Positions 1 through 44,361 of a DNA stretch of 44,361 nucleotides are shown here, in pieces (the first letter of the stretch is position 1; each line of letters starts with the position of its first letter). The stretch lies in NCBI RefSeq assembly GCF_000239295.1, contig NZ_JH417851.1, positions 33,752 through 78,112 of the forward strand, read 5' to 3'. This DNA comes from Flavonifractor plautii ATCC 29863. GTDB taxonomy: Bacteria; Bacillota; Clostridia; Oscillospirales; Oscillospiraceae. A model generated the notes under the pieces. That model worked only from the letters and a program-made list of their open reading frames with translations. It was not told the origin of the DNA and ran no database searches. Made by a program: the position numbers and the translations under genes.

Positions 1-909
1 GCCCAGCTGCTTAGCGATCTCTTCGGCGAAGTTCTCCTGCTTCTTCTCGATGCCCTCGCCCTTCTCAAAGCGGACGGCGTTCTTGAAGGTAATGGTACCG
101 CCCAGAGTCTTGGCAACGGAGGCGATATACTGCTCCACGGTCATGGCGTTATCCTTCACGAACTCCTGCTGCAGCAGGCAGTTCTCCTTGTAGAACTTGC
201 CCAGCTTACCGGCGACGATGCCCTCCTTGACCTTCTCGGGCTTGGAAGCCATCTTAGGATCGTTCTCCATCTGCACCAGGAGGATCTTTTTCTCCTCATC
301 CAGGGTGGCCTGGTCAACCTGGCTCTTGTCCCAAAAACGGGGGTTCAAAGCGGCGATCTGCATGGCCACGTCCTTGCCCACGGTCTCCACCTGTTCGGCA
401 GTCAGGCCAGTCTCCAGGTTTACCAGCACGCCGATCTTGCCGCCAGCGTGGACATAGGGCACGGAGATGCCATCGGTAAAGAAAGCAAAGCGGCGGACCT
501 TGATGTTCTCGCCGATGACGAGCACCATCTCCTGCTGCTCCTCCTGCACGGTGCGACCGTTGCCGTAGGAAAGGGCCATCAGGGCATCCAGGTCGGCGGG
601 CTTGTTGGCGGCCACAACGGCGGCCACGCCCTTAACGAAGTCCACGAACTTCTCGTTCTTGCCAACGAAGTCGGTCTCTGCATTGACCTCGACCACCACG
701 CCGACGCCGTTCACCACGGTGGCATAGGCCATGCCCTCGGCGGCAATGCGGCCCGCCTTTTTCTGAGAGGCGGCCAGGCCCTTCTCGCGGAGGATCTCAA
801 CGGCCTTGTCCATGTTGCCCTCGGCCTCAGTGAGGGCTTTCTTGCAGTCCATCATACCCACACCGGTCATCTCGCGCAGGGTCTGTACGTCTTTTGCAGT
901 GATTGCCAT
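1..909 (-). CDS. tsf: Elongation factor Ts (3' end cut by window edge)
   Basis: EF-Ts is the nucleotide-exchange factor that recycles EF-Tu from its GDP to its GTP form during translation. The protein starts MAITAKDVQTLREMTGVGMM, followed by DCKKALTEAEG, the classic N-terminal UBA-like domain with the EF-Tu-contacting region. About 303 codons are visible and the last ones read FAEEIAKQLG, so only a few C-terminal residues are missing. The ATG at 907-909 is preceded by a GGAGGT-type ribosome-binding site. It lies downstream of rpsB on the same strand, the usual rpsB-tsf order, but a perfect 28-nt palindrome separates the two genes. Identity is secure; only the stop codon is outside the window. 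Confidence 0.97.
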   Translation of the reverse strand, partial: MAITAKDVQTLREMTGVGMMDCKKALTEAEGNMDKAVEILREKGLAASQKKAGRIAAEGMAYATVVNGVGVVVEVNAETDFVGKNEKFVDFVKGVAAVVAANKPADLDALMALSYGNGRTVQEEQQEMVLVIGENIKVRRFAFFTDGISVPYVHAGGKIGVLVNLETGLTAEQVETVGKDVAMQIAALNPRFWDKSQVDQATLDEEKKILLVQMENDPKMASKPEKVKEGIVAGKLGKFYKENCLLQQEFVKDNAMTVEQYIASVAKTLGGTITFKNAVRFEKGEGIEKKQENFAEEIAKQLG

Positions 910-941
910 GATCACATTACCTCCATCTCAAATATCAAAAG

Positions 942-969
942 GAGCGCCCGCCCGCGCGGGCGGGCGCTC
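942..969 (-). terminator. Perfect GC-rich palindrome between rpsB and tsf
   Basis: A 14+14 nt perfect palindrome (arm GAGCGCCCGCCCGC) is followed on the minus strand by CTTTTGATATT. It resembles a weak intrinsic terminator or attenuator that would lower tsf expression relative to rpsB. The U-tract is short, so partial read-through is likely; tsf has no obvious promoter of its own in the 85-bp gap. Confidence 0.7.
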
Positions 970-994
970 TCAACATCACGGTTTGGGGCCGGAA

Positions 995-1723
995 TTACTC
1001 GGCGGCCGCTTCCTTCTCAGCGGAAGCCTCGGAAGCGTCCTGGCCCTGCTTGCCCTCCTGGATGGCGTTGGCCATCACGCCGGAGATCAGCTTGATGGCA
1101 CGGATGGCGTCGTCGTTGCCGGGGATGACATAGTCGATCTCGTCGGGATCGCAGTTGGTGTCCACGATGGCTACGATGGGGATGTGCAGCTTGCGGGCCT
1201 CATTGATGGCATTGCGCTCCTTGCGGGGGTCAACCACGAACAGCGCGCCGGGGAGCTTCTTCATCTCGACCACGCCGCCCAGATACTTCTCCAGCTTAGC
1301 GATCTCACCCAGGTGCTTCATGACTTCCTTCTTGGGCAGCATGTCAAAGGTGCCGTCCTCCTGCATCTTCTTGAGCTGGTTCAGACGCTCCACGCGGCCG
1401 CGCATGGTCTTGAAGTTGGTGAGCATGCCGCCCAGCCAGCGGGCGTTGACATAGTACATGCCGACGCGCTCGGCCTCTTCCTTGATGGCCTCCTGAGCCT
1501 GCTTCTTGGTGCCGACGAACAGCAGGGTCTGGCCGGACTCGCCCAGGGAGCGGACGAAGCTGTAGGCCTCCTCCAGCTTCTTCACGGTCTTCTGCAGGTC
1601 GATGATATAGATGCCGTTGCGCTCGGTGTAGATATAGGTGGCCATCTTGGGGTTCCAGCGGCGGGTCTGGTGACCGAAGTGGACGCCCGCCTCGAGAAGC
1701 TGCTTCATAGATACGACTGCCAT
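995..1723 (-). CDS. rpsB: 30S ribosomal protein S2
   Basis: This is a structural protein of the small ribosomal subunit. The 242-residue product begins [20 protein letters not shown] and contains [20 protein letters not shown] and [17 protein letters not shown], which are diagnostic for S2. An upstream in-frame ATG would add 29 residues, but the ATG at 1721-1723 has a strong AGGAGG at 1734-1739 and matches the family's N-terminus, so it is chosen. The C-terminus is rich in Ala and Glu. The gene has its own promoter and about 115 nt of untranslated leader, and it precedes tsf. The leader may allow autoregulation as known for S2 in other bacteria, but that is inference. Confidence 0.97.
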
Positions 1724-1843
1724 AGTAAAAATTCCTCCTTTATTTGTTGATTCCTCCACCCGGTTCATCCGAAGCCGGCCAACCTCCCATTTGGAAAGCA
1801 CCTGGCCCACCGTCCGCGGGTGTGCGTAATCACATGCTTTGGT

Positions 1844-1872
1844 ATAATATCACATCGTTCCCCGTTTTGCAA
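1844..1872 (-). promoter_or_regulatory. rpsB promoter, TTGCAA-17-TATTAT
   Basis: On the minus strand the -35 TTGCAA (1867-1872) and -10 TATTAT (1844-1849) are separated by exactly 17 bp. Transcription would start near 1837, leaving a leader of about 115 nt before rpsB. Confidence 0.75.
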
Positions 1873-1892
1873 GGTTTTTTTCATTCCCGCGC

Positions 1893-1920
1893 AAAAAAGG
1901 GCCCGGATAGCTCCGGGCCC
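1893..1920 (-). terminator. Terminator of the DUF4179 gene
   Basis: Arms GGGCCCGGA (1899-1907) and TCCGGGCCC (1912-1920) with a 4-nt loop are followed on the minus strand by six Ts. It ends the sigma/anti-sigma operon before the rpsB promoter. Confidence 0.85.
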
Positions 1921-1937
1921 CTTCATAAAGTGTATAC

Positions 1938-3131
1938 TCAGTCCTTCTTCCAGTAATAGTTGACCTCGTTCCAGTAGGTTTCATTTTGAAAATGCCAAGG
2001 GCCGAAATCAAACTGGATTAGAGTGCCGGTCCGGTCCTCCCCTTCGTAGATTCGGCTGTTATCCCCTGTAAAGACCAGATTCTGTATTTCCGCCACATCG
2101 ATGGGGGATTCCAGTTCGAAACGGACATGATCCGCCCGGAAAAAGGTTCGTCCTGCATCATCGTGAAATACGTCCTGAACTCCTCCCACCTTCTCAAACC
2201 GGGTTTGGATCTTGCTTCCGTCTGACATCAGGACATACATCTGCCAAGGGCCATCCCGACCGAAGGCCGCGTCATAGGCCGCCCCGTCCGGGATCACCAG
2301 ATCCATGCTGACGCTGATAGGCGAGATGGTCAGGTTCTCTGCCACCGCCAGAGTCACGCCGTTCAGATTCACACCGCACCGGCCCTGGAAGTCGTAATGG
2401 GTACCCATGCCAACCAGGGGGACGATCAGATCGATGTCCATACCATCCAGCACGGTGACCCATTCCCCCTGATACTGCATACACAGGGACTGGATCCCGG
2501 AAAACAGACAGTATGCGGCATCCTTTGGCATCGGATCTATATGCCCACGAATGATAAACTCCATTTTGTTGTCTGTGGGGTCGCTGTCCTCCACATAGTC
2601 TATTGCATACCCCGCCTCGCTGGAGCCGATAAAGCTGGTGCAACTCTCGTCCCTATAGGCTCCGAAGCCGATTCCCCTGCCGTCCGGCCCGCCCCAGAGG
2701 ACGGCGCGGTTGAAGCCCTCCTCCACCTGGTCGGGCTCGGGCAGTACCGTCCCCTCCGGCGCGGCAAACTCCACCAGGATATAGAACTGTTCCTGATCCG
2801 CCGCCGCCTCCTTCACGGTGACGGTGGCCCCGGAGCCGTTCTTGTCCTCGAACACCTGGTTCATCTGTACAACCCCCAGGTTTTTTGCCTGTTCCTCGCT
2901 GGTGATGCCGAACAGCTCCCGGAAGGCTGGGGACACCCCGGCAAGTGAGACGGCCCCCACCGCTCCTGTCAGGAGTGAAGCGGCAGCTACGATGGCCACC
3001 AACCCGCGATAGGGGAAGCGTGGGCGCTTCTCTTCCTGCCCGCTCCTCCGCTCCAGCAGGCGGCAGGTCAGCGCCTCCTTTTCCTCCGCCGAGAAGTTCA
3101 GCCGCTCCAACTCATCCCGATAGCCTGCCAT
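1938..3131 (-). CDS. DUF4179-type membrane anti-sigma factor
   Basis: This is a 397-residue single-pass membrane protein, probably the anti-sigma factor of the ECF sigma gene just upstream. The first ~50 residues are a charged cytoplasmic part (LNFSAEEKEALTCRLLERR) that would bind sigma. One membrane segment follows at about residues 46-66 (LVAIVAAASLLTGAVGAVSL), and the remaining ~330 residues are extracytoplasmic. SPAFRELFGI after the membrane segment is typical of DUF4179 proteins. The start overlaps the sigma gene by 20 bp, indicating translational coupling. The sensed signal is unknown. The pairing rests on gene order and topology, not on a recognised sigma-binding motif. Confidence 0.75.
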   Translation of the reverse strand: MAGYRDELERLNFSAEEKEALTCRLLERRSGQEEKRPRFPYRGLVAIVAAASLLTGAVGAVSLAGVSPAFRELFGITSEEQAKNLGVVQMNQVFEDKNGSGATVTVKEAAADQEQFYILVEFAAPEGTVLPEPDQVEEGFNRAVLWGGPDGRGIGFGAYRDESCTSFIGSSEAGYAIDYVEDSDPTDNKMEFIIRGHIDPMPKDAAYCLFSGIQSLCMQYQGEWVTVLDGMDIDLIVPLVGMGTHYDFQGRCGVNLNGVTLAVAENLTISPISVSMDLVIPDGAAYDAAFGRDGPWQMYVLMSDGSKIQTRFEKVGGVQDVFHDDAGRTFFRADHVRFELESPIDVAEIQNLVFTGDNSRIYEGEDRTGTLIQFDFGPWHFQNETYWNEVNYYWKKD

Positions 3132-3612
3132 AGCCCAATCCCTCCAATATATGCTTTAATTTCATCCGGGCCCGGCTCATCCGGGTCCGCACCGCATCGG
3201 CCCGCAGGCCCAGGATCTCCCCTATCTCGTTGGTATCATATCCTAAATAATAGTAGAGCACCAGCACCTCCCGGTACTTGGCAGGCAGACGCTGCACCTC
3301 TTCCAGCACGCCGCCCTCCTCCGGCTGAAACGCCGCAGGCTCGGCCACGGCATCCAGGCCCACAGTGCGGGTGCGCCAGGGACTCCGGCGGACGTTTTTG
3401 CAGGCGTTGACCGTCACCCGCACCATCCAGGCCTGTTCGTGCTTCTCATTTTCAAAGGCACCTGGATATTCCAGCCGCTTAAGCAGCACCTCCTGGCATA
3501 CGTCCTGGGCGTCGGGCACAGAATTCAGGATGGAATAGGCCAGCCTCAAGAGCCGGTCGGAGTAGATCTCCACCAGCCGGGCGGCCAGCGTCTCCTCCGC
3601 ATGCTCCGCCAT
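3112..3612 (-). CDS. ECF-type RNA polymerase sigma factor
   Basis: This 166-residue sigma-70 family protein recruits RNA polymerase to stress or envelope promoters. Region 2 is visible as RLLRLAYSILNSVPDAQDVC with EQAWMVRVTVNACKNVRR, and region 4 as LPAKYREVLVLYYYLGYDTN, EIGEILGLRADAVRTRMSRA. A longer reading frame extends upstream, but the ATG at 3610-3612 follows GGAGGGAG and gives the expected ECF length. The stop overlaps the downstream anti-sigma gene by 20 bp. A candidate ECF-like promoter lies just upstream, so autoregulation is likely. The specific ECF group was not assigned. Confidence 0.9.
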   Translation of the reverse strand: MAEHAEETLAARLVEIYSDRLLRLAYSILNSVPDAQDVCQEVLLKRLEYPGAFENEKHEQAWMVRVTVNACKNVRRSPWRTRTVGLDAVAEPAAFQPEEGGVLEEVQRLPAKYREVLVLYYYLGYDTNEIGEILGLRADAVRTRMSRARMKLKHILEGLGYGRLSG

Positions 3613-3654
3613 GAATCTCCCTCCTTTTTCTCCGTTTGGAACGCGTTCACCTGA

Positions 3655-3684
3655 TATACACCTCACGGCTCCCAAACGTGACAC
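3655..3684 (-). promoter_or_regulatory. Candidate ECF promoter of the sigma/anti-sigma operon
   Basis: Reading leftward, GTGTCACGTTTGGG (3671-3684) is followed 17 bp after TGTCAC by TGTATA (3655-3660), about 45 bp before the sigma start and just after the hprK terminator. It does not look like a sigma-A promoter. Assignment to this sigma factor is inference from position. Confidence 0.45.
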
Positions 3685-3692
3685 CCTCCGGC

Positions 3693-3720
3693 AAAAAAAT
3701 GCCCCGGTTTTCACCGGGGC
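3693..3720 (-). terminator. hprK terminator
   Basis: Arms GCCCCGGT (3701-3708) and ACCGGGGC (3713-3720) with loop TTTC are followed on the minus strand by seven Ts (3693-3699). Confidence 0.88.
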
Positions 3721-3739
3721 GGCGGAACGTATCTCTTTT

Positions 3740-4696
3740 TTAATTATCATTCAACTGCGCACTCATGGCCTGGTCGAAGTGCTGGTTGATCTGCTTGGTA
3801 AACTCCACGGCGGCGTTGTACCCCATCTTCTTGTGGCGGTTGTTCATGGCCGCCACCTCGATGATCACCGCCAGGTTTCGGCCAGGCCGCACCGGCACGG
3901 TGAGAGAGGGCACCTGCACGTCCAGAATCGTGGTGTAGAGGTTCTCCAGGCCCAGGCGGTCGTACATGGCCCCGTCCTTCCACTGCTCCAGGTTGATGAC
4001 CATATCGATCTCGGCCTCGTCCTTGACGGCGCTCATACCGAACAGGCGGCACACGTCGATGACGCCGATGCCCCGCAGCTCGATATAGTGGCGGATCAGC
4101 TCCGGCGCAGTGCCCACCAGCCGGTCGGTGACGTTGCGCTTGATCTCCACTGCGTCGTCCGCGATCAGCCGGTGGCCGCGCTTGACCAGCTCAATGGCGG
4201 TCTCGCTCTTGCCCACGCCGGACTCGCCCAGCAGCAGCACGCCCTCGCCGTACACTTCCACCAGCACGCCGTGGCGGGTGATGCGGGGCGCCAGATAGGA
4301 CTTCAGCGCCGCAATGATGTTGCTCATGAGCACGCTGGTGGTGTCCGGGCTGCGGAGGATGGTTCGGTCATACTTCTCGGCCATCTCCATACACTCGGGG
4401 AAGGGCTCAATCTCCCGGGAAATAATCAGGGCCGGAATGTCCTGGGAGAGCAGCAGTTCGAAGCTCTCCCGCCGCTCCTCGGAGGTCAGCCCCTCCAGAT
4501 AGGTGGTCTCAACGCGGCCGATCACCTGGAGCCGCTTGGCGTCAAAGTAGTCGAAAAATCCGGTGAGCTGCAGGCCCGGCCGGTTCACGTCCTCCGTCCG
4601 GATCGACACATCCTCGTACCCCGCCCCGCCCCTCAGGACCTCCAGGCGAAATTCCTGAATCAGTTTTCCCAGCTTTACGCTATAAAGGCTCTCCAT
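3740..4696 (-). CDS. hprK: HPr kinase/phosphorylase
   Basis: HprK phosphorylates and dephosphorylates Ser46 of the phosphocarrier HPr and so drives carbon catabolite repression in Firmicutes. The 318-residue length is normal. The N-terminal domain is followed by Walker A GESGVGKS (about residues 156-163), LIADDAVEIKR, and ELRGIGVIDVCRLFG, the family signature region; the C-terminal part reads MNNRHKKMGYNAAVEF. The gene is monocistronic, with its own TTGCAA promoter and a strong terminator, divergent from rpmB. hprK is often followed by lgt or uvr genes; here the next gene is an unrelated sigma factor. Identity is very secure. Confidence 0.97.
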   Translation of the reverse strand: MESLYSVKLGKLIQEFRLEVLRGGAGYEDVSIRTEDVNRPGLQLTGFFDYFDAKRLQVIGRVETTYLEGLTSEERRESFELLLSQDIPALIISREIEPFPECMEMAEKYDRTILRSPDTTSVLMSNIIAALKSYLAPRITRHGVLVEVYGEGVLLLGESGVGKSETAIELVKRGHRLIADDAVEIKRNVTDRLVGTAPELIRHYIELRGIGVIDVCRLFGMSAVKDEAEIDMVINLEQWKDGAMYDRLGLENLYTTILDVQVPSLTVPVRPGRNLAVIIEVAAMNNRHKKMGYNAAVEFTKQINQHFDQAMSAQLNDN

Positions 4697-4728
4697 TGGC
4701 GCTGCCCCCTTGCGGTATTATTAGTTAT

Positions 4729-4758
4729 AGTATACCATTCTCCCCTGCTCCTTTGCAA
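4729..4758 (-). promoter_or_regulatory. hprK promoter, TTGCAA-18-TATACT
   Basis: Minus-strand -35 TTGCAA (4753-4758) and -10 TATACT (4729-4734) are 18 bp apart, about 33 bp before the hprK ATG. It faces away from the rpmB promoter. Confidence 0.65.
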
Positions 4759-4795
4759 CACACTTTGGAAGAAAGGGATTTTTTGAAAAAAATGC

Positions 4796-4824
4796 TTGCA
4801 ATTTTCGAAAAGCTCTGTTATTAT
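4796..4824 (+). promoter_or_regulatory. rpmB promoter, TTGCAA-17-TATTAT
   Basis: -35 TTGCAA (4796-4801) and -10 TATTAT (4819-4824) have a 17-bp spacer. Both hexamers are identical to those of the rpsB promoter. A strong ribosome-binding site, GAGGAGGT, precedes the rpmB ATG. Confidence 0.78.
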
Positions 4825-4875
4825 ATCATTCGATGCTTTATCAAGCTATCCTGACGAGCGAGGAGGTATAAGCGA

Positions 4876-5064
4876 ATGGCCAAATGTGAATTTTGCGATA
4901 AGGGCGTTGTGTTCGGCATCCGGGTGTCCCACTCTCACCGCCGCTCCAACCGTCCTTGGAAGCCCAATGTGAAGCGCGTCAAGGCGATTGTCAACGGCAC
5001 GCCCAAGCACGTCTATGTGTGCACCAGATGCCTCCGTTCGGGTAAGGTCACCCGCGCTGTGTAA
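4876..5064 (+). CDS. rpmB: 50S ribosomal protein L28 (zinc-binding form)
   Basis: L28 is a small protein of the large ribosomal subunit. The 62-residue product has CEFCDKG near its N-terminus and CTRCLRSGKV near its end. The CxxC...CxxC pairs mark the zinc-ribbon (C+) form of L28, which generally signals that zinc is not limiting. SHSHRRSNRPWKPNVKRV is the conserved rRNA-binding core. The gene stands alone between its own promoter and a strong terminator. The start is supported by GAGGAGGT nine bases upstream. Confidence 0.96.
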   Translation: MAKCEFCDKGVVFGIRVSHSHRRSNRPWKPNVKRVKAIVNGTPKHVYVCTRCLRSGKVTRAV

Positions 5065-5070
5065 GTTTGT

Positions 5071-5105
5071 AAAAAAGGGACCAGCCTTTGGCTGGTCCCT
5101 TTTTT
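5071..5105 (+). terminator. rpmB terminator
   Basis: Arms AAAAAAGGGACCAGCC (5071-5086) and GGCTGGTCCCTTTTTT with a 3-nt loop form a strong intrinsic terminator. The flanking A and T runs make it effective in both directions in principle. Confidence 0.93.
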
Positions 5106-5122
5106 CTTTGGAACGATTGCGC

Positions 5123-5147
5123 CTGTCCCCACATAGCATGGGGACAG
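5123..5147 (+). promoter_or_regulatory. Hairpin just upstream of the sodC ribosome-binding site
   Basis: Perfect 9-bp arms CTGTCCCCA (5123-5131) and TGGGGACAG (5139-5147) with a 7-nt loop end five bases before GGAGG (5152-5156). There is no T-run, so it is not a terminator. It could be an operator or an mRNA structure affecting sodC translation or stability. Confidence 0.5.
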
Positions 5148-5163
5148 AATGGAGGCGTATTCC

Positions 5164-5640
5164 ATGGCTGATGCTCTGTGCCGCCTGCCCCGGGTCCTGC
5201 TGGATGGCCGCCCTGCCGCCCGTGCACTGCTCTGTGGCAGCAACGCCCACCCCGGCCTGCGGGGCGAGGCGCTGTTTTATCCCTACCAGGACGGAACCCT
5301 ATTGCTGATACGCGCCCTGGGGCTGCCCGGGGACGGCTTTTATGCCTGCCACATTCACGCGCTCGGCGACTGCTGCACCGGGGGCGACGTGGCCTTTCAC
5401 TGCGCCGGTCCCCACTACGATCCGGAAGGCCGCGAGCACCCGAACCACGCGGGAGATCTCCCCGTCCTGCTCTCCAGCGGCGGCCGGGCGCTCTCCCTCG
5501 TGTATACCGGCCGGTTTCAGCCCGGGCAGGTGCTGGGCCGGTCGGTGGTACTCCACGCTCTGCCCGATGACTACCGCAGTCAGCCCACCGGCGCCGCCGG
5601 GGGCCGCATTGCCTGCGGCGTCATCTCCCCTGTGGCCTGA
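5164..5640 (+). CDS. sodC: Cu/Zn superoxide dismutase family protein, no signal peptide
   Basis: This 158-residue SodC-family protein would convert superoxide to peroxide and oxygen. The expected metal ligands are all present: Cu ligands in HIH (His63, His65), the bridging His84 in AGPHYDP, Zn ligands His92 and His95 with Asp98 (NHAGDLP), and Cu ligand His131 (VVLHALPDD). Cys80 and Cys151 could form the family disulfide, and Arg148 in GGRIACGVI matches the substrate-guiding Arg. The start at 5164 follows GGAGG by eight bases; an upstream ATG at 5149 lacks a ribosome-binding site. There is no export signal, so the enzyme appears cytosolic, unlike most bacterial SodC. No clear promoter lies between it and the rpmB terminator. 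Confidence 0.88.
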   Translation: MADALCRLPRVLLDGRPAARALLCGSNAHPGLRGEALFYPYQDGTLLLIRALGLPGDGFYACHIHALGDCCTGGDVAFHCAGPHYDPEGREHPNHAGDLPVLLSSGGRALSLVYTGRFQPGQVLGRSVVLHALPDDYRSQPTGAAGGRIACGVISPVA

Positions 5641-5677
5641 GCCGGGCCCGCATGGCTTGTCATGCGGGCCCGGCTTT
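5641..5677 (+). terminator. sodC terminator
   Basis: Arms GCCGGGCCCGCATG (5641-5654) and CATGCGGGCCCGGC (5661-5674) with a 6-nt loop begin directly after the stop codon and are followed by TTTCTGCTCTCT. The leftward SLH gene ends 33 bp further on, so the hairpin may serve both convergent genes. Confidence 0.85.
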
Positions 5678-5709
5678 CTGCTCTCTATTATCTATTGTAT
5701 CTTGTTTTG

Positions 5710-7740
5710 CTATCCCACGGTCACCACCCGCACCACGGCGTCCCCGCCCAGTGCGCCGCTGTAGTACACGGTCAGCTCCGCTCCGTAGGATTTGGCGGCC
5801 GAGAGGGTCGTCCAGCGCCCGGTTTCTTGGTTGTAAACCTCTACCCCGTCGCTGACGGGCACCCGAAGGCCTTCCACCACCACGGCCTCCTCTCCGTCAA
5901 AATCAGCCCGGCTCACATCGGCCTTCTTCAGGCTCACAACCTCCACGGCCTTTCCCTCGGACGACACCGCGATGCCACCCATGGTTCCGCTCCTGACCGT
6001 CTTTCCCGTGATATATGCCTGGCTGGCTCCGCTGCTGTTCTCCACGGAGACGGTTCGGTTGGTATAGGTCATGCTGCCGCTGCCCCCAGTCTGCTCCCCG
6101 GCGGTCAGCAGACCGTAGGTAAATGCGTTCCCGGTCACATCGTCCAGCAGGAGGAGGCAGACCTTCCCGTTTTCGTCTGTGGCGTAAAAGTCGATTTGGG
6201 AGGCGGGTACGGTATCCGTCAGAATATCCTCCAGGGCAATTTCCGCCACCACGCTGGAGCCGGCCCGCTCGTAGAGCTTCACATCCTCCGACAGTGGAAG
6301 GCTCCCCAGGGTGCCGTCCGACGGATCCAGGGCATACTGGCTCCCACCGGACACCGGATAGACCGACAGGGCCCCGATCCCGGTGGAGCTGACCCGAACC
6401 AGCTCACCCACACCGGCGCCGTGGACGCTGAGCTCACCCGCCGCAGTCAGCCCGCAGGTCAGCTCCACCCCGTCCTCCCGAAGCACGCCGTAGAGCTCCG
6501 CCCGCTTCTCCGAGGGGGCGCAGGCAGAGATCACCTCTCCCGCCCCGTTCAGGGTGACGGTAATCCGGTCGCCCACCGCGAAGGCGGACAGCCCGGCCGC
6601 CGCCCCGTCCGCCACCTCCAGCTCCACGCCCAGCAGCGTGATGGAGGCGGGCGACGCGGCGTTGGGGCTGGCATCCTCATAATAGCCGGTCAGCATGACC
6701 CCCTCATAGGCCGCCGCCTCGGAGGCCACGACCAGATCGAGCGCCCCGGAGTCCGTATAATACAGCGCCACCTGCTCCCGGCCCTCCAGCTCATACCAGC
6801 AGTCGCCGTAGGTGCTGACCGCGCCGTCCAGCAGCACCCTGGTTCCGCTGGAGATGGCATACGTTCCCCCTCCGGCGGCGGTGATGCCGTCCGCCGCCAC
6901 CTCCGCCGGGCGGAGGGTGCGATGGGACGAATCGTCCGGCAGGAAGCCCACCGCCTTTCCCGCCTCGTCCAGCAGCAGCGCGCCTTTCCGCCCCACCAGG
7001 CGGTCCGGCACCGCCTCCGCAGGCTCATACCAGCTAATCGTCTGATTGGCATAGACCTCCACCGTACCCAGGGTACCGTCCGCCGCCTCGGCGTTATTGT
7101 CCAGCAGCACCGCGCCGGTCACCTTGGAGGCGCAGAGGTTGTCGATGTAATCCTGTCCGTCCCGGTCTGTCTGCCGCAGCACGCGGTAGAGCAGCAGGGC
7201 CGCGTCTCCCCGGGTCAGGCCGGCTCCGACGTCTGCGGGCAGGCCGTCCAGAAGCCCCAGTGCCCCGGCCTTATTCAGATAGTCCTCCGGCCAGAAGGGG
7301 CCGATCTCCTCCGCCGTATAGCCCAGCAAACGGAGAACCACGGTTACCGCCTGTCCCACAGTCACCGGGTCGTCCGGGCCAAAGCGGCCATCGCCATAGC
7401 CGGAGACCAGCCCCTCCTCACAGGCCAGATTGATATAGGGGGCAGCCCAGCCGCCGCCCGGCACGTCGGAAAACCGGGTGCGGTAGGCGCTCCCCCGCGC
7501 CTGATCCCCGTGTCCCTCCGTTAGAATGGCCAGCTTGCAGAACTGGGCGCGGGTCAGCGCGTCGTCCGGGTGGTAGCTCCCGTCGGAGTACCCGGAGACA
7601 ATACCCAGGCCGGAGAGTACCTCCACCGCCTCGGACAGCTCTTCTCCGCTCACATCCGAAAAGGCCAGGGCGGGCGCCGCCGTGATCAGCCCCAGGCACA
7701 GCCCCGCCGCCAGCAGCAGCGCCAGAATACGTTGTTTCAT
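5710..7740 (-). CDS. Secreted S-layer-homology (SLH) domain protein
   Basis: This 676-residue cell-surface protein has a signal peptide (residues 1-26, MKQRILALLLAAGLCLGLIT then APALA). Two clear SLH repeats follow: FSDVSGEELSEAVEVLSGLG with GYSDGSYHPDDALTRAQF, and FSDVPGGGWAAPYINLACEE with GYGDGRFGPDDPVT. A weaker third repeat reaches about residue 190. SLH domains bind pyruvylated secondary wall polymers. The remaining ~480 residues are Gly/Ala/Val-rich, probably beta-rich, and not recognised. It begins only 18 bp after the exporter permease gene with its own GAGAGGAG site, so it is probably the fourth gene of the exporter operon. Its role is unknown; substrate handling or wall anchoring of the exporter is inference. 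Confidence 0.88.
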   Translation of the reverse strand: MKQRILALLLAAGLCLGLITAAPALAFSDVSGEELSEAVEVLSGLGIVSGYSDGSYHPDDALTRAQFCKLAILTEGHGDQARGSAYRTRFSDVPGGGWAAPYINLACEEGLVSGYGDGRFGPDDPVTVGQAVTVVLRLLGYTAEEIGPFWPEDYLNKAGALGLLDGLPADVGAGLTRGDAALLLYRVLRQTDRDGQDYIDNLCASKVTGAVLLDNNAEAADGTLGTVEVYANQTISWYEPAEAVPDRLVGRKGALLLDEAGKAVGFLPDDSSHRTLRPAEVAADGITAAGGGTYAISSGTRVLLDGAVSTYGDCWYELEGREQVALYYTDSGALDLVVASEAAAYEGVMLTGYYEDASPNAASPASITLLGVELEVADGAAAGLSAFAVGDRITVTLNGAGEVISACAPSEKRAELYGVLREDGVELTCGLTAAGELSVHGAGVGELVRVSSTGIGALSVYPVSGGSQYALDPSDGTLGSLPLSEDVKLYERAGSSVVAEIALEDILTDTVPASQIDFYATDENGKVCLLLLDDVTGNAFTYGLLTAGEQTGGSGSMTYTNRTVSVENSSGASQAYITGKTVRSGTMGGIAVSSEGKAVEVVSLKKADVSRADFDGEEAVVVEGLRVPVSDGVEVYNQETGRWTTLSAAKSYGAELTVYYSGALGGDAVVRVVTVG

Positions 7741-7758
7741 CTGTGTTTCTCCTCTCGA

Positions 7759-8940
7759 TTAGTCGGCGCGCAGGGCGTCCACAGGCTGCAAACCGGACGC
7801 CTTGGCCGCCGGGTAGATGCCGAACACGATTCCGATGGCGACAGAGAAGGCGAAGGCGCCCGCCGTCACCAGCGCGTCGGGATACAAGATCAGATCATAC
7901 ATGGCCTTTCCCAAAATGAGCGACAGCAGGTAGCCCAGGGCGATGCCGATGAGGCCGCCCAGAGCACTCAGGATGGCGGCCTCCACCAGGAATTGCCCCA
8001 CGATCTCCCGCCGGGGCGCGCCGATGGACTTCTTGATGCCGATTTCCCGGGTCCGCTCCGTGACGGTGACCAGCATGATGTTCATGATACCGATTCCGCC
8101 CACCAGCAGGGCGATGCCCGCGATGCCGCCCAGTACCACGCTCATGGAGGTCATCTCCTCCGTGCTCTCGCTCATGGCGGAGTTGCCGTTCTCCAGCTCA
8201 TACTCCCCCACGCTCGTGTCGATGGTCTCCCCCAGGAAACGCTCCAGCTTCGCCATCACTGTGTCCATGTGGTCGGACTGATCTACCTTGACAGAAAAGC
8301 GGGTGAGCTGGGCGGTGCCCAGTATGGCCCGATCCAGGGAGTAGGGGATCACCGCCATGTCGTCCATGGAGCCCTCCTCGCCCCCGTCCTTCTGGTAGTA
8401 GATCCCCACCACGGTGAAGGGCTCACCGCCGAAGTAGACGGTCTCCCCGATGGGATCCGCATATTGAAACAGGCTGTCCGCCACGTAGGAGCCGAGCACG
8501 CACACCCGGCTGCGCCGGTCGACGTCAAAGGCGCTGATGTCCCGCCCCTCCTTCAGGGTGTAGTTCCCGCAGACGGAGAACTGGTCGCTGCCCAGGTAGA
8601 GCGTCCCGCTGTCCAGCGTGGTGGTGCGGTATTTCATGGGCAGGCTTGTGGACAGATCGGGGCTCACCCCCAGCACCATATCGCCCAGCTCTCCATTCCC
8701 ATAGTCATAGAGGGCGTCTATCACATCCACAGACCGGCTGGTGTCGTACCAGTTCACCGTGACGTTGACCTTGTTGACGCCCAGCTTCTCATAGTAGGCG
8801 GTGATGTCCGCGTTGTAGCCGGACACCAGCGCCACCAGCACCAGCACGGCGGTCACGCCGATGATGATGCCCAGCATCGTGAGGAAGGAGCGCCCCTTTT
8901 TCTCCCGGATGGAGTCCAGGGCCATGCGCAGCGCGTTCAT
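7759..8940 (-). CDS. ABC transporter permease, MacB/FtsX type
   Basis: This 393-residue permease belongs to a MacB-like tripartite-style exporter. It starts MNALRMALDSIREKKGRSFL with a first membrane segment (MLGIIIGVTAVLVLVALVSG). A ~210-residue extracytoplasmic MacB-type domain follows, then three C-terminal membrane segments of the FtsX domain (VLGGIAGIALLVGGIGIMNI, EIGIKKSIGAPRREI, ALGGLIGIALGYLLSLILG). The ATG at 8938-8940 overlaps the ATPase stop as ATGA, so the two are translationally coupled. The longer upstream reading frame is discarded for that reason. Family members export peptides, antibiotics or siderophore-like molecules; the substrate here cannot be read from sequence. Confidence 0.93.
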   Translation of the reverse strand: MNALRMALDSIREKKGRSFLTMLGIIIGVTAVLVLVALVSGYNADITAYYEKLGVNKVNVTVNWYDTSRSVDVIDALYDYGNGELGDMVLGVSPDLSTSLPMKYRTTTLDSGTLYLGSDQFSVCGNYTLKEGRDISAFDVDRRSRVCVLGSYVADSLFQYADPIGETVYFGGEPFTVVGIYYQKDGGEEGSMDDMAVIPYSLDRAILGTAQLTRFSVKVDQSDHMDTVMAKLERFLGETIDTSVGEYELENGNSAMSESTEEMTSMSVVLGGIAGIALLVGGIGIMNIMLVTVTERTREIGIKKSIGAPRREIVGQFLVEAAILSALGGLIGIALGYLLSLILGKAMYDLILYPDALVTAGAFAFSVAIGIVFGIYPAAKASGLQPVDALRAD

Positions 8941-9668
8941 GGCGCCACCCGCGCCGGCGGGGCGCTCCAGTCCACCAGCACGCCGTCCCACAGGCTGTCG
9001 TGGACGATTCTCCCATCCTTCACCCGCACGGTACGGTCGGCCTGGGCGGCGATGCCGTTGTCGTGGGTGATCAGGATCACGGTGGTTCCCTCGGCGTTCA
9101 TCTGGCGCATGAGGCCCAGCACCTGTTCGCCGGTTCTGGAGTCCAGCGCCCCGGTGGGCTCGTCGGCCATGAGGATGGGCGAGCGGGCGGCGATGGCCCG
9201 GGCGATGGCCACCCGCTGCTGCTGGCCGCCGGAGAGCTGGGCCGGCCGGTTGTCCACCTTGGCGGCGATCTCCACCTTTTCCAGCGCCTCCATGGCCCGC
9301 GCCCGCCGCTCCGCCAGCGGGACCCGCTGGTAGAGCATGGGCAGCGCCACATTCTGCCAGACGTTCAGGGACGGGATGAGGTTATAGCCCTGGAAAATGA
9401 ACGCAATCTGCCGGGAGCGGATCTGGGACAGCTCCCTCTGGGTGCGCTCCCGGATCGGGGTGCCGTCCAGGAGATACTCCCCCCGGGTGGGCACGTCCAG
9501 GCAGCCCAGTATGTTCATCATCGTGGACTTGCCGGAGCCGGAGGTGCCGATGATGGCCACAAACTCCCCCTGGTCTATGCTCAGCGTAACCCCATCCAGC
9601 GCGTTGACCTGGTTTTCCTGCCCCTCGGCGTAAATTTTATAGACGTCCTTCAATTGAATCAGGCTCAT
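8937..9668 (-). CDS. ABC transporter ATP-binding protein, MacB/LolD type
   Basis: This 243-residue ATPase powers the exporter encoded with it. It shows Walker A GTSGSGKST, Q-loop FIFQGYNLIPSLNVWQNVAL, signature LSGGQQQRVAIARAI, Walker B ILMADEPTGALD and H-loop ILITHD, all in order. The FQxxNL Q-loop and EPTGALD Walker B are typical of the MacB/LolD (MJ0796) subfamily. About 25 extra C-terminal residues follow the usual end. The gene begins 15 bp after the adaptor stop and overlaps the permease start by 4 bp, placing it in the middle of the operon. Confidence 0.95.
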   Translation of the reverse strand: MSLIQLKDVYKIYAEGQENQVNALDGVTLSIDQGEFVAIIGTSGSGKSTMMNILGCLDVPTRGEYLLDGTPIRERTQRELSQIRSRQIAFIFQGYNLIPSLNVWQNVALPMLYQRVPLAERRARAMEALEKVEIAAKVDNRPAQLSGGQQQRVAIARAIAARSPILMADEPTGALDSRTGEQVLGLMRQMNAEGTTVILITHDNGIAAQADRTVRVKDGRIVHDSLWDGVLVDWSAPPARVAP

Positions 9669-9683
9669 ACAGAATCCCCCTTC

Positions 9684-11495
9684 TCAGCCCATAGGGCCGC
9701 CGCCGGGCATCCCGCCGCCCATGCCGCCAGGCATTCCGCCGCCGAAATCCGGCATCTCTCCGCCGCTGAAGTCCGGCATTTCCCCGCCGCCCGGGAAGTC
9801 GGACGGCTCCTCTCCCTGGCTGGTGGTATCCCCGCCGTTCGGGGCCGCCTGCTGGTAGCGGGTGAATACCTCCACCCCCTCCTCCACGCCGGAGAGGATG
9901 CGCACATACTGGCTGTTGGACACCCCGGTTTCCACCGGCACGGCATAGAACCCGTCGGGCACCACGCCGTCCTCCAGCTCCACCGCGTTGTCCGGCGCCG
10001 CGTCCGCCTTGACGAAGAGGCAGGTTCCCTGGCTGGTGCTCTTGAGGGCCGCGATGGGGGCCAGCACCCCCTCGGACTCGTCGCCCACGGTGATGGAATA
10101 GGAGACGTTGACGCCGGCGGAGAGGGCGCCCCCGCTGGGAATGGTGATGGTGATGGGGAAATAGGCCACGCCGTTGGAGTTGGTGGCCTCATAGCTGATC
10201 TCCGTGACAGTGCCGGTGTAATGGGTGTCGCTCTCCGCCCCCGACTGGGTGATGTCCACCTCCATCCCCATGGCAATGCCGTCGATGTCCAGCTCGTCAA
10301 TGTTGGCGGTGATGGTCATGGAGTCCAGGTTGTAGAGCACCACCGCGGTCTGCCCCGCCTCCCGGGGGCTCTCTCCCTCCCGGACATTGACCATGATGAT
10401 CTTCCCCGCCAGCTCAGCGGTCACCGCGTAGTCGGAGCGCTTCTCCTCCGTCTCCGCGCTCTTCTCCTGGAGCTGGACAATCTTTTCCTGGGTCTGGGTG
10501 ATCTGCTTGTTCACCGACTCCACCTGCTTCTGGTAGTCGGCCCCGTCGAGCTGGACGAGAACGGCCCCGGCGCTCACCTGCTCATAGTCCACCGCCCCGA
10601 TGCCGGTCACCTCGCCGCCCACCTCGGCGGTGAGATCCTGGCTGCGGCGGTACTCCAGCTCCCCCTCCACCGACGGATAGAGCTTTTCGCCCGAGTCCGC
10701 CACCAGATAGCCGGCGCCCGTCATTCCCTCGGTGAAGGCGCCCGGATTGTCCAGGGTGACGGTGACGGCAAAGCAGTGGGTGCCCTCCGCCGTCACCCGG
10801 TCCACCATCTGAATGTCGGTGACGGTTCCCTCCTGGTTGAGCATGAGGCTGGCCACGGACACCCCGGCCTTCATGCCCACGTAGACCTGATCCTCATAGG
10901 CGTAGCTGAAATACTGGGTCAGGCACATCTGGCTGTCGTCCACAAGGGTGGCCAGCTTGGTTCCGGCGGCCACATTGTCCCCCACGTCCACGGCCACATC
11001 GGTAATCCGGCCGGCAAAGGGGGCTGTCACAGTGAGGGCGGCGATCTCCTCTTGGAGCTGGGCGAGCTGCTCCTGATAATCGTCCAGCTGGTTTTCCTGC
11101 TCGGTAATCTGATCCTGGTACTCCTCAATCTGGTCGTCCAGCTCTGAATCATCCTGGGTGTAGAGCAGCTCGCCCACCTCCACCGTGTCGCCGGCGGAGA
11201 CGTATACGCCGGTGATCTCCGTCTCCGAGGCGGTGGTGTACGTAACGCTGTCCGCCGGCATGGTGGTTCCGGTGCCGGAGAGCGTTGTGGACAGGCTGCC
11301 ATAGGTGGTCTGCTCCGTCAGGGGCGTCTGCTCCTCCCCGCTGAAAAACAGGGCCTTCCCCCCGAGGGCGGCACCGGCCGCCAGGGCCAGAACCAGCAGC
11401 AGCGCCGCCCCGCGCCTGACCGTCAGCCGCCGGCCGGGCTTCCGCTCGGGCGGCGCGCTCCCCTCCGCTTTCTTCCGCAATGCCGTCAACTGCAT
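9684..11495 (-). CDS. MacA/HlyD-like efflux adaptor with Gly-Met-Pro-rich tail
   Basis: This 603-residue membrane-anchored adaptor belongs to the RND/ABC periplasmic-adaptor (HlyD/MacA/YknX) family and is expected to link the ABC permease to substrate capture outside the cell. A basic N-terminus precedes one membrane anchor (about residues 29-50). Two coiled-coil stretches, around DQIEEYQDQITEQENQLDDY and KQVESVNKQITQTQEKIVQL, sit between lipoyl/barrel halves (LTVTAPFAGRITDVAVDVGD). The last ~50 residues switch to repeats such as EMPDFSGGEMPDFGGGMPGG with many Met and Gly. An upstream ATG would add 45 residues; 11493-11495 fits the ribosome-binding site GGTGAGGA and the operator positions. 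It is the first gene of the exporter operon. Confidence 0.9.
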   Translation of the reverse strand: MQLTALRKKAEGSAPPERKPGRRLTVRRGAALLLVLALAAGAALGGKALFFSGEEQTPLTEQTTYGSLSTTLSGTGTTMPADSVTYTTASETEITGVYVSAGDTVEVGELLYTQDDSELDDQIEEYQDQITEQENQLDDYQEQLAQLQEEIAALTVTAPFAGRITDVAVDVGDNVAAGTKLATLVDDSQMCLTQYFSYAYEDQVYVGMKAGVSVASLMLNQEGTVTDIQMVDRVTAEGTHCFAVTVTLDNPGAFTEGMTGAGYLVADSGEKLYPSVEGELEYRRSQDLTAEVGGEVTGIGAVDYEQVSAGAVLVQLDGADYQKQVESVNKQITQTQEKIVQLQEKSAETEEKRSDYAVTAELAGKIIMVNVREGESPREAGQTAVVLYNLDSMTITANIDELDIDGIAMGMEVDITQSGAESDTHYTGTVTEISYEATNSNGVAYFPITITIPSGGALSAGVNVSYSITVGDESEGVLAPIAALKSTSQGTCLFVKADAAPDNAVELEDGVVPDGFYAVPVETGVSNSQYVRILSGVEEGVEVFTRYQQAAPNGGDTTSQGEEPSDFPGGGEMPDFSGGEMPDFGGGMPGGMGGGMPGGGPMG

Positions 11496-11532
11496 GCAAT
11501 CGTCCTCACCTTCTGTTCCGGTTTCGGAGGCC

Positions 11533-11565
11533 AGTATAGGGGGAGAAACTGAAATTACTCTGAAA
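11533..11565 (-). promoter_or_regulatory. Adaptor operon promoter with paired TTTCAG boxes
   Basis: Read leftward, two TTTCAG boxes (11560-11565 and 11549-11554) start 11 bp apart, then 10 bp, then -10 TATACT (11533-11538). The boxes replace the -35 element. Direct repeats one helical turn apart at this place are typical of OmpR/PhoB-type activators; the divergently encoded response regulator is the obvious candidate. Confidence 0.75.
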
Positions 11566-11629
11566 AAGGGCCGCGGGAGATTGTTAACACTCTGTAAATC
11601 CTTTCGTCTGCCGCCCCGCCTATAATACA

Positions 11630-11662
11630 TTTCAGACAGATTTCAGTTCTCTCCCTTATAAT
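11630..11662 (+). promoter_or_regulatory. Response-regulator promoter with paired TTTCAG boxes
   Basis: TTTCAG boxes at 11630-11635 and 11641-11646 (11-bp period) are followed after 10 bp by -10 TATAAT (11657-11662). The geometry is identical to the divergent adaptor promoter, predicting joint activation and autoregulation. A second TATAAT at 11621-11626 has no convincing -35. Confidence 0.75.
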
Positions 11663-11691
11663 GGAGAAAAACGCAGGAAAGGACAGAAGGT

Positions 11692-12369
11692 ATGCGCATC
11701 TTGATTGTAGAGGACGAGCGCCGCCTGGCTGAGGCGCTGGGCCAGATCATGGCGGAGCAGCGCTATCAGGCCGACGTGGTGTTTGACGGGGCGGACGGGC
11801 TGGACTACGCCCTCACCGGGCAGTACGACGCCATCGTGCTCGATGTGATGCTTCCCAAGGTGGACGGCTTTGAGGTGGCCCGCCGCCTGCGCTGCGCCCA
11901 CGTCTCCACCCCCATTCTGATGCTCACCGCCCGGGATGAGATCCCGGACAAGATCGCGGGGCTGGATCACGGCGCGGACGACTATATGACCAAGCCCTTC
12001 GACATCGGGGAGCTGCTGGCCCGGGTGCGGGCGCTCACCCGGCGGCAGGGCGAGGTGATCGGCGAGCAGCTCGCCGCCGGGGATCTGGTGCTGGACACCC
12101 CCACCCGCAGCCTGCGCTGCGGGGAAAAATCCGTCCGGCTGGGCTTCAAGGAGTTTGACGTGCTCCGCCTGCTGCTGGCCGCCCCCCGGGCCGTCATTCC
12201 CAAGGAGGACATCATCTCCAAGGTATGGGGCCTGGAGTCGGAGGCGGAGGACAACAACGTGGAGGTCTACATCTCCTTCCTGCGGAAAAAGCTGGCCTAT
12301 CTGGGTTCCCGGGTGAGCATCGGCACCGTGCGCAAGGTGGGCTATCACCTGGAGGTGCCTGCGGTATGA
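11692..12369 (+). CDS. OmpR/PhoB-family response regulator
   Basis: This 225-residue two-component regulator has an N-terminal receiver domain with acidic pocket VEDE, phospho-acceptor Asp51 in IVLDVMLPKVDGF, switch Thr in MLTARDE and Lys in MTKPF. The C-terminal winged-helix DNA-binding domain reads LGFKEFDVLRLLLAAPRAVI, then NNVEVYISFLRKKL and GTVRKVGYHL. Its stop overlaps the kinase start as ATGA. The paired TTTCAG repeats in front of this gene and the adaptor gene are its likely binding sites, making the exporter operon its main target. It resembles regulators of envelope-stress or antimicrobial-peptide exporters, but the signal is not evident. Confidence 0.95.
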   Translation: MRILIVEDERRLAEALGQIMAEQRYQADVVFDGADGLDYALTGQYDAIVLDVMLPKVDGFEVARRLRCAHVSTPILMLTARDEIPDKIAGLDHGADDYMTKPFDIGELLARVRALTRRQGEVIGEQLAAGDLVLDTPTRSLRCGEKSVRLGFKEFDVLRLLLAAPRAVIPKEDIISKVWGLESEAEDNNVEVYISFLRKKLAYLGSRVSIGTVRKVGYHLEVPAV

Positions 12370-13622
12370 TCAAGCGGCTGCGGCGGAAATTCATCCTGAT
12401 CAACCTGCTGCTGGTGGGCCTGGTGCTGGCGGTGGTGTTCATCCTCTTTGTGGGGGCGAACGTCCGTCGCCTGGCGGGGCAGAGCGATGCCGCCCTCCGG
12501 CTGGCCCTGTCCTGGCAGGAGGGGGAGGGGCCGCCCCGCTTTGAAATCGGCGGCCCGCCGCCGGAGGAGCGCGAGCCGGACGGGGCGCACCGCTTCTCCC
12601 TGATCCCGGTCTTTGTGGTCACCGTGAAGGACGGGGCCATTACCGGCCTCAACGACGGCGGCCAGGTGGACGTTTCGGAGGAGACCGCCGCCGAGGCGGT
12701 GAAGCAGGCCCAGTCCTCCGGCGCCAGTCAGGGCGTGCTCAGGGAGCTTCGCCTGCGCTTTCTGGTGGAGCGCAGGCCCGACGGCGAGCTCCGCATCGCC
12801 TTTGCCGATCTGGGCTGGGAGACTGCCTCCCTGCGCAATTTGTCCCTGCTGTCCCTGCTGGTGTGGGCTCTGGCCATGGTGGGTCTCTTTTTCGTGAGCC
12901 TTGTCCTCTCCTCCGTGGCCCTGCGCCCGGCGGAACGGGCGTGGCAGCAGCAGCGCCAGTTTGTGGCCGACGCCTCCCACGAGCTGAAAACCCCCCTCAC
13001 CGTCATTCTGGCCAATACCGGCCTCGTCCTCTCCCATCCCGAAGACACGGTGGCCGCCCAGTCCAAATGGCTGGAGTACACCCACGACGAGGCGGAGCAG
13101 ATGAAGGAGCTGGTGGACGATCTGCTCTTTCTGGCCAAGTCGGATGCCGCCCGCCAGCCGGCCGCCCGGGCGGAGACGGCCATGAGCGAGGTGGCGCTGG
13201 GCTGTCTGCTCCCCTTCGAGTCGGTGGCCTTTGAGGCGGGCGTGGCGCTGGAGCACCGGATCACCCCCGGCCTGTCCCTGCGCGGAGACGAGGGGCAACT
13301 CCGCCGGCTGGTGATGATCCTCCTGGACAACGCCGTGAAGTACGCCGGGCCGGGCGGCACCGTCACCCTCACCCTGGAGCGGCACCAGGAGCGGCTGCGG
13401 CTGGCGGTACACAACACCGGCGAGCCCATCCCGCCGGAGCACCTGCCCCACCTCTTCGAGCGTTTCTACCGGGCGGACGCCGCCCGGAACCGGAGCGGGG
13501 GCGGCTACGGCCTGGGGCTGGCCATTGCCAGGAGCATCGTGGAGGGCCACCACGGGCGGCTCACCGTCACCAGCACCGCCGCGGCCGGCACCACCTTCAC
13601 CGCCCTGCTCCCCCGCCGGTGA
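12366..13622 (+). CDS. Sensor histidine kinase
   Basis: This 418-residue membrane kinase is the partner of the preceding regulator. The first membrane segment spans about residues 9-31, a sensor region of ~125 residues follows, and the second segment spans about 158-181 (LSLLSLLVWALAMVGLFFVS). HisKA has the phospho-acceptor His near residue 205 (VADASHELKTPLTVI). The catalytic domain shows the N box (MILLDNAVKYAG), F box (LFERFYRADAARNRSGGG) and G2 box (YGLGLAIARSIVEGHHG). There is no separate HAMP domain evident; the second membrane helix runs almost directly into HisKA. The ATG at 12366 overlaps the regulator stop. Confidence 0.95.
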   Translation: MIKRLRRKFILINLLLVGLVLAVVFILFVGANVRRLAGQSDAALRLALSWQEGEGPPRFEIGGPPPEEREPDGAHRFSLIPVFVVTVKDGAITGLNDGGQVDVSEETAAEAVKQAQSSGASQGVLRELRLRFLVERRPDGELRIAFADLGWETASLRNLSLLSLLVWALAMVGLFFVSLVLSSVALRPAERAWQQQRQFVADASHELKTPLTVILANTGLVLSHPEDTVAAQSKWLEYTHDEAEQMKELVDDLLFLAKSDAARQPAARAETAMSEVALGCLLPFESVAFEAGVALEHRITPGLSLRGDEGQLRRLVMILLDNAVKYAGPGGTVTLTLERHQERLRLAVHNTGEPIPPEHLPHLFERFYRADAARNRSGGGYGLGLAIARSIVEGHHGRLTVTSTAAAGTTFTALLPRR

Positions 13623-13631
13623 CGGTTTTGC

Positions 13632-13660
13632 TTGTCAGAACGGCGCGGCTGTTGTAAAAT
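13632..13660 (+). promoter_or_regulatory. Promoter TTGTCA-17-TAAAAT
   Basis: -35 TTGTCA (13632-13637) and -10 TAAAAT (13655-13660) with a 17-bp spacer precede the thioesterase gene, giving it and ybaK a transcript separate from the two-component operon. Confidence 0.6.
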
Positions 13661-13700
13661 GGGCCTGTTCCAGAAGAAGTTGGAAAGGAGAAACCAATTC

Positions 13701-14096
13701 ATGTCCGTTACTGTAGGAAGCAAGGGCCGCGCCGCGTGCGTGGTCAACGATCAGAACACCGCCGCCGCCGTGGGCAGCGGCCTGCTGCCCGTGTTCGCTA
13801 CTCCCCAGATGATCGCCCTGATGGAGAACGCCGCCGTCGACGCCACCCAGGCCTCCCTGGAGGAGGGGCAGGGCACCGTGGGCACCCGGCTGGACGTGAG
13901 CCACGATGCCGCCACCCCCGTAGGGATGCAGGTATGGGCCGAGGCGGAGGTCACCGCCGTGGACGGCCGCAAGCTCACCTTTGCCGTCACCGCCTACGAC
14001 GAGGCCGGCCCCATCGGCAAGGGTACCCACGAGCGCTTTATCATTCAGAACGACAAGTTCCTGGCCAAGGCCCAGGGGAAAAAGAAGGGGAATTGA
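13701..14096 (+). CDS. Hotdog-fold thioesterase family protein
   Basis: This 131-residue protein resembles the fluoroacetyl-CoA thioesterase (FlK)-like hotdog family that hydrolyses small acyl-CoA thioesters in the cytosol. FATPQMIALMENAAVDATQA gives the family's active-site helix with the acidic residue of MENAA, and GTRLDVSHDAATPVGMQV matches the conserved strand with His. The C-terminus ends HERFIIQNDKF followed by a basic tail. The ATG at 13701 follows GGAAAGGAG. Downstream ybaK begins 1 bp after the stop, so the two are co-translated. The natural substrate is unknown; a general acyl-CoA housekeeping role is inference. Confidence 0.82.
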   Translation: MSVTVGSKGRAACVVNDQNTAAAVGSGLLPVFATPQMIALMENAAVDATQASLEEGQGTVGTRLDVSHDAATPVGMQVWAEAEVTAVDGRKLTFAVTAYDEAGPIGKGTHERFIIQNDKFLAKAQGKKKGN

Positions 14097-14097
14097 T

Positions 14098-14571
14098 ATG
14101 TCCATCGAGACGGGCCGGGCCTATCTGCGGGCCAGAGGCTATGAAGACCGGATTCAGGAATTCAGCGTATCCAGCGCCACGGTAGAGCTGGCGGCCCAGG
14201 CGGTGGGGTGCGAACCCGCCCGCATCGCCAAAACCCTCTCCTTTGCGGTGGACGGGGGCTGCGTGCTCATCGTCTGCGCCGGAGACGCCAAGATTGACAA
14301 TACCAAGTTCAAGGCCCAGTTCCACGCCAAGGCCACCATGCTCACCCCGGAGCAGGTGCTGGACTTCACGGGCCACGCCGTGGGCGGCGTGTGCCCTTTC
14401 GGCATCGACAACCCCGCTGTGACCACCTACCTGGACGTGTCCCTCCGCCGGTTTGACACGGTCTACCCCGCCGCAGGCAACGCCGCCTCCGCCGTCCGGC
14501 TCAGTTGCGGAGAGCTGGACATCCTGTCCAACAGCTCCGGATGGATTGATGTATGTAAAAACTGGAGCTGA
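14098..14571 (+). CDS. ybaK: YbaK/EbsC-family aminoacyl-tRNA deacylase
   Basis: This 157-residue protein has the YbaK/ProX editing fold, which hydrolyses mischarged tRNA, classically Cys-tRNA(Pro). The deduced core reads ARIAKTLSFAVDGGCVLIVC, then the invariant Lys region IDNTKFKAQFHAKATMLTPE, and VGGVCPFGIDNPAVTTYLD, the conserved GGxxPFG loop. The start lies 1 bp after the thioesterase stop, so the genes form a two-gene operon. Which mischarged tRNA it edits cannot be determined; plain YbaK rather than ProX is suggested by the PFG loop. Confidence 0.88.
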   Translation: MSIETGRAYLRARGYEDRIQEFSVSSATVELAAQAVGCEPARIAKTLSFAVDGGCVLIVCAGDAKIDNTKFKAQFHAKATMLTPEQVLDFTGHAVGGVCPFGIDNPAVTTYLDVSLRRFDTVYPAAGNAASAVRLSCGELDILSNSSGWIDVCKNWS

Positions 14572-14598
14572 TTGGACACTCCCGCCCTTCTGTCCAAT
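14571..14598. repeat. 8-bp inverted repeat ATTGGACA/TGTCCAAT
   Basis: Perfect arms at 14571-14578 and 14591-14598 with a 12-nt spacer lie directly after the ybaK stop and just upstream of a -10-like TATACT (14620-14625) for the next gene. It may be an operator or a weak terminator; the tail GACTTTTCC is not a proper U-tract. Confidence 0.45.
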
Positions 14599-14647
14599 GA
14601 CTTTTCCGCCCGCCGGGGGTATACTAGAGCATAAAGGGGGTTTTCTT

Positions 14648-15235
14648 ATGCGGGAATTTTTTCATAATATGAAGCTTAGCTTTCTTCTGGCCGCGGTGCT
14701 CTACATCATCCTCGGCCTAATCCTGCTGATCTGGCCCGGCGTCAGCGCCACCGTGTTTTGTTATGCCTTCGGCGGCATCCTGCTTATTTACGGCGTGGTG
14801 ACCATCGTCAGCTTTTTCCTTCGGGACAGCCGGCAGGGCAGCTTCGTGTTCGAGCTCTTCCTCGGTATCGTCGCTGCGGCCCTGGGCCTGCTGTTCCTGC
14901 TCCGCCCGGTCATCGTGGCCTCCGTCCTGCCCGTGATCCTGGGCCTGTTCATCGTGGTGGACGGCCTGGTCAACCTCAAACGGGCGCTGGAGCTGCGCCG
15001 GATGCTCTATCTCCGCTGGACCGTGCCCCTGGTGCTTTCCGCCGTATCGGCGGTGTTGGGGCTGGTGATCGTCTTTCAGCCCTTCCTGGCCGCGGAGGCC
15101 CTGGTCATGCTCATCGGTGCGGTGCTCATCTATGAGGGGCTGTCCGACCTATGGACTATCTTCCGGGTAAGCCAGTGGACCAAGGAGTACCGCAAGCACC
15201 ATCCGGTGGATGTCGACCAGATCGATTTTGAATAA
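14648..15235 (+). CDS. DUF308/HdeD-like membrane protein
   Basis: This 195-residue integral membrane protein has six predicted helices in three pairs, for example SFLLAAVLYIILGLILLIWP, AFGGILLIYGVVTIVSFFL, ELFLGIVAAALGLLFLLRP and LVMLIGAVLIYEGLSDLW. The repeated pattern of helix, Gly-rich turn and LLxP motif is that of the HdeD/DUF308 family, named after an E. coli acid-resistance protein, although its biochemical role is unknown. The hydrophilic C-terminus ends VDVDQIDFE. An upstream in-frame extension covers the ybaK end and is rejected; the ATG at 14648 follows AAAGGGGG. A terminator follows directly, so it is a single-gene unit. Confidence 0.85.
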   Translation: MREFFHNMKLSFLLAAVLYIILGLILLIWPGVSATVFCYAFGGILLIYGVVTIVSFFLRDSRQGSFVFELFLGIVAAALGLLFLLRPVIVASVLPVILGLFIVVDGLVNLKRALELRRMLYLRWTVPLVLSAVSAVLGLVIVFQPFLAAEALVMLIGAVLIYEGLSDLWTIFRVSQWTKEYRKHHPVDVDQIDFE

Positions 15236-15241
15236 ACCAAT

Positions 15242-15281
15242 AAAAAGCAACTCCCGGGCGAACGCCCGGGAGTTGCTTTTT
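15242..15281. terminator. Strong intrinsic terminator after the DUF308 gene
   Basis: Arms AAAAAGCAACTCCCGGGCG (15242-15260) and CGCCCGGGAGTTGCTTTTT (15263-15281) are perfectly paired. The next gene's -35 box starts four bases later. Confidence 0.93.
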
Positions 15282-15284
15282 ATA

Positions 15285-15313
15285 TTGACATTTCACTTTA
15301 ACGTTTATATAAT
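15285..15313 (+). promoter_or_regulatory. Perfect consensus sigma-A promoter
   Basis: TTGACA (15285-15290), 17 bp, TATAAT (15308-15313): every base matches the vegetative consensus. Transcription would start near 15320, about 35 nt before the regulator start. No clear operator repeats were seen around it. Confidence 0.88.
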
Positions 15314-15354
15314 AATAGACACTAAAATAAAATGTTTGTTGTGTGGTGGTTGTC

Positions 15355-16110
15355 ATGGAAGAACAGGAATTATTATGGTCGTCCTCCCAGCAGGAGTTGG
15401 TACGGGGTATCGCCCTGCGGGATGGACAGTACCGCTGCCTCCTCTGCGGAGTCGCCTTCCCCCAGGGGGAGGTCTTTCCCCGCGGGGGCCGCTTCTATGA
15501 TGCCGAGGCCATGGCAGCCCTCCATCTCCGGGAGGCCCATGGCTCCGTGCTGGAGCATCTGCTCCACCGGAACCCCGGTCTGCTGGGGCTATCCGAGGTT
15601 CAGTTGGAGCTGCTCCGCATGCTCGCGGAGGGCTGCACGGATAAGGAAATCGCTGCGCAGAAGAGGGTTTCCCCCTCCACCGTGCGCAATCACCGCTTCA
15701 AGCTCCGGGAAAAGGAGCGGCAGGCCCGACTCTTTTTGGCCCTGATGGAGCTACTGCGCACCAGCCGCATCTCCAGCCCGGTGGATACCGGCTTTTGCCA
15801 CCCCCATCCCACTGCGTCCATGGTTGATGCGCGCTACGCCGTTACTGAGGAGGAGCGGCAGGCCATCCTGGCCGCCTGTTTCGACGAGGCCGGCGCCTTG
15901 CGCCAGTGGCCTGCCCGTGAGAAGCGCAAGTTGGTCGTACTCAGCGCCATCGCTGAGCAGTTCACGCCCGGCCGACAGTATACGGAGAAGGAGGTCAACC
16001 GGCTGCTGGGCCGGATCTATGAGGACTTTCCCTACCTCCGCCGCCTGTTGATCGAATACGGCTTTCTGGAGCGCACCGCCTCCGGCTCCGCCTACTGGCG
16101 CAAGGAGTAG
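15355..16110 (+). CDS. LuxR-type regulator with zinc-finger-like N-terminus and DUF2087
   Basis: This 251-residue predicted transcription factor has three parts. The N-terminus carries C28LLC31 and, after 25 residues, H57LREAH62, a C2H2-like arrangement that could bind zinc. Residues ~78-122 form a LuxR/GerE helix-turn-helix (LSEVQLELLRMLAEGCTDKE, IAAQKRVSPSTVRNHRFKLR). The end (~180-250, EKRKLVVLSAIAEQF, YTEKEVNRLLGRIYEDFPYL) matches DUF2087. The ATG at 15355 is chosen; an in-frame GTG at 15343 is possible because the ribosome-binding site is weak. The MFS exporter starts 3 bp after its stop, so this is probably the exporter's regulator. The ligand is unknown. Confidence 0.85.
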   Translation: MEEQELLWSSSQQELVRGIALRDGQYRCLLCGVAFPQGEVFPRGGRFYDAEAMAALHLREAHGSVLEHLLHRNPGLLGLSEVQLELLRMLAEGCTDKEIAAQKRVSPSTVRNHRFKLREKERQARLFLALMELLRTSRISSPVDTGFCHPHPTASMVDARYAVTEEERQAILAACFDEAGALRQWPAREKRKLVVLSAIAEQFTPGRQYTEKEVNRLLGRIYEDFPYLRRLLIEYGFLERTASGSAYWRKE

Positions 16111-16113
16111 GCG

Positions 16114-17301
16114 GTGGGCCGGGCTGTCGGCGGCCGGGCCGCCGCCCTCCTGCTGGCCGGACGAACGGTTTCCCGGTTCGGCTCCTCCTTTTATCTGGTC
16201 GCCCTGCCCCTCTATGTGCTCGAGCGCACCGGGAGTCTGGGGGCGTCCGGCCTTTTCTTCACCCTGACCAGCCTTCCGCCCCTGCTGGCCGTTCCCTTCC
16301 TGGGGCCGCTTGTGGAGCGCGCCCACCGGAAAGGATTGCTGATCCTCTGTGATTTTGGTGCCAGCGCGCTCTGTGCCCTTCTCCTGCTTTTCCCCGGCCC
16401 CCCGCTCCCCTTCCTCCTTGCGGGCACCATGCTTTTTCACCTGCTGTCCCATTTGTTCGAAATTGCATCCAAGGTTCTCTTTTCGGAGCTGTGTCCACCG
16501 GAGCGCCTCTCCTCCCTCAATGGAATCAAAAGCCTGCTGGATTACGGCGCGGCGGTACTGGCCCCTGCGACGGGCGCGCTTTTGTTTGGACTGTGTGGAT
16601 TCCGGGCCATCCTCCTGCTGTGCGCGCTGGCCTACGGCCTCTCCGCCCTCCAGGAGTGCTTCATTCCCTACGCGCCGCGCCCCATCCAGCAGGCGGAACC
16701 GCCCCGCCTGCGGGCCGGTATTCGATATCTGCTGGGCCGACGGGAATTGTTCTCCCTCTTTCTTCTGGTGATGGCCCTCAACTTTTTTGTAGCCAACAGC
16801 GAGGAGATCATCTTCCCCGGCATTCTGGTGGAGCTGTACCAGTTTCCAGAGTCCCGATACGGCCTGGCGGTCTCCGCCTCCACCGCCGGAACCCTGCTGG
16901 CCAGCCTGTTCCTGATCCGGGCGGCCCGCCTCCGCCCCCTGGAACACCTGCGCGCCCTGTTTCTGGTCAACAGCGCCCTGATGGCCGCCCTTGGTCTGGC
17001 CGCGCCCCTTCTGCGTTCCGTTCCAAAGCTTTACTTTGTCCTCTTCTTCACCTTCCAGCTTTTGATCGGCTGGCTCACCGCCTGCATCAACGTCCCGCTG
17101 ATCTCCTATTTCCAAACCCGGGTACCGCTGGAACAGCAGGGGCGGTTCTTTGCCCTGCTCGCCTTCTTCTCCGGGATACTGATCCCCCTGGGCATCTCCT
17201 ATACCGGAGTCCTGGCCGACTGGCTGGGTCCAGGCGCGGCCTATGCCTGCAACAATCTCTGTGTCATTGTTCTGGTACTTCTGGTAAGGCTTCCGGCCTG
17301 A
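16114..17301 (+). CDS. MFS transporter, drug-efflux type
   Basis: This 395-residue, 12-helix major facilitator resembles the MefA/Bmr-like macrolide-efflux branch. It starts at GTG 16114, six bases after AAGGAG within the end of the preceding gene, so translation is coupled. The first loop shows RFGSSFYLVALPLYVLERTG and the characteristic loop 2-3 reads PFLGPLVERAHRKGLLILCD, close to the G-x-L-x-D-R-x-x-R-k/r motif A. The second half begins around RRELFSLFLLVMALNFF. The neighbour regulator with DUF2087 supports a detoxification role, but substrate specificity is unknown. A bidirectional terminator follows. Confidence 0.88.
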   Translation: MGRAVGGRAAALLLAGRTVSRFGSSFYLVALPLYVLERTGSLGASGLFFTLTSLPPLLAVPFLGPLVERAHRKGLLILCDFGASALCALLLLFPGPPLPFLLAGTMLFHLLSHLFEIASKVLFSELCPPERLSSLNGIKSLLDYGAAVLAPATGALLFGLCGFRAILLLCALAYGLSALQECFIPYAPRPIQQAEPPRLRAGIRYLLGRRELFSLFLLVMALNFFVANSEEIIFPGILVELYQFPESRYGLAVSASTAGTLLASLFLIRAARLRPLEHLRALFLVNSALMAALGLAAPLLRSVPKLYFVLFFTFQLLIGWLTACINVPLISYFQTRVPLEQQGRFFALLAFFSGILIPLGISYTGVLADWLGPGAAYACNNLCVIVLVLLVRLPA

Positions 17302-17306
17302 AGCGA

Positions 17307-17343
17307 ACAAAGCCCGCAGGATTTTATATCCCGCGGGCTTTGT
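17307..17343. terminator. Bidirectional terminator between convergent genes
   Basis: Arms ACAAAGCCCGC (17307-17317) and GCGGGCTTTGT (17333-17343) enclose a T-rich loop and separate the MFS gene from the leftward DUF2344 gene. Confidence 0.8.
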
Positions 17344-17353
17344 TTGTTGTCTC

Positions 17354-18019
17354 TTATTCCCAGGTCTGAAACTGGCCGTCCAGCACCGCGCGGCGGTGGA
17401 AGATGACGAAGTCGGGGGCGGCGTCGGGACAGTGCTCCCGGATGGCCGCCACCACCAGCTCCGGGTTGAGGCCGGGATTCTGGGCCCGGAGCACCAGGTC
17501 CAGGGCGATGGTGTCCCGCCGCTCCTCCACGGTTGCCCTAGCGATCAGGGGAATGAGGTCCACCTCGGTAAAGCCGCTCTTGGCCTTCTTGCTCCTTTTG
17601 GTCATCACCAGGCAGTCCCGGGCCAGCAAATCCCGGATGGCGCTCTCCGCGCCGAAGGGGGCCCCCGCCTCATACTCCAGGGTGACGATATAGTTGACGT
17701 AGCACAGCTCCTTCACCGGCCGCACCGCCTCATAGCAACGCTGGATGGTGATGCCCGCGGGCAGGGCGGCGTTCATCTTCGCCGGCACCTGATCCAGCGG
17801 GGTGTCCAGCACCTGGCACTCCAGTACCTCGCACCCGCTGGAGAAGCCCACCGACAGGGGCAGAGGGATGGAGACAAAGGCGTGGGGATTGAAGCCCTCG
17901 GTGTGCTTGATGGCGATCCCCGCCCGGAGGAAGGAGCGCTGGAAGGTGCGCATCAGATCCAGATGGGAGATAAACTTGGCGGTGTCCGCCTTGCTGAACG
18001 CTAATCTATGCTTCGGCAT
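17354..18019 (-). CDS. TIGR03936/DUF2344 radical-SAM-linked protein
   Basis: This 221-residue protein of the DUF2344 family almost always occurs next to, or fused with, the TIGR03960 radical SAM enzyme. Recognisable stretches are RLAFSKADTAKFISHLDLMR, GFNPHAFVSIPLPLSVGFSS and EVLECQVLDTPLD. It starts 14 bp inside the end of the radical SAM gene, indicating coupled translation and probably a joint function. No biochemical role is known to me; an RNA- or ribosome-related modification has been suspected because homologues lie next to RNase G and L21 genes in many Clostridia. Those neighbours are absent here. Confidence 0.9.
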   Translation of the reverse strand: MPKHRLAFSKADTAKFISHLDLMRTFQRSFLRAGIAIKHTEGFNPHAFVSIPLPLSVGFSSGCEVLECQVLDTPLDQVPAKMNAALPAGITIQRCYEAVRPVKELCYVNYIVTLEYEAGAPFGAESAIRDLLARDCLVMTKRSKKAKSGFTEVDLIPLIARATVEERRDTIALDLVLRAQNPGLNPELVVAAIREHCPDAAPDFVIFHRRAVLDGQFQTWE

Positions 18020-19847
18020 CGCATTTCCCTCCCGGATAGAGCTTGTCCGCCCCGCAGCCGGTACACTGTACCCGGCAGTCGGGGGTGATCACCGCCTGAT
18101 AGGCCCGCTCCCGCTCCCGCCACAGGAAGGGCGTGGTCACGCCGGTGGAGGTGACCGACCAGGGCAGCACCTCGTCCTTTTCCCGCACCCGGTTGGCATA
18201 GAAGGCGGGGTCCAGGCCGCAGGCGTCAAAGGCCGCCATCCAGCGGTCAAAGTCAAAATACTCGCTCCAGGCGTCGAACTTGGCGCCCTGGCGCCAGGCC
18301 TCCTCAATCACGTCGGCCACCTGGCGGTCCCCCCGTGAGAACACTGCCTCCAGGAAACTGGTGTCCGGATCGTGCCAGTTGTAGCGGATGGAACGCCCCC
18401 GCATGTTGTCCCGCAGCAGCTTGACCCGCCGCCGGTACTCCTCCATGCTCACCTGGGCCTCCCACTGGAAGGCGGTGTGGGGCTTGGGTACAAAGCAGGC
18501 GGTGGACACGGTGATGGTCACCCCCCGCTTGGGGTTGGGGGTGCACTCCTTCCACGCCTTGTATACCTTCTCGGCCAGCTCGGCGATGCCCAGCACATCC
18601 TCGTCGGTCTCGGTGGGCAGGCCCAGCATGAAATAGAGCTTCACGCTGCTCCACCCGCCGGAGAAGGCGGTGCGGCAGGAGCGGAGGATCTCCTCCTCCG
18701 TCACATTCTTGTTGATGGCGTCCCGCAGGCGCTGGGTGCCCGCCTCCGGGGCAAAGGTCAGCCCCGACTTGCGCACATGCTGCACCCGCTCCATCAGGCC
18801 CAGGGAGAAGTTGTCCGCCCGCAGGGAGGGCAGGGACAGGGAGACCTTGTTGGGCTCACACCACTCCAGCAGGCCGTCGCACAGCCCCTCCAATGCCCGG
18901 TAGTCGCTGGTGGACAGGCTGGAGAGGGTCATCTCCTGGTAGCCGGAGTCCCGGCACGCCTCGATGCCCTGCTGGACCAGCCGCTGGGGATTGCGGGGGC
19001 GCACCGGCCGGTAGGCGTAGCCCGCCTGACAGAAGCGGCAGCCCCGGATGCAGCCGCGGAACACCTCCAGCATCACCCGGTCGTGGACGATCTCGGTGGA
19101 GGGTACAATGGTCTTCACCGGGAAATAGCTCTTGTCAAAGTCCTGGACGATGCGCTTGGTCACCCTGGCCGGAGCCCCCTCCAGCGGGGTGACGGCGGCC
19201 ACCGTGCCGTCGCCGTGATAGCTCACCTCGTAAAGAGAGGGCACATAGACGCCAGGAATCCGGGCCGCGGCGGTGAGGAACTCCTCCTTACCCCAGCCCT
19301 CCTCCCGGGCCTGGCGGTAGAGCTGGATAATCTCCACACTCACGTCCTCCCCTTCCCCCAGGACGAACAGATCCACAAAGGGGGCCAGGGGCTCTGGATT
19401 AAAGGCGCAGGTTCCCCCCGCCACCACGATGGGAGACAGCTCTGTCCGCTCCCCGCTGCGCAGGGGAAGGCCAGCCAGATCCAGCATGTTGAGCACATTG
19501 GTATAGGCCATCTCATAGCCCAGGGAGAAGCCGATCAGGTCGAAATCGGCGATGGAATCGCCGCTCTCCAGGCCGTACAGGGGAATCCCCTCCCGGCGCA
19601 TCTCCTCCTCCATGTCGCCCCAGGGGGCAAACACGCGCTCACACCACACCCCATCCATCTCGTTCATTAACCCGTAAAGGATACGCACGCCCAGATTGGA
19701 CATGCCGATCTCATAGGTGTCCGGGAAGCAGAGCGCGTAGCGCACATCCACCGCGCGCCGGTCCTTGACCACTGCGTTATACTCCCCTCCCGTATACCGG
19801 GCGGGCTTCTGAACCCGTGGGAGGATGTGTTCCAAAGTACGATTCAT
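18006..19847 (-). CDS. TIGR03960-family B12-binding radical SAM protein
   Basis: This 613-residue enzyme has an N-terminal cobalamin-binding-like domain (CFPDTYEIGMSNLGVRILYG) and a central radical SAM domain with the CxxxCxxC cluster motif EVFRGCIRGCRFCQAGYAYR (near residues 264-283). LTFAPEAGTQRLRDAINKNV and KLYFMLGLPTETDEDVL are typical for the family. The C-terminus ends CTGCGADKLYPGG, a second Cys pair. The reaction and substrate are not established. It is transcribed from its own TTGCAA promoter and overlaps the DUF2344 gene. The usual downstream RNase G and rplU-rpmA genes do not follow. Confidence 0.92.
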   Translation of the reverse strand: MNRTLEHILPRVQKPARYTGGEYNAVVKDRRAVDVRYALCFPDTYEIGMSNLGVRILYGLMNEMDGVWCERVFAPWGDMEEEMRREGIPLYGLESGDSIADFDLIGFSLGYEMAYTNVLNMLDLAGLPLRSGERTELSPIVVAGGTCAFNPEPLAPFVDLFVLGEGEDVSVEIIQLYRQAREEGWGKEEFLTAAARIPGVYVPSLYEVSYHGDGTVAAVTPLEGAPARVTKRIVQDFDKSYFPVKTIVPSTEIVHDRVMLEVFRGCIRGCRFCQAGYAYRPVRPRNPQRLVQQGIEACRDSGYQEMTLSSLSTSDYRALEGLCDGLLEWCEPNKVSLSLPSLRADNFSLGLMERVQHVRKSGLTFAPEAGTQRLRDAINKNVTEEEILRSCRTAFSGGWSSVKLYFMLGLPTETDEDVLGIAELAEKVYKAWKECTPNPKRGVTITVSTACFVPKPHTAFQWEAQVSMEEYRRRVKLLRDNMRGRSIRYNWHDPDTSFLEAVFSRGDRQVADVIEEAWRQGAKFDAWSEYFDFDRWMAAFDACGLDPAFYANRVREKDEVLPWSVTSTGVTTPFLWRERERAYQAVITPDCRVQCTGCGADKLYPGGKCDAEA

Positions 19848-19898
19848 GCCGAACCCTCTCCATGTATCTCGAAATCAATAGAAAATGCAGTAAATTGT

Positions 19899-19927
19899 AT
19901 TATACTATGTCTTTTCCCGCCTTGCAA
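19899..19927 (-). promoter_or_regulatory. Radical SAM operon promoter, TTGCAA-17-TATAAT
   Basis: Minus-strand -35 TTGCAA (19922-19927), 17-bp spacer, -10 TATAAT (19899-19904), about 50 bp before the ATG at 19845-19847. Confidence 0.78.
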
Positions 19928-19963
19928 CCCCCATTCAAAAGGAATTGCATTCCATCTTTCCAT

Positions 19964-21094
19964 CTACCCGGCCAGAAGGGCAGCGCATAGGCACAGGAGA
20001 ACCAATGCAGCCCCGTTGGCCGCAGTGAACAGCATCAGATAGCGCCCCGGCCTGGCCCCCGGCGTACGCAGGTAGACCTTAAGCGAGATGAGGCTGGCCA
20101 GCGAGGCAATGGGGGTCCCCAACCCGCCCAGGTTGGAGCCCACCAGAAGGCCGCGCCAGTCCGCTGTAAATCCGGACAGGAGCACTGCTGCCGGAACGTT
20201 GCTGATGATCTGGCTGGTCAGGCCGGTGGTCAGCGCCGTGTGGCCTTCCATCAAGGAGGCCAGGGCGGCATGTACCGGGCCGCAGGCCCCGATGTTTCCG
20301 GCAAACAGGAAGAAGCAGAAAAAGGTAGCAAGCAGGCCATAGTCCACCCTGCGAAACAATCCCCGGTCAAAGAGCAGCAGACCGCCCGCCACCACGGCCA
20401 ACAGCGCCGGATAGGGCAGCACCCGGAATACCGACAGCAGGCAGAGCACAAACAGGCCTGCCATCAGCCCCAGACGGCCCGGCCTCCGAAGCTCCGCCTG
20501 TTCCTGAAACCGGACCTGAATTCCCTCATCCCGGACACACAGGAGGGATGCGGCCGTCAGCGCAGCCAGGCTGACCAGGGTCAGCGGAAGCATGGTCCCA
20601 AAAAACTGTTCCGCCGTCAATTCGTAGTCGGCATAAAGATAGAGATTCTGCGGATTACCCACCGGGGTAGCCATGCTCCCAAGGTTGGCGGCCATGGTCT
20701 GGAGCACCACAAGGGGGGCCAGGTATTCCGTCCGTCCGATCAGCCCCAGCACCAGAACCGCAAATGGAACAAAGGTGATGAGCGCCACATCGTTGGTCAC
20801 CACCATGGACACAAAGAAAGGCAGCAGCACTAGGGCAAGGCTGACCAGGCGCATCCGCCGCTCCCCCGCCAGCAACCGCTGGGCCAGCACTGCAAAAACA
20901 CCGCACTCCTGCAGTCCCGCCACCACCGCCATCAGGCAGAACAGAAGGGTGAGTACCCGCCAGTCAATATAGTTCAGATAGGCCGGCGAGGGCGGATTGA
21001 GAAGCGTGGAAACTGCCGCGCAAACCGCCGCGATACAGAGTACCGGCTCCTTCCGCAGCAGGGCCAGCCACCTCCCCCTCTTCTCCTGAACCAT
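19964..21094 (-). CDS. SLC13/ArsB-NhaD-type membrane transporter
   Basis: This 376-residue permease of the ion-transporter superfamily has about ten helices. Visible features are WRVLTLLFCLMAVVAGLQEC, VSMVVTNDVALITFVPFAVL (the conserved TNDVAL motif), NLGSMATPVGNPQNLYLYAD (family G-N-P-Q-N signature) and the mirrored second half SQIISNVPAAVLLSG and SNLGGLGTPIASLASLISLK. These signatures fit anion (arsenite, citrate, dicarboxylate) or Na+/H+ antiporters; the substrate is not decidable. The ATG at 21092-21094 follows GAAGGGG; upstream in-frame codons lie before the predicted transcription start. The leader contains a terminator-like hairpin, suggesting attenuation. Confidence 0.82.
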   Translation of the reverse strand: MVQEKRGRWLALLRKEPVLCIAAVCAAVSTLLNPPSPAYLNYIDWRVLTLLFCLMAVVAGLQECGVFAVLAQRLLAGERRMRLVSLALVLLPFFVSMVVTNDVALITFVPFAVLVLGLIGRTEYLAPLVVLQTMAANLGSMATPVGNPQNLYLYADYELTAEQFFGTMLPLTLVSLAALTAASLLCVRDEGIQVRFQEQAELRRPGRLGLMAGLFVLCLLSVFRVLPYPALLAVVAGGLLLFDRGLFRRVDYGLLATFFCFFLFAGNIGACGPVHAALASLMEGHTALTTGLTSQIISNVPAAVLLSGFTADWRGLLVGSNLGGLGTPIASLASLISLKVYLRTPGARPGRYLMLFTAANGAALVLLCLCAALLAG

Positions 21095-21117
21095 CCATTC
21101 ATCCCCTTCCAAGTGCA

Positions 21118-21143
21118 AAGAAAAAGCCACCCCGGCGGGTGGC
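21118..21143 (-). terminator. Terminator-like hairpin in the transporter leader
   Basis: Arms GCCACCC (21126-21132) and GGGTGGC (21137-21143) with a 4-nt loop are followed on the minus strand by TTTTTCTTT. It lies between the transporter's predicted promoter and its start codon, so it is either the terminator of the upstream small gene or an attenuator. Confidence 0.75.
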
Positions 21144-21179
21144 CTTTCTCTCATGTTCGACAGCCGAATGCCATACATT

Positions 21180-21208
21180 AGTTTACTCGCTTCCCGCTCT
21201 GTGGTCAA
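21180..21208 (-). promoter_or_regulatory. Transporter promoter TTGACC-17-TAAACT
   Basis: Minus-strand -35 TTGACC (21203-21208) and -10 TAAACT (21180-21185) with a 17-bp spacer would start transcription near 21173, upstream of the hairpin at 21118-21143. Confidence 0.62.
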
Positions 21209-21236
21209 GAGCAAAGCGGCCCGCCGCCCCGCTCTT

Positions 21237-21443
21237 TCACGAGTGCCGGAAGTCCTCCACCACGTCGGCCAGATGTACCGGTGACAATCCCGCGCTGTTG
21301 CAGCATTCGGCCAGCCGGTTTACCTCCTGGAAGTCCGTGGATATCCGTCCCACGCAAATGCCATTCGTCCCCCGAATTCCGTACATCTGCGGGTGGGAGG
21401 CCACATCCAGGAATACACAATACGTCTTGTGGTTGTTTCTCAT
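21237..21443 (-). CDS. Small DUF6514-like protein
   Basis: This 68-residue protein has a pattern I associate with the clostridial DUF6514 family: MYGIRGTNGICVGRISTDFQ, EVNRLAECCNSAGLSPVHLA, then DVVEDF at the end. There is no signal peptide or membrane segment; it is likely a small cytosolic protein of unknown function. The ATG at 21441-21443 has GAGGAGAG seven bases upstream, which argues for real translation. A reading frame on the opposite strand over the same interval has no such features. It is divergent from the S24-type regulator. Confidence 0.65.
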   Translation of the reverse strand: MRNNHKTYCVFLDVASHPQMYGIRGTNGICVGRISTDFQEVNRLAECCNSAGLSPVHLADVVEDFRHS

Positions 21444-21629
21444 GTAAGCTCTCTCCTCATTCCTAATACTTTTCGGTGATAAACGACTGAATTCGACCAG
21501 GTTCTCTCCTTTGCCGTGGTATACTAACCGTTGCCCCTTTCAAGGTCAGTGTTTTTCGACCATCCCCCTATCTTGTATTTCCTTCCGTGCTAATCCCTAT
21601 ATTATGTATTTCGAGAGGAATGTCAATAC

Positions 21630-21680
21630 AATCCGGTTATTTTGACCGGTTCACCGGATTTTTTTACCACATCCGGTTAA
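21630..21680. promoter_or_regulatory. CCGG-containing operator cluster upstream of the S24-type regulator
   Basis: AATCCGGT (21630-21637) and ACCGGATT (21653-21660) form a 31-bp inverted repeat centred on ACCGGT (21645-21650). A further copy, ATCCGGTTAA, lies at 21671-21680, 28 bp before the start codon. Symmetric repeats directly in front of a repressor gene suggest autoregulation. Confidence 0.6.
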
Positions 21681-21707
21681 CTCATGTTCGTACAGGAGGG
21701 GTGTTCC

Positions 21708-22472
21708 ATGTCCATGACCGAAAAACTGGCCTACATCAAGAAGCTGCGCCACCTGACCACGGAGGAGATCGCACAGCAGTCAGGCGTTCCGCTGGGGACT
21801 CTGAACAAAATCTTTTCCGGTCAAACCAAAAATCCAGCCGTCGGGCCTGTGGACAAGATCACTCAGGTCCTGCGCATTCCCATACACTACCTTTTAGATG
21901 ACGAGCTTCCGATTGAATACCATGTCAGCACCTCCACGGACGATGGGATTTTACTGCTCTCCTCAGAGGAAATTCAATTTCTCATGAAATACCGGGATCT
22001 GGAGCCTCACAGCAAGCGGGCGGTGGATACCATGACCGAACTTCTCAATATGCCGCCTGGCCGGTTGGCAGGAAATCTGCCGGTCAAGCGGACCTTTTGC
22101 TATGTAACCGCTCCTCCCGGGGACTCCAACCCATTGGGTGACTCCTTTTTTCTGCGGCCTGTACTGATCCCCGAGACAGATGCCGCCGCCCGTGAGGCAG
22201 ACTTTGCCGTTCTGCTCACCAACGGCAGTATGGAGCCGCTCTACTCCGCCGGAACCATTCTGCTCTGCAAAAGGGAGCATGCCTCCCGCCAGGAATATGG
22301 CCTGTTTCTTCTCAATCAGGAGGCGTTCATTCGCCGCCTGTACTATAAACGGGGCATCACCAAACTGGTCGCCCCTAATCTGAACTTCAAAGACATTATC
22401 ATCCATGAGAACGACTCTCTGAAGTGTATCGGTACTATCACTGGCATCGCACACGGATGCCGGTGGGAATAG
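21708..22472 (+). CDS. XRE-family regulator with LexA/S24-like C-terminal domain
   Basis: This 254-residue repressor-like protein has an N-terminal helix-turn-helix (TEEIAQQSGVPLGTLNKIFS, residues ~18-37) and a C-terminal S24/LexA-type domain. The nucleophile Ser174 is in NGSMEPLYSAG. At the position of the catalytic Lys the sequence is EAFIRRLYYK, so Arg209 replaces Lys. No clear Ala-Gly cleavage site is seen, so self-cleavage is doubtful. The ATG at 21708 follows AGGAGG by eight bases. Operator-like CCGG repeats precede it and a strong terminator follows. It resembles phage-type repressors, but no phage genes are nearby. The neighbouring sulfotransferase has its own promoter. Confidence 0.88.
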   Translation: MSMTEKLAYIKKLRHLTTEEIAQQSGVPLGTLNKIFSGQTKNPAVGPVDKITQVLRIPIHYLLDDELPIEYHVSTSTDDGILLLSSEEIQFLMKYRDLEPHSKRAVDTMTELLNMPPGRLAGNLPVKRTFCYVTAPPGDSNPLGDSFFLRPVLIPETDAAAREADFAVLLTNGSMEPLYSAGTILLCKREHASRQEYGLFLLNQEAFIRRLYYKRGITKLVAPNLNFKDIIIHENDSLKCIGTITGIAHGCRWE

Positions 22473-22474
22473 CC

Positions 22475-22515
22475 GGGTCCACAGCCCGATTCGGGCTGTG
22501 GACCCGTTCTGTTTA
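22475..22515 (+). terminator. Terminator of the S24-type regulator
   Basis: Arms GGGTCCACAGCCCG (22475-22488) and CGGGCTGTGGACCC (22492-22505) with a 3-nt loop, followed by GTTCTGTTTA. Confidence 0.85.
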
Positions 22516-22559
22516 CGCCCATTTTCTGAGCCTGTCTCTCAAAATTTACATTTTAACTC

Positions 22560-22587
22560 TTGACACTTTCGCTGCGTCGGCTACTAT
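22560..22587 (+). promoter_or_regulatory. Sulfotransferase promoter TTGACA-16-TACTAT
   Basis: A perfect -35 TTGACA (22560-22565) is followed after 16 bp by TACTAT (22582-22587). The transcript would begin near 22594, at the AAGGAGG of the mini-ORF. Confidence 0.6.
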
Positions 22588-22603
22588 ATGGAAGGAGGAA
22601 GCT

Positions 22604-22618
22604 ATGGACTTTACATAA
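22604..22618 (+). other. Four-codon mini-ORF (M-D-F-T) in the sulfotransferase leader
   Basis: ATG GAC TTT ACA TAA follows a strong AAGGAGG (22592-22598) by five bases and ends 14 bp before the sulfotransferase ATG, in another frame. It might couple or limit translation of the main gene, which has only a weak AGGGG of its own. Real translation is unproven. Confidence 0.35.
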
Positions 22619-22632
22619 GGGGATGTCGTGCG

Positions 22633-24396
22633 ATGAATAAGAAAAAGTGGATCAAACGCCTGCTGATCACCTTGGCCGTTCTGCTCTGCGGCTTTGCCAT
22701 TTTTGAAATCATCGTCCATGTGCTGATGGACTCTGAGATGAGCAGCCGGGACGATTGGAACATCCAGTTGGGAGAGCGTATGTATACCAGTGAGGAGCGG
22801 GGCGTTTCCCTCTACTCCGCCCCCTGCGAGGCCAGCATTCCCGTCTCCCGGATGGTGCCGGATGAGTATGAGGAGGACGGCTTCACCTACTACGACGAGT
22901 CGGTTCAGCACCGGCTGGGGCAGGAGCTGATGGAACTGGTACAGCAACAGGGGAACGCCGCCATCGACGCGCCGCTGGCCCTCCTAAATCCTTTTGGAAC
23001 CGGGAGCAACGGGCTCCTCCTCGCCTTCCAGACGGACCGGAAAAGCGAAATCCGCTATACCATCCACACCACCAGCGCAGAACTGCCTGACTATACCGCC
23101 ACAGCGCAGGGCTTGGGGGACAAGCAGTTCAGCAGGAAGCACTGCTTCCTGCTGGTGGGTCTCGTCCCGGGCGAGACCCAGGAGGTGACACTGGAGGCCA
23201 TAGGCGAGTGGGGCAAGGTACAGGAGCGCGCCACCTTCACCATTAAGATGCCCCCCTCCAGCTCCGGCTATGACAGCCGGCTTACATACACCGACGGGGA
23301 CAGCGCCGCCGCACTGAGCAACGGCCTCTTCTACGCCACCGGACTGGGCGATTATTACGGCTACACCTTCTTCTTTGATAACTCCGGTGTGCTGCGCTAT
23401 GAGATGGTACTGGAGGGCTTCCACTCCGACCGTTTCCTCTACACCGACATGGGACTCTACACCTGCGTCAGCAGCCGAAAAATCGCGCTGCTGACCCCCA
23501 TTGGTCAGGCTATCCGCATCTATGACCTGGGCCAGTATGAGCTGCACCACGACATCAACTGGGGGCCGGACGGCACCATTCTGGCCCTGGTCAACGACAC
23601 GGAACAAGACACCGTGATGGATGTGGTTGTCGAGTTGGACCCCGAAACCGGCGCTGTTACCGAGCTCGTGGATTTCTCCACGCTGATGGACGGCTATTAC
23701 GGCGCCATGACCCATCACGTTCCCCTCACCGGCTCCTCCTTCTGGCAGGCCGGCGAGGACGACTGGCTCCACCTCAACTCCGTTCAATACAGGCAGGCGG
23801 ACGACAGCATCCTGGTCAGCTCCCGGGAGACCTCCACCATTGTGCAGGTATCCGGTGTCCACAGCACACCAACCCTCACCGCCCTGATCGGCGATCCCGC
23901 CTTCTGGGCGGGGACGGAGTATGAGTCGCTCTCCTATCAGCCCCAAGGGGATTTTGTCCCCCAGTACGGCCAGCATGACGTGGAGCTGGTTGAGGATGAC
24001 AGCCTGCCGGAGGGACAATACCTTCTGCGCATGTACGACAACAACTATTGGAGTCTGAGCACCCGGGACGACTACGAGCCTGAGCTGCCCGACAGTGTTG
24101 GAACCAGCCTCACAGGTGGGTCTGGAATCCACTCCTATGTGACCTATTATCTGGTGGACTCCAACGCCAAAACCTTCTCTCTGGCCAAGCAGTTTCCCGT
24201 CACCTATTCCAGCATCGTTTCAAACGCCCAGTCCTTTGACGGCAATTATGTGGTCAACAGCGGTGTGGCCCATGAATTTGGCGAGTATGACAGCGAAGGC
24301 AACCTGATCCGCGCCTTCTCCTACGACTGTATGATGAATGGCTACCGTGTCATGAAGGGTGACTTTGAGGGCTTTTGGTTCCGGGAGGCGTCATAA
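22633..24396 (+). CDS. Arylsulfate sulfotransferase (ASST)-like protein
   Basis: This 587-residue protein is anchored by an N-terminal membrane segment (about residues 7-30) with the rest outside the cell. It matches the PF05935 arylsulfotransferase family, which moves sulfate from phenyl sulfates to other phenols without PAPS. Landmarks are HHDINWGPDGTILALVND, EDDWLHLNSVQYRQADDSIL, VSSRETSTIVQV and QYGQHDVELVEDD; the His residues in HHDIN, HLNSV and QHDVE match the propeller-facing positions of the family, one serving as the sulfate acceptor. The enzyme is known from gut anaerobes that act on conjugated phenols. The ATG at 22633 lacks a strong ribosome-binding site. Confidence 0.88.
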   Translation: MNKKKWIKRLLITLAVLLCGFAIFEIIVHVLMDSEMSSRDDWNIQLGERMYTSEERGVSLYSAPCEASIPVSRMVPDEYEEDGFTYYDESVQHRLGQELMELVQQQGNAAIDAPLALLNPFGTGSNGLLLAFQTDRKSEIRYTIHTTSAELPDYTATAQGLGDKQFSRKHCFLLVGLVPGETQEVTLEAIGEWGKVQERATFTIKMPPSSSGYDSRLTYTDGDSAAALSNGLFYATGLGDYYGYTFFFDNSGVLRYEMVLEGFHSDRFLYTDMGLYTCVSSRKIALLTPIGQAIRIYDLGQYELHHDINWGPDGTILALVNDTEQDTVMDVVVELDPETGAVTELVDFSTLMDGYYGAMTHHVPLTGSSFWQAGEDDWLHLNSVQYRQADDSILVSSRETSTIVQVSGVHSTPTLTALIGDPAFWAGTEYESLSYQPQGDFVPQYGQHDVELVEDDSLPEGQYLLRMYDNNYWSLSTRDDYEPELPDSVGTSLTGGSGIHSYVTYYLVDSNAKTFSLAKQFPVTYSSIVSNAQSFDGNYVVNSGVAHEFGEYDSEGNLIRAFSYDCMMNGYRVMKGDFEGFWFREAS

Positions 24397-24411
24397 ACAG
24401 GCAACAGACAA

Positions 24412-24451
24412 GGGAGCGCCGCAGATTATTCTGCGGCGCTCCCCGTTTTTT
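24412..24451 (+). terminator. Sulfotransferase terminator overlapping the tepA end
   Basis: Arms GGGAGCGCCGCAG (24412-24424) and CTGCGGCGCTCCC (24431-24443) with loop ATTATT are followed by a T6 run (24446-24451). The stop codon of the convergent ClpP-like gene lies inside the loop, so the right arm is also coding. Confidence 0.9.
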
Positions 24452-25142
24452 GCTCATCCATCATCTGGTGCAGGCAGGCCAGCGCGTCGGACAGGCCGCC
24501 AATTTCGTCAATCAGTCCCAGGCGCACGGCCTCCTCCCCGTAGATCACGCTGCCGACATCCGCGGCCAGCTCCCCGGTCTGGAGCATCAGCCGGGTGAAG
24601 TCCTCCCGTTTTACACGGCTGTTCCGGGTGACAAACTGAATAATCCGCTCCTGGATGCGCGCAAAGTAGTTGAAGGTCTGGGATACCGCGATCACCAGGC
24701 CGTTCAGCCGCACCGGGTGGATGGTCATGGCCGCCGACGGGGCGATAAAGGACCTCTTGGCCGACACCGCCAGAGGCACGCCGATGGAATGCCCGCCCCC
24801 CAGCACCAGGGAGACGGTGGGCTTGGACATGGAGGCGATCAGCTCGGCGATACCCAGGCCCGCCTCGATGTCACCCCCCACGGTGTTGAGCAGCACCAGC
24901 AGGCCGTCCACCTCGTCGCTCTCCTCAATGGCCGCCAGCAGGGGCATGACGTGCTCATATTTGGTGGTCTTGGCCGAGGAGGGCAGAACCTGGTGGCCCT
25001 CGATCTGTCCTACAATGGTCAGGGTGTGGATGGTCCCCCGCTCCGTCCGGATGGTGGAGGAGCCCATATCCACGATCTGCTGCTGGCGCTGGTCGCCGCC
25101 CTCCTCGCTTCCGGTCTCCGCAGTCTGCTTCGTCTCATCCAT
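24426..25142 (-). CDS. TepA-like ClpP-family protein
   Basis: This 238-residue protein belongs to the ClpP/crotonase-fold family, TepA branch (translocation-enhancing, linked to sporulation and secretion in Bacillus). The key parts are LLVLLNTVGGDIEAGLGIAE, VSLVLGGGHSIGVPLAVSAK with the nucleophile Ser of GHSIG, and AAMTIHPVRLNG with the likely catalytic His. The first ~30 residues are polar and acidic. The start at 25140-25142 is preferred to the ATG six bases upstream because the GGGAGGG site then has an eight-base spacing. It lies alone between the sulfotransferase and the second anti-sigma gene. Whether it is an active peptidase is not known. Confidence 0.9.
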   Translation of the reverse strand: MDETKQTAETGSEEGGDQRQQQIVDMGSSTIRTERGTIHTLTIVGQIEGHQVLPSSAKTTKYEHVMPLLAAIEESDEVDGLLVLLNTVGGDIEAGLGIAELIASMSKPTVSLVLGGGHSIGVPLAVSAKRSFIAPSAAMTIHPVRLNGLVIAVSQTFNYFARIQERIIQFVTRNSRVKREDFTRLMLQTGELAADVGSVIYGEEAVRLGLIDEIGGLSDALACLHQMMDEQKTGSAAE

Positions 25143-25220
25143 GCCCATACCCTCCCAAAATGTCGTTTGGATTCAGTATGAGCCGGCGGGGGCAATTTTA
25201 TGCAACCGCCGCAGCGCGCC

Positions 25221-26630
25221 TTACTCCGGAAGCCGGTCCAGCCAGCACCCCGGCCCAGCGGTACCGTCCTGGTTCATCGGCAGATAGCGCTGGCCGATCG
25301 CGATACCTGTTACCTCCCTCGGATCGATGGCTCTCGGGAAATACCATACGATATCCTCACCCCAGCGGTCCTTGTTTCCAGGAGCGTAATAGGTCAGGGT
25401 GTCCTCCTCCGTGAAAAAGACTGTCCTGCGGTCGCAGTTTCCGTTATATGGGATCACCATGGTACTGCCGTCCGTCAAATAGACGGTAAGTGGAAACCCA
25501 TTGCAGGTGGGGTAGTCCGGATCTTCAAATTGGGAGTGTGTCTTCAGGCTGGTAGCCGTCAGGGTGATCTCCCGTATCACCTGCCTGTTCAGCTTCTCCT
25601 CCAGCTCAATCGTGCGCTCCTGCAGCAGCTCCAGCGGGAAGCTCAGAACCCACTCCCCCTCAATAGGCTGCCCCATGGTCAGCTCGCCCCATATGTGGTC
25701 AATGCGGAACTGGCCGAAATGCTCCGCCGTCAGCGTGCGGAACCGGATATCGTAGTACGATATTCCTTCCCGCTGGAATGTGGTGTGGGTCTCACCAATG
25801 GCGCCCACCTCCCACTCCACCTGCGGCATACCCGTCTGCAGGTAGCCGTATTCCCCGCCGACGCCGTCCGCCAGCCGGAGTTGAATGTGAAAGGCCCCGT
25901 CCTGGTCAAACCCCATGGAGGACAGGCTGCACAGCTCCGTGCCCAATTCCGCCGGCGTCTGGCCGGGGACCAGCACTGTTCTGGTTTCCTCCCGTCTCTC
26001 TCCCGATATGTACTTCTCTGTCGCTACGGTCAGGGTATCCAGCCGCTCTCCGGTCAGAAGTTCCCACGGAAGAGGTGCGAAAAATGGCTCCACCGAGGGG
26101 AGAATGCGGGAAAATTCTACTGTATAGACATCCCCCGTCTCCATCTGGCACGGAGCGATATCGTCCAGCGCGAGGGCAAACAGTGCCGTATCGGCTTCCG
26201 CGTCGTAGGCAATACAGGGATCGCGGTAGGATTCCAGGGCAGCACTTTCGTGCAGCCGCTCCCCCGCCAGATCCTCCGCCTCCAGGTATGCAGTGCCCCC
26301 ATTCTTATCCGCCAAAACCCGCACTACCCGCAGCTCGATGCCCTGGTCCGTAGCCGACACCCCCTCTACCTCCTGAGCGTAGGGTTCAAAGCTGCCGAGG
26401 AATTGGACCAGCGTTTCCCGTAGAGAGGGTGAGACCGCGACGGCGGTCACGGCCAGAGCGGCGCAGATAGCCGCCGCCATAAGGCCGGTGCGCAGCGGAC
26501 GGCGGCGGTTTTCTCTCTCCGTCATGCGCCCCGCCGCGGCCAAAATTGCCTCCCGCCGCTCCATACTCAGGTGAAGCTCCGAGAGCGCCGTCTCCAGCTC
26601 GGCGTGCATGCTCTGCTTATTCCTGCTCAT
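25221..26630 (-). CDS. DUF4179-like membrane anti-sigma protein
   Basis: This 469-residue protein has the same layout as the one at 1.9-3.1 kb. A charged cytoplasmic N-terminus (ELETALSELHLSMERREAIL) comes first, then one membrane segment near residues 48-67 (TGLMAAAICAALAVTAVAV), then a large outer domain starting SPSLRETLVQFLGSFEPYAQ. The start overlaps the sigma gene by 14 bp, as expected for a sigma/anti-sigma pair. It appears intact although its partner sigma gene carries a stop codon. The two anti-sigma proteins share little sequence outside the N-terminal layout. The signal is unknown. Confidence 0.7.
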   Translation of the reverse strand: MSRNKQSMHAELETALSELHLSMERREAILAAAGRMTERENRRRPLRTGLMAAAICAALAVTAVAVSPSLRETLVQFLGSFEPYAQEVEGVSATDQGIELRVVRVLADKNGGTAYLEAEDLAGERLHESAALESYRDPCIAYDAEADTALFALALDDIAPCQMETGDVYTVEFSRILPSVEPFFAPLPWELLTGERLDTLTVATEKYISGERREETRTVLVPGQTPAELGTELCSLSSMGFDQDGAFHIQLRLADGVGGEYGYLQTGMPQVEWEVGAIGETHTTFQREGISYYDIRFRTLTAEHFGQFRIDHIWGELTMGQPIEGEWVLSFPLELLQERTIELEEKLNRQVIREITLTATSLKTHSQFEDPDYPTCNGFPLTVYLTDGSTMVIPYNGNCDRRTVFFTEEDTLTYYAPGNKDRWGEDIVWYFPRAIDPREVTGIAIGQRYLPMNQDGTAGPGCWLDRLPE

Positions 26631-27132
26631 AGTACCACCCCTTCAGACGTTCCCTCAGCAGTCCCCGGGCCCGTGAGAGCCGTACCGTCACGGTGGAGAC
26701 CGGAACATGCAGCCGCTGGGCGATCTCCCAGGCCCTCCACTCCTGGTAATAGTAAAGGATGATCACTTCCCGGTATTTTGGCGGGAGGGCCTGTATGGCC
26801 CGTACCAGGGTGTCGTCCGGCGGTTCCGGTCCCTCCATGCGCAGGCTGTCCAGGCTCTCCTGCGGTGCCCGCAGAAGCCTCCACGGGCTCCTGAGCTGGC
26901 GCTTACACACATTGATAGCGATACGCACCAGCCACGTCTCCACGGCACAGTCTCCTCAAAACCCCGGCCAAGCCCTCAGCGCACGAAGGAAGGTGTCCTG
27001 CACCGCGTCCTCCGCTTGGCTCCGGTCTCCCAGATAGAGCGTGCACAGCCGCAGGAGGTGGTCGCCGTGTTCCTCCAACAGGCCGGCCAGATCCATGGAT
27101 TCCCTGCGCACCGAGGTCAAAGGCTTTTCCAT
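26617..27132 (-). pseudogene. ECF sigma factor gene interrupted by an in-frame TGA
   Basis: Read in one frame, this is a complete ECF sigma gene of about 171 codons with a TGA at codon 59 (26956-26958). Codons 1-58 encode region 2.1-2.2 (LLRLCTLYLGDRSQAEDAVQ, DTFLRALRAWPGF). After the stop, GDCAVETWLVRIAINVCKRQ continues region 2.3-2.4 and LPPKYREVIILYYYQEWRAW begins region 4. Relatives have Arg at the stop position, so a CGA/AGA-to-TGA change fits. Directly after the stop, GAGGAG is followed eight bases on by GTG (26941-26943), which could restart translation as a 108-residue fragment. A sequencing error is possible. No sign of TGA recoding was seen elsewhere in the window. Confidence 0.8.
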
Positions 27133-27159
27133 ATCCCCGCCCCCCTTCTTCTTTCCTGT

Positions 27160-27191
27160 CTATTAGACCATGTTCCTCCCTCCTTTGCTAC
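27160..27191 (-). promoter_or_regulatory. Candidate ECF promoter before the broken sigma gene
   Basis: Reading leftward, GTAGCAAA (27184-27191) is followed by GGTCTAATAG (27160-27169), about 30 bp before the gene. The pair resembles the GTAAC / CGTCTA pattern of several ECF groups and differs from the motif in front of the first sigma gene. Confidence 0.4.
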
Positions 27192-27202
27192 AAAAACTTT
27201 TC

Positions 27203-27556
27203 CTACTCTTCATCCGTACTAGAACCGGACGGCAACAGGCTGGCATGCAGGATTGCGAGCAGTTGCGCCGTACACGGCTTTTGGGGGAGTTCCCGGCGGG
27301 CCAGCTCCTCCAAAAGCGGCCGGTTTGAATTCCAAATCACACGGCCCACAGTGCGGATATTCCGTTCCACTGCCTTCCAGTTCGTTCCGTATTGCTTTGC
27401 TACGTCCGGGTAGAGCCATTTTGTCACCAGCAGCAGACGTTCCGGCTCCTCTGCACAGAGCTGGAGCGCCCGTACCAGATAAGAAAAGCCGGTATAGTTG
27501 GCCGTTGCGCCCAGCCGATGCAGCAGATGATATGCGTCCTCCGAATGAATTTTCAT
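27203..27556 (-). CDS. Stand-alone Spo0A C-terminal (DNA-binding) domain protein
   Basis: All of this 117-residue protein aligns by eye with the DNA-binding effector domain of Spo0A. HLLHRLGATANYTGFSYLVR corresponds to the start of that domain; KWLYPDVAKQYGTNWKAVER and NIRTVGRVIWNSNR correspond to the LYPxIAxxY...VERAIRHAIE...W recognition region. There is no receiver domain, so it cannot be phosphorylated like Spo0A. It sits 15 bp downstream of a small XRE gene, probably in one operon, and just upstream of the broken ECF sigma gene. It may compete at 0A boxes or have its own sites; no function is established. Confidence 0.82.
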   Translation of the reverse strand: MKIHSEDAYHLLHRLGATANYTGFSYLVRALQLCAEEPERLLLVTKWLYPDVAKQYGTNWKAVERNIRTVGRVIWNSNRPLLEELARRELPQKPCTAQLLAILHASLLPSGSSTDEE

Positions 27557-27571
27557 ACTGTCCCTCCCCCA

Positions 27572-27847
27572 TCAGGCGTGTGGCGATGCCTCTCCATCGC
27601 AGAGCGCCCGCGATTCTTCCCGAGATTTCTGTCCTCCTTCGGAGAGCTGCAGAAGTGTGGAGAGCTCCAATCCCAGTATGGCCGCCACCCGGTCCAGGGC
27701 GCGAAGCGTCAGGTTCGCACGGCCGCGCTCAATCCTGCGCAGATAAATCACGCTCATCTCCGCCTCCAACGCCAACTTTTCCTGTGTCAGCCCCTTTCTC
27801 TCACGCAGTACAACAATGATTCTACCGATTTCTACAAAGTTCAACAT
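27572..27847 (-). CDS. Small XRE-family regulator
   Basis: This 91-residue protein is essentially one Cro/CI-type helix-turn-helix domain: IGRIIVVLRERKGLTQEKLA, then LEAEMSVIYLRRIERGRANL and LRALDRVAAILGLELSTLLQ. The hydrophilic tail may be unstructured. The ATG at 27845-27847 follows GGAGGG. Two direct AATCTGGT repeats lie upstream and overlap its probable -10, so it is probably autoregulated. The Spo0A-domain gene follows after 15 bp. Confidence 0.85.
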   Translation of the reverse strand: MLNFVEIGRIIVVLRERKGLTQEKLALEAEMSVIYLRRIERGRANLTLRALDRVAAILGLELSTLLQLSEGGQKSREESRALCDGEASPHA

Positions 27848-27882
27848 AAAATCCCTCCTGTTTCCATAGCATAGGAGAGATC

Positions 27883-27903
27883 ACCAGATTTAACCAGATT
27901 ATA
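27883..27903 (-). promoter_or_regulatory. Direct repeats AATCTGGT at the XRE promoter
   Basis: On the minus strand AATCTGGT occurs at 27893-27900 and 27883-27890, one helical turn (10 bp) apart, overlapping TATAAT (27898-27903). No good -35 was found. The layout suggests repression by a dimeric HTH protein. Confidence 0.5.
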
Positions 27904-27948
27904 TAGTATCGGTTTCTCCTTTTTTAGTTTTAACTTTCTTTTTGCCGT

Positions 27949-27990
27949 AAAGCAAGCGCACCTGCGGTCATCCCGCAGGTGCGCTTGCTT
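27949..27990 (-). terminator. Hairpin after the M18 aminopeptidase gene
   Basis: Arms GCAAGCGCACCTGCGG (27952-27967) and CCGCAGGTGCGCTTGC (27973-27988) with a 5-nt loop are followed leftward by TTTACGG. The U-tract is short but the stem is 16 perfect pairs; it ends the long operon that began with the ABC-F gene. Confidence 0.75.
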
Positions 27991-28001
27991 CCTATGCAAA
28001 T

Positions 28002-29408
28002 TTACTTCTCGTAGAACGCCTTGATTCCCTTGTAGGTCATATAGCAGTCCAGCTTACCCACTGTCTCGAAGGGGGCGTGCATGCTCAGCACGGGCACACC
28101 CGCGTCGATGGTGTCGATGTCGCGCTCGGCCATATAGCAGGCCACGGTGCCGCCGCCGCCGGCGTCCACCTTGCCCAGCTCAGCCATCTGCCACACCACG
28201 CCGGCCTCGTCCAGCACCCTGCGGATATAGGCCACCACCTCGGCAGAGGCGTCGGAGGCGCCCGACTTACCGCGGGAACCGGTGTACTTGCACAGGCCGA
28301 TGCCGTAGTTCACCCGGGCGCTGTTGCGCTTCTCATAGACCTCGGCGAAGTTGGGGTCGTAGGCCGCGGTCACGTCGGTGGACAGGCAGAAGGACTTCTC
28401 GTAGCAGGCCTTCAGCGGCACCCGCTGGGCGTCGCACAGGTCGCTGACAAAGGTATCAAAGGCTGCGGATTTCATGCCGCTGACGCCGGCCGAGCCGATC
28501 TCCTCCTTGTCCGCCAGCATACAGACGGCGGTCTTGCCGGGGGTGCCCAGGGCCAGAAGGGCCGCCAGACAGGCAAAGCCGCACACCCGGTCGTCGTGGC
28601 CGTAGGCACCGATCAGGGAGCGGTCGAAGCCGATGTCGGCAGCCTTGAAAGCGGGCACCACCTCCAGCTCGGCGGAGATGAAATCCTCCTCCACGATGTG
28701 GTACTTCTGGTTCAGATAGTCCATGATGGCCAGCTTCACCCGGTCGGAGCCCTCGTCGTCCTTAAAGGGGCGGCTGCCGATGAGCAGGTTCAGGCTTTCG
28801 CCGGGGATGGCCTCGCCCAGGGGCTTCTTGGACTGCTCCACGCCCAGGTGGGGCAGCAAATCGTCAATGGTGAACTGGGGGTCCTCCGGCGCGCCGCCGA
28901 TGGACACGGCCACGGTGGAGCCGTCCTTCAGGGCCACCACGCCGCGGAGCTCCAGGGGGATGGTCACCCACTGGTACTTGCGGATACCGCCGTAATAGTG
29001 GGTCTTGAAAAAGGCCAGCTCCGCGTCCTCATAGAGAGGGTTGGGCTTGAGATCCAGCCGGGGGGAGTCGATATGGGCCGCGCCGATGTTGACGCCCTCG
29101 CTGAGGGGCCTGGTGCCCACCACGGCCAGCATCAGGGCCTTGCCCCGGTTGATCCGGTACAGCTTGTCGCCAGGATTGACCGCCATGCCGCGGGTGAAGG
29201 GTTTAAAGCCCTTGGCCTCCGCCAGGCGCACCGCCTCGGTCACGCACTCCCGCTCCGTCTTGCCTGCGTCCAAAAACTTCTTGTAGTCCTCACAATAGGA
29301 CTTCATATCCGCCTCATCCTGGGCGCTCAGGCGGTCGTAGCCGTTTTTCGGCTGGTAGAGCAGCGCCTCGCGCCGCAACTCTCCCGCTGTCTTCTGCTTT
29401 TCTTCCAT
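28002..29408 (-). CDS. M18-family aminopeptidase
   Basis: This 468-residue cytosolic metallo-aminopeptidase of family M18 removes N-terminal residues from peptides, often acidic ones. Metal-site and active-site motifs are visible: NIGAAHIDSPRLDLKPNPLY (His and Asp), GAYGHDDRVCGFACLAAL, MLADKEEIGSAGVSGMKSAA (catalytic Glu pair) and PVLSMHAPFETVGKLD near the end with the last metal His. The ATG at 29406-29408 has GAGGAGG upstream. It starts 17 bp after coaE ends and is probably the last gene of the operon. Confidence 0.94.
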   Translation of the reverse strand: MEEKQKTAGELRREALLYQPKNGYDRLSAQDEADMKSYCEDYKKFLDAGKTERECVTEAVRLAEAKGFKPFTRGMAVNPGDKLYRINRGKALMLAVVGTRPLSEGVNIGAAHIDSPRLDLKPNPLYEDAELAFFKTHYYGGIRKYQWVTIPLELRGVVALKDGSTVAVSIGGAPEDPQFTIDDLLPHLGVEQSKKPLGEAIPGESLNLLIGSRPFKDDEGSDRVKLAIMDYLNQKYHIVEEDFISAELEVVPAFKAADIGFDRSLIGAYGHDDRVCGFACLAALLALGTPGKTAVCMLADKEEIGSAGVSGMKSAAFDTFVSDLCDAQRVPLKACYEKSFCLSTDVTAAYDPNFAEVYEKRNSARVNYGIGLCKYTGSRGKSGASDASAEVVAYIRRVLDEAGVVWQMAELGKVDAGGGGTVACYMAERDIDTIDAGVPVLSMHAPFETVGKLDCYMTYKGIKAFYEK

Positions 29409-29425
29409 GTGGTTTCCTCCTCAAT

Positions 29426-30034
29426 CTATTTCATATTGCATAGTATCTGCTCAAACAGTTGTTTCGCCCTGGCCTGGAAGGCCTCCGGCGTGTCATCCGC
29501 CCGGTTTTCCAGGAGATAATCGCAGTGGGTGCGGAAAAAGCCGTCCCCCTGCTGGGCCTCCACCCGCTTCCGGGCGTAGTCCTCCGAAATCCCCTCCCGA
29601 GCCATGATCCGCCGGATGCGCAGTTCCCTGGGGGCCAGTATGCCCACTATCGCGCCACAGGTCTCCCCCAGGCCGCTCTCAATGAGGGCGATGGCGTCGA
29701 TGGCCACGGCGCTCCGCCCCTGCTCCTCCGCCCCGGCGGCCTGCCGGTCGATCTCGGCCAGGATGAAGCGGTGGGTGATGGCGTTCAGCTCGGCCAGGGC
29801 CGCCGGATCGCCGAATACCACCCCGCCCAGGGCCTTGCGGTTGACACGGCCCTCCCCGTCCAGAATGGAAGGGCCAAACCGGGCGGTCAGCTCCGCCCGC
29901 AGGGTGGCGCTGGACTCCAGCAGGGCGTGGTACACCGCATCCGCGTCGATGATATGGGCGTCCAGCTCCGCCAGGGCCTGGAGCGCGGTGGTCTTCCCCG
30001 CCCCGGTGGGGCCGGTGATGCCGATGCGTTTCAT
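29426..30034 (-). CDS. coaE: Dephospho-CoA kinase
   Basis: CoaE performs the last step of coenzyme A synthesis, phosphorylating the ribose 3'-hydroxyl of dephospho-CoA with ATP. The 202-residue protein starts MKRIGITGPTGAGKTTALQA with the P-loop. AHIIDADAVYHALLE carries the DAD substrate motif, and the CoA-domain lid is around RELRIRRIMAREGISEDYAR. The start and length fit the family. It lies between sua5 and the M18 gene in the same orientation. Confidence 0.94.
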   Translation of the reverse strand: MKRIGITGPTGAGKTTALQALAELDAHIIDADAVYHALLESSATLRAELTARFGPSILDGEGRVNRKALGGVVFGDPAALAELNAITHRFILAEIDRQAAGAEEQGRSAVAIDAIALIESGLGETCGAIVGILAPRELRIRRIMAREGISEDYARKRVEAQQGDGFFRTHCDYLLENRADDTPEAFQARAKQLFEQILCNMK

Positions 30035-30119
30035 GGATGGCTTCGCCTCCGTGGTTCAGTATAGCATATCTCGTTCCGGGTTTGTTATGTATTTGTAAAT
30101 TTCCACCGCAGGAGAGGCT

Positions 30120-31145
30120 TCACTCCGCCCGCACGATGTGGAAGCCGGCGGCCTTGTTCAGCCGGTTGGCCACCGCCAGGCCGATACCGGCGGCGGCGGG
30201 ACACTGGGCCCAGATGTGGGACACGCCGGTGCCGTCGAACCAGCGCAGGGCCTCAAAGACCCGGCGGGCCTGCTCCGGCACGTCGGTGCTGGGCCCCAGC
30301 TGCTCCAGCGGGTGGCCGGCAAACAGCCCGGCGTATTCGTCGAAGCAGATCACCCCGTCTCCGGGGGCCATGTGGGCCTGGATGTAGCGGGCCGCCGCCG
30401 CCGGGGCCCCCTGCACCACGGTCACCGGGGCCTTGGGGGCGTAGTGGCGGTACTTCATGCCGGGAGCCCGGGGCTGCTCCCCCGCGCCCATGAGCCGGGT
30501 CACCGCAGGATCAACCGCCACCTCACCCAGCGCGTCCCGGAGCTGTTCCAGGGTGACGCCGCCGGGGCGCAGAAGCCGTGGGGGCATTACCGTCAGATCC
30601 ACGATGGTGGACTCCACCCCCACCGCGCAGGGTCCCCCGTCCACGATGCCGTCAATTTTTCCGTCCATATCCTCCAGCATGTCCGCCATGTTGGTGGGGC
30701 TGGGCCGGCCGGAGGTATTGCCCGACGGGGCGGCCACCGGCACGTCGGCGGCCGCCAGAATGGCCCGGCAAACCGGGTGGGCCGGACAGCGCATCCCCAC
30801 GGTGTCCAGCCCGGCGGTCACCACGTCGGGCACCACGCGTTTCCGCCGGAGCACCATGGTCAGCGGCCCCGGCCAGAAGCGCTCCGCCAGGGCGTAGGCC
30901 GTGTCCGGAATGTCCCCGCAGTAGCGTTCCAGCCAGTCCGCCGAGGGGATGTGCAGAATCAGCGGGTTGTCCTGGGGCCGCCCCTTGGCCGCGAAGATGC
31001 GGCCCACGGCGTCTGGATTCAGGCCGTTGGCCCCCAGGCCGTACACCGTCTCCGTGGGGATGCCCAGCAGGCCGCCCCGGCGGAGAATCTCCGCCGCCTC
31101 GGCCGTGTCCCGCGGCTGTAGTCTTTGTGTGTGCAATGTGCTCAC
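30120..31145 (-). CDS. sua5: Threonylcarbamoyl-AMP synthase, Sua5 type
   Basis: This enzyme makes threonylcarbamoyl-AMP from Thr, bicarbonate and ATP for t6A modification of ANN-decoding tRNAs. The 341 residues include the YrdC domain (GIPTETVYGLGANGLNPDAV, FAAKGRPQDNPLILHI, GPLTMVLRRKR, AAPSGNTSGRPSPTNMADML) and the extra C-terminal Sua5 domain (PGMKYRHYAPKAPVTVVQG). The GTG at 31145 is used here, but TTG at 31137 has AAGGTGAG at a plausible distance and is an alternative. tsaE and tsaB, later steps of the same pathway, are at 42.5-43.8 kb in this window. Confidence 0.93.
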   Translation of the reverse strand: MSTLHTQRLQPRDTAEAAEILRRGGLLGIPTETVYGLGANGLNPDAVGRIFAAKGRPQDNPLILHIPSADWLERYCGDIPDTAYALAERFWPGPLTMVLRRKRVVPDVVTAGLDTVGMRCPAHPVCRAILAAADVPVAAPSGNTSGRPSPTNMADMLEDMDGKIDGIVDGGPCAVGVESTIVDLTVMPPRLLRPGGVTLEQLRDALGEVAVDPAVTRLMGAGEQPRAPGMKYRHYAPKAPVTVVQGAPAAAARYIQAHMAPGDGVICFDEYAGLFAGHPLEQLGPSTDVPEQARRVFEALRWFDGTGVSHIWAQCPAAAGIGLAVANRLNKAAGFHIVRAE

Positions 31146-31157
31146 CTTCCCGATGGT

Positions 31158-31559
31158 TCAGCTTCTCCCGATGGAACTGCCGATGTGCTTTTCCTTCCGC
31201 CACTGGGGCGGGGGCCCATCGTCCGCCCAGTACTCATCTAAGCGGGTGATCCTGCCCCCCGCGAAACGGAAAAAAGACACCGCATGAAAACGGGCGCTCC
31301 TGTCCTTCGGCCACACCGCTGCGACCGAAACACAACCGTCCTCCGTCCATTCCGCACGCTCCACCGCGCCCTCCCAGTCCCCTGGGTACTCACAGTTGGC
31401 CCGAATGTATTCCTCCGCCGTGAAGCGCTCGTCCGTGCAGTGCCAATACACCTCTGCTTCCGGCGCGAACCACTCCCGCAGGGCTGCGGCATCCTGCCGC
31501 GCCACGTCCGCCCAAAAGCGGGACAGACGCTCCCACAGCGCGGCATCTTCCCTGCTCAA
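31158..31559 (-). CDS. SnoaL/NTF2-like protein
   Basis: This 133-residue protein has the layout of a SnoaL-like NTF2 fold: a helical start LWERLSRFWADVARQDAAAL, then YWHCTDERFTAEEYIRANCE, and strands VSVAAVWPKDRSARFHAVSF ending ITRLDEYWADDG. Such proteins act as small isomerases, hydrolases or ligand binders; the role here is unknown. The start is TTG at 31557-31559: it has AGGGGAG upstream and overlaps the stop of the preceding 43-residue ORF, implying coupled translation. The sua5 gene begins 12 bp downstream. Confidence 0.75.
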   Translation of the reverse strand: MSREDAALWERLSRFWADVARQDAAALREWFAPEAEVYWHCTDERFTAEEYIRANCEYPGDWEGAVERAEWTEDGCVSVAAVWPKDRSARFHAVSFFRFAGGRITRLDEYWADDGPPPQWRKEKHIGSSIGRS

Positions 31560-31687
31560 AAACGAACTCCCCTTCCATGCCGAACCCGGGCACTCCGTCG
31601 TGCGCTTCCCTCCACGATGGTCAGCACGCCCGCGGCCAGCAGGGCCGCGCCAGAGACAATCTGTAAAATGCCGATGGCTTTTTTCAT
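31556..31687 (-). CDS. 43-residue single-pass membrane peptide
   Basis: This short ORF encodes MKKAIGILQIVSGAALLAAG followed by VLTIVEG and an Arg-rich tail (SARRSARVRHGRGVRF). One membrane helix covers residues ~4-24 with a positively charged end. The ATG at 31685-31687 is preceded by GGGGAGGG nine bases away, and its TGA overlaps the TTG start of the SnoaL-like gene. The good ribosome-binding site and coupling argue that it is translated. Function unknown. Confidence 0.6.
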   Translation of the reverse strand: MKKAIGILQIVSGAALLAAGVLTIVEGSARRSARVRHGRGVRF

Positions 31688-31705
31688 AAAAATACCCTCC
31701 CCTGC

Positions 31706-31963
31706 TTATTCGTAGATGCCCACCGGCGTCCCGGCCAGCTCGATGGTGGTGTCCGGGGCGAACCGGGCCTTTTGCAGATAACCCTTCACGGTGAGAATAC
31801 CGTACTTGGGGTTCACCTTCTCGTCCTCCAGCTCCAGCTCCAGATAGTCCGCCCCTGAGCCGGTCAGCCAGCCGTCGTCCTCCAGCAGCTCCGCCAGGTC
31901 GGACTTCACCATATCCAGGGTCAGCTTCTCCGGCAGGGCGGTAAAGTGAATGATCAATTCCAC
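31706..31963 (-). CDS. Acidic 85-residue hypothetical protein
   Basis: I do not recognise this protein. It starts at GTG (31961-31963) nine bases after AAGGAG and reads VKSDLAELLEDDGWLTGSGA, DYLELELEDEKVNPKYGILT, then VKGYLQKARFAPDTTIELAG. It is acidic, has no signal peptide or membrane segment, and its alternating pattern suggests a small alpha/beta fold. It lies between prfA and the 43-residue membrane ORF on the same strand, so it belongs to the long operon. GC and codon use look like the neighbours. Confidence 0.65.
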   Translation of the reverse strand: MELIIHFTALPEKLTLDMVKSDLAELLEDDGWLTGSGADYLELELEDEKVNPKYGILTVKGYLQKARFAPDTTIELAGTPVGIYE

Positions 31964-32016
31964 GCTTTCTTACTCCTTTTCTCAGCCTTGTGCGCTGTTT
32001 TTTGGCCGTCCCCGCC

Positions 32017-33090
32017 TTAGCCGTCCTGCTCCCGAGCCCTCAGCCGCTCCGCCTGGTCGGCGGTCACCAGCGCGTCGATAATCTCATCCAGATCGCCGTC
32101 CATGACGCTCTCCAGCCGGTACAGGGTCAGCCCGATACGGTGGTCGGTCAGCCGCCCCTGGGGGAAGTTGTAGGTGCGGATACGCTCGTTGCGCATGCCG
32201 GTGCCCACCTGGCTGCGGCGCTCCGCCGTCACCGCCTCCTCCTGCTCCCGCACCTTCTCCTCGTACAGACGGGAGCGCAGGATCTGCATGGCCCGGTCCC
32301 GGTTCTGGAACTGGCTGCGCTCCTGCTGGCACTCCACCACCGTGCCGGTGGGCTTGTGGATGAGCCGCACAGCGGAGGAGGTCTTGTTGATGTGCTGGCC
32401 GCCCGCACCGGAGGAGCGGAAAACCTGCATCTCGATGTCCGCCGGGTTGAGCTCGAAGTCCACCTCGTCCACCTCGGGCAGCACCGCCACGGTGGCGGTG
32501 GATGTGTGGATACGCCCACCCGACTCGGTCTCAGGTACCCGCTGCACCCGGTGGACGCCGCTCTCGAATTTCAGACGGGACCAGGCTCCGTCTCCCTCAA
32601 TTGTAAAGCAGATTTCCTTCACGCCACCCAGTTCCGTCTCGTTGACCGAGTCCACCTCCACGCGCCAGCGGCGGGCATCGGCGTACATGGAGTACATGCG
32701 GAACAGGGAGTGGGCGAACAGAGCCGCCTCCTCCCCGCCCACTCCGGCGCGGATCTCCACGATGACATTCTTGTCGTCGTTGGGGTCCCGGGGCAGGAGC
32801 AGCACCTTGATCTCCTCCTCCAGCCGGGCCAGCTCCTCCCTGGCCTGCTGGTACTCCTCCTGGGCCAGCTCCTTCATATCCGGGTCGCCCATCAGGGCCT
32901 CGGCATCCTCCAGATCCTGCCGGCGGCGCTGGTAGGCCCGGTAGGCCATGACCACCGGCTCCAGCTCCCGCTGCTCCTTGTTGAGCCTGGCCACCAGCGC
33001 GGGGTCTTCATAGGTCTCCGGCGCGCTCAGGCGGGCCTCCACATCGGCATAGTGGAGATCCAGGGCGCGCAGCTTTTCCATCATTTCCAA
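32017..33090 (-). CDS. prfA: Peptide chain release factor 1
   Basis: RF1 recognises UAA and UAG and triggers peptide release. The 357-residue protein has the GGQ catalytic motif in [20 protein letters not shown] and the codon-recognition PxT-type region as [20 protein letters not shown]; the PET tripeptide fits RF1 and not the SPF of RF2. The first helical domain and the final domain ([20 protein letters not shown]) are complete. The reading frame opens with TTG at 33088-33090 behind AGGTGA; the ATG six bases later is the alternative. It starts 6 bp after the ydcF-like gene. The hemK/prmC methyltransferase gene often next to prfA is absent. Confidence 0.95.
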
Positions 33091-33096
33091 GTCATA

Positions 33097-33738
33097 TCAC
33101 CTGTCAAACAAAAAGGACTTTACCAGTGCAAAGGGTTCCCGAATATACATCTTCAGCCGGGACGGCACATGGGTGCAGGGGGCCGCCAGGGTGGACAGCT
33201 CTCCCGCTCCGCCGGAGGCGCGCTCCCACAGCATACGCGCCCGGGTGAGGTGGAAGCCGCTGGACACCAGCACCACGCCGGCACTCGTGTCCGCCCCCTT
33301 CTCCTCCAGCAGCGCCAGGGTATACCGGACGTTCTGCCAGGTGTTGTGGGACTGGTCCTCCTGCCAGATGCGCTCCGGCTCCACGCCGTGCTCCGTCAGG
33401 TAGTCGTACATGGCCTGCGCCTCAGTAGTGGGCTCGTCGGAACCCTGGCCGCCGGAGACCACCACCTGGACGTCCGGGTGCTCCTCCAGGTAATCCAGCG
33501 CCTTGTCCAGCCGGTCCTGGAGCAGAATGGACGGCCCCCAGGGCTTCACCTGGCAGCCCAGGATGACCATGAGCCTGGGCTCGCCCTGTATGTGGTCATA
33601 GGCACCATACATCACCGCGCCGAATAGGGCGCCGAAAGCCAGCGCCCCCGCCAGCAGCAGGGCCAGCACGGCCTTCCGCCACAGGGGCCACCGCTTCCCC
33701 TCATAGGGACGGTAGCAGCTCTTCCTTCTCCGATTCAC
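33097..33738 (-). CDS. YdcF/SanA-like DUF218 membrane protein
   Basis: This 213-residue protein has one N-terminal membrane helix (AVLALLLAGALAFGALFGAV) and a DUF218 domain outside. The domain shows LMVILGCQVKPWGPS, LDYLEEHPDVQVVVSGGQGS, DEPTTEAQAMYDYLTEHGVE, QEDQSHNTWQNVRYTLALLE and VLVSSGFHLTRARMLWERA. DUF218 proteins (SanA, YdcF, ElyC) are linked to envelope integrity and bind nucleotides or polyprenyl-linked material; the reaction is not settled. The GTG at 33736-33738 overlaps the ABC-F stop as GTGA, so translation is coupled. Confidence 0.88.
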   Translation of the reverse strand: MNRRRKSCYRPYEGKRWPLWRKAVLALLLAGALAFGALFGAVMYGAYDHIQGEPRLMVILGCQVKPWGPSILLQDRLDKALDYLEEHPDVQVVVSGGQGSDEPTTEAQAMYDYLTEHGVEPERIWQEDQSHNTWQNVRYTLALLEEKGADTSAGVVLVSSGFHLTRARMLWERASGGAGELSTLAAPCTHVPSRLKMYIREPFALVKSFLFDR

Positions 33739-35636
33739 CCTCGGGCCTCCTCCAGCTCGGCCGCCAGCGTCTCCCACTTCGTGTAAAGCGCGGCGATCTC
33801 CTCCTCCAGGGCCTTCTGCTCGTCATAGACCTTCTGCAGCTCCAGATAGTTGGAGGCCACCTCCTCGGCCTTGAGGGTCAGCTCGTATTGCCGCTCCTCC
33901 GCCTTGGCCACCGCCCGCTCCGCCGCGGCCACCTGCTTCTCCAGCTCTTTCGTACCGCCGGGACGGCGGTGCTTTTCCTTTTTCGGCTTCTCCGGTTCCG
34001 CCTTGACGAGGACCGCGGCCTGGAGCCGTTTCCGCTCCTGGGCGGCCCGGTACTCCTCAAAGGTCCCCCGGAAATCAATGATCTGTCCGTTCTCCAGCAT
34101 CCAGATACGGGTGGCAAAGCGGTTGATGAAGTAGCGGTCGTGGGAGACAAAGAGCAGATTGCCCTCGTAGCTCTCCACCGCCTCCTCAATCCACTCCCGG
34201 CTGGCCACGTCCAAGTGGTTGGTGGGCTCGTCCAGGATCAGCAGATTGATCTTCTCGTCCATGAGCATACACAGGCGCAGGCGGCTCTGCTCCCCGCCGG
34301 AGAGGGCGGACACGGGCTTGAACACGTCCTCCCCCCGGAAGTTGAAGGCCGCCAGCCGATTGCGGGCCGTCTGGGTGGAGCAGTCCTGGTCGTAGATCAT
34401 GGTGTCCACCAGATTGCGCTCCGGGTGGGAGAAGCGGATGATCTGAGGCAGGTACCCCACCTTTACAGTCGGTCCCATGCGCAACTTTCCGGAGTCCGGC
34501 TCCTCTTCCCCCAGCAAAATCTTCAGCAGGGTGGACTTGCCGGTGCCGTTGTCGCCCAGCAGGGCAATGCGCTCGCCGCCGATGACCTCCAGGTTCACGT
34601 GGTCAAAGAGAGTGCGCCCGTCAAAGGACTTCTTCAGCTCCTTGATGGTGAGCACCTCGTCCCCCCGGAACTCGCTCTCCCCGAATTTTATGTCTAAGCG
34701 CCGCTCCTTGGTGGGCTTGTCGGTGGTGCGGATGCGCTCCATGCGCTTTTCGATGGAAAAGGCCCGCTTGTGCAGCTTGTCGTTGCCCATAAAAGCCCAC
34801 AGGTGCAGCTTGTCCGCCGCCTCTTGGAGCTGCTCAAGCTTGGCCTGCTCCTTCTCGTACTGCTTGAGCTTCTCCTCGTAGCGCCGCTCCTTCTCCTCCA
34901 CATAAAAGCTGTAGTTGCCCGCGTAAAACTCCGCCTTGCCATCGTGGATCTCGATGACCCGGCGTACCACCCGGTCCAGGAACCAGCGGTCGTGGGAGAT
35001 GGCCAGCACGGTGCCCTTGTAACGGTCCAGATACTCCTCCAGCCATTCGGTGGCCCGGAGATCCAGGTGGTTGGTGGGCTCGTCCAGCAGGAGGATATCG
35101 GTATCCTCCAGAATCAGGCGGGCCAGGTTGACCCGGGTCTTCTCCCCGCCGGAGAGGGAGGAAAAAAGCTGCCCCCGCATGTCCTGGGAAATCTCCAGGC
35201 CATTGCACACCTTATTCAGCTCCGTTTGGGTATCGTAGCCGCCCCCCGCCTCAAAAGCGGCGGTGAGGGCGTCGTACCGCCTGAGCAGGGCGGGGTCTGT
35301 GTCGGCGCCCATCTGCTCGGCGAGGCGGGCCATCTCGGCCTCCATGGCGTGAAGCCGGTCAAAGGCCGTCTGAAGCACATCCTCCACGGTGTAGGCGGGC
35401 GGGTAAACCGGGATCTGTGAGATGAGGCCCACCCCTTTGCCGGGGGCCACATGCACTTCGCCCTCATCCCAGTCCAGCTCCCCAGTGAGGACTTTGAACA
35501 GTGTGGTCTTGCCGGCGCCGTTTTTGCCCAGCAGGCCCACCCGCTCCCCCTGGTCTACCTGAAAGGTCAGGCCGTCCAGTATCTTTTTGCCTACCTCGAA
35601 CTCCTTGGACAGGTTCGAGATGGAGATATCAATCAT
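33735..35636 (-). CDS. ABC-F family ATPase
   Basis: This 633-residue protein has two ABC ATPase domains and no membrane part, the mark of ABC-F translation factors that act on the ribosome E site, some conferring antibiotic resistance. Walker A motifs are GKNGAGKTT and GDNGTGKST, signatures LSGGEKTRVNLARL and LSGGEQSRLRLCML, and Walker B ILLLDEPTNHLDL and LLILDEPTNHLDV. The linker is highly charged (EKERRYEEKLKQYEKEQAKL), and a C-terminal coiled coil follows (KELEKQVAAAERAVAKAEER). It heads the long leftward operon. It is closer to housekeeping Uup/YdiF-like types than to known resistance factors, by eye only. Confidence 0.92.
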   Translation of the reverse strand: MIDISISNLSKEFEVGKKILDGLTFQVDQGERVGLLGKNGAGKTTLFKVLTGELDWDEGEVHVAPGKGVGLISQIPVYPPAYTVEDVLQTAFDRLHAMEAEMARLAEQMGADTDPALLRRYDALTAAFEAGGGYDTQTELNKVCNGLEISQDMRGQLFSSLSGGEKTRVNLARLILEDTDILLLDEPTNHLDLRATEWLEEYLDRYKGTVLAISHDRWFLDRVVRRVIEIHDGKAEFYAGNYSFYVEEKERRYEEKLKQYEKEQAKLEQLQEAADKLHLWAFMGNDKLHKRAFSIEKRMERIRTTDKPTKERRLDIKFGESEFRGDEVLTIKELKKSFDGRTLFDHVNLEVIGGERIALLGDNGTGKSTLLKILLGEEEPDSGKLRMGPTVKVGYLPQIIRFSHPERNLVDTMIYDQDCSTQTARNRLAAFNFRGEDVFKPVSALSGGEQSRLRLCMLMDEKINLLILDEPTNHLDVASREWIEEAVESYEGNLLFVSHDRYFINRFATRIWMLENGQIIDFRGTFEEYRAAQERKRLQAAVLVKAEPEKPKKEKHRRPGGTKELEKQVAAAERAVAKAEERQYELTLKAEEVASNYLELQKVYDEQKALEEEIAALYTKWETLAAELEEARG

Positions 35637-35639
35637 TTG

Positions 35640-35668
35640 TTTACTCCTGTTGTCCGTTGTGATATAGT
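35640..35668 (+). promoter_or_regulatory. mtnA promoter TTTACT-17-TATAGT
   Basis: -35 TTTACT (35640-35645) and -10 TATAGT (35663-35668), 17-bp spacer, in the short gap between the divergent ABC-F and mtnA genes. Confidence 0.5.
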
Positions 35669-35701
35669 GAAAGACGAAATCAAGGAATGGAGGTTTTCCC
35701 T

Positions 35702-36691
35702 ATGGACGCCATCCGATGGGAAGGAAATACCCTTTACCTGCTCGACCAGACCAAGCTCCCCGTGACCGAAGTGTGGCTCCCCTATACCGATTACCGGCCA
35801 GTGGCCGATGCCATCCGCACCATGGTGGTGCGGGGCGCCCCCGCCATCGGTGTGGCCGCCGCCTATGCCTACTGCCTGGCCGCCCTGGCCGGTGAGGGGC
35901 TGGACGAGGCCAAGGAGACACTGGCCGCCAGCCGGCCCACAGCGGTCAACCTGTTCTGGGCCCTGGAGCGCATGGAACGCAAGGCAAAGGAGTGCGGCGG
36001 CGCGGCAGAACCGCTGATCGCCGAGGCCAAGGCCATCCACGCCGAGGACGTGGCCATGTGCCGGGCCATGGGGGCCCACGGGGCGGCGGTGGTGCCGGAG
36101 CACGCCCGCATCCTCACCCACTGCAACGCCGGGGCCCTGGCCACCGGCGGCTACGGCACGGCACTGGGTGTCATCCGCGCGGCCCATGAAGCTGGTAAAG
36201 TAAATATGGTTTACTGTGATGAGACCCGACCGCTCCTCCAGGGAGCCCGCCTGACGGCCTACGAGCTGGTATCCGACCACATCCCCGCCACCCTGATCGC
36301 GGACAACATGGCCGCCAGCCTGATGGCCAAGGGGAAGATTGACCTGGCTGTAGTGGGGTGTGACCGCATGGCCGCCAACGGCGACTTTGCCAACAAGATC
36401 GGAACCTACTCCGTGGCGGTCAACGCCCATTACCACGGCATTCCTTTTTATGTGGCCCTCCCCTGCTCCACCATCGACCTGTCTCTGGCCGACGGGAGCG
36501 GCATCCCCATCGAGGAGCGGGACAGGGACGAGGTGCGCACCCTGTACGGCACCCGCACCGCCCCGGAGTCGGTGGAGGTCTGCAACCCCGCTTTCGACGT
36601 GACCCCCCACAGTCTGGTCACCGGCATCATCACCGAGAAGGGGGTCATCTACCCGCCCTTTCAGGAGAATCTGCAAAAGCTGTTTGGATAA
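35702..36691 (+). CDS. mtnA: Methylthioribose-1-phosphate isomerase
   Basis: MtnA converts 5-methylthioribose-1-phosphate to the ribulose form in methionine salvage. The 329-residue protein has MVVRGAPAIGVAAAYAYCLA, the catalytic Cys in ILTHCNAGALATGGYGTALG and the catalytic Asp in VVGCDRMAANGDFANKIGTY. The ATG at 35702 follows GGAGG by nine bases. The family is homologous to eIF2B subunits, but the length and the Cys/Asp pair fit MtnA. No other salvage gene is in the window, so it may supply a shortened pathway. Confidence 0.94.
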   Translation: MDAIRWEGNTLYLLDQTKLPVTEVWLPYTDYRPVADAIRTMVVRGAPAIGVAAAYAYCLAALAGEGLDEAKETLAASRPTAVNLFWALERMERKAKECGGAAEPLIAEAKAIHAEDVAMCRAMGAHGAAVVPEHARILTHCNAGALATGGYGTALGVIRAAHEAGKVNMVYCDETRPLLQGARLTAYELVSDHIPATLIADNMAASLMAKGKIDLAVVGCDRMAANGDFANKIGTYSVAVNAHYHGIPFYVALPCSTIDLSLADGSGIPIEERDRDEVRTLYGTRTAPESVEVCNPAFDVTPHSLVTGIITEKGVIYPPFQENLQKLFG

Positions 36692-36722
36692 AGACGGGCC
36701 GATGGGAACACCGGCCCCTGCT

Positions 36723-36753
36723 GGCCGCCGGGCGGACACCCGGCGGCCCTTTT
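36723..36753 (+). terminator. mtnA terminator
   Basis: Arms GGCCGCCGGG (36723-36732) and CCCGGCGGCC (36739-36748) with a 6-nt loop, then CTTTTA. It touches the stop codon of convergent murF. A weaker hairpin lies at 36695-36716. Confidence 0.75.
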
Positions 36754-38143
36754 ATGCCTCCCCTGTGATGGTGAGCAGATAATCCACCAGCTCCTCCAGC
36801 GCCATGCCGCGGGAGGCCTTGACCAGAATGGTGGCATGGGGCCGCACCACGCCGTCCAGCACCGGCCTGGCCTCCGCCTTTGTGGGGCAGTAATAGCACT
36901 CCGGCACGCCGGCGGCCTGGGCTGCGTCATGGATGTGCCTTGCCAGCTCGCCCACCGCCACCAGGCAGTCGATGCCCGCCTTGCCCAGGTAGTCGCCCAC
37001 GCCGGCGTGGAGGGCGGGGGCCAGGGGCCCCAGCTCGAACATGTCGCCCAGTACGGCTACCTTATACGCTCCCCGGGCACTGGAGAGCACTTCCACCGCC
37101 GCCCGCATGGACTGGGGGTTGGCGTTGTAGGTGTCGTTTAGGATGGTGATGTCATCGCCCCGGTGGAGCAGGTTCATACGCATTTTGGTGGGGGCAAAGT
37201 GGAGCACGCCGTCGGCAATCTGCGTCTGCGTCAGGCCAAAGTGCTCCCCCACCGCCGCCGCCATCAGCGTGGGGTAGATCATGTGGTCGCCCAGGGCGGG
37301 AATCTCCACCCGGAAATAGTTGTGAGGTGTTTTCACTTCACAGGTCATATGGCTCTTGCCGTCGCTGACCAGCCCCTCCGCCCGATAGTCCAGCCCCTCT
37401 CCGGCGCCCACGCGGGTGAACGCATAGGGGAGCTTCCCCGGCAGGGTGTTCAGCAGGGGATCGTCCCCATTGATGACCACGAAGGCGCCGGACTTGACAT
37501 GGTGGAAGATCTCGCTCTTGGCCTCCAGGATCTTTTCCCGGGAGCCGAAGTGCTCGATGTGGGAGTCGCCGATGTTGGTCATCAGCACCACGTCGGGCTC
37601 CACCAGGGCGGAGAGGTAGTCGATCTCCCCGGCGTGGTTCATGCCCAGCTCCAGCACGGCAATTTCGTGCTCCCCGCTGAGGCGCAGCAGGGTCATGGGC
37701 ACGCCGATCTCGTTGTTCAGGTTGCCCTCGGTCTTGAGCACCCGGTACTTCTCCCCCAGCACCGCCGCCACCATGTCCTTGGTGGTGGTCTTACCCACCG
37801 AGCCCGTCAGGGCCACCACGGGTATGGGGAACTTTTTCTTGTAATACTTGGCCAGATCCCGCAGGGCCCGCTGGGTGGAGTCCACCTTGATATAGAACTT
37901 GCCCGGCAGATAGCTCTCCCGCTCCCGCTGGGTAAAGCAGCCCGCAGCGCCCCCCTCCAGGGCGGCGTTGATGTAGGCGTGGCCGTCGAATCGCTCCCCT
38001 ACCAGGGGCACAAAGAGGGACCCGGCGTGGATGGTGCGGCTGTCCGTCTCCACCCGTCCCACCATCCGGTTGATATCCCCAAACTCTCCCAGCAGCTTAC
38101 CGCCGACCGCGTCCATGATTTCACGTATGGTCATCGGCTCCAT
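36752..38143 (-). CDS. murF: UDP-MurNAc-tripeptide:D-Ala-D-Ala ligase
   Basis: MurF adds the D-Ala-D-Ala dipeptide to the peptidoglycan precursor. The 463-residue protein carries VVALTGSVGKTTTKDMVAAV (P-loop), TEGNLNNEIGVPMTLLRL, VLELGMNHAGEIDYLSALVE and NDTYNANPQSMRAAVEVL, all Mur ligase landmarks. An upstream frame extension is rejected; the ATG at 38141-38143 has AAGGAG twelve bases away and matches the family N-terminus (TIREIMDAVGGKLLGE). It begins 16 bp after ddl, whose product makes its substrate, so the two work as a unit. Confidence 0.95.
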   Translation of the reverse strand: MEPMTIREIMDAVGGKLLGEFGDINRMVGRVETDSRTIHAGSLFVPLVGERFDGHAYINAALEGGAAGCFTQRERESYLPGKFYIKVDSTQRALRDLAKYYKKKFPIPVVALTGSVGKTTTKDMVAAVLGEKYRVLKTEGNLNNEIGVPMTLLRLSGEHEIAVLELGMNHAGEIDYLSALVEPDVVLMTNIGDSHIEHFGSREKILEAKSEIFHHVKSGAFVVINGDDPLLNTLPGKLPYAFTRVGAGEGLDYRAEGLVSDGKSHMTCEVKTPHNYFRVEIPALGDHMIYPTLMAAAVGEHFGLTQTQIADGVLHFAPTKMRMNLLHRGDDITILNDTYNANPQSMRAAVEVLSSARGAYKVAVLGDMFELGPLAPALHAGVGDYLGKAGIDCLVAVGELARHIHDAAQAAGVPECYYCPTKAEARPVLDGVVRPHATILVKASRGMALEELVDYLLTITGEA

Positions 38144-38159
38144 AATCCGTTTCCGCTCC

Positions 38160-39209
38160 TTATCTTCCCTGTTTTCGGGCCTCCAGAGAGGCGTGCACAA
38201 TGCGCTGGCACAGCTCGTTGTAGTCAATGCCCGCCGCCGCGGCCTCCTGGGGCAGCAGGCTGGTGGGTGTCATGCCGGGCAGGGTGTTGATCTCCAGGAA
38301 CCAGGGCTCCCCGTCCTCCGTGAGGATGAAGTCCGCGCGGGAGTACACCGACAGCCCCAGTGTCTCGTACACCCGCAGGGCCGCGGCCCGCACACGCGCC
38401 TCCTCCTCCGGAGTAATCTCCGCCGGGCAGACCTCCAGAGCGGCGCCGGGCTGGTACTTGTTGGCATAGTCGTAAAAGCCCTGCTTGGGGATGATCTCAA
38501 TGGAGGGCAGGGCTTTATCCTCCAGGATGCCCACCTGGATCTCCCGGCCCCTGATGTACTCCTCCAGCACCGTGCGCCCACCCAGGGCCAGTCCTTCAGT
38601 GAGGGACCGGCGCAGCTCCTCCGCCGTGTGGGCGATGGATACACCGATGGAGGAGCCGCTGGCCACCGGCTTGACCACCAGGGGCAAGCGGGCAGTCTCT
38701 ACCAGTCGGTCGATGTCCGCGGCGGTGTAGGCGACGGTCTTCCAGCCGGGGGTGGACACCACGTCGGCCACCATCCGCTTGGTCAGATCCTTGTCCATGG
38801 CGATGGCGCTGCCCAGATAGCCCGCGCCGGTGTAGGGAATTCCCATCAGATCAAAGGCGGCCTGCACCCGCCCGTCCTCGCCGCAGGTGCCGTGGAGGGC
38901 CAGGAATACCATGTCGGCCATCCGGCACAACTCCAGCACCCCGGGGCCGAACATGCTGGGGCTGTCCCCCTTCCGGCCGCGCCGCACCTGATCCAGATCC
39001 GGAGCCTCGCGGCTGATTTTCTTGTAGGCCTCGGACACAGGCGCGTCAAAAAACGCCTCGTCCGCCCCGCCCGTCTCCAGGCCGAAATATAAGTCGATCA
39101 GGCCCGCCCGGTAGCCCAGCGCCCGCAGCGCCTCGGTCACCATGGTTCCTGTGGAGAGGGACACATTCCGCTCTGGAGACAGTCCCCCTGCCAGCACAAC
39201 AATTTTCAT
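38160..39209 (-). CDS. ddl: D-alanine--D-alanine ligase
   Basis: Ddl joins two D-Ala molecules for peptidoglycan synthesis. The 349-residue ATP-grasp enzyme shows VLAGGLSPERNVSLSTG (the N-terminal G-x-x-S-x-E-x-x-V-S motif), VFLALHGTCGEDGRVQAAFD, PLVVKPVASGSSIGVSIAHT, EYIRGREIQVGILEDKAL and PWFLEINTLPGMTPTSLLPQ with the metal-binding Asn. The site that separates D-Ala from D-Lac types was not examined in detail. It is followed by murF after 16 bp and has a good promoter. Confidence 0.95.
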   Translation of the reverse strand: MKIVVLAGGLSPERNVSLSTGTMVTEALRALGYRAGLIDLYFGLETGGADEAFFDAPVSEAYKKISREAPDLDQVRRGRKGDSPSMFGPGVLELCRMADMVFLALHGTCGEDGRVQAAFDLMGIPYTGAGYLGSAIAMDKDLTKRMVADVVSTPGWKTVAYTAADIDRLVETARLPLVVKPVASGSSIGVSIAHTAEELRRSLTEGLALGGRTVLEEYIRGREIQVGILEDKALPSIEIIPKQGFYDYANKYQPGAALEVCPAEITPEEEARVRAAALRVYETLGLSVYSRADFILTEDGEPWFLEINTLPGMTPTSLLPQEAAAAGIDYNELCQRIVHASLEARKQGR

Positions 39210-39259
39210 AGCACACCTCGTTCGAGAGTTTGATACAATATGATACGCACTAGTGGTAT

Positions 39260-39288
39260 ATTATAGCACGGTTCCGGCCTATTCTCAA
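39260..39288 (-). promoter_or_regulatory. ddl-murF promoter TTGAGA-17-TATAAT
   Basis: Minus-strand -35 TTGAGA (39283-39288), 17-bp spacer, perfect -10 TATAAT (39260-39265), about 50 bp before the ddl ATG. Confidence 0.75.
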
Positions 39289-39317
39289 CCTTCTTTCGAA
39301 CCTTCCCCGTCCAATTC

Positions 39318-39346
39318 TTGCAAAAGCACCTCCTCTGTGGTAGAGT
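39318..39346 (+). promoter_or_regulatory. Promoter TTGCAA-17-TAGAGT
   Basis: -35 TTGCAA (39318-39323) and a weaker -10 TAGAGT (39341-39346), 17 bp apart, for the small membrane protein gene at 39371. Confidence 0.5.
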
Positions 39347-39370
39347 AGAGCGGAGATTGGGGGGTGCGCT

Positions 39371-39793
39371 GTGAAAATCGCGTGGTATGAGCCGCTGTTT
39401 TTCCTCTTCTTTGGGGCGTTTCATCTGCACCGTGTCTGGGGGCTGGCGGACCGGGAGAGCTACGCCGCCTTCTGGCTGGGGGTTCTGACACAAAAGGGTC
39501 CCCTCTACTTCGGCCTGATGGGCCTTCTGGCCGTGCTGTGCCTGGCGGGCGTCGCCACCTTCTTTCGGAATTGGGGCCGCAATCCCTGGTGGCGGTGGAT
39601 CTACCTCTTCGGCGGCAGCTATGTCCTGTTCGATCTCCTTGCCATTGCCGCCGGCCTGTCCTTTTGGCACTCCCTGCTGGCCTGGATGTTTGATGTGACC
39701 TCCCCCTGCTGGAATTTTCTCTGGGGCTTTTTCGTCCTGCTGGGCGGCGCCTCGGCCGCCCTGGGTCTCTCGCTTCTGGTGCGCCGCACATAG
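39371..39793 (+). CDS. Four-helix membrane protein of unknown function
   Basis: I do not recognise this 140-residue protein. It has four predicted membrane helices: LFFLFFGAFHLHRVWGL, LYFGLMGLLAVLCLAGVATF, WWRWIYLFGGSYVLFDLLAI and FLWGFFVLLGGASAALGLSL, with a Trp/Arg-rich loop (FRNWGRNPWWRW). It starts with GTG at 39371 after a GGGGGG stretch, has its own promoter and a strong terminator, and is therefore expressed alone between divergent ddl and convergent SLH genes. A role in the envelope is a guess from its neighbours. Confidence 0.75.
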   Translation: MKIAWYEPLFFLFFGAFHLHRVWGLADRESYAAFWLGVLTQKGPLYFGLMGLLAVLCLAGVATFFRNWGRNPWWRWIYLFGGSYVLFDLLAIAAGLSFWHSLLAWMFDVTSPCWNFLWGFFVLLGGASAALGLSLLVRRT

Positions 39794-39795
39794 GC

Positions 39796-39827
39796 AATGG
39801 GCCGGTTCCCTACGGAACCGGCCCATT
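39796..39827. terminator. Bidirectional terminator between convergent genes
   Basis: Perfect 14-bp arms AATGGGCCGGTTCC (39796-39809) and GGAACCGGCCCATT (39814-39827) with a 4-nt loop separate the small membrane gene from the leftward SLH gene. Confidence 0.85.
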
Positions 39828-39842
39828 CTCTCTGTTCAGAGT

Positions 39843-41135
39843 TCAGAACCAGCCGCCATCCCGGCTGTCCTGCAACTCCAGCGCGCCGCACAGCAGCTCG
39901 GCCGCCTCGCCCCTGGTAAGGGGGGCACTCAGGCCTCCGTCCAGCGACAGTACGCCGCAGGTGGCAAGATTGGCGGCAGACTGGGCCGCCCAGGTGGGAA
40001 TCCCCTCCTCCGCCAGCGTATCGGCGGACACGTCAGTCACCTGAAGGGCCCGGTCCAGGAGCACCGCCGCCTCTGCCGCGGTGATGGGCTCCTCCGCCTG
40101 GAACACTACCTGCCCATCGCTGGAGCGGCTGCCCTGCACCAGTCCCGCCTTCAGCGCGGAGGAGACATAGGGCTTGGCCCAGGTGGGAATCGACACATCG
40201 TCGGCAAAGCCGGTGCGCTCTACGTCCTCCAGGGCTTCCATACCGGCGGCGTTCATGGCCATAGCCACGAATTCCCCGCGGGTCACAGCGGTGTCGGGCT
40301 GGAAGAAATAGGCCCCACCCATGCACTCGCCCACGAAGATCCCCTCCTCTGCCAGTCGGATGGCAGCCTTATGGGCCGGGTCGCCGTCCATGTCGGCGTA
40401 GGTGACCTTGGTATTCGGCTTTTCAATCTTGATCTTAACGGTAGCGGGGTCGGAGGAGTTGCCCACCGCATCCACCGCCACATAGGTGAAGGAGTCCTTG
40501 CCAGTCTTGTTTTCATAGGGAGTGTAGACAAATTCGCTGCTGCCGTCCTCCGGCATGGTCACCGCCCCGCGGGCGGGCTTGTTGAGGATATGATACGTGA
40601 GCAGATCCCCCTCGGGGTCTACGGCGGAAAACTGGGCCGTCACCGCCACATTTTTGTAGGTGGTGAGCTCCAGGTTTTCCGCCACCGGCGCGCCGTTTGC
40701 CTCGGCCAGCAGGTAGAGTTCAACGGTGACGGCATCGCCGCTCCGCCCGTCGGAAAAGACCGGGGTGAACTGGAACTGAGCCTCCAGGCCGGCCGGTGCG
40801 GCCAGAGGGGTGAAGCGCAGTCCGTCCACCGCCTCCATAGCAATCACGTCGCCCACCTGGATGCCCTGAGCGCCCAGGGTGAGACAGCCGACCGCGGCAT
40901 CCGGCAGAGTGGTGATCACAATGCTGTCCAGCTTGCCGGAGCCTTCCACAACGAAGTCCTCCTCGGAAAAGGAGATGGGTTCCGCCGCCGGGCCGTTTTT
41001 GGTCATGGCCGCCACGGTTGGGACCGCCTCATCTTTTTGGAAGAAAAAGGCAGATGCAGGCCAGCCAGCGGAGTACAGGACCGCCGCCAGCACTGCCAGC
41101 GGCAGAGCGCGGCGCAGAAGGACGCGGTGTTTCAA
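39843..41135 (-). CDS. Secreted protein with Ig-like domain and C-terminal SLH repeats
   Basis: This 430-residue surface protein has an N-terminal signal segment (ALPLAVLAAVLYSAGWPASA). A middle region contains a cadherin/Ig-like domain of the type found in repetitive surface proteins: AQFSAVDPEGDLLTYHILNK, GAVTMPEDGSSEFVYTPYEN, KTGKDSFTYVAVDAVGNSSD. Two to three SLH repeats follow: EEGIFVGECMGGAYFFQPDT with AVTRGEFVAMAMNAAG, and SIPTWAKPYVSSALKAGLVQ with EPITAAEAAVLL. The start is TTG (41133-41135) eight bases after a perfect AAGGAGG. It lies downstream of rodA but 100 bp away. It probably attaches to wall polymers; its partner is unknown. Confidence 0.85.
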   Translation of the reverse strand: MKHRVLLRRALPLAVLAAVLYSAGWPASAFFFQKDEAVPTVAAMTKNGPAAEPISFSEEDFVVEGSGKLDSIVITTLPDAAVGCLTLGAQGIQVGDVIAMEAVDGLRFTPLAAPAGLEAQFQFTPVFSDGRSGDAVTVELYLLAEANGAPVAENLELTTYKNVAVTAQFSAVDPEGDLLTYHILNKPARGAVTMPEDGSSEFVYTPYENKTGKDSFTYVAVDAVGNSSDPATVKIKIEKPNTKVTYADMDGDPAHKAAIRLAEEGIFVGECMGGAYFFQPDTAVTRGEFVAMAMNAAGMEALEDVERTGFADDVSIPTWAKPYVSSALKAGLVQGSRSSDGQVVFQAEEPITAAEAAVLLDRALQVTDVSADTLAEEGIPTWAAQSAANLATCGVLSLDGGLSAPLTRGEAAELLCGALELQDSRDGGWF

Positions 41136-41235
41136 GACAATTACCTCCTTGTTTGGAAATCATCCGTAGTCTTTGCCAAATCAAGGAGAATATACGGCGG
41201 AGGCTATCCAAATCGGCCAGCCCCCGTCCACTGGT

Positions 41236-42438
41236 TCAAATACGGCTCCGATCCCGCAGCCAGCTCGGAAGGGAGCGCATTTTGATACTGGAGATAATGC
41301 CCATGGCCGCAAACATGGTGACGATGGAGGTGCCGCCATAGCTGATGAACGGCAGTGTCAGCCCCACAACGGGGAACACATAGAGACACATTCCCACGTT
41401 GACTCCAACCTGGGCCAACAGCATCCCTGCGTACCCCATGGCGATGAAAGCGCTTTGAGGCGAGCAGGCCCGCCGCGCCACCCAGATGCAGCGGGCAATG
41501 ATCGCTCCCAGCAGGAACAGCAGAACAATACACCCGATCAGGCCGAACTCCTCTCCGCAGACCGCAAAGATCTCGTCGGTGTGCCGGGCGGGCAGGGCAG
41601 ACTCAGAGAGGCTCTGGGTCTGAATCCCCTTGAGATACCCCATGCCGAACAGCCCCCCGCTGCCGATAGCCAGGATGCTGCGGGTCTGCTGAAAGCCCTG
41701 TCCCTGAGTCTGTTCGCTGATGGTCTCCGTATTGCCCATAATATGATCGATGACCACGGTGATACGCCGGGCGAAGTACTTGTCGCTGATGTGGGGCCAA
41801 ATGAGCACGGCCCCTATGACACAAACCACAATGGCCAGCAGGAACCACCGTTTTTTCACCCCGCCCGCCCAAGCCATGATGACAAAGATAAAGGCATAGG
41901 TCAGCGCCATACCGAAATCGCCGGAGGTCGCCACAATCAACCCGATCATGACCAGGGTGTGGCCCGCCAACTGGAATACGGAGGAGGGGCGGCTGAGTCC
42001 CCGCTCCCGCTGCCGGTTCATCTGCCAGGCCAGCAGCAGTACGAAGGTCAGCTTGGCCAGCTCCGCCGGCTGCAGATTGACCGGAAAGCCGGGAATACTC
42101 AGCCAACTGTTGTTGCCTGTCTCATCCGCGCCGATCCCCAGTGGGGTCAGGAGCAGCAAATTGATGAACAGTCCAAACAAAAAGAGCCATTTCCAGGATT
42201 TTTCCGTAAACAGCTCAATATCAACCGAGGACATGGCGATATAGACGAACACCCCCAGAACGATACCCACCGCCTGGATCAGCATGCAGCGCAACCCCGC
42301 CGAGTGGTTCATATAACGGGTGGCGCTGTAAATCAGCACCATTCCGAAGCCGCTGGCCAGCAGGCAGAGCGTCAGCAACAGCCGGTCGCCCCGGTGTATA
42401 AATTCGCGGATCGAATCGGTCAGCCAGTTCAACCACAT
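41236..42438 (-). CDS. rodA: RodA/FtsW/SpoVE-family peptidoglycan polymerase
   Basis: This 400-residue SEDS protein has about ten helices and polymerises lipid II into glycan strands together with a class B PBP. Landmarks are LLASGFGMVLIYSATRYMN, NSWLSIPGFPVNLQPAELAK (with the conserved Pro-Glu near helix 4), SGDFGMALTYAFIFVIMAWA, LPARHTDEIFAVCGEEFGLI (loop with catalytic Asp) and VVGLTLPFISYGGTSIVTMF. The order and length fit RodA slightly better than FtsW, but no mre or ftsZ genes are nearby to decide. The GGGAGGG site lies unusually close to the ATG at 42436-42438. Confidence 0.9.
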   Translation of the reverse strand: MWLNWLTDSIREFIHRGDRLLLTLCLLASGFGMVLIYSATRYMNHSAGLRCMLIQAVGIVLGVFVYIAMSSVDIELFTEKSWKWLFLFGLFINLLLLTPLGIGADETGNNSWLSIPGFPVNLQPAELAKLTFVLLLAWQMNRQRERGLSRPSSVFQLAGHTLVMIGLIVATSGDFGMALTYAFIFVIMAWAGGVKKRWFLLAIVVCVIGAVLIWPHISDKYFARRITVVIDHIMGNTETISEQTQGQGFQQTRSILAIGSGGLFGMGYLKGIQTQSLSESALPARHTDEIFAVCGEEFGLIGCIVLLFLLGAIIARCIWVARRACSPQSAFIAMGYAGMLLAQVGVNVGMCLYVFPVVGLTLPFISYGGTSIVTMFAAMGIISSIKMRSLPSWLRDRSRI

Positions 42439-42472
42439 CCCTCCCTTCCAAAACCGTGCTTAAAATCAATTT

Positions 42473-42516
42473 AGTTTACCATCTTTTTTGCGTTTGGTAA
42501 ACGGGTGTGGTATAAT
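42473..42516. promoter_or_regulatory. Overlapping divergent promoters rodA/tsaE on an inverted repeat
   Basis: Rightward: TTGCGT (42488-42493), 17 bp, TATAAT (42511-42516) for tsaE. Leftward: TTTACC (42496-42501), 17 bp, TAAACT (42473-42478) for rodA. The inverted repeat GTTTACCA (42474-42481) / TGGTAAAC (42495-42502) lies across both, so one bound protein could control both genes. Confidence 0.6.
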
Positions 42517-42548
42517 ATTTAAGCGAATTTTCACATTCGAGGTGTTAT

Positions 42549-42977
42549 ATGGAATATATATCCAACTCCCCAGCAGAGACCGAGGCGCTGGGCGAGGCGC
42601 TGGCCGCCCGGCTGACAGCGGGGACGGTGGTCGCCTTTACCGGAGATCTCGGGGCGGGAAAGACCGCTTTCACACGGGGACTGGCCCGGGGATTGGGCGT
42701 TCCCGACCGGGTCACCAGCCCCACCTTTACCATTGTCAACGAATATGAGGGGGGCCGTCTGCCCTTGTTCCACTTTGACATGTATCGGCTGGGCTCCTCC
42801 GACGAGCTGTTCGACATCGGGTGGGAAGACTATCTGGCCCGGGGCGGCGTGTGCGCCGTGGAGTGGAGCGAGATTGTCAGCGACGCGCTGGAGGACGGCG
42901 TGCTCCGGGTGGACATACGGCGGGGAGCCGGTGAAGGAGAGCGCATCATTACCATCACGGGAGGGACGGACGCATGA
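42549..42977 (+). CDS. tsaE: t6A-pathway ATPase TsaE
   Basis: TsaE is the ATPase that resets the TsaB-TsaD-TsaE complex during threonylcarbamoylation of tRNA. The 142-residue protein has Walker [21 protein letters not shown] (about residues 30-49), [35 protein letters not shown] and [11 protein letters not shown]. It overlaps tsaB by 4 bp (ATGA), typical of the tsaE-tsaB pair. Together with sua5 at 30-31 kb, the window holds most of the pathway, but tsaD is not present. Confidence 0.95.
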
Positions 42978-43759
42978 AAATATTGGCCCTGGAGTCCTCC
43001 GCCACCGCCTGCTCGGTGGCGCTGTGTGAGGATGAGGCTCTGATTGCCCAGTCCTTCCAGAACAATGGCCTGACCCACTCCCGCACCCTCATGCCCATGG
43101 CCGTATCCCTGCTGGACAACTGCGGAACCGCCTTGGACGCGGTGGAGCTCATCGCCGTGGCGGCCGGGCCCGGCTCCTTCACCGGCCTGCGCATCGGCGT
43201 CGCCGCCGCCAAGGGGCTGGCCTGGCCGGGGAACAAGCCCTGCGCGGCCTGCTCTACCCTGGAGTCCATGGCCTGGTGTCTGGCCCACCTGGACGGGGAG
43301 ATCTGTGCAGTCATGGATGCCCGCCGGAACCAGGTCTACAACGCCCGCTTCCGTGCGGCAGGCGGCCGCTTGGAGCGCCTGTGCCCCGACCGGGCCGTGG
43401 GCCTGGACGCCCTGGCCGACGAGCTAAAAAAGAGCGGGAATCCGCAATTTCTGGTTGGAGACGGCGCACTTTTATGCTATACTACCCTCAAGGAACTGGG
43501 GTTGGACATCCGGCTGGCGCCTCCCCACCTGCGGCACCAGAGTGCCTGGGGGGTTGCCCGGTGTGCACTGGAGCTGACCAGAGCGGGCAGGCTGACCGAC
43601 GCGGCCGGACTGACGCCCAATTACCACCGGCTCTCCCAAGCGGAACGGGAGCGGCTGGAAAAAGAACAACACAAAGGGGAATCGTGCCATGGACATGGAA
43701 AAAGTACACATTTTGGACCACCCTCTGCTGCAGCACAAGCTGTCCATCCTGCGGGATGA
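42974..43759 (+). CDS. tsaB: t6A-complex protein TsaB
   Basis: TsaB is the inactive paralogue of TsaD and forms the core dimer of the bacterial t6A synthase. The 261-residue reading frame begins [20 protein letters not shown] and has [20 protein letters not shown], the family signature, and [19 protein letters not shown]. The conserved part ends near [21 protein letters not shown] further ~30 residues ([16 protein letters not shown]) extend into the upp gene in another frame. That 71-bp overlap suggests loss of the original stop codon. rimI and tsaD, usually next, are missing. Confidence 0.92.
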
Positions 43760-44324
43760 GAACACCGGAGTTAAGGACTTCCGTGAGGTGGTCTCAGAGA
43801 TCGCCACGCTGATGTGCTATGAGGCCACCCGCGACCTGCCCCTGGAGGAGGTGGAGATCAAAACTCCCATCACCACCGCCAAATTCAAAACCATCGCAGG
43901 CAAAAAGCTGGCCATTGTCCCCGTTCTGCGGGCCGGCCTGGGTATGGTGGACGGCATCCTGACCCTTATTCCCTCCGCCAAGGTGGGCCATATCGGCCTG
44001 TACCGGGACCCCGACACCCTGGAGCCGGTGGAGTACTACTGCAAGATGCCCAACGACATCGCCGAGCGGGAGGTCATCATTCTGGACCCCATGCTGGCAA
44101 CCGGCGGCTCTGCCTCTGCGGCCATCCAGTTTATCAAAAATTATGAGGTCAAAAATATCAAGCTTATGAACATCATCGCCGCTCCCGAGGGCATTCAGCG
44201 GGTCCACCACGACCACCCTGATGTGGATATCTACTGTGCCGCTCTGGACGAGAAGCTCAACGACCATGGCTACATCGTCCCCGGCCTGGGCGACGCCGGT
44301 GACCGTATCTTCGGCACCAAGTAA
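43689..44324 (+). CDS. upp: Uracil phosphoribosyltransferase
   Basis: Upp converts uracil and PRPP to UMP in pyrimidine salvage. The 211-residue protein begins [20 protein letters not shown] and has the family stretches [40 protein letters not shown], the PRPP-binding loop [20 protein letters not shown] and [20 protein letters not shown] near the end. The start overlaps the 3' end of tsaB by 71 bp; AAAGGGGA lies upstream of the ATG at 43689. It is probably read from the tsaE promoter. A hairpin after the gene is cut off by the window. Confidence 0.96.
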
Positions 44325-44343
44325 AAAATCCATAAGCATGCGG

Positions 44344-44361
44344 CGCGGGCAGATGCCCGCG
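44344..44361 (+). terminator. Partial hairpin after upp at the window edge
   Basis: CGCGGGC (44344-44350), loop AGAT, GCCCGCG (44355-44361) is the visible part of a likely intrinsic terminator; any T-run is outside the window. Confidence 0.5.

What the first reader, a model, noticed from the sequence alone, without database searches (positions are those of the whole stretch)
11533..11662. Mirror-image TTTCAG operator pairs drive a two-component system and its exporter
Both divergent promoters have two TTTCAG boxes starting exactly 11 bp apart, a 10-bp gap, then the -10 (TATACT leftward, TATAAT rightward). The boxes stand where a -35 should be. The identical geometry on both sides is unlikely by chance and predicts direct activation of both operons by the encoded OmpR-type regulator. 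Seen: sequence and spacing. Known: OmpR/PhoB regulators bind direct repeats with ~11-bp periods. Inference: positive autoregulation and exporter control.
Basis: partly seen in the sequence, partly recalled or inferred. Interest (0 to 1): 0.75.

Follow-up and report, generated by a model that had tools for sequence, protein, structure and literature searches.

The report
CiaR-type operators flanking a Pho-like element
Two matching pairs of short DNA repeats sit at the divergent promoters of a gut bacterium's sensor-regulator genes and its exporter genes; comparison with related genomes indicates that they are landing sites for that regulator, of a type known from streptococci, and that a well-conserved phosphate-type site lies between them.

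Summary
It is not chance: a genus scan gives 26 hits in 12 of 20 genomes, 0 for the reversed pattern, and all 26 lie at this two-component system (TCS) or one paralogous TCS. Of 79 relatives, 64 carry the box (half-site TTTMAG) before their own regulator gene; shuffles give about 0. Nine boxes precede an exporter gene. Three genomes that lack the exporter beside the TCS lack only its box pair. Spacing equals that of the streptococcal CiaR box TTTAAG-N5-TTTAAG-N10-TATAAT; the half-site differs by one base (PMC3091779). Missed: TTGTTAACACTCTGTAAA between the pairs, in 11 of 12 genus genomes with this regulator and the best non-pst match to a Pho-box matrix in 30 loci. It lies 22 bp before a conserved second -10 whose start site would fall in the regulator's first box. 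Model: a second OmpR-family regulator feeds starter promoter P1; the TCS's own regulator then takes over at P2.

The parts
11533..11538 (-). -10 (TATACT) of the exporter promoter
   Evidence: TATACT in 9 of the 9 compared genomes that have the left pair
11549..11565 (-). left operator pair TTTCAG-N5-TTTCAG (CiaR-type box)
11581..11598 (.). central element TTGTTAACACTCTGTAAA; read leftward TTTACA-N5-TTAACA (Pho-like), read rightward TGTTAA-N5-TGTAAA (fits the WalR consensus)
   Evidence: in 11 of 12 genus genomes with a type-A regulator; pstS-derived matrix score 17.7; ungapped flank identity 41% and 57%
11621..11626 (+). -10 (TATAAT) of the second, upstream promoter P1 of the TCS operon
   Evidence: TANNNT 22 bp after the element in 11 of 12 genomes, 21 bp in the twelfth; 2-3 bp before box 1 in all 12
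11630..11646 (+). right operator pair TTTCAG-N5-TTTCAG (CiaR-type box); the P1 start site would fall inside its first half-site (inferred)
11657..11662 (+). -10 (TATAAT) of P2, the presumed regulator-activated promoter of the TCS operon
   Evidence: TATNNT in 12 of 12 compared genomes
11692..12369 (+). response regulator, OmpR/PhoB family; recognition helix NNVEVYISFLRKKL
   Evidence: Pfam Response_reg + Trans_reg_C; translation
12366..13622 (+). sensor histidine kinase
   Evidence: Pfam HisKA + HATPase_c
9684..11495 (-). HlyD/MacA-like adaptor, first gene of the exporter operon
   Evidence: Pfam HlyD_3 and HlyD_D23
8937..9668 (-). MacB-type ABC ATPase
   Evidence: Pfam ABC_tran; best NCBIfam model MacB, below its cut-off
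7759..8991 (-). MacB/FtsX-type permease (the true start is probably a later ATG)
   Evidence: Pfam MacB_PCD + FtsX
5710..7740 (-). S-layer-homology-domain protein that follows the exporter
   Evidence: Pfam SLH; a 60-63% identical protein beside the exporter in 5 fetched relatives (L091, L094, L096, L097, L098)

Best explanation
The region is a divergent control region with two CiaR-type operators. Each TTTCAG-N5-TTTCAG pair binds a head-to-tail dimer of the encoded response regulator in place of a -35 and recruits RNA polymerase to the -10 ten bp downstream. One pair drives the exporter operon, the other drives P2 of the regulator-kinase operon (positive autoregulation). By exact boxes the regulon in this genome is local: this locus plus a paralogous TCS with the same box. 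A starter promoter P1 lies just upstream of the right pair, so regulator bound there would also cover P1's start site and hand transcription over to P2. In Flavonifractor P1 shows no TTG-type -35; a highly conserved 18-bp direct-repeat element lies upstream instead and is probably bound by another OmpR-family regulator, most likely the Pho-type one. Shown: sequence, spacing, conservation, co-occurrence. Inferred: binding, activation, hand-over and the identity of the second regulator. The stated confidence is for the operator assignment, not for the hand-over.
For: Exact boxes and geometry. 26 against 0 (reversed) in 20 genomes: 16 at type-A and 10 at type-B TCS loci. Of the 8 genomes without a hit, 7 have no regulator over 53% identical; the eighth, G009, has a box with one mismatch. 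64 of 79 relatives' regulator promoters carry the box. Of 95 boxes in 80 loci 66 precede the regulator and 9 the exporter adaptor gene. Absence of the exporter goes with absence of the left pair only. Same N5 and N10 spacing as CiaR promoters, half-site one base different; recognition helix 9 of 13 residues like the published VVEVYVSKVRKKL. A Bacillus CiaR homolog binds its own promoter and that of an efflux adaptor gene, better when phosphorylated (PMC4938410). P1: strong -10 within 50 nt upstream of box 1 in 8 of 9 element-bearing loci (shuffle mean 1.7) and 16 of 29 sister loci (mean 2.0); TTG-N16..18-TANNNT in 11 of 29 sister loci (mean 1.3, max 4). Element: 11 of 12 genus genomes; highest non-pst score in 979,104 positions.
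Against: No binding or expression data. 15 of 79 relatives lack a box by my criterion. Three genus genomes keep the TCS and the right box but lack the exporter beside it, so autoregulation there has no evident output. With one mismatch and TTTMAG allowed, 9 complete genomes give 30 hits against 7 reversed, so single-mismatch hits are partly noise. The element's matrix score (17.7) is well below the training sites (27.0-32.2). Its Pho reading points toward the exporter, yet it is kept where the exporter is gone. The looser word TGTWAA-N5-TGTWAA is not clearly enriched over its reversed control (29 against 20 in 9 genomes). The lack of a TTG-type -35 in 9 of 9 element-bearing loci is not significant by itself (shuffle mean 1.3).
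Confidence: 0.85

Rival explanations
1. The boxes are operators of this regulator, but they repress, or act in opposite ways on the two operons.
For: CiaR is reported to repress satAB in S. suis through a degenerate box overlapping the -10 (PMC9241815). CarR of Fusobacterium lowers radD from a 17-bp site between -10 and start (PMC12186487). The right pair lies just after the P1 -10, so repression of P1 is likely.
Against: For P2 and the exporter promoter the pair replaces the -35 and ends 10 bp before the -10, the geometry used to predict CiaR-activated promoters.
Confidence: 0.1
2. The boxes belong to the paralogous regulator (type B) or are shared by both, so the pairs are a cross-talk point rather than private operators.
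For: A type-B TCS in the same genome has the same half-sites before its own regulator and an ABC gene. The recognition helices are close: NHVEVYVCFLRKKL in this genome's type B and NNVEVYISFLRKKL here.
Against: Type-A boxes occur in genomes where the scan found no type-B box (G001, G004, G007, G012, G013, G015), so type A uses them by itself.
Confidence: 0.25
3. The central element is a WalR-type rather than a Pho-type site (or a site of an unknown factor), acting rightward on P1.
For: [quoted passage not shown] A YycF-like regulator exists in this genome (261 bits, under the 340 cut-off). The element is kept where the leftward exporter is absent.
Against: The same word stands before ppx in 6 of 9 genomes and before one Na/Pi cotransporter gene. 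A matrix built only from pstS promoters picks the element out.
Confidence: 0.35
4. Chance repeats in AT-rich promoter DNA.
For: With up to 2 mismatches, 8 of 100 window shuffles have as many matches as the window.
Against: The exact pattern and its conservation: 26 against 0, 64 of 79 against about 0.
Confidence: 0.01

Closest known systems
CiaRH / CiaR box of Streptococcus
   Same: OmpR-family regulator; direct repeat with N5 spacer, ten bp before the -10; final G of the half-site kept; feedback on its own operon; recognition helix core VEVY.S..RKKL (passages read)
   Different: Half-site base 4 is mostly C in Flavonifractor and sister genera (TTTCAG against TTTAAG), mostly A in many of the more distant Clostridia; an adjacent MacB-type exporter as target; the CiaR sequence itself was not compared here
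BAS0540 of Bacillus (CiaR homolog, PMC4938410)
   Same: TTTAAG-N5-TTTAAG before its own gene and before an efflux adaptor gene, both bound in gel shifts, better when phosphorylated (passages read)
   Different: The passages read do not describe a divergent adjacent exporter or a central Pho-like element
RR_1586 of Clostridioides difficile (PMC6222199)
   Same: OmpR-family regulator binding TTAAG direct repeats of 11-bp period (passages read)
   Different: Different half-site (DRTTAAG) and a sporulation-linked, wider predicted regulon
Pho boxes of the pstS promoter in this genus
   Same: 11-bp direct repeats; the central element matches their matrix; leftward distance to the -10 is 60 bp here against 49 bp in pstS (counted by eye on sequences), 11 bp more
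   Different: Element has TTAACA in its second half, scores lower, and lies between two divergent promoters

Membership tests
CiaR-type operator | Two TTTAAG-like half-sites as a direct repeat with N5 spacer (11-bp period) | tested here: met
   Both pairs exact at N5; TTTMAG across relatives
CiaR-type operator | Half-site word TTTAAG | tested here: inconclusive
   Here TTTCAG; nearly the same recognition helix goes with C or A at base 4 in relatives, so the base is degenerate in this clade; whether CiaR itself accepts C was not tested
CiaR-type operator | Ten bp from the second half-site to the -10 | tested here: met
   N10 on both sides; N10 used for CiaR promoters
CiaR-type operator | Final G of the half-site invariant | tested here: met
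   G in all four half-sites here and in the right pairs of all 12 compared genomes (the search pattern there required it, and a pair was found at the expected place in each)
CiaR orthologs | Orthology of the regulator to streptococcal CiaR | tested here: inconclusive
   Recognition helix 9 of 13 identical to the published one; no CiaR model among the 25 of 90 NCBIfam matches shown; no CiaR sequence was compared
CiaR-type activation | Binding and activation by the phosphorylated regulator | not testable with these tools
   Needs gel shift, footprint or reporter assay
Pho box (central element) | Match to the genus' own pstS repeats | tested here: met
   17.7 bits; only 4 pstS sites and 11 copies of the element reach this in 979,104 positions of 30 loci; still below the weakest training site (27.0)
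Pho box (central element) | Oriented and spaced like known Pho boxes relative to the promoter it serves | tested here: inconclusive
   Leftward phase fits (60 bp against 49 bp), but 3 genomes keep the element without the exporter; for P1 the orientation is reversed
WalR box (central element) | TGTWAH-N5-TGTWAH | tested here: met
   TGTTAA-N5-TGTAAA, consensus; the consensus is short, and the word is not clearly enriched genome-wide

The most novel reading that the evidence does not exclude
The region is a two-regulator relay. A Pho-type (or WalR-type) regulator bound at the conserved 18-bp element opens starter promoter P1 and so supplies the TCS only under that second signal. Once phosphorylated, the TCS's own CiaR-type regulator covers the P1 start site, switches its operon to P2 and opens the exporter promoter, where the two kinds of dimer would stack in register (33 bp, three 11-bp periods, in 8 of 9 genomes). 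This would tie an envelope exporter to phosphate status in gut Clostridia. That fits the use of the same operator type before VTC-domain (polyphosphate polymerase family) genes in other Clostridia.
Probability: 0.3. Interest if true: 0.55.

Novelty: new member of a known kind. Interest (0 to 1): 0.42.

Why it matters
It gives a testable operator and a small regulon for a widespread TCS family of gut Clostridia on which my searches listed no paper, links it to the CiaR paradigm, and shows the half-site drifting between TTTCAG and TTTAAG while the recognition helix stays nearly the same. The conserved central element points to a second input, perhaps phosphate, into an exporter and S-layer-type locus; direct experiments can settle that.

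Tried and rejected
Private one-off repeat: rejected, the box goes with the regulator across Clostridia. Global regulator: not supported for this genome. With one mismatch and TTTMAG allowed, only two further own-genome sites appear, and both lie inside long open frames. Base-4 change C/A explained by a change of recognition helix: rejected; the helix reads NNVEVY[IV]SF[LIV]R[KR]K in 78 of 80 relatives (not readable in L149 and L171). The retrieval used the peptide EDNNVEVY among its patterns, so helix conservation is partly built in. A third TTTCAG-like half-site upstream of box 1: none seen by eye in the 12 compared sequences. Central element as a frequent genomic word: rejected; one exact copy in the own genome, and 5 of 300 family genomes have it, all at this kind of locus. 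Settling Pho against WalR from genome-wide counts: failed, the loose word is not clearly enriched (29 against 20). Of its 29 hits 5 are this promoter, 6 ppx, 3 pstS (by position), 1 a Na/Pi cotransporter gene; the other 14 are in coding, mobile, ribosome-site or unclear places. Literature searches on this box or locus listed no paper on it among the 12, 8, 7 and 8 rows shown, judged by title and term counts; most subscription papers are not in that library.

Full report
OBSERVATION. The sequence is as described. On the minus strand TTTCAG-AGTAA-TTTCAG is followed after 10 bp by TATACT (11565 down to 11533); on the plus strand TTTCAG-ACAGA-TTTCAG is followed after 10 bp by TATAAT (11630 to 11662).

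CHANCE. The own genome has 5 exact TTTCAG-N5-TTTCAG and none of the reversed pattern; 4 of the 5 have a TANNNT 10 bp on. In 20 genus genomes the pattern with TANNNT occurs 26 times in 12 genomes, the reversed pattern never. By locus, 16 of the 26 are at orthologs of this TCS (type A) and 10 at six loci of one paralogous TCS (type B, regulator about 50% identical). In four of the six type-B loci a box precedes the TCS and another an ABC-transporter gene; in G005 and G019 only the ABC-gene box matches exactly. For G010's type-B locus one search lists no regulator and my frame picker called no ABC gene, so it is placed by its histidine kinase (43% identical) and by position. Of the 8 genomes without a hit, 7 have no regulator over 53% identical; G009 has the type-A regulator with a one-mismatch box.

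WIDER CONSERVATION. Of 79 loci with at least 140 nt upstream, 64 have TTTMAG-N5-TTTMAG with at most one mismatch plus TANNNT at 9-11 bp on the regulator strand: 24 of 26 at 76% identity or more, 14 of 16 at 66-75%, 26 of 37 below. Shuffled means are 0.01, 0.00 and 0.03, and the reversed word gives 0 of 79. One locus (L195) was left out for its short upstream. The half-site drifts from TTTCAG toward TTTAAG in more distant Clostridia with nearly the same recognition helix. In the 80 whole loci I counted 95 boxes: 66 before the regulator, 9 before the exporter adaptor gene, 2 before ABC genes, 18 before other or no genes. Among the others, Pfam identifies a VTC domain (L175) and Cthe_2159 proteins (L202, L209); further VTC-like genes (L176, L179, L200, L202, L209) are judged by their similar N-termini only.

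NATURAL ABSENCE. Of the 12 compared genomes, nine have the left pair. G007, G009 and G015 do not; there the leftward gene is an SPFH/Band_7-like protein (Pfam run on the G015 copy, L131). The exporter adaptor's best match in those three genomes is only 34%, 31% and 34% identical, against 62-75% for the adaptors beside the TCS in eight of the nine others, the ninth being the window itself. G015 is only 89% complete, so absence from its genome is less sure than absence from the locus. The right pair is kept in all three (one mismatch in G009). Each pair thus goes with its own operon.

WHAT IT IS. CiaR of streptococci binds TTTAAG-N5-TTTAAG, and CiaR-dependent RNAs were predicted with exactly ten bp to TATAAT (passages of PMC3091779). 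The spacing here is identical and the half-site differs at one base. CiaR's published recognition helix VVEVYVSKVRKKL shares 9 of 13 residues with NVEVYISFLRKKL here. A Bacillus CiaR homolog binds, in gel shifts, its own promoter and that of an efflux adaptor gene with TTTAAG-N5-TTTAAG (abstract and passages of PMC4938410). I therefore file the boxes as CiaR-type operators; orthology of the regulator to CiaR itself was not tested.

WHAT WAS MISSED. Between the pairs lies TTGTTAACACTCTGTAAA (11581-11598). It is present exactly in 11 of the 12 genus genomes with a type-A regulator (G005, 73% identical, lacks it; G010's regulator was found only as a fragment with an in-frame stop) and in G038 of another genus, which was found by the element itself. 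In the 12 element-bearing sequences, chosen for having it, 20 nt to its left average 41% and 22 nt to its right 57% ungapped identity. A matrix from 18 pstS promoters (8 distinct sites, scores 27.0-32.2) scores it 17.7. In 979,104 positions of 30 genus loci only 15 reach that: 4 pstS sites, which belong to the training set, and 11 copies of this element; the next best others score 15.4 or less. These loci were picked around regulators and pst genes, so this is not a genome-wide figure. From its leftward TTTACA to the left box is 33 bp in 8 of 9 genomes (32 in G038), and to the -10 60 bp (59 in G038); in pstS the -10 is at 49 (my count), 11 bp less. Read rightward it fits the WalR consensus. 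The related word stands before a Ppx/GppA gene in 6 of 9 genomes and before a Na/Pi cotransporter gene (Pfam was run on one of the six ppx genes), but the word as such is not clearly enriched (29 against 20 reversed). Candidate binders exist: a PhoB-like regulator in the pst operon (216 bits, cut-off 296) and a YycF-like one (261 bits, cut-off 340); neither reaches its family cut-off.

SECOND PROMOTER. A TANNNT lies 22 bp after the element in 11 of 12 genomes (21 in G007) and 2-3 bp before box 1 in all 12. In sister taxa (loci L138-L172) 11 of 29 have TTG-N16..18-TANNNT in the 80 nt upstream of box 1 (shuffle mean 1.3, max 4). None of 9 element-bearing loci has such a -35 (chance would give 1.3, so this zero is not significant by itself), though 8 of 9 have a strong -10. 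Four loci without a usable box (L145, L150, L160, L164) were dropped, L169 was skipped, and the window, G003 and G010 were not in this count. I infer a starter promoter P1 whose -35 role has been taken over by the element in Flavonifractor, and whose start site lies inside the regulator's first half-site, giving a hand-over from P1 to P2. CarR of Fusobacterium lowers radD from a site between -10 and start (passages of PMC12186487), which shows that such a position can work.

LIMITS. There are no expression or binding data. The regulator's signal is unknown. The genus sample is 20 genomes, of which only 9 are at least 90% complete. Type A and type B regulators share half-sites and nearly share their helix, so cross-talk is open.

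VERDICT. The conserved Pho-like element and the putative promoter hand-over are the parts worth an experiment.

Noticed in passing
L080 (G000 contig C184) 6472-6488 and 9093-9109: A paralogous TCS with the same TTTCAG pairs before its regulator and before an ABC-transporter gene; nearly the same recognition helix, so cross-talk with the window's system is possible.
   Followed up: partly
L175, L176, L179, L200, L202, L209: In other Clostridia the same box precedes VTC-domain (polyphosphate polymerase family) genes, in L175, L200 and L209 back to back with the regulator's own box, and Cthe_2159 proteins in L202 and L209; a possible link between this TCS family and polyphosphate. Pfam was run on the L175 VTC gene only.
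   Followed up: partly
L131, L132, L137 (left of the TCS): The exporter operon is missing and an SPFH/Band_7-like gene directly abuts the conserved element; in L095 a very similar promoter lies beyond the exporter, so a clean loss or gain of the exporter is likely.
   Followed up: partly
window 30100-30082, minus strand: A second, weaker Pho-like site (score 14.7) upstream of a dephospho-CoA-kinase-like gene (29426-30034, minus; function judged by eye only).
   Followed up: no
window 11599-11607: Conservation runs on past the 18-bp element as N-CCTTTTTT in nearly all 12 element-bearing genomes (the window itself departs from the T run); no explanation found.
   Followed up: no
L222, L217, L218, L232, L233, L234: TGTAAA-N5-TGTAAA upstream of a Ppx/GppA-like gene in 6 of 9 genus genomes, in most followed by a TTGATA-N17-TAAACT-like promoter; probably part of the genus' phosphate regulon.
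   Followed up: partly
G010:C28:9488-9817 and L083 (G010 contig C78): The type-A regulator gene in this genome was found only as a fragment with an in-frame stop, and its type-B regulator was not found either (pseudogenes or assembly gaps), though both promoter boxes are intact.
   Followed up: no
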